A stretch of 64,000 nt of DNA from positions 3,410,001 through 3,474,000 of the forward strand of contig NZ_CP019699.1 of NCBI RefSeq assembly GCF_002005165.1, written 5' to 3'. The position numbers were made by a program, and so were the translations under genes. The stretch comes from Novibacillus thermophilus (GTDB taxonomy: Bacteria; Bacillota; Bacilli; Thermoactinomycetales; Novibacillaceae). A model generated the notes under the pieces. The model did no database searches. It was not told where the DNA came from and was given only the letters and a program-made list of their open reading frames with translations. Shown one piece after another: positions 1 to 64,000 of the stretch; position 1 is the first letter of the stretch, and the number at the start of each line of letters is the position of its first letter.

Positions 1-35
1 TTTTTTAGGGCGGGAAAGAAAGGGGAAGTTAACTT

Positions 36-1085
36 TTGCAGAGGGATGAAAAACGGGTCGTCACCTGGAGCGTCATCGCCGCCTTGATCTTGATCAGTTA
101 TTTTGCTGTCCAAAAGTTTTGGGGACAGGAGTCTTCGATTCAGGCCTCGCTTAACGCTTCATTTGCCGAACGTGAGGTATCGCAAACGGCGCCGGAAAAG
201 GCTGTCGGGGATAAGGCCGTCCTCTCGTATTGGGAGGCGTTGGCTGGACAGGAAGAAGTGGACGTCTTTTTGCACGGAACTGAACAGACGGCTGACCGCG
301 TGATGTCCATCTTGGGAGACAGCTGGCCGGAAGAAGCCAGAGTGAACATCCATCACGAAAGGGATCGGGAACCTGACTTCATCGAGATGTGGCTGCAAAC
401 TGCCGAAACCGGCCCTTTATCGGAAAACAGTTGGGTCCTGCTGCAACAGGACGACTGGCAGGCTGAAACATTGACCACGCTGGAACGTGTAGTGCGGCAG
501 CTGTTAATCGAACAACCGCAACTGGCGATCACGATACTCTCCGAACGAAACGACGGCATAAAGCAAGACATCGATGCGTTCACCCGGACATACGGCGTGT
601 CCTGGACGACGGTTGACGAATTAGGACACGTTCTGCCGGACATCTCCCTCGCCCGTTTGCCGGACGAACCGGTGTTTGGCGGTGCAGCGGCACAAGAGGT
701 GAAACGCGTCGACTCAACCGATTGGTTTCACGGAAACGTCGAATTGCGTACCATCTCATCCGAAGACCATCCCTTCGTGTTCGACGAGTACTACGCCCTG
801 TTCGAACCGGATCATCAAGTTGACTTCGAAGTGGAAGGCGATGAAGTCGGTGTCGTTTACTTAACCGATGCGAACGGCGGCATCGGCGCCATTGACGTAA
901 ACGGCGAAACAGTCGGAGAAATCAACTGTTACAGCGAGGCACTGTCGCAACGAGTCGAGTGGGTCCCCCTCCCCGGTAACGGGGTCCAAACTCTTTCCAT
1001 CAACTATACGAGTGAACACAGCGAAAACGCCTCAGACAGCCAAGTGTTCGTCGCAGGTTTGATTGTACTGGAGGAAGAAGAGTAA
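36..1085 (+). CDS. Membrane-anchored protein of unknown function
   Basis: A 349-residue protein that starts at a TTG preceded by an AAAGGGGAAG ribosome site. Residues 8–28 form one hydrophobic segment after a short charged N-terminus, so the rest is probably outside the cell, held by an uncleaved signal anchor. The middle part (about 70–215) alternates strand-like and helix-like stretches and the C-terminal 120 residues look beta-rich and acidic. The layout recalls extracytoplasmic SGNH-like or carbohydrate-associated proteins, but no catalytic motif could be placed, so function is not assigned. The stop codon touches the 3' end of the group II intron, so the intron lies directly behind this gene in convergent orientation. 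Any upstream operon partners are outside the window. Confidence 0.75.
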   Translation: MQRDEKRVVTWSVIAALILISYFAVQKFWGQESSIQASLNASFAEREVSQTAPEKAVGDKAVLSYWEALAGQEEVDVFLHGTEQTADRVMSILGDSWPEEARVNIHHERDREPDFIEMWLQTAETGPLSENSWVLLQQDDWQAETLTTLERVVRQLLIEQPQLAITILSERNDGIKQDIDAFTRTYGVSWTTVDELGHVLPDISLARLPDEPVFGGAAAQEVKRVDSTDWFHGNVELRTISSEDHPFVFDEYYALFEPDHQVDFEVEGDEVGVVYLTDANGGIGAIDVNGETVGEINCYSEALSQRVEWVPLPGNGVQTLSINYTSEHSENASDSQVFVAGLIVLEEEE

Positions 1086-1156
1086 TCGAGTAGGAGGGGG
1101 CGGCTAGCCCCCGTCCTCTCACACCACCTAGCATGCGGGTCCGCACTAGGCGGTTC
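1085..1156 (-). ncRNA. Group II intron domains V and VI (3' end)
   Basis: On the minus strand the segment 1156–1122 can fold as the domain V hairpin: GAACCGCC pairs near its far end with GGTGGTGTG around a GCGGACCCGC core. Domain VI follows as a GC hairpin (GGGGGC/GCCCCC) and a CCTACTCGAT tail that supplies the branch-point A. The maturase stop codon lies inside domain V. This part of the ribozyme looks intact by eye. Confidence 0.75.
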
Positions 1157-1422
1157 CAAAAGGTTGACGAAGTTCCATATAACGAAAAAGCATACTCTTC
1201 AGCCCTTTCGCTTCCCAGTAGGAAGTCGGAAGGGCATTGTTTGTGTTCCGGGACATTTCCCATGGTCCTCGGCGGGAATTGGCCATCATGAAGCAGGCCC
1301 ATTCTGGTACGCCAAGGGCCCTAAGTTCACGAAGACGGGTTCTGACCCGTTTCCATTGTTTCCATAGGCACATCCTCAGTCTGCGCCGAATCCATTGGTC
1401 GAATCTTTCACAGTGCGTCTTC
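1146..1422 (-). pseudogene. Group II intron reverse transcriptase/maturase, C-terminal fragment
   Basis: About 92 codons are left of the C-terminal thumb/maturase and DNA-binding part. Recognisable pieces are QWIRRRLRMCLWKQWKRV, MMANSRRGPWEMSRN and the terminal YWEAKGLKS and RYMELRQPFGTA. All are typical of class C intron maturases. The fragment begins exactly at the IS21 end at 1423. The piece that should precede it (palm YADD motif and maturase X domain) is not found anywhere in the window, so the IS21 insertion went with a deletion. The stop codon is inside intron domain V. Confidence 0.85.
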
Positions 1423-1523
1423 TGTCAACACCAATTGAAAATTCCCCAAAAATAACGTTTTAAAATTCCCCAGTTTCATCATTGAATGCATGTCCATATC
1501 CCTTTGTTGTTTTCAGCATCACC

Positions 1524-1532
1524 CCTTTCAGG
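1524..1532. repeat. Nine-base target duplication of the IS256 element
   Basis: CCTTTCAGG occurs here and again at 2924–2932, directly flanking the IS256-family element. Eight- or nine-base duplications are usual for this family, so the copy came in by transposition into IS21 DNA and the junctions have not changed since. Confidence 0.8.
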
Positions 1533-2923
1533 AGTTAAGTCCTTATAATTGTGTAAAATGGATTCCTTAAAAATAAAGGAGCCAATTTCAAAATCCTCGG
1601 TTAGAATGGAGTTGTCGGAAATACCATTCTGGAGAGGAGAATTTTGAAATGGCTCAATACCAGATTACCGTAGATCAAGAACTTTTGCAGCAACTTTTTT
1701 TAGGACATTCAAAAGACGCTGGTGTAGCGAAATTACTGGAATCGGTATTAAACCAAATTCTCCAAGCGCAGGTGACCGAACAGCTGGCAGCTGAACGCTA
1801 TGAACGCACGGATTCCCGTCAAGGCTATCGCAATGGATCCTATCCTCATCAATTAACCACTCGGGTGGGGACCATTACGTTACGTGTTCCACGGATTCGA
1901 AACGGTCAGTTCTCCACTGAACTGTTTGCCCGTTACCAACGGAGCGAGCAAGCTTTGGTGTTGGCTTTGATGGAAATGGTCGTGAATGGGGTTTCCACAC
2001 GTAAAGTGACTCAGATTACCGAAGAGCTTTGCGGCACTCATTTTTCCAAGTCCACCGTTTCAGACCTGTGCAAAAGGCTTGATCCTATTGTGGAGGCTTG
2101 GAATTATCGTCCGCTTTCAGACCGCCGGTTCCCGTTTGTGCTGGTGGATGCCTTGTACCTCAAAGTCCGTGAGGATGGCCGGGTACGGTCCAGAGGAGTG
2201 ATGATAGGAATCGGTGTCAACACAGACGGTTACCGGGAAGTCTTGGGGATCATGACCGGTGACACGGAATCGGAAGCCAGCTGGAGCGAATTTTTCAGTT
2301 GGTTAAAACAACGTGGTCTTGGTGGTGTCGATTTGATCACCTCTGATGACCATGGCGGTTTAGTCCGTGCCATTCGTCACCATTTCCAAGGGGTCACCTG
2401 GCAACGCTGTCAAACCCATTTGATGCGTAATATTCTGGATGCCACACCAAAAGCGCTGAGAGACGAAGTTCATCGCCATGTCCGTGGCATCCTGGATGCA
2501 GCGGATATCGAAACAGCCAGAATGCTTTTGAACGAAACGCTGAAAGTCTTTGAAGAGAAAGCGCCTAAAGCCATGCGTATTTTGGAAAACGGGTTTGATG
2601 ATGCCACCGCCGTTTTGGCTTTCCCTGAGAAGTACCGTAAGCGACTGCGTACCACCAACAGCGTCGAGCGGTTGAACGAAGAAATCCGCAGACGGGAACG
2701 TGTGATTCGCATTTTTCCCAACCGCCAATCGGTGATTCGTCTGTTGGGGGCCTTACTCATGGAACAGGATGAGAAGTGGGCCAGTGGTCGGAAATACCTC
2801 GATATGGAAGATTACTTCACCTGGCGCAAAAGCCATTCAGCAAAAACACATAGTAAGGTGACACGCATCATGTAGGCAGCTTATCTAACCGAGGAGCTTT
2901 TTACACACAATTTTGGACTTGAT
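1533..2923 (+). mobile_element. IS256-family insertion sequence, apparently complete
   Basis: The element is about 1.39 kb. It has imperfect terminal inverted repeats: AGTTAAGTCC and AATTGTGTAAAA at the left, matching ATCAAGTCC and AATTGTGTGTAAAA read from the right end. One full-length transposase gene fills it and a nine-base direct repeat flanks it. It is the youngest layer of the nest, because it interrupts IS21 sequence that itself interrupts the group II intron, and it is the only layer with an undamaged gene. Confidence 0.85.
1649..2875 (+). CDS. IS256/Mutator-family transposase
   Basis: A 408-residue transposase that cuts and joins the ends of its own element. The DDE catalytic set can be placed at D167 (in LVDALYLKV), D233 (in TSDDHGG) and E340 (in TTNSVERLNEE). 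The region between contains the C/H pair of QRCQTHLMRN common in this family. Length is normal for IS256-type proteins and there is no frameshift. It starts at an ATG with a GAGAGGAG site just upstream at 1631–1638. Genes of this kind are often present in many copies, so identical copies elsewhere in the genome are likely. Confidence 0.95.
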   Translation: MAQYQITVDQELLQQLFLGHSKDAGVAKLLESVLNQILQAQVTEQLAAERYERTDSRQGYRNGSYPHQLTTRVGTITLRVPRIRNGQFSTELFARYQRSEQALVLALMEMVVNGVSTRKVTQITEELCGTHFSKSTVSDLCKRLDPIVEAWNYRPLSDRRFPFVLVDALYLKVREDGRVRSRGVMIGIGVNTDGYREVLGIMTGDTESEASWSEFFSWLKQRGLGGVDLITSDDHGGLVRAIRHHFQGVTWQRCQTHLMRNILDATPKALRDEVHRHVRGILDAADIETARMLLNETLKVFEEKAPKAMRILENGFDDATAVLAFPEKYRKRLRTTNSVERLNEEIRRRERVIRIFPNRQSVIRLLGALLMEQDEKWASGRKYLDMEDYFTWRKSHSAKTHSKVTRIM

Positions 2924-2998
2924 CCTTTCAGGTAGATAAGTGTTGGAGTGCTGTTGTGCTTTCCTTTCCCCCGAGGGGAAAAGGGATGGTTAGAAAAT

Positions 2999-3762
<764 letters not shown>

Positions 3763-3766
<4 letters not shown>

Positions 3767-4805
3767 GACAGGATCGCCGCCTCTTCCGCGAACTGATCGT
3801 AATCTTCAAGGGATCGTTCGCTCACTTCCGGCACCGGTGACGACACAAGGCGCGGTTGGTATTCGGCAGGCCGCCTTGTGGGATGTTGCCGGAGCCCTTT
3901 TATATGTTCAAGATGGAAGACGACTTGATGGCGGCCGCTCGCTTTCATGTGCTCCGCGATGAGTGTCCCACCTGCGTAAATCCGGATCCAGCCGTTTTTG
4001 TCATCTTGAAGAGACACGGTTTGCCCGACCCATTCAAACGGAACGGAATAACGATTCGCCTGGTACGAGACTAAACTGTCGGCGCTCACTTTGCGGCGAT
4101 GGCGTTCGACGGTTTCAAACGGCACGAAGTTAAAACGTTTCAGTCCCTCTTTGCGCCAACGTTCCAGCGGGACTTCATGGGTCGTGCCGTGCACCCGCAC
4201 GTTTGCCACGGTATCCATCCATCGCCGAATCTGTAGATTCAGGTCGTGAAGGTTTTCGAATTCCCGTACGCGCGGCCAGAAGTTATGTTTGACGTATTTT
4301 ACGCCGTTCTCCACTTTCCCTTTCGTTCGAGCCCGGTAAGGTTGACAGCGTTTGAGGATGAAGCCGTGATGTGCGGCAAAGGCCGCAAACCGCTCGTTCC
4401 AAATGACTCCCCCGTTCTCATCCTGACCGGTCACCACCGTTTTCATGTTGTCGTACAGAACCGTTCGTGTGATCCCGTTAAAATACTGCATCGCGCGTAG
4501 ATGACAGCCCATGAGGGTTTCCAGTTTCTCGTCTTCCGTAAATTCGACGTATAGCATCCGCGAGTAGCACAGGACCATGGTAAAGATGTACAACCGTTTT
4601 TTTCGGCCGTTCCAGTCGACGCTGACACGCCCCCAATCCACTTGGGCTTGTTCGCCGGGCGGTGTTTCAAAGCGAACGGTGGCCTTTTCCCGGATGACCG
4701 CCGAATTGTTTTGCGATCGCGCCCCAGTTCATTAGCGATTTGGGTAATGTTCATCCCCTTTTGCTTCATGTCTTTGATCATAAAAAACTCCCCATTCTTG
4801 ATCAT
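3763..4805 (-). pseudogene. istA: IS21 transposase IstA, internally deleted and frameshifted
   Basis: The N-terminal helix-turn-helix is in one frame, starting at the ATG at 4805 and running to GRDRKTIRR. The DDE integrase core and C-terminus are in another frame from about 4690 (ATVRFETPP, QVDWGRVSVDW) to the stop at 3763. Roughly 60–70 residues that normally join these parts are missing. The rest of the core is recognisable, including TVLYDNMKT and the RTKGKVENGVKYVK stretch with the catalytic Glu. The gene cannot make a working transposase. Confidence 0.85.
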
Positions 4806-4893
4806 GGACGTTTCTCTCCTCCCGGAGAGATTGTCCGTTTTTGGTGGGGAATTTTCAACTGTTACTATTGGGGATTTTACCACCGTTATTTAC

Positions 4894-5579
4894 ATACTCC
4901 GTTGACCATGACTCCGGCGTTGAGGTACACCCGGATGAGTTTCAGGTCTCGCTTGTCCTTCTCCCTTCTTGCTACCCTCCCCATGAGCATGTCGTGGTTT
5001 ACTCGGTCAAAGCACTTCTCTAAGTCCAAGTCCACAACCCATCTGTATCCACTCTGGATATAGCGCTGGGCTTGAAGGACCGCATCATGGGCTCGCTTCC
5101 CTGGTCGGAAGCCGTAGCTGTCCCATGAGAAGTGAGCATCGAAGATCGGATGCATCACTTGCAGCAGGGCTTGCTGGAGGAGCCGGTCCATCGCGGTCGG
5201 GATCCCTAGAAGCCTCACGCCGCCTCCAGGTTTGGGGATTTCCACCCGTTTGACTGGCGCGGGTTTGTAGGTTCCCGCTAGGAGCTCTGCTTTCACCTGT
5301 GCCCAGTGTGTGTTCAGGTAAGCCTGCAGTTCAGCTACCGTTACTCCGTCCACTCCGGGCGCTCCTCCGTTTCGGACCACTCGCTTGTTATGCGAGCAAG
5401 AGATTTTCTCTCTCAAGCATCCTGTCCAGCAAGTCGTTATGGTCTTCGCGAGAGGAAGGGGCGACTTGTGCCGGAGAAGAGCTCGGCGCTCCAACATACC
5501 CTCGCGGCTTCACCGCTGCTCTCTGTTGGCAGCTCCCTTGCGGGATATTCTGCTGTCTGCGCTCTTCTCTCGAACGCAT
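4894..5579 (-). pseudogene. Group II intron reverse transcriptase, N-terminal part with frameshift
   Basis: The frame starts at 5579 with the typical intron-protein N-terminus MRSREERRQQNIPQGS and runs to LERENLLLA near 5390. A one-base insertion then shifts it, and the protein continues in the next frame: APGVDGVTVAEL, the fingers motif KPGGGVRLLGIPT, and YGFRPGKRAHDAV with the palm motif VVDLDLEKCFD. It stops at AGVMVNGV, where the IS21 end at 4894 adds a stop. The YADD active site lies beyond the break and is lost. A ribosome site (AAAGGAGAG) precedes the start. Confidence 0.85.
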
Positions 5580-5986
5580 CGGTTTCCTCTCTCCTTTCGG
5601 TTCGGCCCTTCCGCTTTCCGGCGCCCCGTACTTGCGTACTATGGCCTCTGCTGACTCCTGCGGATTCAGCGCAGCCTCTCGACTGCGGTTACGATGTTAC
5701 TTCGCGTGTTCCGCAGGCCTCCCCAGATAAGAGCGTCATCTTTCCGCCCGCGATCACTGGAGTTTACAGGATGAGCCCTTGGCGGCTTTGGATTTCGTTG
5801 TGTTCTGGCAACTCATCCGACTAATCCTGCCTCAAATCCAGTTCGTGTACCTTGACCCGTGCGTTTGTCTCCGGCTTCCTTCAGATTCCGCCTCGCGACG
5901 GACACCCTTGCCTTTGACTACGGTAGGCGCTCGCCAGCCCCCGTTCGGGACTTTCACCCTATAGATGACGCCCATGCTGGGCGTAC
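5580..5986 (-). ncRNA. Group II intron 5' ribozyme region (domains I–IV)
   Basis: About 400 bases lie between the intron start (GTACGCCCAGC, then AGGGTGAAAGTCCCG) and the maturase start codon. The length fits the compact 5' half of class C introns. The region has no protein-coding character on either strand and is rich in short GC helices. I did not fold it base by base. Confidence 0.65.
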
Positions 5987-5988
5987 AG

Positions 5989-6024
5989 AAAAAGCCCCGT
6001 CTCACTTTGACTGTGAGACGGGGC
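5989..6024 (-). terminator. pgcA transcription terminator, landing site of the intron
   Basis: On the minus strand a 12-bp perfect stem (GCCCCGTCTCAC with GTGAGACGGGGC, seven-base loop) is followed by TTTTT. It is about 75 bp downstream of the pgcA stop. The group II intron begins three bases after the T-run. Confidence 0.9.
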
Positions 6025-6099
6025 GCACAAATTTTAATTGATCATCCGTTTATCTTGGCAGTATTCCAGATCGTCAAACTTCTTTTAAGCACGTATCGT

Positions 6100-7836
6100 T
6101 TATTCGGCCATTCCGGTCAACTCCAGAACGCTTGCCTTAAGCGCTTTGAGCTTTTGCGCTGCATCATCTGCCGATATCCCCTTCACCGAGAAGTACAATT
6201 TCACCTTCGGTTCAGTTCCGGACGGTCGAATGCAGAACCACGATCCATCTGCCAGCGTGTACCGCAAAACGTTTGACTTCGGAAGGCCCGTATCCGTCTC
6301 TTTCCCCGACGAGATATGTTTGCGGGAACGGTGTAAATAATCTTCCGCCACCGTCACGCGTTGTCCGGCTAAGTCCGTCGGCGCCTCTTTGCGGAAGGAA
6401 TCGAGCATGGCATCCATTTTTTCAGCGCCGCTCTTACCCTTGAACGTGAGGGACACGAGGTCTTCCCGATAGTATCCGTATGTTTTAAACAAGTGCTGCA
6501 GCTGCTCGTACAGCGTCTTGCCCTGTGCTTTGTAGTAAGCCGCCATCTCCGCCGCCATGAGACACGCTTGCACGCCGTCTTTGTCTCGGGCAAAGTCGCC
6601 GATCAAATAGCCGTAACTTTCCTCGTAACCGAAAAGAAAAGTGTGTTCACCCGTTTCGTGGAATTCTTTTATTTTTTCCCCGATGAACTTGAATCCCGTC
6701 AACGTGTCAATCGTGGTCAAACCGTAGTGGGAAGCAATGTCCCGACCGAGTTCTGACGTGACAATCGTCTTCAGCACGACGCCGTTTTCAGGCAGCGACT
6801 GTTGTGCCTGTCGCTGGGAGAGGATGTACTCCAAGAGTAAGGCTCCCAACTGATTGCCCGTCAAAACCGTGTATTCTCCGGTTTCGTCCTTCACTGCGAC
6901 TCCGACCCGGTCAGTGTCGGGGTCCGTCGCCATCAACAAGTCAGCTCCCGTCTCTTTTCCCAGCTCCATCGCCAGCGCAAATGCCGCGTGTTCCTCCGGA
7001 TTGGGGGAATCCACTGTGGAAAAAGCCGCATCCGGTTTCGCCTGTTCCTCCACGATGGCCACGTTGCGAAAGCCGAAGTTCTTCAACCCTTCCCGCACCG
7101 GCACATACCCCGTCCCGTGGAGCGGCGTGTACACGATGCAGAGGTCTCGTTGTTCGCGAATCGCATCGGGATTGAGGGACAACGCCTTTAAATGCCGCTG
7201 GTAAGCGTCATCGATGTCCTGCCCGATTGTTTCATACAACCCGCGTTCGACCGCCTCCCGTTTATCCATCACGTCTATGCTCAATTCATCCGGTACTTGT
7301 TCCAATTCTGCTGTAATCGCATCAGCCACAGCCGGCACCACTTGCCCACCGTCCGGGCCGTACACCTTGTACCCGTTGTACTCGGGCGGGTTGTGACTTG
7401 CCGTGATGACAATCCCGGCCGCTGCCTGAAGTTCTCGAACGGCAAAAGAAAGCTCCGGCGTCGGACGCAAACCGTCGAACACGTACGCCTTAATCCCGTT
7501 CCTGGCCAGCACAAGGGCCGCCTCATCGGCAAATTCAGCCGATTTGTACCGGCAGTCGTAGGCGATGGCCACCCCTTGGGCTTTCGTATGGGGACCTTGT
7601 TTTAACAGGTAGCGGGCCAACCCTTCCGTCGCCTTGCGCACCGTGTACACATTGATGCGGTTGGTCCCTGCGCCGATGATACCGCGCATGCCTCCGGTGC
7701 CGAATTCCAGTGACTTGTAGAACCGATCTTGAATCGCTTCCTCATCACCGCGAATCTGTTCCAACTCGGCCTTCAATTCCCCGTCCAAAGAGGCAAAGCC
7801 TGTCCATTTCCGGTATAGCTCAAGACTCGTTGCCAC
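6100..7836 (-). CDS. pgcA: Alpha-phosphoglucomutase / phosphomannomutase
   Basis: Interconverts glucose 1-phosphate and glucose 6-phosphate in the cytoplasm, feeding UDP-glucose and wall-polymer synthesis. The phosphoserine loop is [17 protein letters not shown], the metal loop is [13 protein letters not shown] and the sugar-binding loop is FGYEESYGY. The C-terminal phosphate-binding loop is [12 protein letters not shown] prefer the GTG at 7836, which follows AGAGGGAG, giving 578 residues, close to the 581 of B. subtilis PgcA. An in-frame ATG at 7902 would add a non-conserved leader. It is a single gene with its own terminator. Confidence 0.95.
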
Positions 7837-8071
7837 ACAATCTCCCTCTTTCGACCAGTATTTCCCTTTGATATGATACCACAACTGGGAGGAGGGGCTC
7901 ACTTAAAGCCCACCAGATTTCAACGATATCCACCCCTCCGATTCTACGAAAAAAAGCACTTCGTCCATTTAATCTGCTTTAAATACTGGGCTTCAAGAAC
8001 TTGTGTCTAAGGCAGATGTTGAAGATTCACCCGAGACGTTTGAAGAACATTCCGTTGCGTTTGTCCTCAAA

Positions 8072-8806
8072 TTAGCCAACTGACGATTCGTCCCGAATCT
8101 TGACCGCCCTTTCCGGAAAATCGGTAAAAATGCCCGCGCAACCAGCGTCCTTGAAACGGCGAATATGTGCCGCCTTGTTGACGGTGAAAGGGCGAACCGG
8201 CATGCCATTCTGCTGCGCCCCCTGCAAAAATTCCGGGACCGCCACCGGCAAGTAGCAGTGCAGCCCGTTCGCGCCGATCGACCGAGCGTAGTGCCACGGC
8301 TCATACAAGCCTTCCATAAATAAAATGGCCGTCTCCACATCCGAGTAGTTGCGGTGGACATCGACCAAGCTGTAATGGTTGAAAGAGGAGAGGATCACCC
8401 GCTCTTCCATCCGGTATTGCCGTACTAGTCGCACCACGCCATCCTCTAGTCCGGCGTGGCGCACGGCCCCGTTCTTTAACTCAATGTTCAGCTCCAGTGA
8501 AGTCCCGGAAATCCAGTCCAGCACTTCTTCTAAAGTCGGGATGCGGAGCCCGGAGAACTCCTCTGAAAACCATCCGCCAAAGTCTAACTCCTTAATTTCA
8601 TCCAAAGTGAAGTCTTTCACCCATCCTGTTCCGTTGCTCGTCCGGTCAACCTTCGCATCGTGCACAATGACGAGGGCACCATCTTTCGTCATCTGAACGT
8701 CCAGCTCGATACCGTCTGCTCCTGCGCGGTACGCCTCTTCAAAAGCCGGCATCGTATTCTCCGGATGCGTTCCGGAAGAACCTCGGTGAGCTAATATTTT
8801 CATCAC
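8072..8806 (-). CDS. Glycerophosphodiester phosphodiesterase family protein
   Basis: A 244-residue GDPD-fold enzyme, expected to hydrolyse glycerophosphodiesters from phospholipid turnover to glycerol 3-phosphate and an alcohol. The signature HRG(S)SGTHPENTMPAF is at the N-terminus with catalytic His and Arg. The metal ligands GIELDVQMTKDG and the second His in IVHDAKVDRTSNG follow, and NIELKN, HCYL and VRPFTVN complete the barrel. There is no signal peptide, so it is a cytoplasmic type like Bacillus YhdW/YqiK rather than secreted GlpQ. A single-gene transcript is likely, since it stands between pgcA and the divergent VanZ gene. Confidence 0.9.
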   Translation of the reverse strand: MMKILAHRGSSGTHPENTMPAFEEAYRAGADGIELDVQMTKDGALVIVHDAKVDRTSNGTGWVKDFTLDEIKELDFGGWFSEEFSGLRIPTLEEVLDWISGTSLELNIELKNGAVRHAGLEDGVVRLVRQYRMEERVILSSFNHYSLVDVHRNYSDVETAILFMEGLYEPWHYARSIGANGLHCYLPVAVPEFLQGAQQNGMPVRPFTVNKAAHIRRFKDAGCAGIFTDFPERAVKIRDESSVG

Positions 8807-9197
8807 GGCCTCATCATCCCTCTCCTCAACCAGCCGGTCGTATTGCTATTACCATTATATACGCCAATATGGAGTCAAGCCACGTACGACAGCGGCCTAA
8901 ATACACGGAATAGTTTAGTTAAAACCGCATCACGACACGGGATCTCATGTTATCATGACATAGAATAACACCCCATCCGAACCTTCACAATCCACACGAC
9001 AAAAAGTGTAAGTCCTTGCTACCCAGTAAAAAAGGTTTTATCTTATGGTGGTGTTCTTTTATCCATCGGGACTGGGATCAGTCCATCGACGCAAGCCGTT
9101 TAGTTCAGATACAACCCATCTTAGGCGTTTACCACCGGATGGCCAACTGGCAGCAAATGAGCTTGCGACAAGGATCAAAGAAAAGAAAGGATGGGAC
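8807..9197. other. Intergenic region with an open frame of uncertain status
   Basis: The VanZ-family reading frame stays open upstream to an ATG at 9045 on the plus strand. The 50 residues so gained include LPPDGQLAANELATRIKEKK, which is protein-like, but no ribosome site precedes 9045. This may be the tail of a decayed gene fused in frame. Nothing else was recognised in the segment beyond AT-rich promoter-like DNA around 8930–8975. Confidence 0.4.
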
Positions 9198-9815
9198 ATG
9201 GAAATGCTCACGAACTTTGAACGGAAACTGGACGAGTGGATCGAACAGAAAAAGGTCGAAGGTTTGGAGATAGGGGATAAAAAAGAATGCAGAAGAAAGG
9301 GAACAAAGCCAACACTCATGAAGACGCTAGTGACAGGGCTTCTCACAATTGGTCGTTGGATTCTCCGTTTGTCGCCTTTCGCCTACATGGGAGTGATCTG
9401 GCATCTTTCCAGTCAACCGAGTGATGCCGTCGTCCAACTGGGACCGTACGACAGCGTGATCAAAGAAAGCCTGCATTTGGTGGAGTTTGCCATCCTATAC
9501 GCATTATCGATACTGGCTTTCTTGACATTCGGTCCTTTAAGCCACCGGCGGAACTGCATCGCCGTTGTGTTGGCCATCGCGTACGGGGGAGTGGACGAAT
9601 TACACCAGTTCTTCGTTCCGTCGCGCTCTGCGGACATCGTGGATGTGTTAAAGGACGTCATCGGCGTCTGCGTTGTCTCGTTCATCGTCTATCGCTCCTA
9701 TTTTGGCAACAACCGCCGCTCTAACGTCAACCGCATTTTGCGCGCTGTCACCCGCACCTTCGCGCCTTCAAAACAGCACCATTCACCGAGTGGTCACACG
9801 TTTCATAAGAGATAG
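9198..9815 (+). CDS. VanZ-family membrane protein
   Basis: The core from about residue 45 has the VanZ pattern: a first membrane helix ending in YMGVIWHLSSQPS, a helix with KESLHLVEFAILYALS, a third around AVVLAIAYGGVDELHQFFVPSRSA, and a last helix VLKDVIGVCVVSFIVY. The conserved H-x2-E-F and D-E-x-H-Q-x4-P-x-R motifs are present. The function of VanZ domains outside teicoplanin resistance is not settled. The ATG at 9198 has AAAGG six bases before it; the ATG at 9318 is nearer the domain start but lacks a close ribosome site. The C-terminus is basic and probably cytoplasmic. Confidence 0.75.
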   Translation: MEMLTNFERKLDEWIEQKKVEGLEIGDKKECRRKGTKPTLMKTLVTGLLTIGRWILRLSPFAYMGVIWHLSSQPSDAVVQLGPYDSVIKESLHLVEFAILYALSILAFLTFGPLSHRRNCIAVVLAIAYGGVDELHQFFVPSRSADIVDVLKDVIGVCVVSFIVYRSYFGNNRRSNVNRILRAVTRTFAPSKQHHSPSGHTFHKR

Positions 9816-9821
9816 TCGCGT

Positions 9822-10034
9822 TCACCAGAAGCGTACTTCCCGCTGCGTGATATTTTTTTCTCTGTGGCTCCACAAATACCTTGCCATTCTAAAAATAATG
9901 CCTCCTAATACTGCCGCGCAGGTGAGCCATACCAATGTGTAAATTACGTGATGGGTTAGCAATTTGTGAACATTTAAAATTTCCTCCACTTTCCCATGGC
10001 GACTGCCGAACCGTGCGTTCTTCATCTTCTTCAC
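9822..10034 (-). CDS. Small single-pass membrane protein, unknown function
   Basis: About 70 residues from a GTG at 10034 placed six bases behind GGAGGG; the frame is open to an ATG at 10058. One hydrophobic segment (TLVWLTCAAVLGGIIF) is flanked by basic residues, with a basic C-terminal tail. It is convergent with the VanZ gene and divergent from the sigma factor gene. I do not recognise a family. The strong ribosome site and clean membrane helix are the only support. Confidence 0.5.
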   Translation of the reverse strand: MKKMKNARFGSRHGKVEEILNVHKLLTHHVIYTLVWLTCAAVLGGIIFRMARYLWSHREKNITQREVRFW

Positions 10035-10178
10035 TAAACGCCCTCCCCATTGCATCATTTTAAATTCCCAAACACGCGTTTGCTGACCGAATTGGTCACC
10101 ATGGAAGGGTTATGATGACCCAAAGCATCTAAAGCCGAAACCTTCAGAACCTAAAGACAAGAAAGGTATGAAGCTGTC

Positions 10179-11021
10179 ATGCCATCCGAGGAAGAAACGT
10201 ACGACATCACAAAGTGTTTAAAAGAATACCGCACCCAACGCGACCCTGCTGTTTTCGCCGAACTCATCCGCCGCAACATGGGGCTCGTGCGCAAGGTTGC
10301 AGCTGGATACAGACATTATATCGACCATCAGTTAGACTTTGAAGACTTGGTCTCTGAAGGAGTTTTCGGATTGATAGAGGCAATAGAGAAGTTTGATGAG
10401 GCGAGGGGAGTTCATTTTTCGACGTACGCCTATTGGTGGATTCAGCAGCGGATTGCAAGAGCCATCATCAATACCGGCACAACGGTCCGCATACCGGTCC
10501 ACATGGTGGAAACCGTGTTGAAGGTCAAACAAGCCGAGCACCGCTATATCTCTAAACACGGAAAGGTCAACGCGACAGCGATTTGCCGACAGCTGGACAT
10601 CCCGTTAGCGGTTTACAAACAGGCCAAAAGGGTAGAACAGCAGTTTTTCAACATGACATCCCTCGATCACCGCCCTTCTGATCGAGAAGATCGGGACGCT
10701 GAAGCCTTCGTGTCAGGCGAAACCCATTTTGTCGCTGGTGGTTTTTCGAGCCATTTTGTCGATCCTGCATTACTGGCAGAACGGCGAGACAGGCAAAGAC
10801 AATTGTATCGAGCAATAGCCCGTTGTTTAAACCCCCGTGAGCGGAATGTGGTAATCGGTCGGTTTGGCCTGTGCGGCGATCGGCCTAAGACACTTGAGGA
10901 AATTGGCGATACCTACGGTGTTACGCCGTCACGCATTCGCCAAATTGAGAAAAACGCCCTCAAGAAATTACGAAAGGCGTTAAGCTGTACTGAAAACGGC
11001 TATGACAAGATGTGCATATAA
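10179..11021 (+). CDS. RNA polymerase sigma-70 factor, group 2-like
   Basis: A 280-residue sigma factor with no region 1.1. Region 2 is well kept (NMGLVRKVAAGYRHY, then DLVSEGVFGLIEAIEKFD, then FSTYAYWWIQQRIARAI for −10 recognition), followed by TTVRIPVHMVETV of region 3.0. A shorter region 3 leads to region 4 with NPRERNVVIGRFGL and the helix-turn-helix TLEEIGDTYGVTPSRIRQIE. The pattern is nearer the housekeeping RpoD than sporulation sigmas, but it is too short to be the primary factor. A conserved acidic stretch before region 4 (SDREDRDAEAF) is unusual. No anti-sigma gene is next to it. Confidence 0.88.
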   Translation: MPSEEETYDITKCLKEYRTQRDPAVFAELIRRNMGLVRKVAAGYRHYIDHQLDFEDLVSEGVFGLIEAIEKFDEARGVHFSTYAYWWIQQRIARAIINTGTTVRIPVHMVETVLKVKQAEHRYISKHGKVNATAICRQLDIPLAVYKQAKRVEQQFFNMTSLDHRPSDREDRDAEAFVSGETHFVAGGFSSHFVDPALLAERRDRQRQLYRAIARCLNPRERNVVIGRFGLCGDRPKTLEEIGDTYGVTPSRIRQIEKNALKKLRKALSCTENGYDKMCI

Positions 11022-11323
11022 CAGCCGGAGTGGCGGCCGCCCCGGCAAAAAATACGTTACCATAAAACCTTCTCCCCAATTCCATAAAAGAAGTACAACA
11101 GCATGCTAAGTTAAAATTCCAACCTGTCAGCTCAATTAGGATGCCATAGCCTAAATATCCCTTTTATTAAGACCGACTACACTTAAAATCGGTATTTGCG
11201 CACCACCGAAGAAGTTAGAATGTTGATCAGACCAGCTGACCTGGCGGCCTCCATCCCTGAACGCGAAAGAATTGCCATAATTCCTCAATTGGCGAAATCG
11301 CGGAACCGTTTTTTTAAGACCCA
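11022..11323. other. Intergenic region, no supported gene
   Basis: The space between the sigma-factor stop and the convergent M20 gene. It is AT-rich in the middle. A plus-strand frame of about 42 codons runs from a TTG near 11199 to 11327, but it has no ribosome site and no recognisable similarity, so it is not called. No clear terminator was seen. Confidence 0.5.
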
Positions 11324-12598
11324 CTAATCGTTATCGGTTAGCCCGCACCACTGAATTAACGTCATGGCCACAATTTCAGCTGTCTGAAACACGTTGTCCA
11401 ACACGATGTACTCGTTCGGATAGTGGGCCACCTCTGTCGCGCCGGGGCCAAACACGACCGTCGGAATATCGCCCACTTGTGTTAACAATCCGCCATCGGT
11501 CCCCCACGGAGAAGCTTCCAGCACCGGCTCTTGGCCCAACACGTGCCGATACTGTTCCACCAATACACGCATAAAGGCGTGGTCTGTATCAATCGCCCCT
11601 GGCAACCACCGGGCGCCGAACCACTCGATTTGAATGGGATACTCCCGAAACCACCCGTCCTCTTGATGCAGTTTCTTTAGCCAGTGTTCCATCTCCTCTT
11701 GGGCTTGCTCCATCGTTTCATCGGGAGAAACGCCCATCCGCCCTTCAAGTCTCACCAGGTCGGGGACGGAAGACGGCCATTTCCCGCCTTCGATGACACC
11801 GACATTAATAGGGAGAGGAATCGGCGTCCTCTCGTACAGCGGATCACGGATTCTGGCATTTCTCACTTTCTCCAGTTCCCGGATGTGTTGCAGCACCTTG
11901 ACACTTTTCTCAATGGCGCTGACCCCTTCGTACCGTGTCCCGCCGTGGGCTGAACGGCCTGCCACGTAGAGGCGGAACCACATGGACCCCTGCTGTTTCG
12001 GAAAAATGCGCATGTTCGTCGGTTCTGGGATGAGGGCTGCATCAGCTTTGTACCCGCGGAGCACAGCAGCCAGCGTCCCCGCTCCGCCGCTTTCTTCTTC
12101 CACCACGCTCTGTAAGATCACATCGCCTTTCAAGGTCACCCCTAAATCCTTGAGGCACTGGAGCGCCAGGAAGAGGGACACGTTTCCCCCTTTCATGTCG
12201 GTGACACCGCGTCCGTACATTTTTTCTCCTACAACTTCCCCGCTGTACGGGGGATGCTCCCATTGGGAAGTGTCCCCTTCGGGAACGACATCGACATGTC
12301 CGTTCAATATGATCGACCGGCCGCCTCCAGTGCCTTTCAACACCCCTACCACGTTGGGGCTATTTGAAAACGTACGTCGCGGTGACGCAAAGTACGGGTG
12401 CTCCAGCAATGCGTCGCCACCCGGTTCCCACATGTCGACTTCAAAACCGAGCCGCTCCAACTGTTCCGCGACTATCTGCTGCACGCCAGATTCGTTTCCT
12501 TGTGTACTCGCTTCCTGTACCATTCGCTGTAAAAGGGCGATGCCCTCGTTGCGATGGTCTGTCATCCAACGGTGAATGTCGTCACAATCAATTGACAT
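11324..12598 (-). CDS. M20-family metallopeptidase (ArgE/DapE/YodQ-like deacylase)
   Basis: A 424-residue zinc-dependent amidohydrolase. Metal-site motifs occur in order: LNGHVDVVPEGD (His and catalytic Asp), YGRGVTDMKGG (bridging Asp), VVEEESGGAGT (general base Glu) and LIPEPT (Asp/Glu ligand); the last His is in GPGATEVAHYPNE. The lid domain begins at about GSMWFRLYVAGRSAHGG. It is the last gene of the aminotransferase–CoA-transferase–thiolase operon. In B. subtilis a similar protein, YodQ, stands beside the same CoA-transferase pair and is thought to deacetylate an acetylated amino acid in lysine breakdown. That role is inferred here from context. Confidence 0.88.
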   Translation of the reverse strand: MSIDCDDIHRWMTDHRNEGIALLQRMVQEASTQGNESGVQQIVAEQLERLGFEVDMWEPGGDALLEHPYFASPRRTFSNSPNVVGVLKGTGGGRSIILNGHVDVVPEGDTSQWEHPPYSGEVVGEKMYGRGVTDMKGGNVSLFLALQCLKDLGVTLKGDVILQSVVEEESGGAGTLAAVLRGYKADAALIPEPTNMRIFPKQQGSMWFRLYVAGRSAHGGTRYEGVSAIEKSVKVLQHIRELEKVRNARIRDPLYERTPIPLPINVGVIEGGKWPSSVPDLVRLEGRMGVSPDETMEQAQEEMEHWLKKLHQEDGWFREYPIQIEWFGARWLPGAIDTDHAFMRVLVEQYRHVLGQEPVLEASPWGTDGGLLTQVGDIPTVVFGPGATEVAHYPNEYIVLDNVFQTAEIVAMTLIQWCGLTDND

Positions 12599-12628
12599 AT
12601 TCCTGACTCCCCTCTCACAAAACGTTTT

Positions 12629-13822
12629 CTACGCAACACGCATGTTTTCGTAAACGACGGCCATGCCCATGCCACCGGCCATACACAACGTGACTAACCC
12701 GTACCGGATGTTCGAACGGAGCATTTCATTCATGAGAGTTACGGTCAATTTGGCGCCGGTGGCACCGACCGGGTGTCCCAATGCGATGGCACCGCCGTTC
12801 ACATTCACGATCCTCTCATTCAATTCCAGTTCCTTTATGACAGCTAGTGCCTGTGCGGCAAACGCTTCGTTTAATTCGACCAACCCGATGTCTTTCAACG
12901 TTAAACCGGCCAAATTCAACGCTTTTTTTACCGCGGGAACGGGACCGATCCCCATCACATCCGGTTCCACGCCGGCACTCGCAAATGCTTTGATCTTTAC
13001 CAGCGGCTGAAACCCGTTCGACACTGCCGTTTCTTCGCTCATCATCAGCACTGCGGCAGCGCCGTCATTCATCGGGCACGCATTGCCCGCCGTTACCGTG
13101 CCTCCTTCTTTAAATACCGGCCGAAGCTTTTGTAAACCGTCCATCGTGGTGTCTTTTCGGACCGATTCGTCCTGATCAAAGATCGCGACATCCCCTTTCC
13201 GGTCTTTCACTTCAACTGGAACGATTTCATCGCGAAAACGGCCTTCTTCCATCGCCTGGACCGCTTTCCGGTGACTGTCGTAGGCGAATCGGTCTTGTTC
13301 TTCCCGGCTAATGCCGTAACGCTCCGCTAACCGTTCGGCGGTCAGTCCCATGTGTTCATGGACCAGCGAACAGACGAGACCGTCCGACAGCAGGGCGTCT
13401 TCCATTTGGATATGCCCGTATTTGCTCCCCCAGCGGTTTTTTACGATGTACGGAACGTTGCTCATACTTTCGACGCCTCCGGCGACGACGACGTCTTCCT
13501 GCCCGGCAGCGATGGCTAACGCGCTATTGGCAATCGCTTTCAAGCTCGAGCCGCACGCTTTGATGACGACGTGGGCTGGGACGCGAGACGGAAATCCTGC
13601 TCGCTGAGAGGCAATGCGCGCCGAGTTCAGCCCGCCGCCGTGGACGTAGCCGTGTCCAAATACGACTTCACCGACGCATTCTTTCGGCACATTCGTTCGT
13701 TCCATTAAGGCTTCGAGTACCGTTTTTCCTAAAGTGTGAGCCGGAACGGACCGCAACGCTTTTCCGAAAGCGCCGACCGCCGTCCGAACGCCCCCGACAA
13801 TGACGACATCTTTCAATGTCAT
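12629..13822 (-). CDS. Acetyl-CoA acetyltransferase (thiolase)
   Basis: A 397-residue thiolase II-type enzyme that cleaves a 3-ketoacyl-CoA such as acetoacetyl-CoA or joins two acetyl-CoA. The nucleophile is in VVIKACGSSLKAIA, the His in NEAFAAQ and GGAIALGHPVGATG, and the second catalytic Cys in TLCMAGGMGMA. It lies 22 bp after the CoA-transferase beta subunit and 30 bp before the M20 gene, so the three are probably co-transcribed. The thiolase would finish a path in which an amino acid skeleton is turned into a CoA-bound keto acid. Confidence 0.93.
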   Translation of the reverse strand: MTLKDVVIVGGVRTAVGAFGKALRSVPAHTLGKTVLEALMERTNVPKECVGEVVFGHGYVHGGGLNSARIASQRAGFPSRVPAHVVIKACGSSLKAIANSALAIAAGQEDVVVAGGVESMSNVPYIVKNRWGSKYGHIQMEDALLSDGLVCSLVHEHMGLTAERLAERYGISREEQDRFAYDSHRKAVQAMEEGRFRDEIVPVEVKDRKGDVAIFDQDESVRKDTTMDGLQKLRPVFKEGGTVTAGNACPMNDGAAAVLMMSEETAVSNGFQPLVKIKAFASAGVEPDVMGIGPVPAVKKALNLAGLTLKDIGLVELNEAFAAQALAVIKELELNERIVNVNGGAIALGHPVGATGAKLTVTLMNEMLRSNIRYGLVTLCMAGGMGMAVVYENMRVA

Positions 13823-13844
13823 TCCCCTCTTTCGTTCGCCTGGT

Positions 13845-14507
13845 TTACGACATATTCAATAAATGGTCCGGTATTTCCAGTGACGCTTCCGTACGGTCTA
13901 TCACATCGTGCACCGTATACGGGGCCATCACTTCTCTTAACACGAGTATCCCATCCTCCACTTCCATCACGGCCATCTCCGTTATGATCATGTCCACACA
14001 CTCCGGTGCCGTCAGGGGAAGCGTACACGTTCGAACGATTTTGGGCTGGCCGTCTTTGTTCGTATGGTTCATCAAGACGATCACTTTTTTTGCTTTTTGG
14101 GCCAGTTCCATGGCGCCCCCCATCCCGGGAACGCGTTTTCCGGGAACAATCCAGTTGGCGAGGTCGCCCTTTTCGCTCACCTGGAGCGCCCCGATAATCG
14201 TGATGTCGATGTATCCCCGGCGGATCATGCCGAACGCCGTCGCACTGTCAAAGTAAGACGCCCCTTCCACGACTGTGATCGGTTCGCCCCCGGCGTTACA
14301 CAAGTGCGGGTCTTCCTCCCCTTCAGCCGGTGAAGGCCCTGTCCCGAGGATGCCATTTTCTGCATGGAACGTCACGTGAAGGTGTGAAGGGATGTAGTTC
14401 GCGACGAGCGTCGGAATGCCAATCCCTAAATTCACGATCATGCCGTCTTCAATTTCACGGGCAGCTCGCCTCGCAATGCGTTCACGGACCGATTGTCGAC
14501 TTGCCAT
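13845..14507 (-). CDS. 3-oxoacid CoA-transferase subunit B (YodR-like)
   Basis: Beta subunit of a heterodimeric class I CoA-transferase, moving CoA between succinyl- or acetyl-CoA and a 3-keto acid. The catalytic Glu lies in TFHAENGILGTG, and IVNLGIGIPTLVANY and GGAMELAQKAKKV are typical. The ATG at 14507 follows GGCGGGGGAAC, so it is preferred over an upstream ATG at 14546 that would overlap the alpha gene; length is then 220 residues. It is 14 bp after the alpha subunit stop, so the two are translationally coupled. Confidence 0.93.
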   Translation of the reverse strand: MASRQSVRERIARRAAREIEDGMIVNLGIGIPTLVANYIPSHLHVTFHAENGILGTGPSPAEGEEDPHLCNAGGEPITVVEGASYFDSATAFGMIRRGYIDITIIGALQVSEKGDLANWIVPGKRVPGMGGAMELAQKAKKVIVLMNHTNKDGQPKIVRTCTLPLTAPECVDMIITEMAVMEVEDGILVLREVMAPYTVHDVIDRTEASLEIPDHLLNMS

Positions 14508-14521
14508 GTTCCCCCGCCTTT

Positions 14522-15214
14522 CTACCCCATTTTCTCCCAAGCCCACTTCCAGGAGATGCCGCTACTCTGTACCACCATGTCCACAAAGATGCCCGGCGTG
14601 ACAATGTCCTCCGGATTCAGCGTCCCGGCAGGGACGATTTCTTCCGCTTCGGCAATCGTATATGCCCCCGCCATCGCCACAAGGGGGTTAAAGTTTCTGG
14701 CGCTCTTGTCGTAAACGAGGTTGCCGAACGTGTCGGCCTTTTTGGCGTAGACGATAGCAATCTCCGCCGTCAGCGCCGGTTCAACCAAAAACGTCTTTCC
14801 CGAGACGACGACCTTTTCTTTCCCCTTGTCAGCCATCGTTCCGATTCCCACATCCGTTAAAATCCCGCCCAAACCCATGCCTCCTGCGCGGATCCTCTCC
14901 GCTAACGTGCCTTGGGGGGAAAATTCCACTTTCATCTTTCCCTCGTTCATCAGTTTCCCGGCAACCGGATTGGAGCCGATGTGGGAAGTGATGAGGTGTT
15001 GAACCCGGCCGGCACTGACTAACCGGCCAATCCCGATATCGGGAAATCCGGCGTCATTCCCAATCAGGACTAAATCCTGGACACCTTTGGCGAGGATGCC
15101 GTCCACAAGTGTCGGCGGCGTCCCCACACCGCCAAATCCGCCGTACATGAGCGTACACCCGTCCCGAATGCGGTCGAGGGCTTCCCCGATCTCTCCCACT
15201 TTACCGCGTTTCAC
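14522..15214 (-). CDS. 3-oxoacid CoA-transferase subunit A (YodS-like)
   Basis: Alpha subunit, 230 residues, with LMYGGFGGVGTPPTLVDGI near the N-terminus and FSPQGTLAERIRAGGMGLGG in the middle. It pairs with the beta subunit encoded next. The gap to the aminotransferase before it is about 37 bp, so all belong to one operon. The close B. subtilis counterparts are in the yodTSRQ cluster, which is linked to lysine and beta-lysine breakdown. Here the lysine aminomutase and acetyltransferase genes of that cluster are not present. Confidence 0.92.
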   Translation of the reverse strand: MKRGKVGEIGEALDRIRDGCTLMYGGFGGVGTPPTLVDGILAKGVQDLVLIGNDAGFPDIGIGRLVSAGRVQHLITSHIGSNPVAGKLMNEGKMKVEFSPQGTLAERIRAGGMGLGGILTDVGIGTMADKGKEKVVVSGKTFLVEPALTAEIAIVYAKKADTFGNLVYDKSARNFNPLVAMAGAYTIAEAEEIVPAGTLNPEDIVTPGIFVDMVVQSSGISWKWAWEKMG

Positions 15215-15251
15215 TGTTCTCCACCCCTTTCATGACAGAAATGGCTCCGTT

Positions 15252-16617
15252 TTACGCACGACGCTGATCAGAGACGTTATAACGGTTCACCCACGATTCG
15301 ACGTCCGCCAGCGTTTGATCCAGCAAGGCGATCAGCTCATCTATCTCGTCTTTCTCAATCGTCAAGGGGGGGCCACGAGAATCGCATCACCCTCTGTTCC
15401 GGTCAGCCCCGCTGCAGCGGGATAAAGCAACAATCCGTTTTGCGCGGCCTGCTTCACGACCCGGTCAGTCAACGTGGTTTCGCTGCGGGGAAAGGGCTGT
15501 TTTCTTTCCCGATCAGCCACAAACTCTATCCCGATGAGAAGTCCTTTTCCCCGAATGTCGCCTACCATGTCATACTTCCGTCGAAGGACTTGCAGTTTCT
15601 CCATTACATACTGCCCGCTTTCTTCAGCCTTCTGCGCCAGTTGATGTTTCTGGACGTATTGTAATACGGCGAGGGAGACAGCCGTTGACAGTGGATTGGC
15701 GCTGTACGTATGTCCTCCCATGATCGATTTCGACCCAGCCAGAATCGTCTCCATCACCCGGTCACTCACGAGAGTTGCCGCAATAGGGGTGTACCCGCCG
15801 CTCATGCCCTTTCCGAGGGTCATCATATCCGGTACGACCCCCAATGGTCGATCGCAAACATTTTCCCTGTCCGGGCAATACCGGTCATCACTTCATCGGC
15901 AATAAACAAGATGTCGTACTTGTCACAGATCGCTTTAATGTGCTGGTAGTACTCCGGCGGCGGGACGATGGCACCCCCTGCAGCACCGATAATCGGCTCG
16001 GCGATAAAAGCGGCGACATGATCTGGCCCCAGCCGTTTAATGGCTAACTCCAGTTCCTTTGCACACAACAAACGGCAACCCGGATACGTTTGGTTAAATG
16101 GACACCGGTAACAGTAGGGGGCCGACAGAGACGGCAGGTCGTGCAACAGCGGCAAGAAGCGTTCCCGCCTGGCGACGTACCCTGACATTGACAAAGCGCC
16201 AAGCGTCATCCCGTGGTAACTCATCCAGCGAGATAACACTTTGTTTTTTTGGGGCATCCCTCTTTCTTGCCAATACTGAATGGCGATTTTCATGGCGGTT
16301 TCCGTCGCTTCAGAACCGCTGTTCACAAAAAACGCCCAATTTAAATGACCGGGCGCAAGGTTGCTCAACTGTTCCGCCAAGCGCTCAGCCGGTTCATTCG
16401 TAAATTGAGAACGAAACACGAACGACACTTTCTCCGCCTGGGTCTTCATGACATGAACAATCTCCGGCACCGCGTGGCCGATACTGGCAGTCACGGCACC
16501 AGACGAACCGTCTATATATCGTTTGCCTGTCCTGTCGTATAGATAGACCCCCTTGCCGTAATCCACAACGGGATAGTCGTCGTCCAAAACCGGTTTGATC
16601 AAATGGGTGTTTGTCAT
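15252..16617 (-). pseudogene. Class III PLP aminotransferase (YodT-like), two apparent frameshifts
   Basis: The protein reads from 16617 (MTNTHLIKPVL) to DEVMTGIARTGKMFAIDHWG, breaks at a run of five G (15838–15842), resumes as VVPDMMTLGKGMSGGY with the PLP lysine, and breaks again at a run of seven C (15366–15372) in VAPP. It should then continue LTIEKDEIDEL to the stop at 15252. One base more in each run restores a normal protein of about 455 residues. Both breaks are in homopolymers, so a sequencing error is likelier than decay. It transfers an amino group from an omega- or beta-amino acid and is the first gene of the operon, facing the PucR-type regulator. Confidence 0.85.
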
Positions 16618-16738
16618 CTGAATGTGTTCCCCTTCAAAGCATCGATGTTAACCTCATCATAGTACGGGCGCATTCCCTTTTCTATTCGTCCCGCGTTTAG
16701 AAAAACGCAGGCGATTTTTGTACACTTTGTATAAAACA

Positions 16739-16767
16739 TTGTCAGAGAATGGGATTTGCACTAAGAT
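16739..16767 (+). promoter_or_regulatory. SigA-type promoter of the PucR-like regulator
   Basis: TTGTCA at 16739–16744 and TAAGAT at 16762–16767 are 17 bp apart and lie about 33 bp before the start codon. The aminotransferase operon starts 120 bp away on the other strand, so the regulator could act on both from this interval. Confidence 0.55.
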
Positions 16768-16799
16768 AGGGACTACCAAGGATGTGAGGACGATGCAGT

Positions 16800-18449
16800 A
16801 TGGCGATCAGCATTCGGGAAGCGCTTCAACTTCCGGTCATGTCGCAAACAAAACTGGTCGCAGGGTTCGACGGACTAGACAACATGATTGAATGGGTGAC
16901 GATCGTCGAAGTACTGGAGGACATTAACCGGCTGCAGGACGGGGAATTTCTCATTACGACCGGGTTCGGTCTCATGGAAAGTGAGGAAAAACAACGCCAG
17001 TTTCAGCGTCTCATCTCGATGAAGAAGTTGTCCGGCGTTGCCATTTATACCGGCTTTTACTTACAAGAGATTCCGCCGGCGTTTATCGAAGCCGCCAACG
17101 ACCACCATCTGCCGCTGATACAAATTCCGACCAGTCTGAACTTCTCCATGATTACAAAGGCGATCTTAGAACAAATTGTCAACAACCAGATGCGTTTACT
17201 CCGCTATTCACTCAACATTCACCGGCAGTTAACCGCCCTCGCCTTAAGCAACAAAGGACTAAACGGCATTACCGAGACTCTGTCCAATTTAATCGACGGA
17301 AGCATTATCGTCTACACGAGCTTCGGGCATATCACGCACCACGCCATTCGCCACGACACAATCCGGTGGTCAGACGAGCACACATTGATCATTGACGATG
17401 AGCAAGTCCCGTTGTCCTTCCAACCTGAACGCCATTCAGAAGCCTTCAGAGAATACGTGCTGCAATCTCACAAAGTCCACACGCGGCGCATCGGCACCGA
17501 AGAGACGACGTTCGGTTACGTCGTCGCTGTCAAAGAAGAATCCCAGTGGGAAGACATGGATACCGTCGCCATTGAGCACGCAGCGACGGTGTATGCCATT
17601 GAATACTTAAAAGCGCAGGCTGTCGAAGAAACCCACATGCGCTTGCAAGGCGATTTCCTTGACGACATAATGCGTCCGGACCGCGAAAATCGGCATTCTG
17701 TCGTGCAGCGCGCCAAAAACTTCGGCCTTGATCTAACAAAAGGGAAGGCCGTATTAAACGTTCAAATTCAAAGCCCCCACACTGGAGAGACCCACATCGT
17801 CAAGCGGCTGTACGACGTGATCCACCACGTGTTGAGTTACAACGGCACGCACTTCATCGTTCGGAACAAGCACAACGGGTACCTTGTCCTCCTCGAAGTG
17901 AACCGTCAACCTGACCGCACAGCTAAACAAAAAACCGTCCACTTGAGTCGGGAAATACTCGATTACTGGAACCGTTTCTTTCCTCGCAACCCGATCGTCA
18001 TCGGAATCGGCCGCACGTACGACCACATAGACCGCATAGCTGAAAGCGCGAAAGAGGCCGACTACGCCGTGACCCTCCGGGAGCTGTTACCGAACCTGGC
18101 ACCCGTCACTCATTACGATGAACTCGGGATGTACCACCTCTTACTCACATTGAGAGAAAAGGGAGTCGAGCTTCGCGATCTTTACGAAGACCCCTTAAGC
18201 AGCTTCTTAAATGGCGACAAGCGGAATCGCGAACTGCTGATCACGTTGGAGACTTACCTCCACCACAACCAGAACATGCAACAGACCGCGAACCACTTGT
18301 ACATTCATCGACACACACTCAAATACCGCCTCATCCAGATCGAAAAAAAGACCGGCCTCTGCCTCGATTCTCCCGACGACCGCATGAAGCTGCACTTGGC
18401 GGTATTAGCTCACAAACTCGTTCAACTGATGGAGAAAAAGCTCCTTTGA
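16800..18449 (+). CDS. PucR-family transcriptional regulator
   Basis: A 549-residue cytoplasmic regulator. The N-terminal PucR domain (about 5–125) has LVAGFDGLDNMIEWVTIVEV and GEFLITTGFGL. A central ligand-type domain follows, with a GGDEF-like remnant in the RADAR region, and the C-terminal HTH_30 helix-turn-helix is in LETYLHHNQNMQQTANHLYIH RHTLKYRL. GAGGA precedes the ATG. It is divergent from the aminotransferase/CoA-transferase operon. Family members such as PucR and AdeR activate neighbouring nitrogen-compound catabolic genes, so it probably controls this operon in response to its substrate. Confidence 0.9.
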   Translation: MAISIREALQLPVMSQTKLVAGFDGLDNMIEWVTIVEVLEDINRLQDGEFLITTGFGLMESEEKQRQFQRLISMKKLSGVAIYTGFYLQEIPPAFIEAANDHHLPLIQIPTSLNFSMITKAILEQIVNNQMRLLRYSLNIHRQLTALALSNKGLNGITETLSNLIDGSIIVYTSFGHITHHAIRHDTIRWSDEHTLIIDDEQVPLSFQPERHSEAFREYVLQSHKVHTRRIGTEETTFGYVVAVKEESQWEDMDTVAIEHAATVYAIEYLKAQAVEETHMRLQGDFLDDIMRPDRENRHSVVQRAKNFGLDLTKGKAVLNVQIQSPHTGETHIVKRLYDVIHHVLSYNGTHFIVRNKHNGYLVLLEVNRQPDRTAKQKTVHLSREILDYWNRFFPRNPIVIGIGRTYDHIDRIAESAKEADYAVTLRELLPNLAPVTHYDELGMYHLLLTLREKGVELRDLYEDPLSSFLNGDKRNRELLITLETYLHHNQNMQQTANHLYIHRHTLKYRLIQIEKKTGLCLDSPDDRMKLHLAVLAHKLVQLMEKKLL

Positions 18450-18493
18450 CAAAAGAGGAGGATCGACCCTCAGATTTTGATCCCTATAAAATG

Positions 18494-18534
18494 AATCAAG
18501 TGGAGGAAAATGAGCCGTTTCCCTCCACTTGATT
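18494..18534. terminator. Shared stem-loop between convergent genes
   Basis: A perfect 13-bp stem (AATCAAGTGGAGG with CCTCCACTTGATT) lies between the convergent regulator and the amino-acid transporter operon. Only the minus-strand side is followed by a T-rich stretch, so it mostly ends the transporter transcript. Confidence 0.6.
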
Positions 18535-18564
18535 TGCATTTCACCGGCTACCTCTTCTGACCTT

Positions 18565-19410
18565 TTATAGGTCTTTAGAGATGTCTTCTCCAAAGTATTT
18601 CTCGCTAATCTCAGCGTACGTGCCGTCGTTCATGATCTCTTCCAGCGCTTTATTGATTTTCTCCAACAGTTCCTCGTTGCCCTTTTGTACGGGAATTCCC
18701 ATTTGATCGACGTACAAAGGGTCCCCGACAGGCTTTATATCAAGCCCGTTTGCGTGTATGGCGTGTTTTCCGACCAGCTCGTCGGTAATGACGGCATCGA
18801 GACGGCCTTTGACTAACAAGTCTTGAAGTGCTGTCACGTCACTGTCGTAAGTGTCAACGTGATCTGTGTATTCTTTCGCAACTTCTTCAAACGTGCTGGA
18901 AACGACGACCCCGATCTTTTTACCGGTTATATCTTCTTCTGACTGAATCGCGTCATTGTCTTCCGCGACAAATATTTGGGCACCGGATTCATAGTACGGG
19001 TTGGAAAAATCCGCCTCTTTTTCTCGTTCTTCCGTTATCGCCATGCTGCCGATGATGGCGTCAAACTTGCCTGAATTCAGTGCGGCTAAAATCGTCTGCC
19101 ACGGATTCGTGACCGGTTCGGCTTCCATCCCCATCTTTTCAGCGAGAGCTTGTCCAATTTCTACGTCAAATCCGACTAACTCGCCGCCTTCTTGGTAATT
19201 AAAAGGGGGGTACAGACCGCTCATGGCAAACGTAAACACTTTGTCATTTTCCACTGCGCCTTCTGTCTCCTGGTCAGCACTTTCCTCACCTGTCACCTCC
19301 GCCCCGCTGCCGCCTGCTGCTCCGCTCTCACTGTCTGCGCTGCCGCAAGCGATGACGACGACAGACAACAGTAACACACAAGCAAGACCCCAATACTTTC
19401 GCTGAAACAT
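18565..19410 (-). CDS. Polar amino-acid ABC transporter, substrate-binding lipoprotein
   Basis: A 281-residue family 3 solute-binding protein. The signal peptide ends in a lipobox (VVVIAC), so it is tethered outside the membrane. After an acidic linker (about 24–60) the domain opens with FTFAMSGLYPPFNY and holds GFDVEIGQALAEKMG, DAIIGSMAITEEREK and DAVITDELVG. Such proteins bind amino acids such as cystine, glutamine or arginine; which one cannot be read off. It is the last gene of the permease–ATPase–binding protein operon, 40 bp behind the ATPase. Confidence 0.92.
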   Translation of the reverse strand: MFQRKYWGLACVLLLSVVVIACGSADSESGAAGGSGAEVTGEESADQETEGAVENDKVFTFAMSGLYPPFNYQEGGELVGFDVEIGQALAEKMGMEAEPVTNPWQTILAALNSGKFDAIIGSMAITEEREKEADFSNPYYESGAQIFVAEDNDAIQSEEDITGKKIGVVVSSTFEEVAKEYTDHVDTYDSDVTALQDLLVKGRLDAVITDELVGKHAIHANGLDIKPVGDPLYVDQMGIPVQKGNEELLEKINKALEEIMNDGTYAEISEKYFGEDISKDL

Positions 19411-19450
19411 GTCGTCTCCTCCTCATTCATCAGTGTGAAACTGTATTTCT

Positions 19451-20173
19451 TTACAACACCCTGCTCAAAAACTGCTGAGCCTTCGGGTGTTGCGGTTGAG
19501 CAAAAAACTGTTCAGGCTCCGCTTCTTCTACAATTTGGCCATCATCCATAAAGACAACCCTGTCTGCCACTTCCCGGGCAAAGCCTATTTCATGCGTCAC
19601 CACCACCATCGTCATGCTGTCTTCTACCAGCTCTTTCATCACCTGTAGCACTTCACCGACTAATTCGGGATCGAGTGCAGACGTCGGTTCATCGAAGAGC
19701 ATCACCCGTGGGTTCATGGCCAGGGAGCGGGCGATGGCGACCCGTTGTTTTTGACCTCCAGATAAGGCGTCAGGGTAGACATCTTTCTTATCTTCCAGGC
19801 CCACTTTCCGCAACAACGATAAAGCGTTTTCTCTCGCCTCCTCTCGGGGCACCTTTTTGACGTGTACCGGTGCTTCAATAACATTTTCCAGGACACTCAT
19901 GTGCGGAAACAAATTGAAGTGTTGAAATACCATGCCGATATCCGTACGCACCCGGTTTAAATCTGTTTTCACCGGATCGATAAACTGACCGTCCAGCCAA
20001 ATCTTCCCTTCGTCTGCTATTTCCAGAAAATTAAGGCAACGGAGTAAAGTGCTTTTTCCAGATCCGCTGGCTCCCAGTAACACGACGACTTCTTGCGGTT
20101 CTACTTCCAAATGCACCCCTTTTAACACGTGAAGGGGCCCAAAGTATTTGTGCACATTTTCCACTTTGACCAT
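19451..20173 (-). CDS. Polar amino-acid ABC transporter, ATP-binding protein
   Basis: The 240-residue ATPase that powers uptake. It has Walker [10 protein letters not shown], the Q-loop at [11 protein letters not shown], the signature [17 protein letters not shown], Walker [15 protein letters not shown] and the switch His in [10 protein letters not shown]. The pattern is that of the GlnQ/HisP/ArtP subfamily, which matches the binding-protein family. It begins six bases after the permease gene ends, so the two are probably translationally coupled. Confidence 0.95.
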
Positions 20174-20179
20174 GTTCCA

Positions 20180-20839
20180 TCACCTATTTCTACGGTCCAG
20201 TCTCTTCTCAAGTCGGTTCACGATCAACGTAAACACGATGACCAAAACTAAATAGTACAGGCCGGCAATGGTGTAAAACTCTAGCTGCCGAAACGTGGCA
20301 GCGGCCTCGCTCATCGATACGTTAAAAATTTCTTGAACGCCGATAAACGCCACGAGGGACGAGTCTTTCAAGCCGATGATAAACTGGTTGCCAAGGGGCG
20401 GAATCGCACGTCTGAACGCCTGCGGCAGTATAATGCGCCGCATGGCCAGAGTGTGAGACATGCCCAGCGAGCGGGCTGCTTCCATTTGCCCTTTGTCGAT
20501 GGACTGTATCGCCCCCCGGAATATTTCTGCAATGTACGCTCCGCTGTGGATGGCGAGGGCGAGAACACCTGCCCAAAATTTAGACAGCACGAGGAGGTTC
20601 GTAATGCCGAAGTACAGCCACATAATTTGCACAATGAGCGGGGTTCCCCTGATTAAGCCGATGTAAGCGTCCGCAACTAAGCGCAAAAGTCGGTAGCGGG
20701 ATAATTTCATAAAGGCAAAGAGGAGACCGATGACACACGCTAATAAGAGGGAGGTCACAGTTAATTGCAACGTCACCCCGGTCGCCTGTACAAAACCTAC
20801 AAAAGTGCGGGCAAAGCTTTCGAAAAAGGTTTCCATCAT
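20180..20839 (-). CDS. Polar amino-acid ABC transporter, permease
   Basis: A 219-residue inner-membrane permease with about five helices. It has the HEEP/His-Met subfamily ending and the EAA loop AARSLGMSHTLAMRRIILPQA that docks on the ATPase. IRGTPLIVQIMWLYFG and GVLALAIHSGAYIAEIFRGAI are typical. A single permease gene implies a homodimer. It is the first gene of the operon; the 250 bp before it contain no recognisable T-box or riboswitch. Confidence 0.93.
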   Translation of the reverse strand: MMETFFESFARTFVGFVQATGVTLQLTVTSLLLACVIGLLFAFMKLSRYRLLRLVADAYIGLIRGTPLIVQIMWLYFGITNLLVLSKFWAGVLALAIHSGAYIAEIFRGAIQSIDKGQMEAARSLGMSHTLAMRRIILPQAFRRAIPPLGNQFIIGLKDSSLVAFIGVQEIFNVSMSEAAATFRQLEFYTIAGLYYLVLVIVFTLIVNRLEKRLDRRNR

Positions 20840-21041
20840 GACTGGACTTTTTCACACCCTTTGTTTTTTGCGGTATCATGTGCAAAGATACGTAACATTC
20901 TATATAGAAATAATAGCACACCGGAGACAGGCCCCACTATTGTGCAACCGTGCATAAAGTCACTCCCATTTTTTATACGATGTGTATAAACGGTTAAAGA
21001 AAAAAGGGTGAGGAGCAAGGAGGCGCGTTGCCGACAAAAAT

Positions 21042-21085
21042 AAAGCCACCCGCATCATTCGTGACAGAATGATGCGGGTGGCTTT
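21042..21085 (-). terminator. Terminator of the sugar-catabolic operon
   Basis: An 18-bp perfect stem (AAAGCCACCCGCATCATT with its complement, eight-base loop) is followed on the minus strand by ATTTTTG. It starts 12 bp after the eda-like stop and closes the long catabolic gene run. Confidence 0.92.
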
Positions 21086-21096
21086 CGTTCGTCCAG

Positions 21097-21738
21097 TCAC
21101 TCACTCCGCGCCAGTTTAATCTGTTCCATAAACTGTTTGGCGGTTTCTGTGATTTTCTCGTAGCCGTCCACTTCCGGCTTGCCGATCAGACTGCTGCCCG
21201 CTCCAACGGCGACAGCGCCCGCGCGAATCCAGTCGCCGACGTTGTCAACTGAGACCCCGCCCGTCGGCATGAGGTTGGCCTGCGGGATCGGGCCTTTCAT
21301 CGCCTTGATCACGTTTGGGCCCATCAGTTCGCCCGGGAACACTTTCAGCACTTCCGCGCCGCACTCAAGCCCGCGTACGACGTCCTTGACCGTCATCACC
21401 CCTGGCATGTACGGGATCTGGTACCGATTGCACAGCCGTGCTGTGTCCTCGTCGAGGTACGGGCTCACGACGTACTTCGCACCGGCCAGGATGGCAATGC
21501 GGGCCGTTTCCCCATCGAGCACTGTACCGGCTCCGACGACGAGGTCTTCGCCAAACGCGGCGCTCAGCTCCTTGATGACGTCTGTTGCACCCGGTACCGT
21601 GTACGTGATCTCGACGGACGCCACGCCTCCGTTCAACGCTGCTTCCGCAATCCGCTTGGCCTGATCGGCATCATCTGCCCGGACGACTGCGACCAAACCG
21701 CTCTCTTCTATTTTCGCCAGAATGTCCCGCTTTCGCAT
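21097..21738 (-). CDS. eda: KDPG/KHG aldolase family protein
   Basis: A 213-residue class I aldolase that splits 2-keto-3-deoxy-6-phosphogluconate (or 4-hydroxy-2-oxoglutarate) to pyruvate and an aldehyde. The Schiff-base Lys is in EVLKVFPGELMGP, the catalytic Glu in SVEITYTVPGA, and the phosphate loop in LMPTGGVSVDNVGDWIRAGA. The ATG at 21738 has TGGAG upstream; earlier GTG and TTG codons are possible. It is the last gene of the cluster, 15 bp after the isomerase. No sugar-acid dehydratase or KDG kinase is in the window, so its true substrate may be unphosphorylated or unusual. Confidence 0.93.
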   Translation of the reverse strand: MRKRDILAKIEESGLVAVVRADDADQAKRIAEAALNGGVASVEITYTVPGATDVIKELSAAFGEDLVVGAGTVLDGETARIAILAGAKYVVSPYLDEDTARLCNRYQIPYMPGVMTVKDVVRGLECGAEVLKVFPGELMGPNVIKAMKGPIPQANLMPTGGVSVDNVGDWIRAGAVAVGAGSSLIGKPEVDGYEKITETAKQFMEQIKLARSE

Positions 21739-21753
21739 CACGATCTCCAACCT

Positions 21754-22332
21754 TTACTTCTGCCACTTCGGATTGTCGATGATTTCCGGCTTGCCGTCCC
21801 GCTCGACGACGAGCTTTCGGAACCCTTTCGCCTCGATCGTGCCATAATCGTGGCCAGCGTCGGCACGGAACGCAAAAAACGTGACGAGCGGCTCCTTGCC
21901 GGTGTTGATGCTGCGGTGGGCGTAGCGCGGCGGCACATGAACGGCGCGACCTGGAACGAACTTCTCGATTTCCCACTCGCCTTCCGGGTTTTCCATCAAC
22001 AGATACCCTTCACCGCTGATGCAGAAGTACACTTCCCCCGTTTCCAGAACTTCGTGGTAATGCCCTTTCGTCATGTAGTACTCGTCGCCGACAGTACCTG
22101 GATAGACGATGCTCGTGCCGTACTGGATGTCCCCGTCCGTCTTCGGCAGGTCGAGGTCGTAGTATTCGTAGACGAGGGCATCGTGGCCGGCTTCCATTTC
22201 TTCCTGGAGCGCCTTCGTATCGTAAAACATCTTCGTCATGTCGGACAGGTGGCGCTGTTTCGTCTTCTCCTCCTTCGACAGTCCCGTCTTCAAGTCGAAC
22301 AACGTAGCATTTGCAAGGTTAGTCTGGGTCAT
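21754..22332 (-). CDS. Cupin-type glucose-6-phosphate isomerase family protein
   Basis: A 192-residue single-domain cupin of the archaeal-type phosphoglucose isomerase family. The metal site is seen in YYMTKGHYHEVLETGEVYF (two His and a Glu) and VHVPPRYAHRSIN. The family interconverts glucose 6-phosphate and fructose 6-phosphate with Fe/Mn/Zn; its use in bacteria beside another isomerase is often for odd sugar phosphates. Its place between the shikimate-dehydrogenase-like gene and the aldolase suggests an aldose–ketose step in this cluster. Start ATG follows GGAGAGG. Confidence 0.88.
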   Translation of the reverse strand: MTQTNLANATLFDLKTGLSKEEKTKQRHLSDMTKMFYDTKALQEEMEAGHDALVYEYYDLDLPKTDGDIQYGTSIVYPGTVGDEYYMTKGHYHEVLETGEVYFCISGEGYLLMENPEGEWEIEKFVPGRAVHVPPRYAHRSINTGKEPLVTFFAFRADAGHDYGTIEAKGFRKLVVERDGKPEIIDNPKWQK

Positions 22333-22353
22333 GGTTCCTCTCCTCCTGACACA

Positions 22354-23295
22354 TTATCTGATCTTGTTAGACAGCTGCTCGATCCGGTCAAACTGCTCTG
22401 CGTCAATCTCAATGTCGAAAACTTCGGCCATCACCTGTGTCCAGCCGTGCAAGAAGTAGATCCAACCGTCCTCGACGTGCAAGTTCCGCTCGTCTTTTTG
22501 CGCGAGGGCTTGGTGCATGAAGTCTCGCTCCCCGCGGTAGTTCAGCTCCCAGACAAGGCTGTCCTGCGGGAACCTCGCCCTGTCCGGAAGCGGCGAACCC
22601 GGACGGTCCTTCCCCATCCCGGTGGCGTTGACGACGAGGGAACGCGGCTTCAGCCCTTCCAACAGGCGCCCGTTCTCCTCCGATCCCGTCGCCAGACGGC
22701 ATTCTACTTTCGCATCCGGGTTCACCTTGCGGATGATCTTTTCGGCCTCGGCCAGCCGACGCTCGTCGATGTCGGTCATTTTGACGCTTGACGGGATGTC
22801 GTCCCCGTGTTGCCTGTCAAGGAGTGCAGAAGAGATGGCGATCGCGCTTCCGCCCGCCCCCAACAGGAGCAATTCCCCGCCGTATTCTTTCCAGTAGCCG
22901 TCCGGCACGAACCGCTCCAGCGCCAGCCTGCTTGTGATCGGGTCTTTTGCATGACCCCGCAGTGCGCCGTCTCGCTTCGAGATCGACGACAACTCGCCGA
23001 ACATCTGGGCATACGGATCCAGGTAATCAAAAAGGTCTTTTGCAGCTTTGTACAGGTCAATCTTGTGAGTCGTGACGAGCGCCCCGAGAGACAGTTCATC
23101 GTTCTTAATAAATTCTACGACTTCCCGGTATTCCTTCGGATCAGCGTGAATTTCGAGGTCGATCCCTTTCAAGACAGCTTCGTTCAAGTCGAGCGCCTTC
23201 GCCCACTCTGGAAACAGTTTCATGATGGAAGAATTCGTCGTCGTCACTCCGATGAAATACATGGTCGGTACCGTTGCCTTTTCCAGCAGATTCAT
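22354..23295 (-). CDS. Shikimate dehydrogenase-like NAD(P)-dependent oxidoreductase
   Basis: About 313 residues with the two-domain shape of AroE/YdiB. The N-terminal substrate domain has YFIGVTTTNSSIMK, close to the shikimate site, and LGALVTTHKIDLYKAA with the catalytic Lys. The Rossmann loop is LLLLGAGGSAIAISSAL, and VNATGMGKDRPGSPLP replaces the usual NATPVGM-type motif. The genome's biosynthetic aroE would not be expected inside a sugar cluster, so this copy probably oxidises a polyol-like or cyclic substrate. ATG at 23295 has AAAGGAG nine bases before it. Confidence 0.85.
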   Translation of the reverse strand: MNLLEKATVPTMYFIGVTTTNSSIMKLFPEWAKALDLNEAVLKGIDLEIHADPKEYREVVEFIKNDELSLGALVTTHKIDLYKAAKDLFDYLDPYAQMFGELSSISKRDGALRGHAKDPITSRLALERFVPDGYWKEYGGELLLLGAGGSAIAISSALLDRQHGDDIPSSVKMTDIDERRLAEAEKIIRKVNPDAKVECRLATGSEENGRLLEGLKPRSLVVNATGMGKDRPGSPLPDRARFPQDSLVWELNYRGERDFMHQALAQKDERNLHVEDGWIYFLHGWTQVMAEVFDIEIDAEQFDRIEQLSNKIR

Positions 23296-23310
23296 TTCCA
23301 AATGCTCCTT

Positions 23311-24285
23311 TCAGGATCGCTTGCTGAACGCCTTCGCTGGATTGGTGTGCATCATTTTGTGCATCTGCTGCTCCGTCACCCCTGACTGCCGAAGCATCGG
23401 AAGGAACGATCTCTGCAGGTGATCGAGTCCGATCTCCCCCCCGTAGCTCTTCATCCGCTTCCGGGTCGTATCGAGTCCTAACAATATCTGGTCTTCGTAG
23501 CCGTGGTCGATCAGCATCCGAATCAGCTGTACTTCTTCTTCATCTGTGTGGTACTTGAACCGACCGATTGTATCGAGCTCGACGTAGACACCAGTCCCCG
23601 CGACGTGAAGCAAGTAATCGGCATTCTCCATTTTCCGGTCGAGGTGACAGATGATGAGCTGGTCCGCCGGAACACCTAAGTCAGTGTAGAGTTTGATCTG
23701 ATCAAGGGCGTTGTGTCCCAGCTCCGTATGGCTCATAATCGGGGTCCCAGTCTCGAGGGATGCGGCAGCGGCTGCACGGAACAGTCTGAAATACTTACCT
23801 ATTGTCCCGCCGACATCGGCCGCCGTCTTGATCAGACCGGCCCTCGCGTTGAGCCGCTCCCTCGGCCACGCGTCTTCGCCGTCAGCATACAGTCCGTTTT
23901 CGATTTCACTCTTGAACAGCTCCCTCAGCTCCTCCTCGGACGTGTCGTGTATCCAATGCCCGCTCGGATAGAATTCGAGCTTGTGGAAGCCGGTGCACGA
24001 CAAAACGTGGACGTCTGTCTCTTCGGACAGCCGGAGGAGGAGCGCAGCATCGCGGCCGCTCCCGACCGGCTGGGCGTCGACTATCGTCTTCCCACCAAGT
24101 TCCTTAAACCTCTCCACTTCCTCTTTTGTCTTGTCGTAGTCATCGAGGACGAGGGCAGGATCGAGCTGTTCCGGCTGTCCCTTCTTGATGAACAAGTGCT
24201 CGTGGCTGTGACAAGGGCCGATGTCCGATGCCGGGACGTCTCCTCGAACCGTCGTGACCACCCGGCCTGCTGCTACCACCGTCAT
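23311..24285 (-). CDS. Phosphotriesterase-family metal-dependent hydrolase (possible lactonase)
   Basis: A 324-residue amidohydrolase-fold protein with all binuclear-metal ligands: HEH at 28–30, the carbamylated-Lys candidate K153 (LIKTAAD), H186 (IMSHTELG), H214 (IICHLDRK) and D272 (LLGLDTTRKR). Bacterial relatives in sugar clusters hydrolyse sugar lactones or phosphorylated lactones. In this setting, after sugar dehydrogenases, ring opening of a sugar lactone is the natural guess but is not shown by sequence. The start overlaps the stop of the 2-hydroxyacid dehydrogenase gene by four bases. Confidence 0.88.
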   Translation of the reverse strand: MTVVAAGRVVTTVRGDVPASDIGPCHSHEHLFIKKGQPEQLDPALVLDDYDKTKEEVERFKELGGKTIVDAQPVGSGRDAALLLRLSEETDVHVLSCTGFHKLEFYPSGHWIHDTSEEELRELFKSEIENGLYADGEDAWPRERLNARAGLIKTAADVGGTIGKYFRLFRAAAAASLETGTPIMSHTELGHNALDQIKLYTDLGVPADQLIICHLDRKMENADYLLHVAGTGVYVELDTIGRFKYHTDEEEVQLIRMLIDHGYEDQILLGLDTTRKRMKSYGGEIGLDHLQRSFLPMLRQSGVTEQQMHKMMHTNPAKAFSKRS

Positions 24286-25244
24286 TCACCGCCTTTCAGC
24301 ATCTCGAGCAAGTTTTCAGTCGATCGCACAGCCATCCGCTCCACCGCTTCCTTCGTAAAAGCACCTAAGTGCGGCGTAAGCAGAAAGTTCGGCAGGGAGA
24401 GGAGAGGGTCCCCTTCCTCCGGCGGTTCTTTCGAGTACACGTCCTGGGCGGCGACGGCGATCTGCCCCCTCGACAGAGCTTCATACAGCGCCTGTTCGTC
24501 CACCAGTTCGCCGCGCGCCGTGTTGATTAGGATGGCCGTCGGTTTCATCTTGCTGAAGACGTCGTCGTCCATCATGTGCTTCGTCTCCTCCGTCGCCGGA
24601 AGGTGAAGGGTGACGACGTCCGCCGAGCGTATCAGGGCGTCGAAATCTTCGGAGCGCTCGACCCCGTACTCCACAAGAAACCCCGGGTCATTAAAGTACG
24701 GATCGTAGATGGTGACGTCCATCTGGAGTCCCCGACACCGCTTGGCGACTTCTTTTCCAATCTGGCCCCCGCCGATGACGGCCAGGTGCTTTCCCGAAAG
24801 CTCGATGCCCATCGTCCGGTCCCAGCCGGAGCTCTTCACGGTGTTGATGTGTTCAGACAGTCGACGGGCACTTTCAAACATGAGGCCAATGGCCAGCTCC
24901 GCGACGGAAACGCTGTTCGTCCCCACGGCATTCTTCACTTTGATGCCGAGTTCGACTGCCCGATCGAGGTCAATGTTGTCCATCCCGACGCCGTACTTCG
25001 ACACTGCCCGGAGATCCCGGCACGAATCAAGCACCCGGGCCGGCAGCGGGTCAACGCCAACGATAATGCCCACGACGCCAACCTTCGCCGTGTCGACAAT
25101 GTCATCCTCCGTCAGAGTCCGGCCGGTTGTGTTCAAAATGACTTCGTACCCGGCAGCTTCCAGCATCTCAATGGGCTTCTGCTTGTACTTTTGAAAGGAT
25201 TTCGGGGTGATCAGAACCTTCTTTGCCAATCGCCTCACCTGCAT
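24282..25244 (-). CDS. D-2-hydroxyacid dehydrogenase family protein
   Basis: A 320-residue NAD-dependent dehydrogenase of the SerA/glyoxylate-reductase type. The nucleotide loop is VIGGGQIGKEVAKR with an acidic residue at the end of the next strand (TIYDPY). The catalytic Arg is in NTARGELVD and the His in LLTPHLGAFTKEA. There is no ACT domain, unlike full-length SerA, so a role in serine synthesis is unlikely and reduction of a 2-keto sugar acid or oxidation of a 2-hydroxy acid fits the cluster. The ATG has a weak ribosome site; a TTG five codons later has a better one. Confidence 0.9.
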   Translation of the reverse strand: MQVRRLAKKVLITPKSFQKYKQKPIEMLEAAGYEVILNTTGRTLTEDDIVDTAKVGVVGIIVGVDPLPARVLDSCRDLRAVSKYGVGMDNIDLDRAVELGIKVKNAVGTNSVSVAELAIGLMFESARRLSEHINTVKSSGWDRTMGIELSGKHLAVIGGGQIGKEVAKRCRGLQMDVTIYDPYFNDPGFLVEYGVERSEDFDALIRSADVVTLHLPATEETKHMMDDDVFSKMKPTAILINTARGELVDEQALYEALSRGQIAVAAQDVYSKEPPEEGDPLLSLPNFLLTPHLGAFTKEAVERMAVRSTENLLEMLKGGE

Positions 25245-25357
25245 TTCGGTTGATGTGCGTCCATGTCACTATGTCATGACATTCAAACTAGTTCAAAATG
25301 CGCAAGGTCAGCTACGGAGAAGGCTCCGCTGGCGCCATTGCGCGATGCGACGGGATT

Positions 25358-26383
25358 CTATTCCATCTCGATCAGCACCTTCATGACTCGGTCCTTCTCG
25401 TTGTCGATGATCGAGTAGGCTTCAGCGTAATCCTCGAAACGAACCCGGTTCGTGATGAGCGACTTGAGGTCGACCTTCCCGGCATTGATCAAGTCCACGG
25501 CCCTGTCAAAATCAACCGCCTGGTACATCGCACTGCCCAAAACAGTCAATTCGTGGTCTTGCACGAAGCCCATGTTCACTTTCGTCAAGTCTGGGACGAC
25601 ACCGACGATGACGACGGTGCTCCCTTTCCGCGCCACTTCGATGGACTGAGCGACAGTGAAACTTGAACCGACGCATTCAAATATAACGTCCGCCTTGCGC
25701 TCACCGAAATGGCGCCCAATACCTTCCACAAGGTCTTCGCGTTTGCTGTTGATCGTATCGAGGCCACACTGCTCCGCCATCTTGAGGCGGGTTTCGCTCA
25801 GTTCGGATACGACGATGTTCGCCGCTCCGAAAGCTTTAGCCGTCTGGGCCACCAGGTTTCCGATCGGCCCGCCTCCGATGACGAGGACGTTCAGCCCTTC
25901 AACCGATGGAACGCGGCGTACTGCGTGGACGGCGACCGCGAGCGGCTCGACCATCGCTCCTTCTTCATAGCTGAGGGATTCTGGGAGAATCGTCGCCTTG
26001 TCGGCGTCTACGACAAAGTAGTCGCTCGCCATGCCCGTCGTCTGAAAGCCCATCACCTTCAGCTCTTCACAGACGTGATACATACCGTTTTGACAAGGGA
26101 AACATTTACCGCAGACGACTTGCGGCTGGATGGTCACTCTGTCGCCGGGCTCGATGCCTTCCACACCCTTCCCCACTTCAATGACTTCCGCTGAAATTTC
26201 GTGCCCCTGCACGACGGGATAGGACGTGTACGGGTGCTGTCCGTGATAGACGTGAATATCCGAGCCACAGACGCCGATGTTTTTAATTTTAATCTTGATC
26301 TGTCCTTCTCCGACTTCCGGAACGTCAACTTCTCGAAACAAGATTTTTCCCGGCTCCGTCATGACCGCCTGTCTCATTTTCAT
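25358..26383 (-). CDS. Zinc-dependent polyol/alcohol dehydrogenase (MDR family)
   Basis: A 341-residue medium-chain dehydrogenase. Catalytic zinc site: GVCGSDIHVYHG and QGHEISAEV. Structural zinc site: four Cys in VVCGKCFPCQNGMYHVC. The nucleotide loop is LVIGGGPIGNLVAQ, with Ser-Glu after the next strand (VVSELSETR), which favours NAD. It is closest in pattern to sorbitol/threonine-type dehydrogenases. The ATG at 26383 lies six bases behind GGGGTG, and the upstream gene ends 13 bp earlier. It probably oxidises the imported sugar or sugar alcohol. Confidence 0.92.
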   Translation of the reverse strand: MKMRQAVMTEPGKILFREVDVPEVGEGQIKIKIKNIGVCGSDIHVYHGQHPYTSYPVVQGHEISAEVIEVGKGVEGIEPGDRVTIQPQVVCGKCFPCQNGMYHVCEELKVMGFQTTGMASDYFVVDADKATILPESLSYEEGAMVEPLAVAVHAVRRVPSVEGLNVLVIGGGPIGNLVAQTAKAFGAANIVVSELSETRLKMAEQCGLDTINSKREDLVEGIGRHFGERKADVIFECVGSSFTVAQSIEVARKGSTVVIVGVVPDLTKVNMGFVQDHELTVLGSAMYQAVDFDRAVDLINAGKVDLKSLITNRVRFEDYAEAYSIIDNEKDRVMKVLIEME

Positions 26384-26396
26384 CGCTTTCACCCCG

Positions 26397-27428
26397 TCAT
26401 TCAAATGTGATGATCACTTTCTTCATCGTTTTGCCGTCCAGATACTCCTGGAACGCGTCCAGCACGCTCTCGAAGCCCACCATTTTCGAGATAAAATCCG
26501 ACAACACCAGCTTTCCGTCCGCCACCCACTCAAGTACCTGCTCGTGGCAGGCAGCCTCTTCCTCCTTGTACGGCATCTGCTGGAAGTTCAGTTTCCAGTT
26601 ATACGGTGCATCCGTCCAATCGAGCTCCATGTGGTTTACCTTAGGGACGCCGTAGCAGAGAATCTCGCCGCGATCCCGGAGCAGTGAAATCCCTTCATTG
26701 ATGATGGATTCCGACCCGACCGCATCGAGGACGTAAGCAACACCGTTCGGATAGTGTGAACGGATCTGTTTTTTGACATCCTCTTCCGTACTGACGATGC
26801 AGGCGGCAGCTCCGAATTCCTTCATCAGCTCCGCTTTCTTCGCGCTCCGGACGACCGCCGTTACTTCGTCGACGCCCAAGAGTCGGAGCAGCTTGACGAA
26901 CGTCATGGCAACTGGGCCGCTCCCGTAGACAACGACCGACTCGCCCGGCCGAATGCCGAAGTACCGGATCGTGCTCAGCACTTCCCGCAGTGTCACGAGG
27001 ACAGGCGCCTCATGCTTGTCGATAAAACGTGGGAGTTTCTGCTGGGCGGCCGCCGCTTCCGGCGCCTCACCGGGGCTGTATGCCGCCGCATCGTCAACAA
27101 TCCCGTACTCGCTGAAGGCCCCCATCCGGCGTGCAGGGGTCGGCCGTCCTTCGACGGATTGGGGACGAACGGAAGGATGACGCGGTCTCTGCTTGAAGCT
27201 CTTCACGGCGGCGCCGACTTCTACAACCTCCCCGACCCCTTCGTGACCTAAGACGAGCGGGTAATGGGACGGCTTGAACCCTTTAAACGCCTGACGGATA
27301 ATCGTCGCATCCGTCCCGCAGATCCCGCAGCTCACGGTCTTGACTAGCGCCTGCCGTTCTGAAATCTCCGGCCGATCGATCTCTTCAACCGTGAGGCGAC
27401 CTTCTTCCGTTACAACCAGCGCCTTCAT
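26397..27428 (-). CDS. Zinc-dependent alcohol dehydrogenase (MDR), with an internally shifted segment
   Basis: About 344 residues from the ATG at 27428 behind GGGAGG. Catalytic zinc motif CGICGTDATI and LGHEGVGEVVEVG, nucleotide loop VVYGSGPVAMTFVKLL. Residues about 79–102 read KQRPRHPSVRPQSVEGRPTP, which is unlike the family. The same DNA in the neighbouring frame gives GDRVILPFVPNPSKDGRPLH and then AGWG before AFSEYG. So two small indels, one near 27190 and one in a C run at 27119–27123, cancel each other and leave the gene open but garbled there. The structural-zinc Cys cluster is absent in either frame. Confidence 0.88.
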   Translation of the reverse strand: MKALVVTEEGRLTVEEIDRPEISERQALVKTVSCGICGTDATIIRQAFKGFKPSHYPLVLGHEGVGEVVEVGAAVKSFKQRPRHPSVRPQSVEGRPTPARRMGAFSEYGIVDDAAAYSPGEAPEAAAAQQKLPRFIDKHEAPVLVTLREVLSTIRYFGIRPGESVVVYGSGPVAMTFVKLLRLLGVDEVTAVVRSAKKAELMKEFGAAACIVSTEEDVKKQIRSHYPNGVAYVLDAVGSESIINEGISLLRDRGEILCYGVPKVNHMELDWTDAPYNWKLNFQQMPYKEEEAACHEQVLEWVADGKLVLSDFISKMVGFESVLDAFQEYLDGKTMKKVIITFE

Positions 27429-27450
27429 CTCAAAGCCTCCCGCTTCTTGT

Positions 27451-28410
27451 CTATACTGTTCGGTCTTTCTTGCTTGTCGCAATCTGGAGCAGTACGGCGA
27501 CAATGATGATAATCCCTTTGATAATATCCTGCGGATAGGACGGCACGGCCATCAAGTTCATGATGTTGCCGATGAGCCCGAGGATGAGGGCTCCTGCGAC
27601 CGTGTTCATGACGAATCCGCGGCCCCCCATCAGGCTCGCCCCGCCAATCACGACAGCCGCAATCGCGTCGAGCTCTTGCCCCATCCCGACCGTCGCGCTT
27701 CCCGTCGACGAACGAGCGGCCACGAAAACCCCGGCAAGTGCCGCCAGTGCACCGGAAAGGGCATAAGTCGACATGACGTAACGCTTCGTGCGGACACCGG
27801 CGAGTTCTAGAGCCGTCTCGTTGCTGCCGATGGCGATGACCTTGCGGCCGTAGCCCGTGTAGCGGTGAATAATCAAAAAGACAACGATGAGGATGAACGT
27901 CATCCAAATGATGGGATACATGAAGGTCTTGCTCACGAGTGTGTCGATCGTTCCCGTCTCAATCTTAATAGGACGGCCTTCCGTCAAGACGAACGCAAGC
28001 CCCCGGGCAATCGTCATCGTGGCCAGTGTGGCGACAAACCCCTGGATGCCGGCATAGGCGACGAGCACCCCAGACATCATCCCAAAGGCGAGGCCCACGA
28101 GGACGGCTATTCCGATGGAGGCTGAGAAGTGGAGCCCGACGTCCGTAATCAAGATCGCGGAAAGAGTGGCACCGAGTGCCATGATCGAACCGACTGACAA
28201 GTCGATGCCGCCGGCCAGGATGACGAATAAGAGACCGATGGCTACCAGGATCGGGCCGGCCTGTTGCAGCAAAATGTTGCGCACGTTCATCGTCGTCAGG
28301 AACGTATCGGACAGCAAGGCGCTCACGATGATCAACAACAACAAGATGATAAACGTGTTGTTGTTGATTAAGAATTCTTTCCAATCGAATCCCTTTTTCG
28401 TTTCTTCCAT
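27451..28410 (-). CDS. Sugar ABC transporter permease (RbsC-type)
   Basis: A 319-residue membrane protein with eight to ten helices in the RbsC/XylH/AraH pattern. The family motif is ILAGGIDLSVGSIMALGAT, and the ATPase-contact loop is YTGYGRKVIAIGSNETALELAGV. ALAGVFVAARSSTGSATVGMG and GRGFVMNTVAGALILG near the end are typical. It follows the ATPase gene by five bases and precedes the alcohol dehydrogenase by 22 bp. It forms the pore of the importer for the cluster's substrate. Confidence 0.95.
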   Translation of the reverse strand: MEETKKGFDWKEFLINNNTFIILLLLIIVSALLSDTFLTTMNVRNILLQQAGPILVAIGLLFVILAGGIDLSVGSIMALGATLSAILITDVGLHFSASIGIAVLVGLAFGMMSGVLVAYAGIQGFVATLATMTIARGLAFVLTEGRPIKIETGTIDTLVSKTFMYPIIWMTFILIVVFLIIHRYTGYGRKVIAIGSNETALELAGVRTKRYVMSTYALSGALAALAGVFVAARSSTGSATVGMGQELDAIAAVVIGGASLMGGRGFVMNTVAGALILGLIGNIMNLMAVPSYPQDIIKGIIIIVAVLLQIATSKKDRTV

Positions 28411-28415
28411 CTATA

Positions 28416-29897
28416 CTAAACCCCCATCGCGAGTTTGATTAAATTGTTTTCCGTGAGGTTTTCTTTCGTGACTTCACCGGTAATCCGGCCCTCTCGCATG
28501 ACGATGACGCGGTCACACGTGCCGATGATTTCCGGCATTTCCGATGAGATCATAATGACTCCGACGCCTCTCTCAGCCAATTCGTTGATGATCCGATAAA
28601 TTTCCGTCTTCGCCCCGACGTCAACACCTCGCGTCGGCTCGTCCAGTATGATCAGCTTCGTATCAATGGCGAGCCATTTCGCGAGCGAAACTTTTTGCTG
28701 GTTTCCACCGCTCAAACTGTTGGCATTGTCTTCGGTCGAGCCATACTTCGTGGCGATCTGCGCCAGGAGCGACCTGACCTCTTGCTGCTCTTTCCTGTGG
28801 TTGATAAACCCGTTTCCCTGTCGGGAGACGAGGGTGGTGTTGATGCGGATCGACTGTTTTAAAAGCAACCCTTGCGTCTTTCTGTCCTCTGGCAGAAACC
28901 CGATGCCCAGCTCAATGGCCTGCTTCGGATTTTTAATGTTGACTTCCTCACCGAAGAGCCATACTTTGCCAGACGTCTTCCGGTCGGCGCCGAAAATCGC
29001 GCGCATCGTCTCCGTCCGTCCGGAGCCGACGAGGCCGCTGAATCCTAGGACCTCTCCTTTACGTAACGAGAAGGATACGTTCTCAACGAGATCCGCCGTA
29101 CTCAGATTCTCCACTCGAAGAATCTCCTCGCCGATTTCAGCATGCCGTTCCGGAAACAGTTGCTCGATTTTGCGGCCGACCATCATCGTGACGAGCTCTT
29201 CTTTCGTGATCGACGAGGTGTCGACCGTGTCCACATACTTGCCGTCCTTCAGTACCGTGATCCGATCGCTGATGGCAAACAGCTCCTCCAGCCTGTGTGA
29301 AATGTAGAGGATGGTGACACCGTCCTCTTTCAACTTGCGGATGAGTTCCAGGAGCTTCTCTGTCTCCGAATGGGTGAGCACGGCTGTCGGCTCGTCGAAG
29401 ACGAGCACTTTCGAATTCTTCGCCAGGCACTTGCAGATTTCGACGATCTGCTGGTAAGCCACACTGAGTTCTCCGACTTTCTTGCCCGGGTCAATGTGGC
29501 CGAAGCCGATCTTCTCAAGCTGCTCCTTCGCCCGTTTTTTCAGCTCTTTCCAGTTGATGAACGGGCCGGATTCATTCATGTTGTCGATAAAGATGTTTTC
29601 TGCGACCGTGAGATCCGGTGCCAACATGAACTCCTGATAGATGACCGATACTCCCATGTCGATCATAGTGCGCGGCGTAGCGGCCGTAACCTCTTGACCG
29701 TCGATGATAATCGTCCCTTCATCCTTCGGATACGCGCCGGCCAAAATTTTGATCAGCGTGGACTTCCCCGCGCCGTTCTCTCCGATGAGGGCATGGATCT
29801 CGCCACGCACGACATTGAGCTTTACATCATCCAGAGCCGTGACGCCTCCGAAGTGTTTCGAGATGTGGTTCATTTGCACAATGTAGTCAGGAGTCAT
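28416..29897 (-). CDS. Sugar ABC transporter ATP-binding protein (RbsA-type)
   Basis: A 493-residue tandem ATPase. The first half has Walker A LIGENGAGKSTLIKIL, signature LSVAYQQIVEICKCL and Walker B VLVFDEPTAVL. The second half has a degenerate Walker A (GFSGLVGSGRTETMRA), signature LSGGNQQKVSLAKWL and Walker B LIILDEPTRGVDVG. This unequal pair is usual for RbsA/MglA/XylG. The gene lies between the binding protein, about 260 bp upstream with a stem-loop in the gap, and the permease. Confidence 0.96.
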   Translation of the reverse strand: MTPDYIVQMNHISKHFGGVTALDDVKLNVVRGEIHALIGENGAGKSTLIKILAGAYPKDEGTIIIDGQEVTAATPRTMIDMGVSVIYQEFMLAPDLTVAENIFIDNMNESGPFINWKELKKRAKEQLEKIGFGHIDPGKKVGELSVAYQQIVEICKCLAKNSKVLVFDEPTAVLTHSETEKLLELIRKLKEDGVTILYISHRLEELFAISDRITVLKDGKYVDTVDTSSITKEELVTMMVGRKIEQLFPERHAEIGEEILRVENLSTADLVENVSFSLRKGEVLGFSGLVGSGRTETMRAIFGADRKTSGKVWLFGEEVNIKNPKQAIELGIGFLPEDRKTQGLLLKQSIRINTTLVSRQGNGFINHRKEQQEVRSLLAQIATKYGSTEDNANSLSGGNQQKVSLAKWLAIDTKLIILDEPTRGVDVGAKTEIYRIINELAERGVGVIMISSEMPEIIGTCDRVIVMREGRITGEVTKENLTENNLIKLAMGV

Positions 29898-30100
29898 TGT
29901 AAGCCTTCTCCTTCCTTCGGCTCTTTCTCCGCGGGTCTGTTGACGAACCTATCTGAGGGTTGTGATTTTCACGGGCAACGAGGGAGCCCCATCAGAATGC
30001 CCCACGCTTCCAGGGTCCCCCCACTTGTTATACCCGCACGCGCAAAATCTTACGCCACCGTCATCATCAACACTCCTGAAATATCGCCTTTTCCGAAAAG

Positions 30101-30127
30101 AAACCCTCCCTGCGACAAGGAGGGATT
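30101..30127 (-). terminator. Stem-loop between binding-protein and ATPase genes
   Basis: On the minus strand AATCCCTCC pairs with GGAGGGTTT (one mismatch, nine-base loop) and is followed by CTTTTC. It lies 29 bp after the binding-protein stop. Such partial terminators let the binding protein be made in excess over the membrane parts; that effect is inferred. Confidence 0.65.
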
Positions 30128-30155
30128 CTTCAATTGCGAAGAAGTCAGGATGCCG

Positions 30156-31241
30156 TTAGAATCCGTGGTCGTAGTATTCGTCAACGTTTTCTTGCGTGAT
30201 CGCCGCGGGCTCCGTCAGCGTCACTTCAGGATAGCTTTCCGGATCTTTTCCATCTACTAAGATTTCTTTAGCGATTTCAATCCCTTTCTCTGCGACCAGG
30301 TACGGGCTGTTCAGTCCCGTTGCAAAATACTTTCCTTCTTTGATCAGGTCGAACGCCTTCTGCGCACCGTCAGCTGCCGCTACCATGTCCACGCCTTCGA
30401 TTCCAGCGTTTTCAAGAGCTGTCATCGCGCCGAAGAGCATCTGGTCGTTCTCGCCCAACACGGTCGTCAGGTCCGGGTTCGCCGTAATCAGGTCCTCAGC
30501 CGCCGCTAGACCTTCTTCCTCGGTCCAGGCACCCCAGCCTTGCCCGACAACGGAGAACTTCGCTTCTTCATTCGTCGCCTTTCCTTTGGAGCTCAGCTCT
30601 TCCTCGAACTCTTCGGCAAGCTTCCAAGCTTCCTCTTCAGACACGCCAAGCTTCCCTTCAAGGATACCGGCAAAGAGCCCCGTGCGGCGTTCGTAACCGG
30701 CTACGTTCCCCTTCTGACCGCTCAAGATGATCGCCTTAATCTCTTCATCTCCCATCTTTTCGGCGTAGGCAAGACCGACGAGACGGCCATTTTGACGGTT
30801 GTCGGAGTAAACAGTCGTAATGTCGTTCGCTTCTTCAGACACACCGCTGTCAAGGTTGATGACGCCGATTCCGGCTTCTGCTGCCATATTAATGCTCGGA
30901 ACGACAGCATCCGGCTCGATAGCATCAATAAAGATCAAGTCTTTGCCTTGTGAGACAAACGTCTCGATGTTAGCCGCCTCTTGTGAAACGTCACCGTTCG
31001 CATCGAGGACGGTCACGTCCCAACCTTGCTCTTCAGCGTACTGTTCAACCGCTTCCACGAGAGTTACGAAATATGGCGAATCTTGCGTCTTAATCGCAAA
31101 ACCGATTTCAAACTTTTCACCTTCTTCGCCGCCGTTACTGCCTTCGGTCGCTCCTCCGTCATCGGCGCCGTTACCGCAGGCAGCCAAGAACATGGATAAT
31201 GCCAAAACGAGAGATACTAAAACTAGCCCCTTCTTTTTCAT
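30156..31241 (-). CDS. Sugar ABC transporter substrate-binding lipoprotein (RbsB-type)
   Basis: A 361-residue family 1 periplasmic-type binding protein. The ATG at 31241 lies six bases behind GGAGG; the signal peptide ends in the lipobox MFLAACG. After an acidic linker the domain starts EIGFAIKTQDSPYFVTLVEA. Later, VTVLDANGD and DLIFIDAIEPDAVVPSI are typical of ribose/galactose-type receptors. The ligand cannot be told from sequence, though the neighbouring epimerase, kinases and polyol dehydrogenases suggest a ketose or sugar alcohol. It has its own strong promoter and operator. Confidence 0.95.
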   Translation of the reverse strand: MKKKGLVLVSLVLALSMFLAACGNGADDGGATEGSNGGEEGEKFEIGFAIKTQDSPYFVTLVEAVEQYAEEQGWDVTVLDANGDVSQEAANIETFVSQGKDLIFIDAIEPDAVVPSINMAAEAGIGVINLDSGVSEEANDITTVYSDNRQNGRLVGLAYAEKMGDEEIKAIILSGQKGNVAGYERRTGLFAGILEGKLGVSEEEAWKLAEEFEEELSSKGKATNEEAKFSVVGQGWGAWTEEEGLAAAEDLITANPDLTTVLGENDQMLFGAMTALENAGIEGVDMVAAADGAQKAFDLIKEGKYFATGLNSPYLVAEKGIEIAKEILVDGKDPESYPEVTLTEPAAITQENVDEYYDHGF

Positions 31242-31281
31242 GGTCGTCCTCCTATTGAATTTTGTTAATAACATTATTGGA

Positions 31282-31344
31282 TTGTAATGTTACTACATTA
31301 CAATTTTCTACTAATACTATACAAGCTTTTGTTAGTGGTTTCAA
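31282..31344 (-). promoter_or_regulatory. SigA promoter and palindromic operator of the sugar importer
   Basis: On the minus strand TTGAAA (31344–31339) and TATAGT (31321–31316) are 17 bp apart. Just downstream, in the transcript leader, TTGTAATGT (31303–31295) and ACATTACAA (31290–31282) form a perfect inverted repeat around AGTA, placed where a bound repressor would block the polymerase. The binding factor is unknown; the cluster's GntR-type regulator is one candidate, although the motif differs from the one by its own gene. Confidence 0.8.
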
Positions 31345-31400
31345 TACCTTTTTGCGGGTGTTAAGAATTTCCTTCATTCGCGACTTTTCTTAACAGTGGG

Positions 31401-32177
31401 CTACACAATCGTAAACCCACCGTCGACGACGAGTTCGCAACCGGTCGTGAACGTCGCTGAGTCAGAGAGGAGGTAGATGACGGCTCCGGCGAGCTCTTCC
31501 GGCTTGCCGAGGCGTTTCATCGGCGTCCACTCCGCCCACTTGGCCCGCCAGTCTTCGCGGACGAACGACGTCAGCTCGGTGAAAATGTAACCCGGACTGA
31601 TACAGTTCACTCGGATACCGTACTCAGCCCACTCGTAGGCGAGGGACTTTGTCAGATGCGTCACACCGGCCTTCGACGTGTTGTAGGACGCCTGGAGTTG
31701 GGGATAGTTGACGATGATGCCCGACATCGAAGCCGTGTTGACGATCGAACCCTTGATCCCGTTTTCGATCAAGTACTTCCCGAACAGCTGCGCCACGTAG
31801 TACACGCCGTTCAGGTTGACGTCGATCACTTTGTTCCATTCTTCCGGCGTCGACTCGATCACAGGCTTCTGAATGACGATGCCGGCGTTGTTGAAGAGGA
31901 GCTCGATCTGACCCATCTTTTCCACGGCCGCCTCGAGAGCCGCCTTGACCCCGTCGTAGTCCGTGACGTCGACCTCGCAGGAATGCGTCCGCCGACCGTA
32001 AGTCGCCGCGATCTCCTTCGCTGCCCGCTCAGCCTTGTCGCCCTGTAAATCGAAGATGACGACATCCGCACCCACTGCGGCCACATGGTTGGCCACTTCA
32101 CGGCCAATGCCCTGGGCACCGCCAGTGATGAGGATTGTCTTTCCTTCTAGTGAAAACAATTTCTTCAACATGTCCAT
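31401..32177 (-). CDS. Short-chain dehydrogenase/reductase (polyol dehydrogenase-like)
   Basis: A 258-residue classical SDR. The nucleotide loop is TGGAQGIGREV, followed by an Asp (IFDLQGD) that favours NAD. NNAG is present at 95–98 region, the catalytic Ser is in NTASMSG, and Tyr/Lys are in YNTSKAGV. The C-terminal VVDGGFTIV is usual. Relatives in similar clusters oxidise sorbitol, mannitol, arabitol or xylitol to ketoses. It is the last gene of the kinase–aldolase run before the importer's own promoter. Confidence 0.93.
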   Translation of the reverse strand: MDMLKKLFSLEGKTILITGGAQGIGREVANHVAAVGADVVIFDLQGDKAERAAKEIAATYGRRTHSCEVDVTDYDGVKAALEAAVEKMGQIELLFNNAGIVIQKPVIESTPEEWNKVIDVNLNGVYYVAQLFGKYLIENGIKGSIVNTASMSGIIVNYPQLQASYNTSKAGVTHLTKSLAYEWAEYGIRVNCISPGYIFTELTSFVREDWRAKWAEWTPMKRLGKPEELAGAVIYLLSDSATFTTGCELVVDGGFTIV

Positions 32178-32243
32178 CTCAGTGTTCCCCCTTCTCTGTC
32201 AAACATTCTGTGCACTCTCCGGGGATCTCCCCATCGCCGTTGT

Positions 32244-33173
32244 TTACCGCAACGGGGTGATTTGGACTCGTCCCCGGATCTTTTCAACGTCTTCCAGACG
32301 GACGTGCCCAGTCGATTCCGTCAAAGTGTTCGCCGCAGACACAGCGATCCCTTGCCGAAGGAACTCTTCTGGTCCGTCACCGCTTCGCAGCCCGACGGCT
32401 AACGCTGCGACCATCGCGTCACCGGAGCCGACCGTGTTGACAACCTCAAGCCCCGGCGGACGACCTTGCCACGCTCCGTCCCGCGTCATCAACAGCGCCC
32501 CTTCGTCACCGAGGGAGACGACCACATACCGCACCCCGGCTTCGACGTAAGCCGTGCAGTGGTCGATTAAGTCATCTGCTGCAGCATCCTCGACACCCAT
32601 GATTTGTTCGATCTCCTGCCGGTTCGGCTTAATGACCGTCGGGGCCGCCTCAATGCCCCGGAGGAGCTTTTCCCCGCTCGTATCAAGGACAGTCGGTTTT
32701 CCCGCTTCCCGGGCGATTGCCGTGAGCTCCGCATAAATGTCATCCGGCATCCCTTGAAGGGCGCTCCCTGACAGAGTCACGACGTCTGCTTCGTGCACGA
32801 GCCGGGTAAAGTGGTCAAAAAAGAGAGAGACCGTCTCCTCCCCGATCTCGTCACCGGCTTCCAGCACTTCAGTTGACTCACCTGCGGCATCGATGATGTT
32901 GATACACGTGCGGGATTCAATCGGCGCCTTCAAGAATTCCGCCTCGATCCCTTCGTCTGAAAGGAGATCGCAGACCAAATCCCCCGTACGGCCGCCGATT
33001 ATCCCGGTCGCCTTGACAGGAGCCCCCAGTGTACGCGCGACGCGGGCAACATTTAGCCCTTTGCCGCCGGCAGTGGGAATCATCTTCGCGACCCGGTTCA
33101 CATTACCTGGCAAAAAGTTCGGAACGTAGTAGTATTTGTCGAGTGCTACATTCAGTGTGACCGTCAAAATCAT
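32244..33173 (-). CDS. 1-phosphofructokinase-type PfkB sugar-phosphate kinase
   Basis: A 309-residue ribokinase-fold enzyme of the FruK/LacC branch, expected to phosphorylate a ketose monophosphate to the bisphosphate. N-terminal MILTVTLNVALDKYY and GGKGLNVARVARTLG set the substrate lid, and VNTVGSGDAMVAALAVG carries the anion hole and catalytic Asp. VIKPNRQEIEQIMG is typical of this branch. The ATG at 33173 is preferred to the GTG at 33191, since GTGAGGAAG serves as the ribosome site. It directly follows the dehydrogenase gene and is matched by the class II aldolase nearby. Confidence 0.93.
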   Translation of the reverse strand: MILTVTLNVALDKYYYVPNFLPGNVNRVAKMIPTAGGKGLNVARVARTLGAPVKATGIIGGRTGDLVCDLLSDEGIEAEFLKAPIESRTCINIIDAAGESTEVLEAGDEIGEETVSLFFDHFTRLVHEADVVTLSGSALQGMPDDIYAELTAIAREAGKPTVLDTSGEKLLRGIEAAPTVIKPNRQEIEQIMGVEDAAADDLIDHCTAYVEAGVRYVVVSLGDEGALLMTRDGAWQGRPPGLEVVNTVGSGDAMVAALAVGLRSGDGPEEFLRQGIAVSAANTLTESTGHVRLEDVEKIRGRVQITPLR

Positions 33174-33187
33174 CGCGTACGTCTTCC

Positions 33188-34228
33188 TCACTTTCCGCTG
33201 TCGATCAGAATCTTCCCTTTGACAGCTCCTGGTGTTCGGAACAGTTCGAACGCCTCTCTGATTCGGCTCAGCGGGAAAATTTTGAACAGCAGCGATTCGT
33301 CAATCTGGATGTCGCCCGAACGGATGTGCTTCGCCGTCTCTTTCCATTCTTCTCCGGGAAAGTCTTGGCTGTAGGACATCCAGGAACCCGTCAGTGTAAA
33401 TTCTTTCCGGTTCAGCTTTTCCCACTCGTCCACGGAGAACGTGATCTCCCGCGTCGGCGTCCCGATTAGGCAGACGGCCCCCTTCTTCTTCACGAGTTCA
33501 AATGTCAGCTTAATCGTCGCCGTGTTGCCCGCTGTCTCGTAGACGAAGTCGAACCTGCGCTCTTTCCCGCCTTCATTCAGCCGATCGAGGACTTTCGTGT
33601 TGATGCATTCGTCTGCTCCGAATCGCTTCGCCAGCTCGAGCCGCTCGTCACTGATGTCAAACACCGTGATATGGCCGGCGCCCAGCACTTTCAGCCACTG
33701 CATGGTAAAGAAACCAATATTGCCGACTCCCAGTACGGCAACCGACGCTCCGGGCTTGAAGTCGAGCCGGCGGATGCCGTGGAGGGCGACAGTGATCGGT
33801 TCAAAGAATGCGCCTTTCCAGTACGGGATCGACGCATCGAATTTGACGGCGTTTTTTTCCGGAATGACGACGTACTCAGCAAAGCTGCCGGAACGCCTGG
33901 ACCCGACAAAGCTGTAGTAGGGACAGAGCGCGTAGTCTCCATTCTGGCACTGTTCGCACTCCATACACGGGAGGAGCGGGGCACCTGCCACGCGATCACC
34001 TGGTTGGAGCGTCGTGACGTTCTCTCCAGTTTCCACGACTTCTCCAGAAAATTCATGGCCCAAAATGATCGGGTAGTAGTGGGCTGCATCCCCGTTCACC
34101 CGGGGAATGTCCGATCCGCAGATGCCGGTGTACTTGACCCTGACGAGGACGTCGTCCGGGCCCGGGACTGGTTGTTCCACCTCTTCGTAGACGAGATTCT
34201 GCTTTCCGTACAATACGCCCGCTTTCAT
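33188..34228 (-). CDS. Zinc-dependent dehydrogenase, galactitol-1-phosphate dehydrogenase-like
   Basis: A 346-residue MDR dehydrogenase with catalytic zinc motifs TGICGSDIPRVNG and LGHEFSGEVVETG and a structural zinc cluster with four Cys in PCMECEQCQNGDYALC. The nucleotide loop is AVLGVGNIGFFTMQWLK. The C-terminal WEKLNRKEFTLTGSWMS resembles GatD-type enzymes that turn a hexitol phosphate or hexitol into a ketose. Its neighbours (PfkB kinase on one side, FGGY kinase on the other) support oxidation of a polyol or its phosphate. Confidence 0.92.
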   Translation of the reverse strand: MKAGVLYGKQNLVYEEVEQPVPGPDDVLVRVKYTGICGSDIPRVNGDAAHYYPIILGHEFSGEVVETGENVTTLQPGDRVAGAPLLPCMECEQCQNGDYALCPYYSFVGSRRSGSFAEYVVIPEKNAVKFDASIPYWKGAFFEPITVALHGIRRLDFKPGASVAVLGVGNIGFFTMQWLKVLGAGHITVFDISDERLELAKRFGADECINTKVLDRLNEGGKERRFDFVYETAGNTATIKLTFELVKKKGAVCLIGTPTREITFSVDEWEKLNRKEFTLTGSWMSYSQDFPGEEWKETAKHIRSGDIQIDESLLFKIFPLSRIREAFELFRTPGAVKGKILIDSGK

Positions 34229-34261
34229 CTAGATGCCTTCCTTCGTTGAATATGGTACTGC

Positions 34262-35746
34262 TCACACAAACATGTTCTCGTTCAACAACTTCGAGAGCCT
34301 GAGATACGTCTCCAGCGACGGTTCGTACCGCTTCCGCCGCTTTCGGTCCGGTTCGTGCCGACGGCGGATGGTCACCGTCCGGTCGACGGCTTCTTCAAAG
34401 TCGCCATACACGCCGACCCCGACGCCGGCGAGCAGAGCCGCCCCCAGCGTCGTGGCAGTGTCAGAACTCGGGACTTGAATCGGACAGCCCGTGACGTCAG
34501 CGTACATCTGGATCCACAGTTCGCTGTTCGCAGCGCCGCCCATGGCGTGGATATCCAGTTTTTCGATGTCGACACCCGCTTCCTTTGCGACGAGCAAGTT
34601 GTGGTACACCGAGAAGACGACGCCTTCGAGCACCGCGCGGACCGCATGTCCCTTTGTCTCCTTGAAGCTGAAACCGTAGAACACCGCTTTCGCCTTCGGG
34701 TTCCAGAGCGGGCTGCGCTCCCCGGCCAAATACGGAAGGAAGACGACACCGTCGGAACCTTCCGGGATCGGCTCGGCTAACTTCGTCAGCTCGTCGAAGC
34801 TGACACCTTCCCCAAACTCCTCCCGGAACCAGCGGAGCGCCCCGCCTCCGCCGGCCGTCCCGCCTTGCAGCAGGTAGCGGTCCGGAATGACGTGGGGGGA
34901 GAAGATCAGCTTTGGATGAGTTTTCGGTTCATTCAGGCATATGCTAACGCCGCCCGCTTGACCTCCCTGCAACTGGGTCTCGTAATGGCGGATGACACCG
35001 GCACCCAATGTGCCGCACGCCGCATCGAGCCCTCCCGCCACGACCGGCGTGCCGGGTTTAAGCCCCGTTTCCTCCGCCGCGAGCGCCGTCACCGTCCCGA
35101 TGACGTCGTGGCAGCGGACGATGTCTGGAAGCTTTTCGATGGGGATGCCGAAGCGCGCCGCCAGGTCCCGGTCATATTCGAACGTGACCGGATTGTAAAA
35201 ATGCCACCCGTAGCTCTGACTCCGGTCGGATGTCATGTTCCCTGTGAGCTTGAACCCGATATAGCCGTTGCTTTGCAGGAACTTGTGCGTCCGATCGAAG
35301 AGATCCGGCACGTTCTCCCTGAACCAGAGCACCTTCGGCGTCGAATAGGTGGGGGAGAACGAGTTGCCGGACACTCGAAAAATGGTGTCTTCCGGAATTT
35401 CGTCCAATACGCGGCGGGAAAGGTCTGCTGCCCGCGTATCGAGCCAGATCGGCGTCCGTTGGAGAACGTTCCCTTCTACGTCGACGGGAATAGCCGACCA
35501 CCCTTGTCCCGCGAGTCCGATACCAGCAATTAAACCGGGATCGACGTCCCCGTCCTTCAGGCACTGCCGGATGGCCTGACAGACGGAAGCCCACCACTCT
35601 TCGGGATCTTGCTCCACCCATCCGGGTTTCGGGTAATAGAGGGGGTAGTCGGCGGAAGCCTGGGCGACGACACGCCCGTCTTCCTTGAAAACCGCCACTT
35701 TGCACGACGACGTGCCAATATCGATGCCTAACAGTAAACGTTCCAT
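34262..35746 (-). CDS. FGGY-family carbohydrate kinase (xylulokinase-like), second copy
   Basis: A 494-residue sugar kinase that phosphorylates a ketose or polyol with ATP. The N-terminal ATP loop is LGIDIGTSSCKVAVF, the catalytic Asp is in VVAGGLDAACGTLGAG, and the FGGY C-terminal signature region is IHAMGGAANSELWIQMYADV. It is 17 bp after the aldolase gene. It shares only family-level similarity with the other FGGY kinase of this cluster, so the two probably act on different sugars and are not a recent duplication. Confidence 0.93.
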   Translation of the reverse strand: MERLLLGIDIGTSSCKVAVFKEDGRVVAQASADYPLYYPKPGWVEQDPEEWWASVCQAIRQCLKDGDVDPGLIAGIGLAGQGWSAIPVDVEGNVLQRTPIWLDTRAADLSRRVLDEIPEDTIFRVSGNSFSPTYSTPKVLWFRENVPDLFDRTHKFLQSNGYIGFKLTGNMTSDRSQSYGWHFYNPVTFEYDRDLAARFGIPIEKLPDIVRCHDVIGTVTALAAEETGLKPGTPVVAGGLDAACGTLGAGVIRHYETQLQGGQAGGVSICLNEPKTHPKLIFSPHVIPDRYLLQGGTAGGGGALRWFREEFGEGVSFDELTKLAEPIPEGSDGVVFLPYLAGERSPLWNPKAKAVFYGFSFKETKGHAVRAVLEGVVFSVYHNLLVAKEAGVDIEKLDIHAMGGAANSELWIQMYADVTGCPIQVPSSDTATTLGAALLAGVGVGVYGDFEEAVDRTVTIRRRHEPDRKRRKRYEPSLETYLRLSKLLNENMFV

Positions 35747-35763
35747 CGGTCACCCTCTACTTC

Positions 35764-36621
35764 TCAAAAAAGTCTGGCCTTCCCATGACTGCCACACACG
35801 CGCATCTTTTCGACAGCGACACCCTTCACTTTATCTCGCGCGTAGCCGGTAAACTTTTTCGGATCGACAAAATCGCTCTCAATGGTGAAGTACTCTTTCA
35901 CCGCCTCGGTGAACGCGATGCGGAGTTCTGTCGCGTAATTGACTTTTGTGATGCCGTGCGCGATGCAGCGTTGGACGTCTTGCTCCGACAGTCCCGACGC
36001 GCCGTGGAGGACGAGGGGGACGCCCGCTGTCTCCCGCAGCGTGCGGAGGAGCTTTAGGTCGAGATTCGGCTCTCCCCTGTAGACGCCGTGCGCTGTTCCG
36101 ATAGCGACGGCCAGGGAATCGACCCCGGTGCGCCTGACGAATTCTTCCGCCTCCTCGGGTTTCGTGTAGCCGTCTGTCCCGTAATCCGGGTCGCCCGGCT
36201 TGCCACCGACATTGCCCAGCTCCGCCTCGACAGAGACACCGACCGGACGACATGCGTCGACGACTGCCTTCGTCTGGCGGACGTTCTCCTCGAACGGCAA
36301 CCTGGACGCATCGATCATAACCGACGTGTAGCCGGCCCGGATCGCTTGAAGGGCCAGCTCTGTCCCGTCCCCGTGGTCGAGGTGCAGCGCCACCGGAACC
36401 GTCGCACGTTTCATCGCCGCCCAGACCATGGCGTAGTAATAGTCCATGTGGGCGTACTTCACAGTGTTGGCTGACGTCTGGATGATGACGGGAGAGGCGG
36501 TCTCCTCTGCCGCCTCGACGACAGCCTGTATCATTTCCATGTTTTCCACGTTGAACGCGCACACCGCATATCCGTTCTCCCGCGCGTGCTGCAGGATTCG
36601 CCTGCTTGTCACTAGAGCCAT
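35764..36621 (-). CDS. Class II ketose-bisphosphate aldolase
   Basis: A 285-residue zinc aldolase of the FbaA/GatY/KbaY type, which splits fructose- or tagatose-1,6-bisphosphate to dihydroxyacetone phosphate and glyceraldehyde 3-phosphate. It has the zinc-binding ALHLDHGDG, the acidic VEAELGNVGG, the zinc His in IGTAHGVYRG and the substrate loop VLHGASGLSEQD. The true ATG at 36621 overlaps the stop of the preceding kinase gene by ten bases; a longer frame upstream is only a shadow of that kinase. It gives the pathway its likely last step into glycolysis. Confidence 0.95.
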   Translation of the reverse strand: MALVTSRRILQHARENGYAVCAFNVENMEMIQAVVEAAEETASPVIIQTSANTVKYAHMDYYYAMVWAAMKRATVPVALHLDHGDGTELALQAIRAGYTSVMIDASRLPFEENVRQTKAVVDACRPVGVSVEAELGNVGGKPGDPDYGTDGYTKPEEAEEFVRRTGVDSLAVAIGTAHGVYRGEPNLDLKLLRTLRETAGVPLVLHGASGLSEQDVQRCIAHGITKVNYATELRIAFTEAVKEYFTIESDFVDPKKFTGYARDKVKGVAVEKMRVCGSHGKARLF

Positions 36622-38153
36622 CCGTCCGCCCCTTCCGCCTGGTGTTTTTCGAAAACGGGTCTGAGGGCGAAGTAGAAATCGTTGAACCGCCGCTTGGCCT
36701 CTTCGTAAACCCTTTTGTTTTCCGGGTTGTGCTGCTCGGATCGTTCGATCTCGATGAACCGGTCGACGACGTGGAAGTCGTCGAAGAGACCAGCCCCAAC
36801 CCCGCCGATGATCGCTGCTCCCATCGAGCCGGCTTCGTCGAGAATCGTCGGAACTTTCACCGGCATCCCGAACACGTCCGCCATGATCTGCCGCCATGCA
36901 GGGCTCTTCGCTCCACCGCCGATAATGATCATCTCGTCGATGGCGATGTGTTGCTGGAGGATGTCGAGGATGATGCCGAGGTTGTACGTGACTCCTTCCA
37001 CGACACTCCGAAGCAAGTCGGCGCGAGTCGTCTCAGATGTGATGCCGATGTACGAGCCCTTTGACGCCGTATCCCAGCGTGGCGCACGTTCGCCTAACAG
37101 ATAAGGCAAAAACAACAGCCCGTTCGAGCCTGGCGGCGCCTGTTCGATCTGCTCGTTAATCAGGTCGTAGACCGACGTTCCACTCTGCCTGGCCGCTTCC
37201 CTCTCACCCGTGCAAACCGCCTCTTTCATCCAGTTGAAAGCCCCGCCGGCATACTGCATCGTGCCGTTGGGCGCGTAGTAGCCCGGAATGGCGTGCGCCC
37301 ACGTGACCGTCCGCATCTCTGGATCGAAGATCGGCTTCTTCGCGGTCGTCGTCACCCACGCAGACGTCCCGATGGAGCAGTACGTCTTCCCTTCATCCAC
37401 CGATCCCGCGCCGATGTTCGCCGTCACGCCGTCGCCGGCACCGATGACGACTTTCGTGCCCGGCGCCATACCGGTCGCCCTGGCCGCTTCTTCGGTGACA
37501 CCGCCGGCCACATAGGTTGACGGCTTCAGATCCGGCAGCTTGACCGGGTCGATGCCGCTCGCCTCCAAAATTCGATCTGACCACGTCAGGTTCTCAAGGT
37601 CGAAACAGCCCATGCTGTTGCCGTCGGAGTAGTCCGTGACGAACTTCCCCGTCAGTTTGAACACGATGTAGTCTTTTGCGTTCAACACTTTGTACGTCCT
37701 GTCATACGTGTCCGGCTCGTTGTCCCGGATCCACATGAGCTTCTGGATGCCGTACGACGGCGTGTTCCGGTGGCCGACGATCCGGTAGAACTCTTCCTGG
37801 GTCAGGTGCTCTTCGAGATCCTTCACCTGCTTCGTCGCCCGTTGGTCCGCCCAAATGATGGAATCGCGGAGCGGATTTCCGTTCTCGTCGACACACAGGC
37901 AACCCATCATCTGTCCGCTGAAGCTGACGACCTGGATGTCTTCTGGGTGAACCCCGAGCTCCCCGATCAGCTGCTTCGTCGAGAGGCAGACAGCCTTCCA
38001 CCAGTCTTCCGGGTTCTGCTCCACCCATTTCTCCTTGAAGTAATGCGTATCATAGGACACAATGCGGCTTCCGACCATCTTGCCGTCTGTCGAGAACAGC
38101 GTTGCCTTGTTTCCAGACGTTCCGAGGTCGTGCGCCAAAATGTACTGTGCCAT
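36612..38153 (-). CDS. FGGY-family carbohydrate kinase (xylulokinase-like), first copy
   Basis: A 513-residue kinase with ATP loop LAHDLGTSGNKATLF, catalytic Asp in VIGAGDGVTANIGAG, and C-terminal EMIIIGGGAKSPAWRQIMADV. The substrate loop YSDGNSMGCFDL is unlike the second copy. It is the first enzyme gene after the regulator, 29 bp downstream, and its end overlaps the aldolase start. Such kinases act on xylulose, ribulose, gluconate, glycerol or other ketoses and polyols; I cannot choose among them. Confidence 0.93.
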   Translation of the reverse strand: MAQYILAHDLGTSGNKATLFSTDGKMVGSRIVSYDTHYFKEKWVEQNPEDWWKAVCLSTKQLIGELGVHPEDIQVVSFSGQMMGCLCVDENGNPLRDSIIWADQRATKQVKDLEEHLTQEEFYRIVGHRNTPSYGIQKLMWIRDNEPDTYDRTYKVLNAKDYIVFKLTGKFVTDYSDGNSMGCFDLENLTWSDRILEASGIDPVKLPDLKPSTYVAGGVTEEAARATGMAPGTKVVIGAGDGVTANIGAGSVDEGKTYCSIGTSAWVTTTAKKPIFDPEMRTVTWAHAIPGYYAPNGTMQYAGGAFNWMKEAVCTGEREAARQSGTSVYDLINEQIEQAPPGSNGLLFLPYLLGERAPRWDTASKGSYIGITSETTRADLLRSVVEGVTYNLGIILDILQQHIAIDEMIIIGGGAKSPAWRQIMADVFGMPVKVPTILDEAGSMGAAIIGGVGAGLFDDFHVVDRFIEIERSEQHNPENKRVYEEAKRRFNDFYFALRPVFEKHQAEGADGWL

Positions 38154-38182
38154 GCTGGTTCCCCTTTCCTTCTGAATCTCAG

Positions 38183-38920
38183 TTATTTCGCAGTGATGAC
38201 TATTTCAAAGCGGTTCTTGTCCCCGCGGTAACGGGCGAGCGAGTATTCAAGGGGCTCATCGTCGGCATTGTAGCCGATGGACAAAAACTTCTGGATCGCG
38301 CTCCCCGGCGCCACATCCAAGTTTTTCACGTCATAGTCGTTCGCTTCGACTGCTTCGATGTAGCGGCGGATTTTGCTAATGGTCGTCTTATGTTTCGTGC
38401 CCAATATCGAGTAGAGCGAGCCATTGACGAGGTTATGGTTTAAAACAAAGCGGCATTTCTCGTACGGCAGGTACGTCTTCACCATGACAATCGGCTCGTT
38501 ATCCGCAAAGCGGCGGCGATGGATGTAGATCACCTTGTCCTGTTGCTTAAGCTTCAGCTGCTCCGCCACCGATTCGGGAGCATTGATCACTTTGAAGTCG
38601 AGGACCTCCGTCGACGGATTCATCCCTAAAGCCCGGATCTGGTCGTTGAATGAGCCGATGGCTTGGGTGAAACTCTGCGAGATTTTCGGGGTTCGGACGA
38701 ACGTTCCCTTGCTTTTTACCCGGTACAGCCACCCCTCCTGAACCAGCTCAGTGATCGCCTGGCGCACAGTCGTCCGGCTGATGTTGTACATCTCGCTTAA
38801 TTCCTTCTCTGTTGGGATCGGGTCCTCTACTTTATACGTCCCGTCCTTTATCTGCTTTAGGATGAGCTCCTTCAACTGGAAATAAAGCGGAATGGGAACG
38901 GACTTGTCTAATTTATTCAT
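38183..38920 (-). CDS. GntR/HutC-family transcriptional regulator
   Basis: A 245-residue repressor type protein. The N-terminal winged helix-turn-helix has IPTEKELSEMYNISRTTVRQA and the wing YRVKSKGTFV; the C-terminal UTRA ligand domain starts near residue 85 and ends ARYRGDKNRFEIVITAK. UTRA domains of this family sense sugar phosphates or similar small molecules. It is the first gene of the catabolic operon and divergent from the epimerase gene, with inverted repeats in the shared upstream region, so autoregulation and control of both directions is likely. Confidence 0.93.
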   Translation of the reverse strand: MNKLDKSVPIPLYFQLKELILKQIKDGTYKVEDPIPTEKELSEMYNISRTTVRQAITELVQEGWLYRVKSKGTFVRTPKISQSFTQAIGSFNDQIRALGMNPSTEVLDFKVINAPESVAEQLKLKQQDKVIYIHRRRFADNEPIVMVKTYLPYEKCRFVLNHNLVNGSLYSILGTKHKTTISKIRRYIEAVEANDYDVKNLDVAPGSAIQKFLSIGYNADDEPLEYSLARYRGDKNRFEIVITAK

Positions 38921-38949
38921 CTCGCTTCACCTTGTACAGTATGATAAAT

Positions 38950-38961
38950 TATAATTTTGAA
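38950..38961 (-). promoter_or_regulatory. Palindromic −10 region upstream of gntR-like gene
   Basis: AAATTATAATTT is a perfect 12-bp palindrome that contains a TATAAT −10 hexamer read towards the regulator gene, about 30 bp before its start. The −35 is weak. Binding of the regulator here would silence its own operon; this is an inference. Confidence 0.5.
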
Positions 38962-39021
38962 AAGGCTTTTAATCTTGACCTGAACACATCGCCTCGTTCA
39001 GCTCTTGCGTAATATTCTCAC

Positions 39022-39067
39022 TTGACGAAAAGATACCACTTTCATATTATAACATTTAGTCATAATA
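39022..39067 (+). promoter_or_regulatory. Promoter and overlapping operator of the ketose 3-epimerase gene
   Basis: TTGACG (39022–39027) and TATTAT (39045–39050) are 17 bp apart, a good SigA promoter. The −10 is part of an inverted repeat, TATTATAAC (39045–39053) and GTCATAATA (39059–39067), matching at eight of nine positions about a five-base centre. This size fits a GntR/HutC dimer site, so the divergent regulator probably blocks this promoter when no inducer is present. Confidence 0.75.
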
Positions 39068-39114
39068 TCGCAATATCATGACAAAGATACTTACAGGACG
39101 GGAGGGCCAATCAA

Positions 39115-39987
39115 ATGAAATACGGCGTCTATTTTGCATACTGGGAAAGCTCGTGGAACGTCAACTTCGAAAAGTACGTTCAGAAAGTAAAGGAGTTAGG
39201 GTTCGACATTCTCGAAGTGGCGGCCTTGGGCCTCGTCAACCTGCCGGATGAAAAGCTGGAACGCCTGAAGCAGCTCGCCGAACAGCACAACGTGATCCTG
39301 ACGGCTGGGATCGGTCTGCCGAAGGAATACGACGTCTCGTCATCGGACGCAACGGTGCGCCGAAACGGCATCGCTTTCATGAAAAAGGTGATGGACGCGA
39401 TGTATCAGGCCGGCATCGACCGCGTCGGCGGCACGGTCTACTCGTACTGGCCGGCCGATTACAGCCACCCGTTCGACAAACCGACGGCACGGAAGCACAG
39501 CATCGAAAGCGTCAAGGAGCTGGCGGAGTACGCACGGCAGTACGACATCACACTTCTCATCGAAACGCTCAACCGGTTCGAACAATTTCTCCTGAACGAC
39601 GCGGAGGAAGCAGTCTCCTACGTGAAAGAAGTGGACGAGCCAAACGTGAAGGTCATGCTCGACACATTCCACATGAACATCGAGGAAGATAACATCGCGG
39701 ACGCCATCCGCTACACCGGGGATCACCTCGGCCACCTGCACATCGGCGAAGCAAACCGGAAAGTTCCAGGCAAAGGGTCGATGCCCTGGAAAGAGATCGG
39801 GCAGGCACTGAAGGACATTCATTACGACGGCTACGTCGTCATGGAACCGTTCGTCAAAACCGGTGGACAAGTCGGCCAGGACATCAAAGTCTGGCGCGAC
39901 CTGTCGGGGAATGCGACAGAGGAGCAACTGGATCGGGAGCTGGCGGAGTCACTGGTGTTTGTGAAACAGGCGTTTGGGGAGTTATGA
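39115..39987 (+). CDS. D-allulose (D-psicose)/D-tagatose 3-epimerase family protein
   Basis: A 290-residue TIM-barrel ketose 3-epimerase that would interconvert ketohexoses at C3, for example D-allulose with D-fructose. The metal-binding catalytic set is complete: E150 (LLIETLNRFE), D183 (MLDTFHMN), H209 (GHLHIGEANR) and E244 (VVMEPFVKTGG). These residue numbers equal those of the known Agrobacterium enzyme. The N-terminal MKYGVYFAYWES and VGGTVYSYWPADY also agree. It is divergent from the kinase–aldolase operon and has a promoter with an operator, and GGGAGG precedes the ATG. A stem-loop terminator follows. Confidence 0.92.
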   Translation: MKYGVYFAYWESSWNVNFEKYVQKVKELGFDILEVAALGLVNLPDEKLERLKQLAEQHNVILTAGIGLPKEYDVSSSDATVRRNGIAFMKKVMDAMYQAGIDRVGGTVYSYWPADYSHPFDKPTARKHSIESVKELAEYARQYDITLLIETLNRFEQFLLNDAEEAVSYVKEVDEPNVKVMLDTFHMNIEEDNIADAIRYTGDHLGHLHIGEANRKVPGKGSMPWKEIGQALKDIHYDGYVVMEPFVKTGGQVGQDIKVWRDLSGNATEEQLDRELAESLVFVKQAFGEL

Positions 39988-40003
39988 AAACGAAATTGTG
40001 TAA

Positions 40004-40023
40004 GAGCGCCGTCAGCGGCGCTC
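40004..40023 (+). terminator. Terminator after the ketose 3-epimerase gene
   Basis: A perfect 8-bp GC stem (GAGCGCCG with CGGCGCTC, four-base loop) lies 17 bp after the stop, between convergent genes. The tail on either side is AT-rich without a long T-run, so it may serve both directions. Confidence 0.65.
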
Positions 40024-40051
40024 ACAATATTTCCTAATCGCTCATGTATCC

Positions 40052-40864
40052 TCAAACATCACTATACAATGCGGGCTGGCGGTGAGCTAGACACGGGATC
40101 TTCCTCCGGATGCCATCCAGCCAATCAAAATCGACCTCGGCTATGGCATACCCTTCCCTCTCCGGCACACGGGCAAGGACGGTTCCCCACGGGTCCACTA
40201 TCATGCTGCTTCCGAAACTGGTACGACCGAGTGCATACGAACCGAACTGTCCCGCGGCCAAGACGTAACACTGATTTTCAATCGCTCGGGCGCGAAGCAA
40301 GACTTCCCAATGATGGATACCGGTATACAAGGTAAAGGCAGCGGGGACAAACAACAGTTTGGCACCACGCAAAGCCATAGAACGGTACAGCTCGGGAAAC
40401 CGCAAGTCGTAGCAAATACTCAGTCCGACGGTGCCAAACGACGTATCTGCCGTCACCACTTGTTGGCCGGGTTTAATCGTATCCGATTCCTTCGTCACCA
40501 CCCGCCCTGCGATGTCGACGTCGAACAGGTGCATTTTCCGGTAAGTTGCGATGATCTCCCCTGCATCACTGATGAGAAGACTCGTATTGTAAGATGTCGT
40601 GTCATCAGCTACTTCCAATATACTGCCACAATGCAGATAAATTCCCAGTTTTTTTGCCTTCTCCATAAAAAACTCACTCGTCGGTCCGGGGATCGACTCA
40701 GCCTGACTGCGCTTCTCACTGTCCTCTCCGAGGAAATTGACATATTCCGGTAGAGAAATAAGCTCCGCTCCGTCTGCCGCTGCTTGCTCGATCAATCTCC
40801 CAACCTTTTGCAAGTTGTCTTCTTTGTCATCCCGTGAGTTCACTTGTACAACACACGCTTTCAT
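40052..40864 (-). CDS. Carbon-nitrogen hydrolase family protein (Nit-type amidase)
   Basis: About 270 residues with the nitrilase-superfamily triad: Glu in LISLPEYVNF, Lys in ATYRKMHLFD, Cys in LSICYDLRFPELYR. The pattern is nearest the Nit/omega-amidase branch that hydrolyses 2-keto amides such as 2-oxoglutaramate or deaminated glutathione. The ATG at 40864 has AAGGGGTG eight bases before it. It is the last gene of a TRAP-transporter operon, so it may act on the imported acid or amide instead of a housekeeping metabolite. Confidence 0.9.
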   Translation of the reverse strand: MKACVVQVNSRDDKEDNLQKVGRLIEQAAADGAELISLPEYVNFLGEDSEKRSQAESIPGPTSEFFMEKAKKLGIYLHCGSILEVADDTTSYNTSLLISDAGEIIATYRKMHLFDVDIAGRVVTKESDTIKPGQQVVTADTSFGTVGLSICYDLRFPELYRSMALRGAKLLFVPAAFTLYTGIHHWEVLLRARAIENQCYVLAAGQFGSYALGRTSFGSSMIVDPWGTVLARVPEREGYAIAEVDFDWLDGIRRKIPCLAHRQPALYSDV

Positions 40865-40888
40865 ATTCAAAACACCCCTTCGTCACCA

Positions 40889-42172
40889 TTAATCAAACAG
40901 TAATTGCGGAAGCCACAATGACAGTGCCGGGATATACGTTAGAATCAACAACGCCGCGATGAGCGGGATATAAATCGGCAAAATCGCCTTCACCATCTTT
41001 TCGAAAGAGATTTTCCCGACTGAGCTCATCACATAAAGCCCCAGCCCTACCGGCGGTGTCGCCATCCCAATTAACAGGTTGTACGACATGACTACGCCGA
41101 AGTGGATGCGGTCAATCCCGAGACTGTCGATGATCGGGAGCAAAATCGGCAACAGGATTAATTTAATCGGAATGCCTTCCATCAAACTCCCGAGAAACAG
41201 CAGCAAGAGATTGATCAACAACAACATCGTCAGTTTGTTATCTGTTAAGCCTAACAGAAAGTTTGACATCACGATGGGAAGTTGTTCGGCGGAAACAACC
41301 CATCCCATGGAGGTTCCGACCCCGACGAGAAACATAATGACCGCCGTCGTCAGTACCGTCTGGCGAAACGCCCCGCCGATGGTCCGCCAATTGAACTCAC
41401 GGTAAATGAGTGAACAAAAGAGCGCGTACAACACCGCCAGTAGACCCGCTTCCGTCGGCGTAACGACACCTCCCAGCATCCCGCCCAAAATCACGAGAGG
41501 CGCCAACAGGGCAAAAAACCCGTCCAAGAACGTTCGAAATACTTTCCTCGGCTCAAAAGGCTCTTCAGGCGGTACCGTCACCCAGCCGTATTTGGAAACA
41601 ATAAACGTATAAAGCATTAAGCATGCGGCAATGACGAGCCCCGGTACAATCCCTGCTGTAAACAGCTTAGCGACAGACACCTCCGCCAGATAAGCGTATA
41701 CGACAAAAGGGACACTAGGCGGAATGATGGCGCCGATTACGGACGACGCAAGGGTAATCGCCGCACTGAATGACCTGCTGTACCCTTTCTCCATCATAGC
41801 CTTCATTTCAATCGCCCCAAGCCCCGCCTGATCGCCGACGGCCGTCCCGGAAATGCCAGAAAAAATCATGCTGGCGACGATGTTGACTTGCGCCAGTCCG
41901 CCGCGGATGTGACTGACAAGGGCGGCAGAAAAGTCAAAAATGCGCTGTGTAATCCCGGTGGCATTCATCAGATTTCCAGCCAAGATGAAAAACGGCACCG
42001 CCAACAAAATATAACTCTGTACCCCTTCCACAACCGTCAGCGACAGAATCTCTGTCGAGTAATCGCCCATTAGAAGCGCTACCAATGTCGACAACGCCAT
42101 GGAATAGGAAACAGGGAGACCGGCAAAGAGCAAAATAATAAACACGGCAAACAGCGTTAAACCAATGACCAT
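40889..42172 (-). CDS. TRAP transporter large permease (DctM type)
   Basis: A 427-residue membrane protein with about twelve helices, the main ion-coupled channel of a tripartite carboxylate transporter. Typical stretches are LFAGLPVSYSMALSTL, FFILAGNLMNATGIT, IFSGISGTAVGDQAGLGAIE and IGMATPPVGLGLYVMSSV. It starts directly after the small permease gene (stop and start adjacent). The substrate is set by the binding protein and is likely an organic acid. Confidence 0.94.
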   Translation of the reverse strand: MVIGLTLFAVFIILLFAGLPVSYSMALSTLVALLMGDYSTEILSLTVVEGVQSYILLAVPFFILAGNLMNATGITQRIFDFSAALVSHIRGGLAQVNIVASMIFSGISGTAVGDQAGLGAIEMKAMMEKGYSRSFSAAITLASSVIGAIIPPSVPFVVYAYLAEVSVAKLFTAGIVPGLVIAACLMLYTFIVSKYGWVTVPPEEPFEPRKVFRTFLDGFFALLAPLVILGGMLGGVVTPTEAGLLAVLYALFCSLIYREFNWRTIGGAFRQTVLTTAVIMFLVGVGTSMGWVVSAEQLPIVMSNFLLGLTDNKLTMLLLINLLLLFLGSLMEGIPIKLILLPILLPIIDSLGIDRIHFGVVMSYNLLIGMATPPVGLGLYVMSSVGKISFEKMVKAILPIYIPLIAALLILTYIPALSLWLPQLLFD

Positions 42173-42652
42173 TTAACCACTCCTCTGTCCCTCCCGTGCG
42201 TTCCACTGCTGCATGATCTCTATCGCCCCCACAATCGACTGGAGTACGACCATCAACATCGCGGCCGCCAGCGGAAGCAAGTAAAGAGTGTAAGGGAGAC
42301 CGGCAATTTCCGTCGTTTTATCCAACTGTATGCTGATCAAGGATATTGTCCGTATACACAAGTACAATGAGACGCCAAACATCAACACATGGTTCAACAA
42401 TTGAACCGGCTTTACATACTTTTGAGGAAGTTTGTCCACAAAAAAGGTAATGGCAATATCCTGTTTCTCCACTACGACTCGGGCAAACCCGAGAAAGATC
42501 ATCCAGCTGACGAGCAGCAAACTCACTTCCTGTATCCAGGTGAAAGAGTAATGAAAGAAATACCGAGAGACGATCTCCACCGTATTGAGCACAATCAGCA
42601 GGACGAGACAGAGCAACGCGACGTAAAAAGCCCCTGCCGAACAGACCATCAC
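42173..42652 (-). CDS. TRAP transporter small permease (DctQ type)
   Basis: A four-helix membrane protein of about 159 residues from a GTG at 42652; the frame reads further back (LRRWVMVCSAG) to a CTG that lies eight bases behind AAAGGGGG, so initiation at that CTG, eight codons upstream, is possible. The DctQ hallmark is the tryptophan-rich loop YFFHYSFTWIQEVSLLLVSWM followed by FLGFARVVVEKQDIAITFFVD. It stands between the binding protein and the large permease as in most TRAP operons. Confidence 0.88.
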   Translation of the reverse strand: MMVCSAGAFYVALLCLVLLIVLNTVEIVSRYFFHYSFTWIQEVSLLLVSWMIFLGFARVVVEKQDIAITFFVDKLPQKYVKPVQLLNHVLMFGVSLYLCIRTISLISIQLDKTTEIAGLPYTLYLLPLAAAMLMVVLQSIVGAIEIMQQWNAREGQRSG

Positions 42653-42697
42653 CCATCTTCTCAGAACAACAACCCCCTTTCATCAACATAAACACCA

Positions 42698-43744
42698 TCA
42701 TCGAATATTTCTGACCTGCTCTATTGTCCCTTCCGGGAATTGTCCCGATTCGTCCAATTCCTCGAAAAACGGTTCCATTTTCTTCTCCCATTCTTCCCGA
42801 TTGATGTCATACACTTGGATGCCGTGCTCTTCTTTCATCCGTTCCAAATCACGTTCAGCCGCTTCCTCGACTAATTCCGTCGCCTTCTCCCCTGCCTCGT
42901 TTGCCGCGTCGATCAAGATTTGTTGGTGTTCTTCAGAAAGGTTTTGAAAGCTCTTTTCACTCATCACGATCACGACGTCCTGCGGATGTTCGTCGATTAT
43001 CGTCACGTGCGGAGCCACTTCCGAGAACTTCATCCCCCAGACGAGGGAGATCGGCGACGTCACGGCTTCCACGACCTTTTGTTTCAACGCGAGATACGTC
43101 TCCGTCCAGGCGACAACCGTCGGGTTCGCTCCCAAATGTTTGTAAGCGTCGACATATATAGCCGACTCCGGCGCCCGCACCTTCAATCCTTGCAAATCGT
43201 CCACACTCTTCACCGGTCTGGTTGACAGCAAGACGCGGTACGGACCGCGTACGAAGTTTCGCTCTGTATTGAGAATGCGCATGCCATTTTCGATCAACGT
43301 TTCTTGAATATCGAGACCGATTTCTCCCGTATTAAACTTTTGGTAGTGCTCGAAATCCCGGAACAAAAACGGGACAGACGAAAGTTCAGTGCGGCTGTCG
43401 TAATCTTGGAAGTATGTAATCCCTTCCGCATACATATCTTGTGTTCCCAAAATCATGTTGTCGATCTGCGTCGTGCCTTTCCCCAACTGTTCCGCCGGAT
43501 ACACTTGCACGAGCAGTTCGCCGCCACTCTTTTCTTTCACCAGGTCGGCAAAGTACTGGAACGCTTCACCTTCAGGAGTCGACTCCGGCATTTTCGTCCC
43601 CAACTTCAATTCAATCGGCTGCGCCGTTTCCTTTTCCGTCTCGCCGCCGTCATCCTGCGAGGCAGACGTCCCTCCGCCGCAAGCGGCTATTATCAACAAA
43701 ACCATCACCCATACGGCACTAAACACATATGTACGTTTCCCCAT
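42698..43744 (-). CDS. TRAP transporter substrate-binding lipoprotein (DctP type)
   Basis: About 348 residues from the ATG at 43744 behind AAAGGGGAGG. The signal peptide ends in the lipobox LLIIAAC. Domain features are KLGTKMPESTPEGEAF, GGELLVQVYPAEQLG, and the conserved ligand Arg region near VKSVDDLQGLKVRAPES followed by LGANPTVVAWTETYLALKQ. These are DctP-family traits, and that Arg usually binds a carboxylate, so an organic acid ligand is likely. Confidence 0.93.
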   Translation of the reverse strand: MGKRTYVFSAVWVMVLLIIAACGGGTSASQDDGGETEKETAQPIELKLGTKMPESTPEGEAFQYFADLVKEKSGGELLVQVYPAEQLGKGTTQIDNMILGTQDMYAEGITYFQDYDSRTELSSVPFLFRDFEHYQKFNTGEIGLDIQETLIENGMRILNTERNFVRGPYRVLLSTRPVKSVDDLQGLKVRAPESAIYVDAYKHLGANPTVVAWTETYLALKQKVVEAVTSPISLVWGMKFSEVAPHVTIIDEHPQDVVIVMSEKSFQNLSEEHQQILIDAANEAGEKATELVEEAAERDLERMKEEHGIQVYDINREEWEKKMEPFFEELDESGQFPEGTIEQVRNIR

Positions 43745-43779
43745 GTTTTCCTCCCCTTTGTTTATCACATGTTCATCTA

Positions 43780-44439
43780 TTAGTTGTTTTCAAAAAACCG
43801 ATCCACTTCTGTAATGGCTGATAGCGGCGTCCCTTCATCCAATTTCTGTTTCATACCGGGTTCATTCCTCTGGCTCGTCTCACATCGATCGAGGAGCGGA
43901 TTGAGGTTGATCCCACCCGGGAGTACGACGATACCGTTGTCATCAGCGAATATGAGATCTCCCGGATGGACACATACCCCGCCGCACTGGACAGGTGTAT
44001 TGATCTCGCCGTCCAAACCGAGCAACTTCGTAGTGACGGCAGAGAGCCCGGTGGAAAAGACAGGGAAATTCATTTCCCGGATCGCCTGTACATCTGTACT
44101 CGGCCCGTCAATAATAATCCCGGCTAGTTTTCTCACCTTGGCCGCATAAGCCACCATTTCACCGACACACGCATGCCGGCGGTCCCCTGCCCGGTCAATG
44201 ACGAGCACGTCCCCTTCTTCTGCAAGACTGACCGCTTTGTGGACGATAGCCGAATCGTTAGCCACTGCCTTCACCGTAAAAGCCGAGCCTACTATCTTCA
44301 CATTGCTGAAAACCGGCTGGATTTTCGGGTCCATAAAGCCGAAGTGCAAATAGTGCCCGATCGTAGCCGGCTCTATTTCCAACAACCTTTGCCGCAACCG
44401 CTCGGGTATATCGCTTTCGACTCTTGGGAATAGTTTCAT
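43780..44439 (-). CDS. RraA-like family protein (HMG/CHA aldolase fold)
   Basis: A 219-residue protein with the fold shared by RNase E inhibitor RraA and 4-hydroxy-4-methyl-2-oxoglutarate/oxaloacetate aldolases. AFTVKAVANDSAIVHKAV and VLVIDRAGDRRHACVGEMVA line the site. The usual DG-x-x-RD motif reads DGPSTD, so the substrate Arg is replaced by Thr, which marks a side branch of the family. It is the first gene of the TRAP/nitrilase operon and has a perfect GAAGGAGG ribosome site. A lyase role on the imported acid is likely, but the substrate is unknown. Confidence 0.85.
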   Translation of the reverse strand: MKLFPRVESDIPERLRQRLLEIEPATIGHYLHFGFMDPKIQPVFSNVKIVGSAFTVKAVANDSAIVHKAVSLAEEGDVLVIDRAGDRRHACVGEMVAYAAKVRKLAGIIIDGPSTDVQAIREMNFPVFSTGLSAVTTKLLGLDGEINTPVQCGGVCVHPGDLIFADDNGIVVLPGGINLNPLLDRCETSQRNEPGMKQKLDEGTPLSAITEVDRFFENN

Positions 44440-44472
44440 GTGATAGAACCTCCTTCATATATGTTTCTTTAT

Positions 44473-44519
44473 ATGGTATTGACTTTAATTCAATTTGTCA
44501 ATAATAAAGTTGAATTAAA
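44473..44519. promoter_or_regulatory. Overlapping divergent promoters with a 10-bp inverted-repeat operator
   Basis: Plus strand: TTGACT (44479–44484), 17 bp, TAATAA (44502–44507), towards the XRE regulator. Minus strand: TTGACA (44501–44496), 17 bp, TACCAT (44478–44473), towards the RraA/TRAP operon. The two promoters overlap, so only one can be used at a time. TTTAATTCAA (44484–44493) and TTGAATTAAA (44510–44519) form a perfect inverted repeat across both, the natural site for the adjacent regulator. Confidence 0.8.
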
Positions 44520-44588
44520 TTCATAAATTACTCTAAATACTCTTCTCCGTTATCATTAAGATGAATATAATTCAAGTTGGTGACGCTG

Positions 44589-44894
44589 ATGATTGACGTC
44601 GGAAAAAGGATTAGAGAATTACGTCATATATCAGGAATTTCAGGAAGAACGTTATCCAAGATGACAGGCCTTGACCCATCTCAAATTTCCAAAATTGAGA
44701 ACGGTTCAAGTAAACCTTCATTGGATGCTCTCGATAGAATATGTAAAGCTTTAAATGTAACTGTTCATGAATTTTTCTCCCCAGAAACCGAAGAATTGCC
44801 ACCTGATTTACTCCAACTTTTAGAGACGACTAAAAATCTAACACCTGAACAAAGGAAGCTTTTAAACGACTTTTTAAAATCACTCGATATTTAA
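44589..44894 (+). CDS. XRE-family helix-turn-helix regulator
   Basis: About 101 residues from the ATG at 44589 (TTG and GTG codons lie just upstream). The N-terminal half is a Cro/C1-type domain with TLSKMTGLDPSQISKIENGSS and ALDRICKALNVTVHEFF. The C-terminal LTPEQRKLLNDFLKSL may form a dimer helix. The base composition is more AT-rich than most of the window. Divergent placement and the inverted repeat in the shared promoter region make it the probable regulator of the TRAP/nitrilase operon and of itself. Confidence 0.85.
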   Translation: MIDVGKRIRELRHISGISGRTLSKMTGLDPSQISKIENGSSKPSLDALDRICKALNVTVHEFFSPETEELPPDLLQLLETTKNLTPEQRKLLNDFLKSLDI

Positions 44895-44970
44895 CGTATG
44901 TGGAATAGGTTTGTAATCCATTTATTTACATCTTTTATAAACAATAGTAAGTTACACGGGAGAATTGCAT

Positions 44971-45354
44971 ATGCTTCCTAACCGACTAGACCAGTTAAGG
45001 CGGCAGCATAACTTAACTCACCAACAAATGGCCGACAAATTGGGAATTACCCGCCAAGCCTACGGCCATTATGAGAATGGTAAGCGAGAACCAGACTGCG
45101 AAACGTTAAAAAAAATAGCAGACTTTTTTCATACCTCCATTGACTACCTTTTAGGTAGAACGGATAACACTTCACAACAGTGTAACAATCAAGAAAAACT
45201 GGTTGAGCAATACCCTGACCATTCTGACATTGATCAGGACTTACTTCGAAGAATTGTTGAAACAACAAAAGAGGACCCGTATCAATCTTTATTTTTTGAC
45301 GATACATTAGGTACACCGAAGGATGAAAGAGAAGAGATTGTACGGGGGCTTTGA
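44971..45354 (+). CDS. Second XRE-family helix-turn-helix protein
   Basis: About 127 residues from the ATG at 44971, nine bases behind GGGAG. The DNA-binding part is LRRQHNLTHQQMADKLGITRQ and AYGHYENGKREPDCETLKKIADFF, ending in the YLLGRTD common in phage-type C1 repressors. The C-terminal 60 residues are acidic and of unknown role. It is 76 bp after the first XRE gene with the same orientation and the same AT-rich composition, which suggests a shared acquired segment. Confidence 0.85.
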   Translation: MLPNRLDQLRRQHNLTHQQMADKLGITRQAYGHYENGKREPDCETLKKIADFFHTSIDYLLGRTDNTSQQCNNQEKLVEQYPDHSDIDQDLLRRIVETTKEDPYQSLFFDDTLGTPKDEREEIVRGL

Positions 45355-45403
45355 AACTGCGAAAAAAGTACAAAAAATAAAAAGAACTATGCAGGGATTG
45401 GCC

Positions 45404-45420
45404 ATATCACAATGTGATAT
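45404..45420. repeat. Perfect short inverted repeat
   Basis: ATATCACA and TGTGATAT about a single central A, about 50 bp after the second XRE gene. It could be an operator for one of the two XRE proteins, since it lies upstream of the VOC gene. No promoter was fixed next to it. Confidence 0.5.
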
Positions 45421-45614
45421 TGCTAAAACCTTCAATGTAAACGCCTATTAAGATTAAAGGTTGTGATCACCTTTCCAATGCCATGATCGCATGCATTGGC
45501 AAGAGTTCATTTTACTGTTATACTTATGAAAAGTAATTAAGTATAAATAGGTAATTAAGATGAGGAAATATAGATCGAGACGCGGAGCCAATTGAAATAA
45601 AAAGGAGAATCGTT

Positions 45615-46478
45615 GTGGAAAGGAAATTTTTCCAGAAGCCATCAATTTACGTCGGTGAAGTGAGTGTGAATGTAACGAACTTAGAAAGATCCCTTCATTT
45701 TTATAAAGATTTCATGGGGTTTCGCGTATTAAAGCAAACCAATCGGAAAGCCATTCTGACAGCAGATGGAAAGACAGCTTTACTCACATTAGAGCAACCG
45801 GAGGATGTCGTACCGAAAGCGGGGAGAACGACGGGATTGTATCACTTTGCAGTGTTACTGCCTGAAAGAAAAGAGCTTGCGACATTTCTCAAACATCTTA
45901 TTCAAACGACGGGACATCAGATCCGATTAGGCGCATCCGATCATTATGTGAGTGAAGCGCTGTATTTTGACGATCCCGATGGCAATGGCATTGAGGTGGC
46001 CCGGGACCGCCCGTCCTCCGAATGGAATTGGCATGGTGAAAAGGTTGAAATGGCCACCGTTGCCCTTGATGCAGACGATTTGCTTTCAGAGGCCGATGAA
46101 GAATGGACAGGCATGCCGGAGGAGACGTTAATCGGACATATTCACTTACATGTTTCTGACCTGGAGACAACCGAACATTTTTACGTCAATGGCTTGGGAT
46201 TTAACATTGTGACAAGATACCCCGGGGCTTTATTTGCTTCCACCAACGGCTATCATCACCATCTCGGTCTCAACGTCTGGAATGGCGTCGGGGCACCGAA
46301 ACCGGCTGAAAACAGCGTCGGGTTAAATTGGTTCACGTTGGTGTTCCCTGATGAGGAAAGGAGAAGCCAAACGGTCGATCAGTTACACCGTATCGGCATG
46401 AGTGTGAAGAAGGAGGATGACGACTACGTCACAGAAGATCCTTCAGGGAACAGAATACGGCTTAAAGTGGAGAGGTGA
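45615..46478 (+). CDS. VOC-family protein (glyoxalase/extradiol dioxygenase-like, CatE type)
   Basis: A 287-residue protein from a GTG behind AAAGGAG. It is a tandem repeat of the vicinal-oxygen-chelate fold: first half VGEVSVNVTNLERSLHFYKDF to LYFDDPDGNGIEVARD, second half IGHIHLHVSDLETTEHFYV to VTEDPSGNRIRLKVE. Metal ligands are seen as His in YHFAVLL, Glu in GIEVARD, and His in GHIHLHV. This architecture fits Bacillus CatE/YfiE-type catechol 2,3-dioxygenases, but the substrate is unproven. Its tail overlaps the convergent nucleotidyltransferase gene by 17 bp. Confidence 0.9.
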   Translation: MERKFFQKPSIYVGEVSVNVTNLERSLHFYKDFMGFRVLKQTNRKAILTADGKTALLTLEQPEDVVPKAGRTTGLYHFAVLLPERKELATFLKHLIQTTGHQIRLGASDHYVSEALYFDDPDGNGIEVARDRPSSEWNWHGEKVEMATVALDADDLLSEADEEWTGMPEETLIGHIHLHVSDLETTEHFYVNGLGFNIVTRYPGALFASTNGYHHHLGLNVWNGVGAPKPAENSVGLNWFTLVFPDEERRSQTVDQLHRIGMSVKKEDDDYVTEDPSGNRIRLKVER

Positions 46479-46764
46479 TTGTTCCTTTGACACGATCCAT
46501 TGTTATCGGAATGTCTTTTCCAGTATCGATAATCTCTTGAACCAATCCTGTTGGCTCCATGTATTCTTTCGCGGTAAAGGCAATTGGTTCCAGATCCACA
46601 TCGTAGTCCATTGCAGTCAACAATAAAAAAGCCGTCCCTTCCACACGACCCATTTTTTCAAAATAATCGGAGAATATGGCCAGATCCATATCACTATCTT
46701 TATCAAACGTGCCTTTCGCATAAGAACCAAATAAAATCGCCTTTTTAATAGGAAAGCACCACAC
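46462..46764 (-). CDS. MNT-type nucleotidyltransferase domain protein, probably cut at the N-terminus
   Basis: About 100 residues. The nucleotidyltransferase motif is AILFGSYAKGTFDKDSDMDL with the two catalytic Asp. A GTG start at 46764 gives MWCFPIKKAILFGS; the 20–30 residues that normally precede the glycine-serine motif are absent and a stop lies nine codons upstream. Such small enzymes usually partner an HEPN toxin (MNT–HEPN antitoxin by AMPylation), but no HEPN gene is adjacent. It is probably a remnant left by a recombination event next to dusB. Confidence 0.7.
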   Translation of the reverse strand: MWCFPIKKAILFGSYAKGTFDKDSDMDLAIFSDYFEKMGRVEGTAFLLLTAMDYDVDLEPIAFTAKEYMEPTGLVQEIIDTGKDIPITMDRVKGTITSPL

Positions 46765-46791
46765 TATGGCGCTCGAGCAAGTGTCATACCT

Positions 46792-47808
46792 TTATGCAGG
46801 TTGTCTCGTCGATGGATCCTGACGTTCTTCATACTGTTTGACGAATTCGGTGAGGACGCGGGCCATGCCTTCCCGGGTCGTTTGCCTGTTCACTTCGTCC
46901 TTGATGCGGGAAGCTCCCCGCATGCCTTTGACATACCACGACGCGTGCTTGCGCATTTCGCGGATGGCCACATCTTCGCCCTTCAGTGCGATGAGACGGT
47001 CCATGTGTAGTAAGGCAATCTCAATCTTCTCCTGCGGTGTCGGCTCCGGCAACAATTCACCATGGGTCAAATAATGGACGGTCCGGTACAGCATCCACGG
47101 GTTCCCCAGGGCAGCGCGTCCAATCATCACGGCGTCGCAACCGGTCGTCTCCAGCATCCGCTTCGCGTCTTGAGGCGTTTTGACATCCCCGTTCCCGATA
47201 ACGGGAATGGTGACCGCTTCCTTCACTTGCCGGATAATGTCCCAGTTCGCTTTTCCGGTGTACATTTGCTGGCGGGTGCGCCCGTGCAACGCGATCGCTT
47301 GAGCACCTGCCCGCTCGGCCGCTTGCGCATTTTCAACGGCGTAAATGTGTTTCTCATCCCAGCCCATGCGCATTTTCACCGTCACCGGTTTATCTACCGC
47401 CTGCACGACAGCTGAGACCATCTGTTCTATTTTGCCCGGGTCGAGGAGCCAGCGGGCCCCGGCGTCACACTTGACGAGTTTGGGCGCCGGACAGCCCATA
47501 TTGATATCTATAATGTCGGCGTTCGTCTGTTGATCCACGATCCGCGCCGCTTCGACTAACGTCTCTTGGTCTCCCCCAATTATCTGCAAGGAGAGCGGCT
47601 TTTCCCGTTCATCGACGTAAAGCATTTTCATCGAGCGTTTGTTTCCGTTTAAGATCGCTTTGTCGCTCACCATTTCAGCGCAGACGAGGCCGCAACCGAA
47701 CTCTTTGGCAATCAGGCGAAATGCCGGGTTACACACACCGGCCATCGGAGCTAATACCACATTGTTTTTCGTTTCAATCGGCCCGATTTTCAGTTTCATC
47801 GGTTGCAT
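46792..47808 (-). CDS. dusB: tRNA-dihydrouridine synthase
   Basis: A 338-residue flavoenzyme that reduces specific uridines in tRNA. VVLAPMAGVCNPAFRLI is the FMN-binding start, the catalytic Cys is in INMGCPAPKLVKCDAG, VTVKMRMGW and IALHGRTRQQMYTGKANW line the barrel, and VIGNGDVKTPQDAKRM and VMIGRAALGNPW bind phosphate. A C-terminal helical domain completes it. It matches the DusB branch common in Bacillota. It is transcribed alone on the minus strand; its promoter lies in the following intergenic segment. Confidence 0.96.
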   Translation of the reverse strand: MQPMKLKIGPIETKNNVVLAPMAGVCNPAFRLIAKEFGCGLVCAEMVSDKAILNGNKRSMKMLYVDEREKPLSLQIIGGDQETLVEAARIVDQQTNADIIDINMGCPAPKLVKCDAGARWLLDPGKIEQMVSAVVQAVDKPVTVKMRMGWDEKHIYAVENAQAAERAGAQAIALHGRTRQQMYTGKANWDIIRQVKEAVTIPVIGNGDVKTPQDAKRMLETTGCDAVMIGRAALGNPWMLYRTVHYLTHGELLPEPTPQEKIEIALLHMDRLIALKGEDVAIREMRKHASWYVKGMRGASRIKDEVNRQTTREGMARVLTEFVKQYEERQDPSTRQPA

Positions 47809-48132
47809 GGTGAACCCCCTTCCTAGCTTTCACAACAGATCAGACTCGTTTATAATTTAACTGCGAATGGCAATATGGTCAGAGTTTTGGTGCGCGACAT
47901 CAATGTGTCGCCCAATAATTGTTCAAATTGGAGACGTATTAAATCAAACCGTGACCGGTGTCCCTAAATTCCACCAAAAGTCACCACCACTATCAGAAGT
48001 TTCTCTACAAACGACTGAACGCTTTTAACAGTCGTCCATCAGCTGTTTAAGATTTCTTCACGTGTTGCTACACCTTTATCTTGAACACTTTTACGCTAGT
48101 ATATCACGAATACCAGAATTAATGAAAAATGG
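47809..48132. other. Intergenic region between dusB and wecB
   Basis: About 320 bp without a supported gene. It must hold the dusB promoter (AT-rich DNA around 47850 on the minus strand). No RNA gene, repeat or strong terminator for wecB was recognised. Confidence 0.4.
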
Positions 48133-49278
48133 TCACGGCTGAAATGAATCCGGCCGCTTGTCCCTCCGCTTAAAGTGGTACAGGATCGCTTCCACGATGC
48201 GACGCGACGCCTCGCCGTCCCCGTACGGGTTCGACGCTTTCGCCATCTGCTGGTAGGTCCCTTCGTCCGTCAAAAGCTCCTTGCTCATGGCGTAAATCGT
48301 ATCTTCGTCCGTTCCGGCGAGTTTCAGCGTTCCGGCTTCAATTCCTTCCGGGCGCTCCGTCGTGTCACGCAAGACGAGGACCGGCACACCTAGGGAAGGT
48401 GCTTCTTCCTGCACACCGCCTGAATCTGTCAAAATCATGTAAGAGCGTGCCGCAAAGTTATGGAAGTGGAATACATCCAGCGGCTCGATCAGATGGATAC
48501 GCGGATCATGGCCCAACACGTCATCGGCTACTTCGCGTACGGCCGGATTGAGGTGAACGGGATATACGACCTGGGTATCCGGAAACTCGTCCACCAGCCG
48601 TTTGACCGCGCGAAACATCTGCCGCATACGATCCCCCAGATTTTCCCTGCGGTGGGCTGTCAGCAGAATCAGGCGATTATCTCCGACACGGCGCAACACG
48701 TCGTGCTCATACGTCTCGGTGACCGTCGTTTTCAACGCGTCAATGGCCGTATTCCCTGTAATAAAAATTGCGTCTTCCGGTTTGTTCTCATTCAGCAAAT
48801 TAGCCGCCGCCTTCTTAGTCGGAGCAAAATGCAAGTCCGTCATGACACCGGTTAGCTGACGGTTCATCTCCTCAGGGTAGGGGGAAAATTTGTTCCACGT
48901 CCTGAGGCCCGCTTCCACATGCCCGACAGCTATCTGGTTGTAGAAAGCGGCCAGACTGGCAACGAAGGTCGTTGTCGTATCTCCGTGGACGAGGACGATG
49001 TCGGGCTGTACGTCCTTCATCACGCCGTCCAACCCTTCGAGCGCTCGCGTCGTCACTTCCGTCAGTGTCTGGCGGTCTTTCATGATGTTCAGGTCGTAAT
49101 CCGGCGTAATGTCGAAAATATCCAGCACTTGATCCAACATTTGGCGGTGCTGTGCTGTCACGGTGACGATCGGTTCAATGTGTTCGGGATATTTCTTCAG
49201 TTCCAACACTAACGGAGCCATCTTGATCGCTTCCGGGCGCGTCCCGAAGATGGTCATGACTTTGATCGGTTCTGGCAT
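48133..49278 (-). CDS. wecB: UDP-N-acetylglucosamine 2-epimerase (non-hydrolysing)
   Basis: A 381-residue GT-B-fold enzyme that converts UDP-GlcNAc to UDP-ManNAc for teichoic acid linkage units or capsule. MTIFGTRPEAIKMAPLV, VHGDTTTTFVASLAAF, VGHVEAGLRTW, LLTAHRRENLG and TDSGGVQEEAPSLGVPVLVLRDTTERPE are all present. It corresponds to MnaA of Bacillus. It is transcribed alone. A UDP-glucose dehydrogenase remnant lies 3 kb away, hinting at a former wall-polysaccharide locus here. Confidence 0.96.
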   Translation of the reverse strand: MPEPIKVMTIFGTRPEAIKMAPLVLELKKYPEHIEPIVTVTAQHRQMLDQVLDIFDITPDYDLNIMKDRQTLTEVTTRALEGLDGVMKDVQPDIVLVHGDTTTTFVASLAAFYNQIAVGHVEAGLRTWNKFSPYPEEMNRQLTGVMTDLHFAPTKKAAANLLNENKPEDAIFITGNTAIDALKTTVTETYEHDVLRRVGDNRLILLTAHRRENLGDRMRQMFRAVKRLVDEFPDTQVVYPVHLNPAVREVADDVLGHDPRIHLIEPLDVFHFHNFAARSYMILTDSGGVQEEAPSLGVPVLVLRDTTERPEGIEAGTLKLAGTDEDTIYAMSKELLTDEGTYQQMAKASNPYGDGEASRRIVEAILYHFKRRDKRPDSFQP

Positions 49279-49534
49279 AATTTGTCTCCTATCGAGTATA
49301 AGTGCAGTTCCTACTGTTTATGCATTGCAAACACCCTCCGGTGAGGGTGACAGGGTGACGAACTTCACATGAAAATTAGACAAACTCCGTTATAAGTGTA
49401 CGAGACTTGCGATTTATCGTCAACATGGGAGACCCAGCGCTCAAATGAATCTAAAAAAAGATAACTCTTTCTGACTGTAATGGAAAATCACTTTTAGAAT
49501 GCTACGGCGGCCACATTTTGCATTCCCTCTGAGT

Positions 49535-50821
49535 TTAGAGATCTATTGCAGAAGGAAAATCTTTATACGCATCAATTCCTTGAGAAAAACCAAGAGATTC
49601 ATCGCATTTTCTAATAAATTGTAAAACAGTATCTTCTACTAGTTTGTACGAATGTTCCTCTATCGGATCAAAACCATGAGCAAGAAAACTTCTATTTCTG
49701 ATCTCAACAATATTTTTAATCCTTTCTTTCCACTCTTTCCAAGCAGCAGATATAGGGTGTCCCAATATATCTAGAAGCTCGTAAGTATCGACCAGTCCTA
49801 ATTTGATTCTCCCCTTATTGTCCTTAAACTTACTGTAATCATCGTGGTAGTTTTCCGGAATTTTGTCTAGTTTTATATCAGAAGATAACATTCTCTCTTT
49901 ACTAGTCATGAGAGAAAATTGAGCATACATCTCTACTGCGCGATAAATCCGGGCCGTAGCATCGTCGTATAGACCTCGCCTACCTTTTCTCATGGCATTG
50001 TATATCACATCATAGACAAGCAAAAATCCAGGGCCTGGTGGCCATTTTTTGTTATCAGGAGACCACTTTTTAATAAATTCTTTATAATTAGCCAGCTTTT
50101 TTACCGTTTCGTTGTAGCCTGATATGTGTGGATCGTGCTTGTAGAGATCAAAATATTGTACAGCACCATGGTAATCAAATCGATCCCAGGCTTGAAACCC
50201 TTTCGTTAAATAATAATACTTGTTCAACTCGTCCTCATGTTCATCTACAAAACCATACTGTTGCAATTGATCCAATGTTTGTAGAGCAGCAGTATAATTA
50301 TTCTTATTAAAATTTTCCTTCCAGACATTCAGTCCGCGCCTAATAAACGCCTTATTGACTGGAATCCGCTTGCTTTTTTCCATCCCGTCTTTAACCCGAA
50401 TCAAGTCTTGCCGCACGCCGGTAACAACATTTAGCTTACACTCGGGGTGTTCAATTCCTGCGGCTCCTAAACCAGCTACCATTGAAACCGTGCCACCTGT
50501 ATAGTCGACAATAACTTCATGACCTTCTTCAACATATTTTTCAATATATTGAAGAGCCTTTTCATACGTGTCATAAGGATCGTCGGTATCGACGGGAACA
50601 ATCAAATATTGATTCTCAGTTAAGTTCGTCTGCTTGACTATGCTCTCCCGATGCTTACCTGTCTCCCCAACTTCCCCTTCTCCATCAATCATCGTGCAAC
50701 TGCCACGATGATTGATGGTTGGAGCTGAACAGAAAAAAATAACATAATCCGGTTCATTATTTTGGATAGACGTGACAATCGGCCTGTCACTACCACCTAC
50801 CGTTGACAACAAAACCCTCAT
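49535..50821 (-). CDS. CARF–HEPN protein, Cas02710 (TIGR02710) family
   Basis: About 428 residues from the ATG at 50821, six bases behind GGAGGTG. The N-terminal CARF (Rossmann) domain opens VLLSTVGGSDRPIVTSI and has the ligand loop IVDYTGGTVSMVAGLGAA. CARF domains bind cyclic oligoadenylates made by type III CRISPR complexes. A linker of helices follows, then a C-terminal HEPN-like RNase domain with YDDATARIYRAVEMYAQF and the motif RNRSFLAHGF (R380…H387 counted from the upstream ATG at 50836). So it is built like a ligand-switched ribonuclease. No cas gene or CRISPR repeat is in the window, so it is an orphan here. Confidence 0.82.
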   Translation of the reverse strand: MRVLLSTVGGSDRPIVTSIQNNEPDYVIFFCSAPTINHRGSCTMIDGEGEVGETGKHRESIVKQTNLTENQYLIVPVDTDDPYDTYEKALQYIEKYVEEGHEVIVDYTGGTVSMVAGLGAAGIEHPECKLNVVTGVRQDLIRVKDGMEKSKRIPVNKAFIRRGLNVWKENFNKNNYTAALQTLDQLQQYGFVDEHEDELNKYYYLTKGFQAWDRFDYHGAVQYFDLYKHDPHISGYNETVKKLANYKEFIKKWSPDNKKWPPGPGFLLVYDVIYNAMRKGRRGLYDDATARIYRAVEMYAQFSLMTSKERMLSSDIKLDKIPENYHDDYSKFKDNKGRIKLGLVDTYELLDILGHPISAAWKEWKERIKNIVEIRNRSFLAHGFDPIEEHSYKLVEDTVLQFIRKCDESLGFSQGIDAYKDFPSAIDL

Positions 50822-50930
50822 TTTTTCCACCTCCACGGAATGTAGTCATTTTTCTAGGGAGTACCACCGTCTCGATGGTGATTTCCGGTGAATCCGGTTC
50901 TTCGTAAGGGGCCGAAACCCTGTAAATCCC

Positions 50931-51196
50931 TTAACCTCTTCTGTTCTTGTAGGACACGCCTTTATCGATATTATCGTAACGCATCGCCGCCGGATAAATG
51001 ATGAGGCGCACCCGATCCTACGGATAGTAGTGCTTCAGCAGGACATGGTAATTTTCCCGATATCGTCCAGCACGTCATCTTCTCTCCAACTGAGACTGTC
51101 AATGGCGATCCAGTGATCAGGTCTAAATCCGATAAACTCTAGTCCGTCAGCTCCAGGGCAGACATGTTCTTCGTCCGGTTCAGTAGTACCTTGCAT
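50931..51196 (-). pseudogene. Decayed small gene upstream of the CARF–HEPN gene
   Basis: On the minus strand an ATG at 51196 follows a very strong ribosome site (GGAGGTGGGGGGAGG). The frame gives 53 residues, including FIGFRPDHWIAIDSLSWRED, and stops at 51035. In the next frame the protein-like text goes on: ENYHVLLKHYYP, a TAG, then DRVRLIIYPAAMRYDN and IDKGVSYKNRRG to a stop at 50931. One missing G near 51052 and one nonsense codon explain the breaks. The whole would be about 88 residues. I do not recognise the family. It is co-oriented with the CARF gene, 110 bp away. Confidence 0.5.
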
Positions 51197-51278
51197 CCTC
51201 CCCCCACCTCCTCCCGTTGAATAAGGACGCCCCCCGTGCGGTCCGGTCGATGATGGGCTCCTTTATGTGCTGTTGTGC

Positions 51279-52088
51279 TTATTCAAATATTCCTCCCGTA
51301 TAGCCAAAACACCCCAACTGGTGGCTGTCATTGTGAAAATCTGATCCGCCGGTCATGAATAAACCGAATTCTTCCGCCATTTGCCGATACCTTCGATTGG
51401 CGTCCTCATCCTGTTCCCGGTGCCACACTTCAAGGCCGTCAAACTCACACGTCTTCAACAGCTCCCTGACCAGATTATCGTCGTGAAGATGGACTGGATG
51501 TGCCAGTACGGCTTGCCCGCCCGCTGCATGAATCAGTTCAATGCCCTCCTGGGGCGATAATACGACTTTATCCAGGGCGCACGGCTTGCCGTCAGCCAAG
51601 TATTCGTCAAACACCGTTTGGTAATCCGACACATACCCTTTCTTTACAATTGCTTTCGCAATGTGGGGTCGGCCGATGACACCGCCTTGACTGAATTCTT
51701 TCACGTCCTCTATCGTCATCGGCATACCGAGATCCGTAAACTTCTGTATAATGCGATATGCCCGATCTTCTCTGCCTTCCCGCATGCGGGACAACGTCTG
51801 ATGCAATTCGGACGGGTCTCTCAGGTCGTACCCGAGAACGTCGACGCTTTTACCGCGATACTTCGTACTGAGCTCCACCCCTGCAATGACGTGAACGCCT
51901 AACGCTCGACCGGCACGCTGGGCTTCCTCTACACCAGCCAACGTGTCGTGATCTGTGATCGCAATATGCTTCAGTCCAACTTCTTTTGCCTTTTTCACCA
52001 GTTCTTCCGGTGTGTAATCTCCATCAGATGCTGTCGTGTGCACGTGGAGATCGAATGAACCTCCTTGGACGGCCGTTTCGATAGACAT
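51279..52088 (-). CDS. PHP-domain phosphoesterase (YciV/TrpH-like)
   Basis: A 269-residue metal-dependent phosphoesterase. The first metal motif is FDLHVHTTASDG, the second AITDHDTLAGV, then VIAGVELSTKY, RPHIAKAIV, VLAHPVHLH and the last FMTGGSDFHND. The family removes phosphate from 3',5'-bisphosphonucleosides or trims 5' ends of short RNAs. A single gene; the AGGCTCG-type leader has no clear ribosome site beyond GGGAGG at about 52100. Confidence 0.9.
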   Translation of the reverse strand: MSIETAVQGGSFDLHVHTTASDGDYTPEELVKKAKEVGLKHIAITDHDTLAGVEEAQRAGRALGVHVIAGVELSTKYRGKSVDVLGYDLRDPSELHQTLSRMREGREDRAYRIIQKFTDLGMPMTIEDVKEFSQGGVIGRPHIAKAIVKKGYVSDYQTVFDEYLADGKPCALDKVVLSPQEGIELIHAAGGQAVLAHPVHLHDDNLVRELLKTCEFDGLEVWHREQDEDANRRYRQMAEEFGLFMTGGSDFHNDSHQLGCFGYTGGIFE

Positions 52089-52139
52089 TCGGCGAGCCTC
52101 CCGGGAAAAGATTAATCATCAGTCTTGGCAACCATACGT

Positions 52140-52166
52140 TAAAGAGCGCCATCGCGCTCGGCGCTC
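52140..52166 (-). terminator. Stem-loop after the ugd remnant
   Basis: GAGCGCC (52166–52160 on the minus strand) pairs with GGCGCTC (52150–52144) around a nine-base loop and is followed by TTTA. It probably ended the former ugd transcript. Confidence 0.5.
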
Positions 52167-52179
52167 AACCGTTCACGAA

Positions 52180-52747
52180 CTATCCCTGATGATAGCATTG
52201 TATGACAGTAACCGGCTCCTCGCCACGCCGGATGTTCGGTCGGCTGATGGAATAAAATTCATCCCATTCGGTCAAAAGACAGAGGGCTCCACAATCTTTT
52301 GCCGCCTCCAACGCATCGGAACACCACTTAATGTGCGGAGAGTTGATCACAGCTTTAAAATTGTGCATAGCATCAGGATCGTACACCTTCACCCGCGCGT
52401 CTAACTTCAACAATTCCCCCACAATCTCGACGGACGGTGCTTCTCTCACATCGTCCGTATTCGGTTTAAAGGCCAGTCCCCAGATGCCAATCGTTTTCCC
52501 GGCAAAGGACTCGCGTGACTGCCTTCATTTCCTCAATGACGTTGTACCGCTGGTCTTCGTTCACATGAACGACAGATTTCAACAATTTAAAATCGTAATC
52601 CACATTTCCGGGTATTTAAATCAAGGCTTTTGTATCCTTCGGGAAGCAGATCCCACCGTAGCCGATCCCGGCGTTAAGAAGGCCGGGCCGATCCGCTTGT
52701 CGTACCCCATCCATTTGGCTACCTTCGTCACGTCCGCCCCGACTTTA
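52180..52747 (-). pseudogene. ugd: UDP-glucose 6-dehydrogenase, broken C-terminal remnant
   Basis: Several frames together spell the second half of a UDP-glucose dehydrogenase: [40 protein letters not shown] (the active-site Cys is kept, with Ile for Ser before it), NVDYDFKLLKSVVHVNEDQR, then frameshifts, and REAPSVEIVGELLKLDARVK to a shifted C-terminus. The N-terminal NAD domain of about 240 residues is missing. In intact form it makes UDP-glucuronate for teichuronic acid or capsule. Confidence 0.85.
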
Positions 52748-53037
52748 ATACTTGGTAAAATATGGGGGGGACATGATCTATTATCGGATAAACAGCGACA
52801 AATGTAAAATGTCTTTCACTATTTTGACAGAATTTGACATCATCTAGGCGGTTGTGAGACTTTCATTCTACGACTATGGGCATGCGGGCGGAAGAAAAAA
52901 ATGGAAAATCTACAACTTACGACACTTTACGACATTTTCATCTTTTTCTTACACTGGTGTAGGAGAGATTTAGGTGTAAAGGGTGAAGGAAGATTAAGGA
53001 AGATACACATCGAAATAAAGACGTTGTCGACAATCCG

Positions 53038-53979
53038 GTGCTGAAGTCCTTGTGCGGCAAACCGTTGAGACGCGCATTGAACGAGTTCGGTTTTCCGACA
53101 TTGCGGGAGACGGTGTTTACGGAGCAGGACATTCACGCGTTCCATCGACACATGCCGGAGTTGCCTGCGTCTTACACGCTTACGGCGAAATTGCTGGCGC
53201 ATTCGCTCGACGGGGGTAAGATCGTCGACGTCAACACACTCCGGGACGGCACCACGGTGTGGACGGTATCGTTTAAATGCTGGCATTACGTCTGCCAGTG
53301 CGACTTTGCCCACCGACACGGGACGTGGAAGACGACCGGGACACCGCGGATGCAAAGGTTGCAAGGTGCGTTAAAATGGATGCCTTCGGCCTGGTACGCG
53401 CGCTTCAAGCATCCCTTCATCTTTGATGCCGCAGCCATTGCCTTGTTGGTCGTCGTCAGCTTCGCCCTCGGAAGTGTATGGGCCCGCGATGCCGGGGGAA
53501 CCCCAGCAGTGAAAGCAGCCGATCCCGATGTCGTGCTCCCTGAGGAAGCGGTGAAAGTCGTCGAAGATGAAGGGTACCTCGTCATGACGCCGAAAGAGCG
53601 GGATCACCTCATCCAGCAGGCGCAAGCGACAGCGTATGCGCAAGCGGAACAGGAAATGACCGCCAAGGTGGAGGAAACCCGTAAGCAGGCAGATCAAAAT
53701 ATTGCCGCCAAAGTAGAAGAAAAGCAAACGGAAGAAGGAGAAGAGGAGGATCGAGATAACCACCAGACAGAAAAGGTGCTCGTCTACAGCATGCGGGAAG
53801 GGATGCCGATTCAAGACCTGGTGAAGGCGCTACACAAGCACGATTTTATCGACGATACGCAGGCGTTTCTGAAAAGGCTGGAGCAAGAAGATTTAGAGAC
53901 GAAAGTGAAAATTGGCGACTACGAATTTACGAGCGACATGAGCGAAGATGCCATCATCCAAACGTTAAAATCGAAATAG
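53038..53979 (+). CDS. Single-pass membrane protein with MltG/YceG-like C-terminal motif
   Basis: About 313 residues from a GTG at 53038, but there is no ribosome site there; the frame is open to 52987 and reads IKEDTHRNKDVVDNP before the GTG, with AAGGAAG near an ATT codon. The N-terminal 120 residues are cytoplasmic and unassigned. A membrane helix (AAAIALLVVVSFALGSVWA) follows at about 131–150, then a Gln/Ala/Glu-rich coiled-coil stretch (about 185–240), then a compact end (MREGMPIQDLVKALHKHDFI, ending MSEDAIIQTLKSK) like the LysM-type region of endolytic transglycosylase MltG. No lytic domain is present. Confidence 0.7.
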   Translation: MLKSLCGKPLRRALNEFGFPTLRETVFTEQDIHAFHRHMPELPASYTLTAKLLAHSLDGGKIVDVNTLRDGTTVWTVSFKCWHYVCQCDFAHRHGTWKTTGTPRMQRLQGALKWMPSAWYARFKHPFIFDAAAIALLVVVSFALGSVWARDAGGTPAVKAADPDVVLPEEAVKVVEDEGYLVMTPKERDHLIQQAQATAYAQAEQEMTAKVEETRKQADQNIAAKVEEKQTEEGEEEDRDNHQTEKVLVYSMREGMPIQDLVKALHKHDFIDDTQAFLKRLEQEDLETKVKIGDYEFTSDMSEDAIIQTLKSK

Positions 53980-54049
53980 TGTGAGGGGGAGTAAAATTCT
54001 GCCGTTCGGGCATACTATGACTAACTCTTTCACAAATGGGGGATGTTTT

Positions 54050-54178
54050 GTGAAACAGACGTCTATGTCCGAACGACCCGCGGTGTCCAATGCGTTTTTC
54101 ACCGGGCTGTGGAACGGCTTGTGGATGAGTTTGCCTCTGTGGGGACTTATTTTCGCTTGTTACGCTTATTGGAGGTAA
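54050..54178 (+). CDS. Small membrane protein, about 42 residues
   Basis: A GTG at 54050 follows GGGGGATG by four bases. The product has one hydrophobic helix (FFTGLWNGLWMSLPLWGLIFACYAYW) after a short polar start. I do not recognise it. Size and single helix resemble small sporulation or stress membrane peptides of Bacilli. It is between the MltG-like gene and the convergent fabZ. The frame also extends upstream to 53981, but that has no ribosome site. Confidence 0.6.
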   Translation: MKQTSMSERPAVSNAFFTGLWNGLWMSLPLWGLIFACYAYWR

Positions 54179-54241
54179 GGTTTTCTGTGACAGCCTGGGC
54201 AGGAGCGGCAACCTCCGACGCGCAGGCTGTTCTGTCTGTCT

Positions 54242-54667
54242 TTACTGCAGTGCGAAGGTGAGCTCGCCTTCGGCAACTACTTTGTCTCCGACGCGGGCTG
54301 TGCCGCGCCCTTTGCCAATCGGCCCTTTCAGTCGGGTGAAGGTGACTTCCAGCGTGAGTGTGTCCCCGGGCTTCACTTGTTCGCGGAAACGAAATTTGTC
54401 GATACCGGCGAAGAGGGCGAGTTTTCCTCGATTTTCCGCCCGATGCAGCACTGCGACGGCCCCGACTTGCGCCAGCGCTTCCACGATGAGCACACCGGGC
54501 ATGACGGGGTAATCGGGGAAGTGGCCGTTGAAGTACGGCTCGTTGGCGGTGACGTTCTTGATCCCGACGACCCGCCGGCCCTCTTCCAGCTCCGTGATGC
54601 GGTCGACGAGGAGGAACGGGTAGCGGTGGGGAATGATCGCTTTAATTTCCTGAATGTCTAACTCCAT
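54242..54667 (-). CDS. fabZ: 3-hydroxyacyl-ACP dehydratase FabZ
   Basis: A 141-residue hot-dog-fold enzyme of fatty acid elongation that dehydrates 3-hydroxyacyl-ACP. [14 protein letters not shown] at the N-terminus, the active His and Glu in [22 protein letters not shown], and [15 protein letters not shown] are diagnostic. The ATG at 54667 lies behind GGAGGAG; the frame runs further up to 54742 without a ribosome site. As in B. subtilis it lies near the flagellar flhO–flhP genes. Confidence 0.97.
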
Positions 54668-54817
54668 CTTATTCTCCTCCAAGCGGTAAGATTTGGTTTC
54701 ATTATATCGCAAAGGGAAAAGCCCGGCATACAGGCTTGTCACTCTGAATGAAACGGCGAAAAACCGTCTACACTAGAATTGATCCTGCTGTTCTTTAGAA
54801 CGGCGGGTTCACATAAA

Positions 54818-54854
54818 GGAGCACGCCACTGGTTTATATTCCGCGGCGTGTTCT
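54818..54854 (-). terminator. Terminator after pgsA-like gene
   Basis: On the minus strand AGAACACGCC pairs with GGCGTGCTCC across a loop of about 17 bases and is followed by TTTATG. It begins three bases after the pgsA stop. Confidence 0.7.
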
Positions 54855-54856
54855 TT

Positions 54857-55378
54857 TTAGGTCGGTTTCCGATTCAACAGGCGGATTTGGCCAATGTAGA
54901 CGAGGAGTGTCACGTAAGAAAAGAGGATCGTGCCCCACAGTATCGCCTGGTCGTACGGCCATTCGAACAAAAGAAAGACAAAGGTGACGTAGTACAAGAC
55001 GGTCGTCGCCTTGCCCATCACGTTGGCTGGAACCGTTTGCTTGCCCCGAAAGTGGAAGACGGCCGTACCGACGATCATCCCGGCATCCCGGATAAAAATG
55101 GCCAGTGCGGCTGCAAGGGATATGTGTCCGGACACGAGCATGGACAGGAAGACAGTCAGCATCATCAGCTTGTCCGCGAGGGGGTCGAGCATTTCTCCCG
55201 TGTGGGTCGTCCACCCGTAGCGGCGGGCGACGTATCCGTCGGCGATGTCCGTCAATCCGGCCAAAATCACGACAAAAAGCGCCCATACGTTACGGTAGGG
55301 CACGTCGCTCATAAAGACTACGATATAAATTGGAATGAGCGCCAGACGAAAGAGCGTCAACACGTTCGGTATATTCAT
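54857..55378 (-). CDS. pgsA: CDP-alcohol phosphatidyltransferase (phosphatidylglycerophosphate synthase)
   Basis: A 173-residue membrane enzyme that makes phosphatidylglycerophosphate from CDP-diacylglycerol and glycerol 3-phosphate. The family motif D-x2-D-G-x2-A-R-x8-G-x3-D-x3-D is seen in TDIADGYVARRYG to GEMLDPLADK. N-terminal NIPNVLTLFRLALIPIYIV is typical of PgsA. Since genomes usually have a main pgsA near cinA/recA, this may be a second family member, so its exact product could differ. Confidence 0.85.
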   Translation of the reverse strand: MNIPNVLTLFRLALIPIYIVVFMSDVPYRNVWALFVVILAGLTDIADGYVARRYGWTTHTGEMLDPLADKLMMLTVFLSMLVSGHISLAAALAIFIRDAGMIVGTAVFHFRGKQTVPANVMGKATTVLYYVTFVFLLFEWPYDQAILWGTILFSYVTLLVYIGQIRLLNRKPT

Positions 55379-55422
55379 ACAGTCAACCCTTCTAAGCTTT
55401 CACAATGTGCGGATGTACGACC

Positions 55423-55710
55423 TCAACCCTCAGCGTATATCATGTCGTACAGATGCTGCCACAGCTCCAAGCTGAACACCTCTCCCGGAGGCTCTCCCCC
55501 GATGACGGAGTAGCCGATGAGGAGCCCTCCGACTAAAGCTCCCGCCAACAAAAGGGGTAACCATAGTATGTGAAAAACGATACGCGACATCCGCCATTTC
55601 CACGAATTTTGTCGCCGGGCTTTACGTCCTGCCCGGGCGGCTTTCCTTCCTTCCGCCGTGCGGTCCGGTTCAGCATGCTGCACGTTGGAATCGGCACCTT
55701 CGTCCATCAA
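55423..55710 (-). CDS. EpuA-family small membrane protein (often named DNA-directed RNA polymerase subunit beta)
   Basis: A 95-residue protein with a long basic N-terminus (AEGRKAARAGRKARRQNSWK), one membrane helix (ILWLPLLLAGALVGGLLIGYSVIGG) and a short outer tail ending WQHLYDMIYA. This is the EpuA pattern. The database name as an RNA polymerase subunit is a misnomer. It is nine bp after flhP and 44 bp before the pgsA gene, on the same strand. Confidence 0.85.
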   Translation of the reverse strand: MMDEGADSNVQHAEPDRTAEGRKAARAGRKARRQNSWKWRMSRIVFHILWLPLLLAGALVGGLLIGYSVIGGEPPGEVFSLELWQHLYDMIYAEG

Positions 55711-55719
55711 ACTCCCCCT

Positions 55720-56544
55720 TTAACTGCGGATGTTGTTCACAATCCCGCTCATAGCGTCAACGGAGTCCAACGCCCTGGCGTTCAGCTGGTAACTGCGCAA
55801 GGCGGTCATCAGTTCACTCATCGTCCACCCGAGGTCTACATTGGCCATTTCCAGCGCGCCCTGCCTAATTTCTCCGAAGGGATTGTCGTTCAAGTCTGTA
55901 TTGAGCACGACGTCATCAGGCCGTTCGCCGCCCACCTCGGCGATACGGTACACGTTCGCCCCAACGCGTTCTAACTGCTGCGGGTTCAGCACGTGGACGT
56001 AACGCAATGTAGCGACGAACACTTCAGCACCGTCTTCGCCACGGGCGTATACGTTCCCCTCTTCGTCAACCCGCATTTCTGTGTTCTCAGGCAGGTCGAT
56101 AGGATTGCCGTTTACATCGAGGAGGGGGAGCCCCTCGCTCGTGACGAGACGTCTCATGCCGCCTTCTAACGGTGCCAACTGGAAGGATCCGCCGCGGGTA
56201 AAGCGCCGTGCGCCCGTGTCATCGGCAGCCAGTTCGAAGACACCGCCGCCTGCAATCATGAGATCAGTCGGGACGTCAGTCTGTTTGACGCTGCCTTGTG
56301 TCCACACGGTCTGGTTGTTGACCAAGTGGGCTCCGTGGCCGAGGGACATTCCAGGAGGGGTTTCGCGCCCGGGAAACTGAACGGCTTGCAACCCGTGAAG
56401 ACGGCTGTTCAACACGTCGGAAAAGGACGGGTCCTTGCGCTTATACCCGACAGTGTCGACGTTGGCCATCTGATCCGCCAACTGATCGATTTTAGACTGG
56501 ATGCTGTGCAAGCCCGTCACAGCATGAATCATGGCGAGTCTCAC
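55720..56544 (-). CDS. flhP: Flagellar hook-basal body rod protein FlhP
   Basis: A 274-residue FlgG/FlgF-like rod protein. The N-terminal helix MIHAVTGLHSIQSKIDQL with MANVDTVGYKRKDPSF is the flagellar rod signature; the C-terminal GALEMANVDLGWTMSEL and LNARALDSVDAMSGIV close the coiled bundle. It starts at a GTG behind GGAGAGG. It follows flhO by about 14 bp, and both would be exported through the flagellar secretion gate to build the distal rod. Confidence 0.93.
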   Translation of the reverse strand: MRLAMIHAVTGLHSIQSKIDQLADQMANVDTVGYKRKDPSFSDVLNSRLHGLQAVQFPGRETPPGMSLGHGAHLVNNQTVWTQGSVKQTDVPTDLMIAGGGVFELAADDTGARRFTRGGSFQLAPLEGGMRRLVTSEGLPLLDVNGNPIDLPENTEMRVDEEGNVYARGEDGAEVFVATLRYVHVLNPQQLERVGANVYRIAEVGGERPDDVVLNTDLNDNPFGEIRQGALEMANVDLGWTMSELMTALRSYQLNARALDSVDAMSGIVNNIRS

Positions 56545-56558
56545 TGTTTATCCTCTCC

Positions 56559-57388
56559 TTAACCGAGGCGTCCTATCTCGTTCACTGCCTTTTCCAAGCT
56601 CCGGTCGTACGCCTGGATCGTCCGCTGGTTCGCTTCGTACAGCCGCTGGACTTGCATCAAGTCCACCATGGCCTGTTGGGGATTGACGTTGGAGCGCTCT
56701 GTAAAGCCCTGGTACACTTCAACGTTAGGGGCTGCTGCATCGGGAACGTCTGCACCGGTCCACTCGTACAGTCCGTCCCCCGTTGAATGAACAAATTCGG
56801 ATCGGGGGCGGAAACGATGCCGAGTTGTACTGTGTCAACCACTCCGTCGGCATTGGCGAAGGTGACGTTGCCGTTCACATCCACTTCGAACGATTGGGCA
56901 TCTGGCACGGTGATGGGATTTCCGTCACTGTCCAGCACCAGAAACCCTTGCGCTGTGACGAGGGTGTTGTTCACGTCCAGCGTCCACTCGCCGTTGCGCG
57001 TGTAGCGCACCCCGTCCGGCGTCAACACGGTGAAGAACGCATGCGGCCGCTCTCCGGTCTCGGGATCGACGGGCATCCCTTCATCCCACAAGGCCACGTG
57101 GTACGGGTTCCCCGTTTCCACAATGTCCCCTTGGGCAAAGTTCAGAACCGTCTCTTCACTGAGGACTCCGTGGGGAAGACTGCCGACGGCCCTTCGGTTT
57201 TTCAACGTCCGGCCCGCACTTTCGAGCGCTTCGATGCGGGAGACGAGCATTTCGGGAAAGGAGCGCTGTACGGTCTCCCCTTGTTTAAATCCGGGGGTGT
57301 TCGCGTTGGCGATATTGTTCGTAATCGTGTCGTGGCGGCGCTGAAGGGCAATCATCCCTGCCGCAGCCGTATACAACCCTCGTAACAA
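56559..57388 (-). CDS. flhO: Flagellar rod protein FlhO, one apparent frameshift
   Basis: Rod protein related to FlgG, starting MLRGLYTAAAGMIALQRRHDT and NNIANANTPGFKQGETV. At the run of five G (56777–56781) the frame shifts after NLFIQRG and ends early at 56657. One added G restores DGLYEWTGADVPDAAAPNVE and the normal end (MVDLMQVQRLYEANQRTIQ, terminal NEIGRLG) with a stop at 56559 and about 276 residues. The restored C-terminal helix is needed for assembly and is fully conserved, so the break is probably a sequencing error. Confidence 0.88.
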
Positions 57389-57687
57389 AAGACTACCTCC
57401 TTACACGTAACGTCACTCTTTCAACGCGCTGACTCGCATTGGTTATGTATGAATGTGGTGGCCAAGCTTGTCCATAGGATAATGTCGGTGTATGATAGCG
57501 TTCTTTCTCTTTAGACTATACCGCAAAGCAGGTCGGAAGTCCACATACAGTCCCAGAATTTAACTTGTCCGCTAGCTGGTGAAGAGAAGAGGCGGTTGCG
57601 ACTCACAGTCGTCCCTCCGCCGGCAGTCGGGTCACTTTTCACATGTGGACCATGTAGATTTCCCTTGTTCGTGCCTGTCTATGTACG
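57389..57687. other. Gap between flhO and spoIIID, no mbl gene
   Basis: About 300 bp with no supported gene. In B. subtilis the actin-like mbl lies here; no trace of it was seen on either strand. The region should contain the flhO promoter; AT-rich DNA near 57490–57530 is the best place for it. Confidence 0.5.
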
Positions 57688-57978
57688 TTATCGGAGTACA
57701 GGCTCGGATTCTTTATCTTCGTCTTTTTTAGCGGGGCGGCGGTACTTTATTTTGGTCGCTTCACCTCCGCGCAAATGCCGAATGGACTTGTGATATTCCA
57801 GTATTTCTTTAACTTTACTCGCCAACTCTGGATTGATTTCTGGCAGTCGCTCGGTCAGATCTTTATGGACAGTGCTTTTGGAAACGCCGAATTCTTTCGC
57901 GATCATCCGGACGGTATTGTGGGTTTCGACGATGTATTGACCGATTTTGATAGTGCGTTCCTTGATGTAATCGTGCAC
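57688..57978 (-). CDS. spoIIID: Sporulation transcriptional regulator SpoIIID
   Basis: A 96-residue mother-cell DNA-binding protein that switches sigma-E genes during sporulation. From the GTG at 57978 it reads VHDYIKERTIKIGQYIVETH, then the helix-turn-helix VRMIAKEFGVSKSTVHKDLT and HKSIRHLRGGEATKIKYR, nearly as in B. subtilis. The family start is at this codon (AAGGG just before it), so the longer frame to 58014 is not used. It is a marker for endospore formation. Confidence 0.97.
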   Translation of the reverse strand: MHDYIKERTIKIGQYIVETHNTVRMIAKEFGVSKSTVHKDLTERLPEINPELASKVKEILEYHKSIRHLRGGEATKIKYRRPAKKDEDKESEPVLR

Positions 57979-58083
57979 TCCCTTCGCCTCCCTGATTCGG
58001 AATGTCTGGTACATTATATGAGGCGAAATGGCGGTTATTCTCGTCTTACAAGCCTTGACAGGCTGTTTTGTACAGATTTTCTC

Positions 58084-58121
58084 AAAAAGAATCCGCCCGC
58101 ATCGAGATGTGCGGGCGGATC
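58084..58121 (-). terminator. Terminator after spoIIQ
   Basis: On the minus strand ATCCGCCCGCA pairs with TGCGGGCGGAT (eight-base loop), then TCTTTTTGAG. It lies about 20 bp after the spoIIQ stop and separates it from spoIIID. Confidence 0.9.
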
Positions 58122-58142
58122 TCGCTTGTCGCAGGTTGTCCC

Positions 58143-58847
58143 TTATTCCACCTGCGGCAAGTGGTTCACCGGGTTCACCGGTTCACCGTCTTGATGCACT
58201 TCGAAGTGCAGGTGAACGCCGCTCTCTTTTTCCACTTTACTGCGCCCGGCGGTGCCGATGACGTCACCTTGGGTGACGGTATCGCCTTCCTTCACCTGGA
58301 CTTCTTCCAAACTTTGATAAACGGTCTCAAGGCCATCAGTGTGCTGAACCCGTACTTCCTGGCCGTTCAGCGGGTGGGTGTCGACAGACGAGACGGTTCC
58401 CGAGAGAGCGGCCAGTACATCGAACGATTCCCCGTCTTCCCGGGCAAAGTCGATCCCGGTGTGGGGATTGAAACTTTGACCGTATTCGACGAGGGCCGCT
58501 TCTTTCTCCTCTTGGGAGGCGTTCTCGTCGTAAAAGTTCATCGTGATGTCCACTTCACCGCCCACGGGCAGTGCCATCTCTTCCGCTTCGGCACCGGTCT
58601 GAACGGCTTCATCGTTTTGACCCAGGCTGATATCTTGCTGCTGCTCTTCACTCATGCCCGTTTCGTTCGGGTCCACACTCATTCTAGAGTCCTGGTACCA
58701 CCACATGAGGGCTAAGATGAGAGCTGCGGCTAACATGTAGATGCCCGGGAAAACCCACTTTTTGCCAAAGAACCGTTTCCAACCGCCGGACCGTTTGCTA
58801 GCTTTCTGAACAGGACTGCTAGATTTCTGTTCAGGTTTGTTGTCCAT
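58143..58847 (-). CDS. spoIIQ: Stage II sporulation protein SpoIIQ (M23/LytM domain)
   Basis: A 234-residue forespore membrane protein with a cytoplasmic basic start, one membrane helix (WVFPGIYMLAAALILALMWW) and an outer LytM domain. In B. subtilis it pairs with SpoIIIAH to form the channel between the two cells. Here the metal motifs HTGIDFA (His/Asp) and HLHFEVH (H-x-H) are both present. The B. subtilis protein lacks one of these ligands, so this copy could be an active endopeptidase, as in some clostridia. It lies between spoIID and spoIIID as in Bacillus. Confidence 0.93.
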   Translation of the reverse strand: MDNKPEQKSSSPVQKASKRSGGWKRFFGKKWVFPGIYMLAAALILALMWWYQDSRMSVDPNETGMSEEQQQDISLGQNDEAVQTGAEAEEMALPVGGEVDITMNFYDENASQEEKEAALVEYGQSFNPHTGIDFAREDGESFDVLAALSGTVSSVDTHPLNGQEVRVQHTDGLETVYQSLEEVQVKEGDTVTQGDVIGTAGRSKVEKESGVHLHFEVHQDGEPVNPVNHLPQVE

Positions 58848-58995
58848 TGAGCATCACCTCAACCCTCATTGTTGACAGGATGAGGCGTTTTCATACGTCC
58901 GATTAGCAAAAAGGGGCGCTAGCTGTGTGCGAAATGCAAGATTCATATACTGTGTACACAAAAATACCGGCTCGTCGCCGGTGAGATCCCTTCAT

Positions 58996-60083
58996 CTATC
59001 CCTTTTTACTCTTCGGTTGATCGGTTTTATGCACCCACTGGCGGTAGTCTTCCACGCGGACACCCTGGTAGTAATGGGCCACGATGTCTTCCGCCGTTTT
59101 GCCTTCTTCGGCCATCAAGTTGGCCCCCACTGGCTCATGCCCACGCCGTGTCCGTAGCCGCGGGTTTGGAAAGTGACGCGGTCGCCTTCAATCTTCCACG
59201 AAAAGTCGCTCGACCTCAGGTCCAGCGCCTCCCGGACTTCGCGCCCAGTGTACGTCTGATCCCCGATTTTCACTTCGGCTACATTCCCGCCTTCCGTTTT
59301 GCTGACGACGTCTATCCAGTCTGGGCTCCCTGTCGACGCGGAGACGGCCACCGGCTTTCCGGTGTACTGTTCCAACTTTTGCGCCAACTGGGCGATTGTG
59401 AGGACGACGGGTTCACCTTTGTAAGACGGCGCATCTTTGTCCCAGGAGGAGTCGACGCTGCGCAAGTAGGGATACGCCGCCTCCCAGTAATCTTCCGAGT
59501 TTTCCGTTTTGCCGTTGCTCGTGGAGAAGAAGGCCGCAACGATGGGACGGCCGTCGTACGTCAGCACTTTCCCTTTCGTTTCGTTGACTGCTTGGTTGAC
59601 GCGGCTGATTTTCTCGTCGTAACGAGCTCCCCAGTTTTCGCGCAGCCTGTCCTCGGTGTAAAACACCTGATGTTGCACCGTGTCGCTGACCCACGCTTCT
59701 TTCGCTTTCTCTCCGAACAACTCCACCATGTCGGAAAAATCTTGGCGGGCGACACGGTCAATGATGTACGTCCGCGCGGCCAGCGCCTGGGCTTTCAGCG
59801 CTTCGATGTGGAAGTCTGCCGGCATTTCCGCTGCGACGACGCCGCGGACGTACGCCTCGAGGGGCAGTTGCACGATGCGCTCCTCTTCGGAGAGGTAAAC
59901 GGGGATGTGGGCGGCGTTTTCTTCAATGATCAGGTCTACTTTTTCTCGTTCGGCTGTGTGGACTGCTTTTTTTTTCGCTGTCGGGTCGGGTTCGACTTTG
60001 GCTTGGACGGTGACAAGTATGGCGGGTATGGCGAACATGGCAGTGAAGAGTATGACGATGGTCGTTAAGATCGGTCGGTTCAA
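58996..60083 (-). CDS. spoIID: Stage II sporulation protein SpoIID, one apparent frameshift
   Basis: Peptidoglycan lytic transglycosylase used in engulfment. One N-terminal helix, then LPLEAYVRGVVAAEMPADFH with the catalytic Glu, ALKAQALAARTYI, and the late motif GYGHGVGMSQWG. The frame breaks in a run of five G (59124–59128) right after SQWG and would stop at 59115. One added G restores ANLMAEEGKTAEDIVAHYY and a normal end at 58996, about 362 residues. SpoIID is needed for sporulation, so a sequence error is likelier than loss. Confidence 0.92.
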
Positions 60084-60160
60084 TTCGGATCACGCCTCCT
60101 CAGTACAGCTTATGGGACGCATCCCCGTTTCAGAACCTTTTTTTGGGAAAAAGGAGACAT

Positions 60161-60195
60161 AAAACGAAAAAAGAAAGAGCCTTATGCCCTTTCTT
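60161..60195 (-). terminator. Terminator after murA
   Basis: On the minus strand AAGAAAGGGC pairs with GCTCTTTCTT across a five-base loop, and TTTTCGTTTT follows. It lies about 30 bp after the murA stop. Confidence 0.75.
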
Positions 60196-60223
60196 CGTTT
60201 GAGTACGTGTGTGGAATCGATCA

Positions 60224-61540
60224 TTATGCGTATGAAGGCTGGACGACGAGTTCGGACGCCGACTCCTTTTGTTCGACTTCTACCGGTACACGTTCGATGT
60301 CGGCTCCCAGCCGGTGAAGCTTTCCAGCCAAGTCGACGTATCCCCGGTCGAGATGGTGCAGTTCGGTCACTTCTGTCTCCCCTTCCGCCGCAAGGCCGGC
60401 GATGATGAGAGCGGCCCCGGCTCTCAAATCACTCGCTTTCACCCGGGCGCCGGACAGGGGTTCCCCACCTTCCACGACGGCCGTTCGTCCGTCGATCTTA
60501 ATGTTAGCCCGCATCCGTTTAAATTCTTCGACGTGCATAAAGCGGTTTTCAAAAACAGTCTCGGTGATGAGGCTGGTGCCTTTAATTGTGAGCATGAGTG
60601 CCATCATTTGCGCTTGCATGTCGGTAGGAAATCCGGGATACGGCAATGTCTTCACATCGGCAGGTTTGAGCTCTCCCTCACAACAGGCGTGGATGCCGTC
60701 GTCTTCCTCAGTGACCGTCACCCCGATTTCCTCCAGTTTGGCGATGAGCGGACGGATGTGATCCCCGATGGCGCCTTCTACGAAGACACTGCCCCTTGTC
60801 ACCGCCGCTGCGACGAGAAAAGTTCCCGCTTCTATGCGGTCCGGTATGACGGTATGTTGCGCTCCTTTTAAGAAATCGACGCCTTCGATGCGGATTTCGC
60901 CCGTACCGGCCCCCCGCACGTTTGCCCCCATACTGTTGAGAAAGTTGGCCAGGTCGACGATTTCCGGCTCCCGGGCCGCGTTCTCGATGACGGTCTGCCC
61001 TTTGGCGAGTGTTGCCGCCATCATGATGTTCTCCGTCGCACCGACGCTGGCGATGTCGAGGTAGATGTTCGCCCCTTGCAATCGGCCGTCTACTCTCGCC
61101 TCGATGTAACCCTGCCCCATATCAATCTGGGCGCCCATGGCCTTAAACCCTTTTAAGTGCTGGTCGATGGGGCGGGTCCCGATGGCGCAGCCGCCCGGTT
61201 GCGGGATACGCGCCCTTCCCGTCCTGGCGAGTAACGGGCCCATGACGAGAAATGAGGCACGCATTTGGCGAACGAGTTCGTACGGCGCTTCCGTCTCCGA
61301 AATCGATTCAGCATTTGTATAAATCCGGCCGTTAGCATAACGGATCTTGATACCGAGTGCTTTTAAAACTTTGACCATGTTTTCGACGTCTTTTAGGGGT
61401 GGGGCGTCGCCGATTTCGCTTTCGCCGCGTGCGCTTAACAGGGTGGCAGCTATTATGGGCAGAACGGCGTTCTTCGCACCTTGTACTTTCACTCTCCCCT
61501 TTAACCGCCGACCTCCACGGATCACGATTTTCTCCAACAT
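60224..61540 (-). CDS. murA: UDP-N-acetylglucosamine 1-carboxyvinyltransferase MurA
   Basis: First committed enzyme of peptidoglycan synthesis, joining enolpyruvate from PEP to UDP-GlcNAc. The fosfomycin-target Cys is in [34 protein letters not shown] at the start and [16 protein letters not shown] to [11 protein letters not shown] later are typical. 438 residues, full length. With ywmB upstream and spoIID downstream it corresponds to MurAA of Bacillus. Confidence 0.97.
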
Positions 61541-61561
61541 TCTTCCCTCCGCGTATGTGGG

Positions 61562-62314
61562 TTAATATTCGATTGTTATGATTGGCGTTCCCATCGTCAT
61601 GATCGTTCGCTGGTGAACCTTGTCGTTTCTCAACGCAATCTGCACATTCATTTCTCGTCCGTTCGACATGATCGGTTGACCTAGTTGTGGGGAAAACGCG
61701 GAGACACTCGTTGAAGTCGCATCACGCAGGGCTTCAACCTCGTACGCATCCAAATGATGTAGTGTGCGATGTATAAACTGCTCCTGTTCGTCCCGACTTA
61801 ACATGCGAGGCGTTGAACCTTGGATGGACACCTGTATGTTAGGGTGAATACCGGCTTCCGCTAAACCTTCCGACACGTACTGAACCACTTCCGACAGTGA
61901 GTCACTGGTCCGTCCATCTGCCTGCACTTGAACGACGAGATAGTGGCTGGACACAGCCTTTTCATTCCCACGCCTAATAACGCGAATTTCTAAAGGGATG
62001 TTTCGCCGCCAGTCCGAAAAATAGACATCTTCCGACTGGGTGGAATTAGGTGTGGGCTGAAAAGGAGAATCCGTCTTCCTTTCCTGAAGGTGAAAGTAGC
62101 GGACCAGGTGATTCAATTGTCGTTCTGTGAGCGGCCGGTTCAGTGGAGCCCCATGGTGAACCATCCATGATTCGAGTTGCCAATTATTCGTCTGAAGGGT
62201 TTGAACGAGTGGATGAACATTGACCGTTTGTTGCGCAGCCGACAAGTGGCTCCAACCTGTGTACAGAAAAACGATCCCCAGGGCTAATATGGAGAACCCC
62301 CACTGCTTTACCAT
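61562..62314 (-). CDS. ywmB: YwmB-family protein
   Basis: About 250 residues. The N-terminus MVKQWGFSILALGIVFLYTG is a signal peptide or anchor. The body fits the YwmB/DUF1779 family, known by position between ywzB and murA; its role is not known, although a TATA-binding-like fold is recorded for it. ATG at 62314 lies five bases behind GGGAGAGG; a longer start at 62329 is possible. It begins 22 bp before murA in the same direction, so the two may be co-transcribed. Confidence 0.88.
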   Translation of the reverse strand: MVKQWGFSILALGIVFLYTGWSHLSAAQQTVNVHPLVQTLQTNNWQLESWMVHHGAPLNRPLTERQLNHLVRYFHLQERKTDSPFQPTPNSTQSEDVYFSDWRRNIPLEIRVIRRGNEKAVSSHYLVVQVQADGRTSDSLSEVVQYVSEGLAEAGIHPNIQVSIQGSTPRMLSRDEQEQFIHRTLHHLDAYEVEALRDATSTSVSAFSPQLGQPIMSNGREMNVQIALRNDKVHQRTIMTMGTPIITIEY

Positions 62315-62551
62315 ATGAACCTCTCCCATGTGCCGTGTCTATGTATTACACATTCTTCACGAATGGGCGGGGATCTATACTGTCGGACAGGCTGGAAAAT
62401 GCATGAGATACACGCCATACATTATATAGCAAAATTCACCATCTGGCGACATTCTTTTTAAATTTAGACCAAGCCATTTTCTGGATGGGACAGACGAAGG
62501 CTTCAGACGCGGTGGGACCGCGACAGGTTTCCGGCACGAATAAACGGTTCC

Positions 62552-62785
62552 CTAAAAAAGCTGGGTCAGCATTTGTGACCACCCGGCATAATCGCTTAAA
62601 AAGCGGGTAATGCCGTGTCCGAGGACGATCGATAGGATGATGATGAGGACTTTTGCCTGAACTCCCTGGGGGTTGGACAGAAACAAGTCGAATTTCACGC
62701 TTTGCAAAGCCCACCAGCAGAGAGCAATGCCGGCAAGCGTTAAAACAATGTTGACGATGGCGGTTAATCCCAAACTAAACGACAT
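62552..62785 (-). CDS. ywzB: DUF1146-family membrane protein YwzB
   Basis: A 77-residue protein with two membrane helices (IVNIVLTLAGIALCWWAL and VLIIILSIVLGHGITRFLS). This is the DUF1146/YwzB pattern, found beside ATP synthase or nuo genes in Bacillales. Its function is not known. GGGAGGAAAC precedes the ATG. Confidence 0.88.
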   Translation of the reverse strand: MSFSLGLTAIVNIVLTLAGIALCWWALQSVKFDLFLSNPQGVQAKVLIIILSIVLGHGITRFLSDYAGWSQMLTQLF

Positions 62786-62966
62786 CGCGTTTCCTCCCTT
62801 GCGTTGACAACTTGCGTGTTTCGAGTTGTCCTTTTTTCATCGTAACGCAAGTCAAGCGCCGACTCAAACTCCGTCGACACGTTTTTTGCAACATGTTCAT
62901 GTTATCAAACTTAGCACGTGGCTGCATGCGTGTTTAAACCTATGGTTCGCTACGTTCGATGTGCAC

Positions 62967-62994
62967 CAAAAACCCCCTCCGTGCCGGAGGGGGT
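62967..62994 (-). terminator. Terminator after nuoN
   Basis: On the minus strand ACCCCCTCC pairs with GGAGGGGGT (five-base loop) and TTTTTG follows. It is 23 bp after the nuoN stop. Confidence 0.92.
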
Positions 62995-63016
62995 GTCATG
63001 AGGGTAACGTCTGGCT

Positions 63017-64000
63017 TCACTGGTTCTCGGCCGGCATCAGCACTTCGGTCAGCTGTAGCTGACTGAGGTAGTCGAAGACGGCCTGGGGCATGACGCCGAG
63101 GGCGACAGTGCCTACGACGCCGATGACGACGGCGGCCGCCACGCCTGCCGGTAGGCGCCACTGATCCAGGTCTTTCGGCGGGCGAAAGAACATCTGGCGC
63201 ACAATCTCAAAGTAGTAGAAATACGAGATGACGGTGGTGACGACCATGATCCCCGCCAGCCAAAAACTCTGCCCCGCGATGGCGTTGAAGAAAATGTAGA
63301 ACTTCCCGACAAAGCCTCCGGTGAGGGGAATGCCCGCCAGAGACAAGACGAAGACGAGCATAGCGGCAGCCGTCCACGGAGAGCGCCGGTACAGACCAGC
63401 AAACGATCGGATGTCTTCCGTGTCCGCCATGCGGTTCACGTGCATGATAACGGCGAAGGCGCCGACGGTCATGAACACGTACGCCAGCAAGTAGAAAGCA
63501 ACCGTTTCGAACAGGCCGACCCCGAGAATCGCAAAGGGCACGAGGATGTACCCCGCCTGGGCGATACTGGAGTAGGCCATCATCCGCTTTACGTTGCGCT
63601 GTCGCAATGCGGCTGTGTTCCCGACGATCATGGACAAAGCGGCGAGGATGACGAAAAACAAGCCGATCCGTTCCATCCACACCTGATCCATCGCATTCAG
63701 CAAGCCGCTGTACCCGACGAGGACGATGCGGATGAGCAGCGCGAAGGCGGCCGCCTTGGAAACGACGGCGAGAAAAGTCGTGGCCGGCGTCGGCGCGCCT
63801 TCGTACACGTCCGGTGCCCACATGTGGAACGGGGCCGAACTGATTTTAAACCCGATCCCGACGAGCATGAGCACGAGGGACAGCAGGACGAAAAACGCGT
63901 AACCGGTGTTGTACGCCTCGGTCAGTCCGTTCTGCATCTCGAACAAGTTCGTCGTTCCCGTCAAGCCGTAGGCAAACGACATTCCGTACAAGATAAAAGC
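63017..64000 (-). CDS. nuoN: NADH-quinone oxidoreductase subunit N (partial)
   Basis: The C-terminal 327 residues of a proton-pumping membrane subunit of respiratory complex I; the N-terminus is beyond the window edge and the frame stays open to 64000. Key parts are GIGFKISSAPFHMWAPDVYEG, with the Lys of the first channel, and RNVKRMMAYSSIAQAGYILV; FVLSLAGIPLTGGFVGKFYI follows with the second Lys. Last of the nuo operon, since a strong terminator follows. Its presence shows that the organism has a full Nuo-type complex, unlike B. subtilis. Confidence 0.96.
   Translation of the reverse strand, partial: AFILYGMSFAYGLTGTTNLFEMQNGLTEAYNTGYAFFVLLSLVLMLVGIGFKISSAPFHMWAPDVYEGAPTPATTFLAVVSKAAAFALLIRIVLVGYSGLLNAMDQVWMERIGLFFVILAALSMIVGNTAALRQRNVKRMMAYSSIAQAGYILVPFAILGVGLFETVAFYLLAYVFMTVGAFAVIMHVNRMADTEDIRSFAGLYRRSPWTAAAMLVFVLSLAGIPLTGGFVGKFYIFFNAIAGQSFWLAGIMVVTTVISYFYYFEIVRQMFFRPPKDLDQWRLPAGVAAAVVIGVVGTVALGVMPQAVFDYLSQLQLTEVLMPAENQ

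Follow-up and report, generated by a model that had tools for sequence, protein, structure and literature searches.

In Novibacillus thermophilus, an intact gene for a Csx1-type CARF-HEPN ribonuclease lies about 1.41 Mb away from the single type III locus that we found in the genome, and its product has a valine where its family has the lysine that binds cA4. We consider, with a probability of roughly 0.6, that the gene is a horizontally acquired Csx1-type effector which was stranded away from the type III locus and became uncoupled from cA4 after the change from lysine to valine. A CARF domain is often taken as a sign that a type III effector is cOA-gated, and the family of a protein is not sufficient to name its activator. 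In a genome that still carries a GGDD Cas10, the gene offers a test case for the decoupling of CARF-HEPN RNases of this group from cA4, or for their retuning.

The stretch of DNA analysed, termed the window, comprises 64,000 bases (C1:3410001-3474000) of the single 3,629,225-base contig NZ_CP019699.1. An intact open reading frame was confirmed at 49535-50821 of the window (minus strand), encoding 428 amino acids from the ATG at 50821. The frame is open for 433 codons, with neither stop nor frameshift, from a GTG at 50836 (49535-50836, minus strand); judging from the sequence GGAGGTG just 5' of it, the ATG is the likelier start. Residue numbers below refer to the 433-residue frame, and numbering from the ATG is lower by 5.

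The protein matched TIGR02710 (NCBIfam) over residues 19-410 with 184.9 bits (cut-off 83.9), the HEPN family PF09670 with 101.1 bits (cut-off 27; 49613-50032, minus strand), the linker domain PF22205 (Csm6_6H) with 41.4 bits (cut-off 27.6; 50102-50320, minus strand), and PADLOC CARF1--CARF_HEPN with 429.6 bits. An AlphaFold2 model built from 61 sequences (60 of the 80 loci described below and the window protein) had a mean pLDDT of 92.5 and a pTM of 0.84. Its top matches among solved structures were entries of Thermus thermophilus Csm6 (TtCsm6/TTHB152; PDB 5fsh, 8jbb, 8jbc, and 8jh1), which align over CARF, linker, and HEPN at an identity of only 17-18% and are led by 8jh1_A, Csm6 with cA4 (Z 22.2, rmsd 4.7, 375 residues aligned). 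The CARF part of the model matched CARF structures, for example 8t65_B with Z 16.0 over residues 6-162; from such matches over residues 4 to about 164, the CARF domain was placed at 50342-50821 (minus strand), its end at about residue 165 being approximate. The HEPN motif RNRSFLAHG (R380, N381, and H387; 49673-49699, minus strand) was intact. A TIGR02710 score above the cut-off, an R-X4-6-H HEPN site, and an N-terminal CARF Rossmann-like domain were thus all found, and the gene product is an intact Csx1-type (TIGR02710) CARF-HEPN protein by family, fold, and HEPN site. The CARF-HEPN identity and the TIGR02710 family given in the original prediction were confirmed by these profiles, and the predicted structures of the CARF and HEPN domains agreed with them.

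Relatives of the protein cleave RNA with their HEPN domain once cA4 occupies the CARF pocket. CARF domains often carry the signature [DN]X[ST]XXX[RK] after strand 4 (PMC4012209), and this signature, with its cOA-binding lysine, was absent from the window protein. Its motif reads DYTGGTV (TGGTVSM), with valine where TGGT-K-[ST]M has lysine. The residue is Val117 (Val112 from the ATG), encoded by GTT at 50486-50488 (minus strand). In an alignment of 84 proteins, from which L028 (a duplicate of L021) and L084 and L089 (frames shorter than 330 amino acids) were omitted, 83 had lysine in this column and the window protein alone had valine. One of the two patterns used to retrieve the loci required lysine or valine here; the other was independent of the lysine and matched 46 of the 77 aligned loci, all 46 with lysine. 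In the phylum sample, lysine was likewise read by eye in all 20 other genomes over the TIGR02710 cut-off. The relatives encode it by AAG (42) or AAA (35), and all three bases differ from GTT, so a single base-call error cannot account for the valine.

The column corresponds to K94 of TTHB144 from T. thermophilus HB8 and to K137 of TtCsm6. TTHB144, a TIGR02710 protein with the same CARF-HEPN architecture and R/H HEPN site (25.8% identity to the window protein), was described as a cA4-activated, self-limiting RNase, and its K94A mutant as RNase-inactive with cA4 (PMC6599890). For TtCsm6, the K137A mutant was reported no longer to bind or cleave cA4 and to have lost its RNase activity, and in the TtCsm6 structure K137, T59, and R172 stabilize the cyclic phosphate of the ligand (PMC10897365). 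The published mutants are alanine substitutions in proteins of approximately 17-27% identity, whereas the residue here is valine, known from one genome of one strain. The original prediction had taken a cyclic oligoadenylate as the activator and missed the valine; as a lysine needed by the two relatives in these reports (PMC6599890, PMC10897365) is replaced, that premise is weakened. The other residues of the ligand pocket, S16, T113, G115, and R142, were retained, and two further changes, S120V and L11S, were found near the pocket motifs.

CARF families naturally without the lysine or arginine have been described, namely RV2818 and RtcR (PMC4012209). Hence, the absence of this residue alone does not make a protein ligand-blind. 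We take RV2818 to be the Csm6 of M. tuberculosis. Among Csm6-like relatives below the TIGR02710 cut-off, four (L017, L019, L134, and L135) had SSGTPQM, with proline for lysine, and proline also replaced lysine in L138; motif alignment of L136 yielded no aligned motif. The four are presumably cA6-type Csm6 proteins, and their SSGTPQM strand-4 motif was absent from the window protein. As CARF proteins that are more remote do not all have the lysine, our claim is confined to the TIGR02710/Csx1 group. A search of the open-access literature found no paper on a TIGR02710-type protein without the lysine.

The neighbors of the gene encode a wecB-type UDP-GlcNAc 2-epimerase and a PHP-domain protein. 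Its GC content was 39.4% versus 53% in the window, and its GC3 was 0.36 versus 0.55-0.67 in three neighboring genes; this base composition suggests horizontal acquisition. Between the gene and the PHP-domain gene lie degenerate reading frames (50846-51262, minus strand; for example, GADGLEFIGFRPDHWIAIDSLSWREDD), a possible gene remnant. They had no Pfam match, and a comparison with the fetched loci returned self-matches and one 18-residue match at chance level, with no relative. A search for insertion scars gave short repeats only, imperfect or hairpin-like. When 20 kb each of two relatives (G008 and G018) were compared with the window, the PHP-domain gene alone was in common, so an empty site could not be read. 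As possible carriers, phages and plasmids were both rejected: no relative was found in viral contigs or phages, and the 15 plasmid records obtained were all below 60% identity.

Profile searches of the whole genome for Cas10, RAMP, and Cas1 proteins gave no match inside the window, and a scan of the window for 20-mers repeated at a spacing of 45-95 bases detected no array. The description of the gene as an orphan therefore holds within the window, but a CRISPR-free genome was rejected. The sole type III locus found lies at approximately C1:2042428-2048874, on the same contig and by arithmetic about 1.41 Mb from the gene. It is of type III-B, with cmr1, cmr2/Cas10, cmr3, cmr4, cmr5, and cmr6 each over the NCBIfam cut-off, and from its sequence the Cas10 retains YAGGDD, the GGDD motif. 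Type I genes adjoin it: cas6, cas4, cas3, and I-B type cas1 each exceeded the respective cut-off, and for cas7 and cas5 the general Cas7/Cas5 cut-offs were passed but not the I-B ones. Two arrays, with approximately 30 and 36 copies of a common 20-mer, are located there.

Directly 5' of cmr1 is a gene for a CARF-RelE effector (PADLOC CARF_RelE, 453 bits; L008:7227-8450, C1:2041227-2042450), an architecture described as that of the cA4-activated Cami1 (PMC11229360). This CARF effector of the same genome differs from the window protein in its effector domain, in its place in the type III-B locus, and in a lysine kept in its PIGGYK motif. It occupies the position, directly 5' of cmr1, that is held by a CARF-HEPN gene in the sister genome described below. 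This gene order suggests an exchange of effectors between related type III-B loci. The only PF09670 match in the whole genome was the window gene.

A close relative was present in two of the 42 genomes of the order sample, the window genome included. The other is Kroppenstedtia guangzhouensis (G007; NZ_BMEX01000001.1; L021/L028), whose protein is 47% identical and, unlike the window protein, keeps the lysine and is encoded directly 5' of cmr1-6. In a tree of 61 proteins, the two were sisters with a support of 100/98. Eight of the 398 genomes of the class sample matched TIGR02710 with an E value no higher than 1e-5 (five over the cut-off); all eight also had a match to the Cas10 palm that exceeded its cut-off, compared with 88 of 398 overall (Fisher p 4.4e-6). 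In seven of them, from tables read by eye, Cas10 was less than 10 kb away on the same contig, and the exception was the window genome. The phylum sample had 28 matching genomes among 398 at E 1e-10, and Cas10 was found in 23 of the other 27: at less than 15 kb in 16, at 39 kb in one, and on another contig in six, with none in four.

A single-protein search of genome contigs confirmed no relative; an alignment search gave 437, and we retained the best 80 as loci. Among these best 80, cas10 was detected with iterated profiles in the fetched stretch of 58 and any type III gene in 61; cas10 was present in 22 of the 24 loci whose flanks extended 9 kb or more on each side. The remaining 19 of the 80 lacked a type III gene, and among eight chosen loci without nearby cas10, Cas10 was found elsewhere in five genomes and not in three, for which genome completeness was not given. 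Since family members away from Cas10 thus occur elsewhere, a position in trans is not remarkable alone; what is remarkable is that it coincides with the loss of the sensor residue. A cA4-activated Csx1 effector would be expected within or next to a type III locus. TTHB144 has its K94 and is located within its own type III locus, with cas10 at a distance of 4 kb, whereas the window protein has valine and the nearest Cas10 found is that of the distant locus.

We propose that a CARF dimer without the lysine would no longer bind cA4, or would no longer be switched on by it, and that the window RNase would thereby be uncoupled from the resident Cmr complex. The Cami1-like CARF-RelE effector would then perform the cA4-triggered RNA cleavage for this complex. 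The window protein itself would work without cA4 gating, either with a low basal HEPN activity or with another trigger. We rank the absence of cA4 gating as most likely, followed by residual cA4 gating in trans and then by a new ligand. More tentatively, the gene may represent a CRISPR ancillary RNase that has moved out of CRISPR, having lost the lysine with the remainder of the protein under constraint and now responding to another small molecule or to none, as a stand-alone stress or defense RNase.

Residual cA4 gating in trans appears unlikely to us. The distant Cmr complex would make diffusible cA4, and the valine would be tolerated, with R142 and motif I holding the ligand. According to the original prediction, a distantly encoded type III system might employ the protein, and in cmr1-6 with its GGDD Cas10 this idea gains a concrete candidate; the presence of Cas10 in all eight class genomes with a TIGR02710 match is also consistent with it. 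Furthermore, in-trans use of effectors has been proposed for effector-less loci, and the joint occurrence of Csx1 and Cami1 in type III loci was put at 54 counts (PMC11229360). However, nearly all members of the group have the lysine that is lost here, two proteins depend on it for their activity, and the resident locus has an effector of its own, unlike the effector-less loci for which the proposal was made in that paper (PMC11229360).

General decay is not the explanation, because 39 of 40 near-invariant positions (conserved to 95% or more among the other proteins), the HEPN site included, were kept and the lysine was the lone departure; besides alignment drop-outs, TTHB152 and L072 were omitted from this count. 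The change from lysine to valine needs at least two base changes. In view of both, the loss of the lysine probably took place in a protein that was otherwise being maintained. A simple neutral model, which ignores multi-base mutations and was made after the pattern was seen, gave over eight divergences a joint chance of at most about 1e-5 for keeping the 39 residues and for the codon becoming one for valine. In the same table, the chance of keeping the 39 with the lysine lost to any residue was up to about 1%, which is not improbable for a short period of neutral drift; the argument for maintenance rests on the multi-step change to valine, as loss of the lysine to any residue is far less rare. 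At clade-conserved sites, the window protein had 38 unshared departures and the Kroppenstedtia sister 14 (p 0.0009); the HEPN domain held most of the window total (22, versus 7 in the sister), and the tree branches were 0.57 and 0.36, respectively. We read these sequence comparisons, which bear on maintenance only indirectly, as a protein maintained under altered constraint rather than as a dead gene, although the faster rate is also compatible with a partly decaying gene.

A protein retuned to a ligand other than cA4, whether a different cyclic oligoadenylate or a nucleotide of unrelated kind, and acting as a stand-alone stress or defense RNase, seems less probable still. The 39 retained residues and a sensor codon changed at every base are in line with it, as are S120V and L11S near the pocket and the precedents of RV2818 and the SSGTPQM proteins. 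Yet the remainder of the motif (TGGT.SM) is still of the cA4 type, no conserved partner gene was seen, and the case is one genome only. Another cyclase, which the original prediction had also considered, was unsupported in the one family searched besides Cas10: the best SMODS (CD-NTase) match in the genome scored 15.2 bits (cut-off 26.5). A CD-NTase in the genome, as would be expected for a CBASS or other CD-NTase-linked effector, was not found with this one family. Lastly, a dying gene whose function was recently lost and which is free of selection is very improbable: its faster evolution, mostly in the HEPN domain, and the degenerate frames directly 5' would fit, but it has 433 codons without stop or frameshift, 39 of 40 near-invariant residues, and the low neutral joint chance given above against it.

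Three minor observations were made beside these results. A 45% relative in Pelotomaculum sp. DTU098 (L029; LFSA01000116.1) had approximately 10 kb on both sides without a type III gene, with only a cas1 at 8 kb; its genome gave no Cas10 match, and its near neighbor in the tree, L030, had cas10 at 6.3 kb. In the window, a lone minimal nucleotidyltransferase (46462-46764, minus strand; PF18765 and PF01909 over cut-off) is separated from the CARF-HEPN gene by two genes and is flanked by dihydrouridine-synthase-like and glyoxalase-like genes, as read by eye from their translations. A truncated, distant CARF-HEPN-like frame on a 3505-base contig (L133/L141; G731:C465) reads DLSGGVVPSM, without the lysine, and adjoins a dxs-like gene, also read by eye from its translation; the frame may represent a further stand-alone protein of the wider group that has no lysine at this position.
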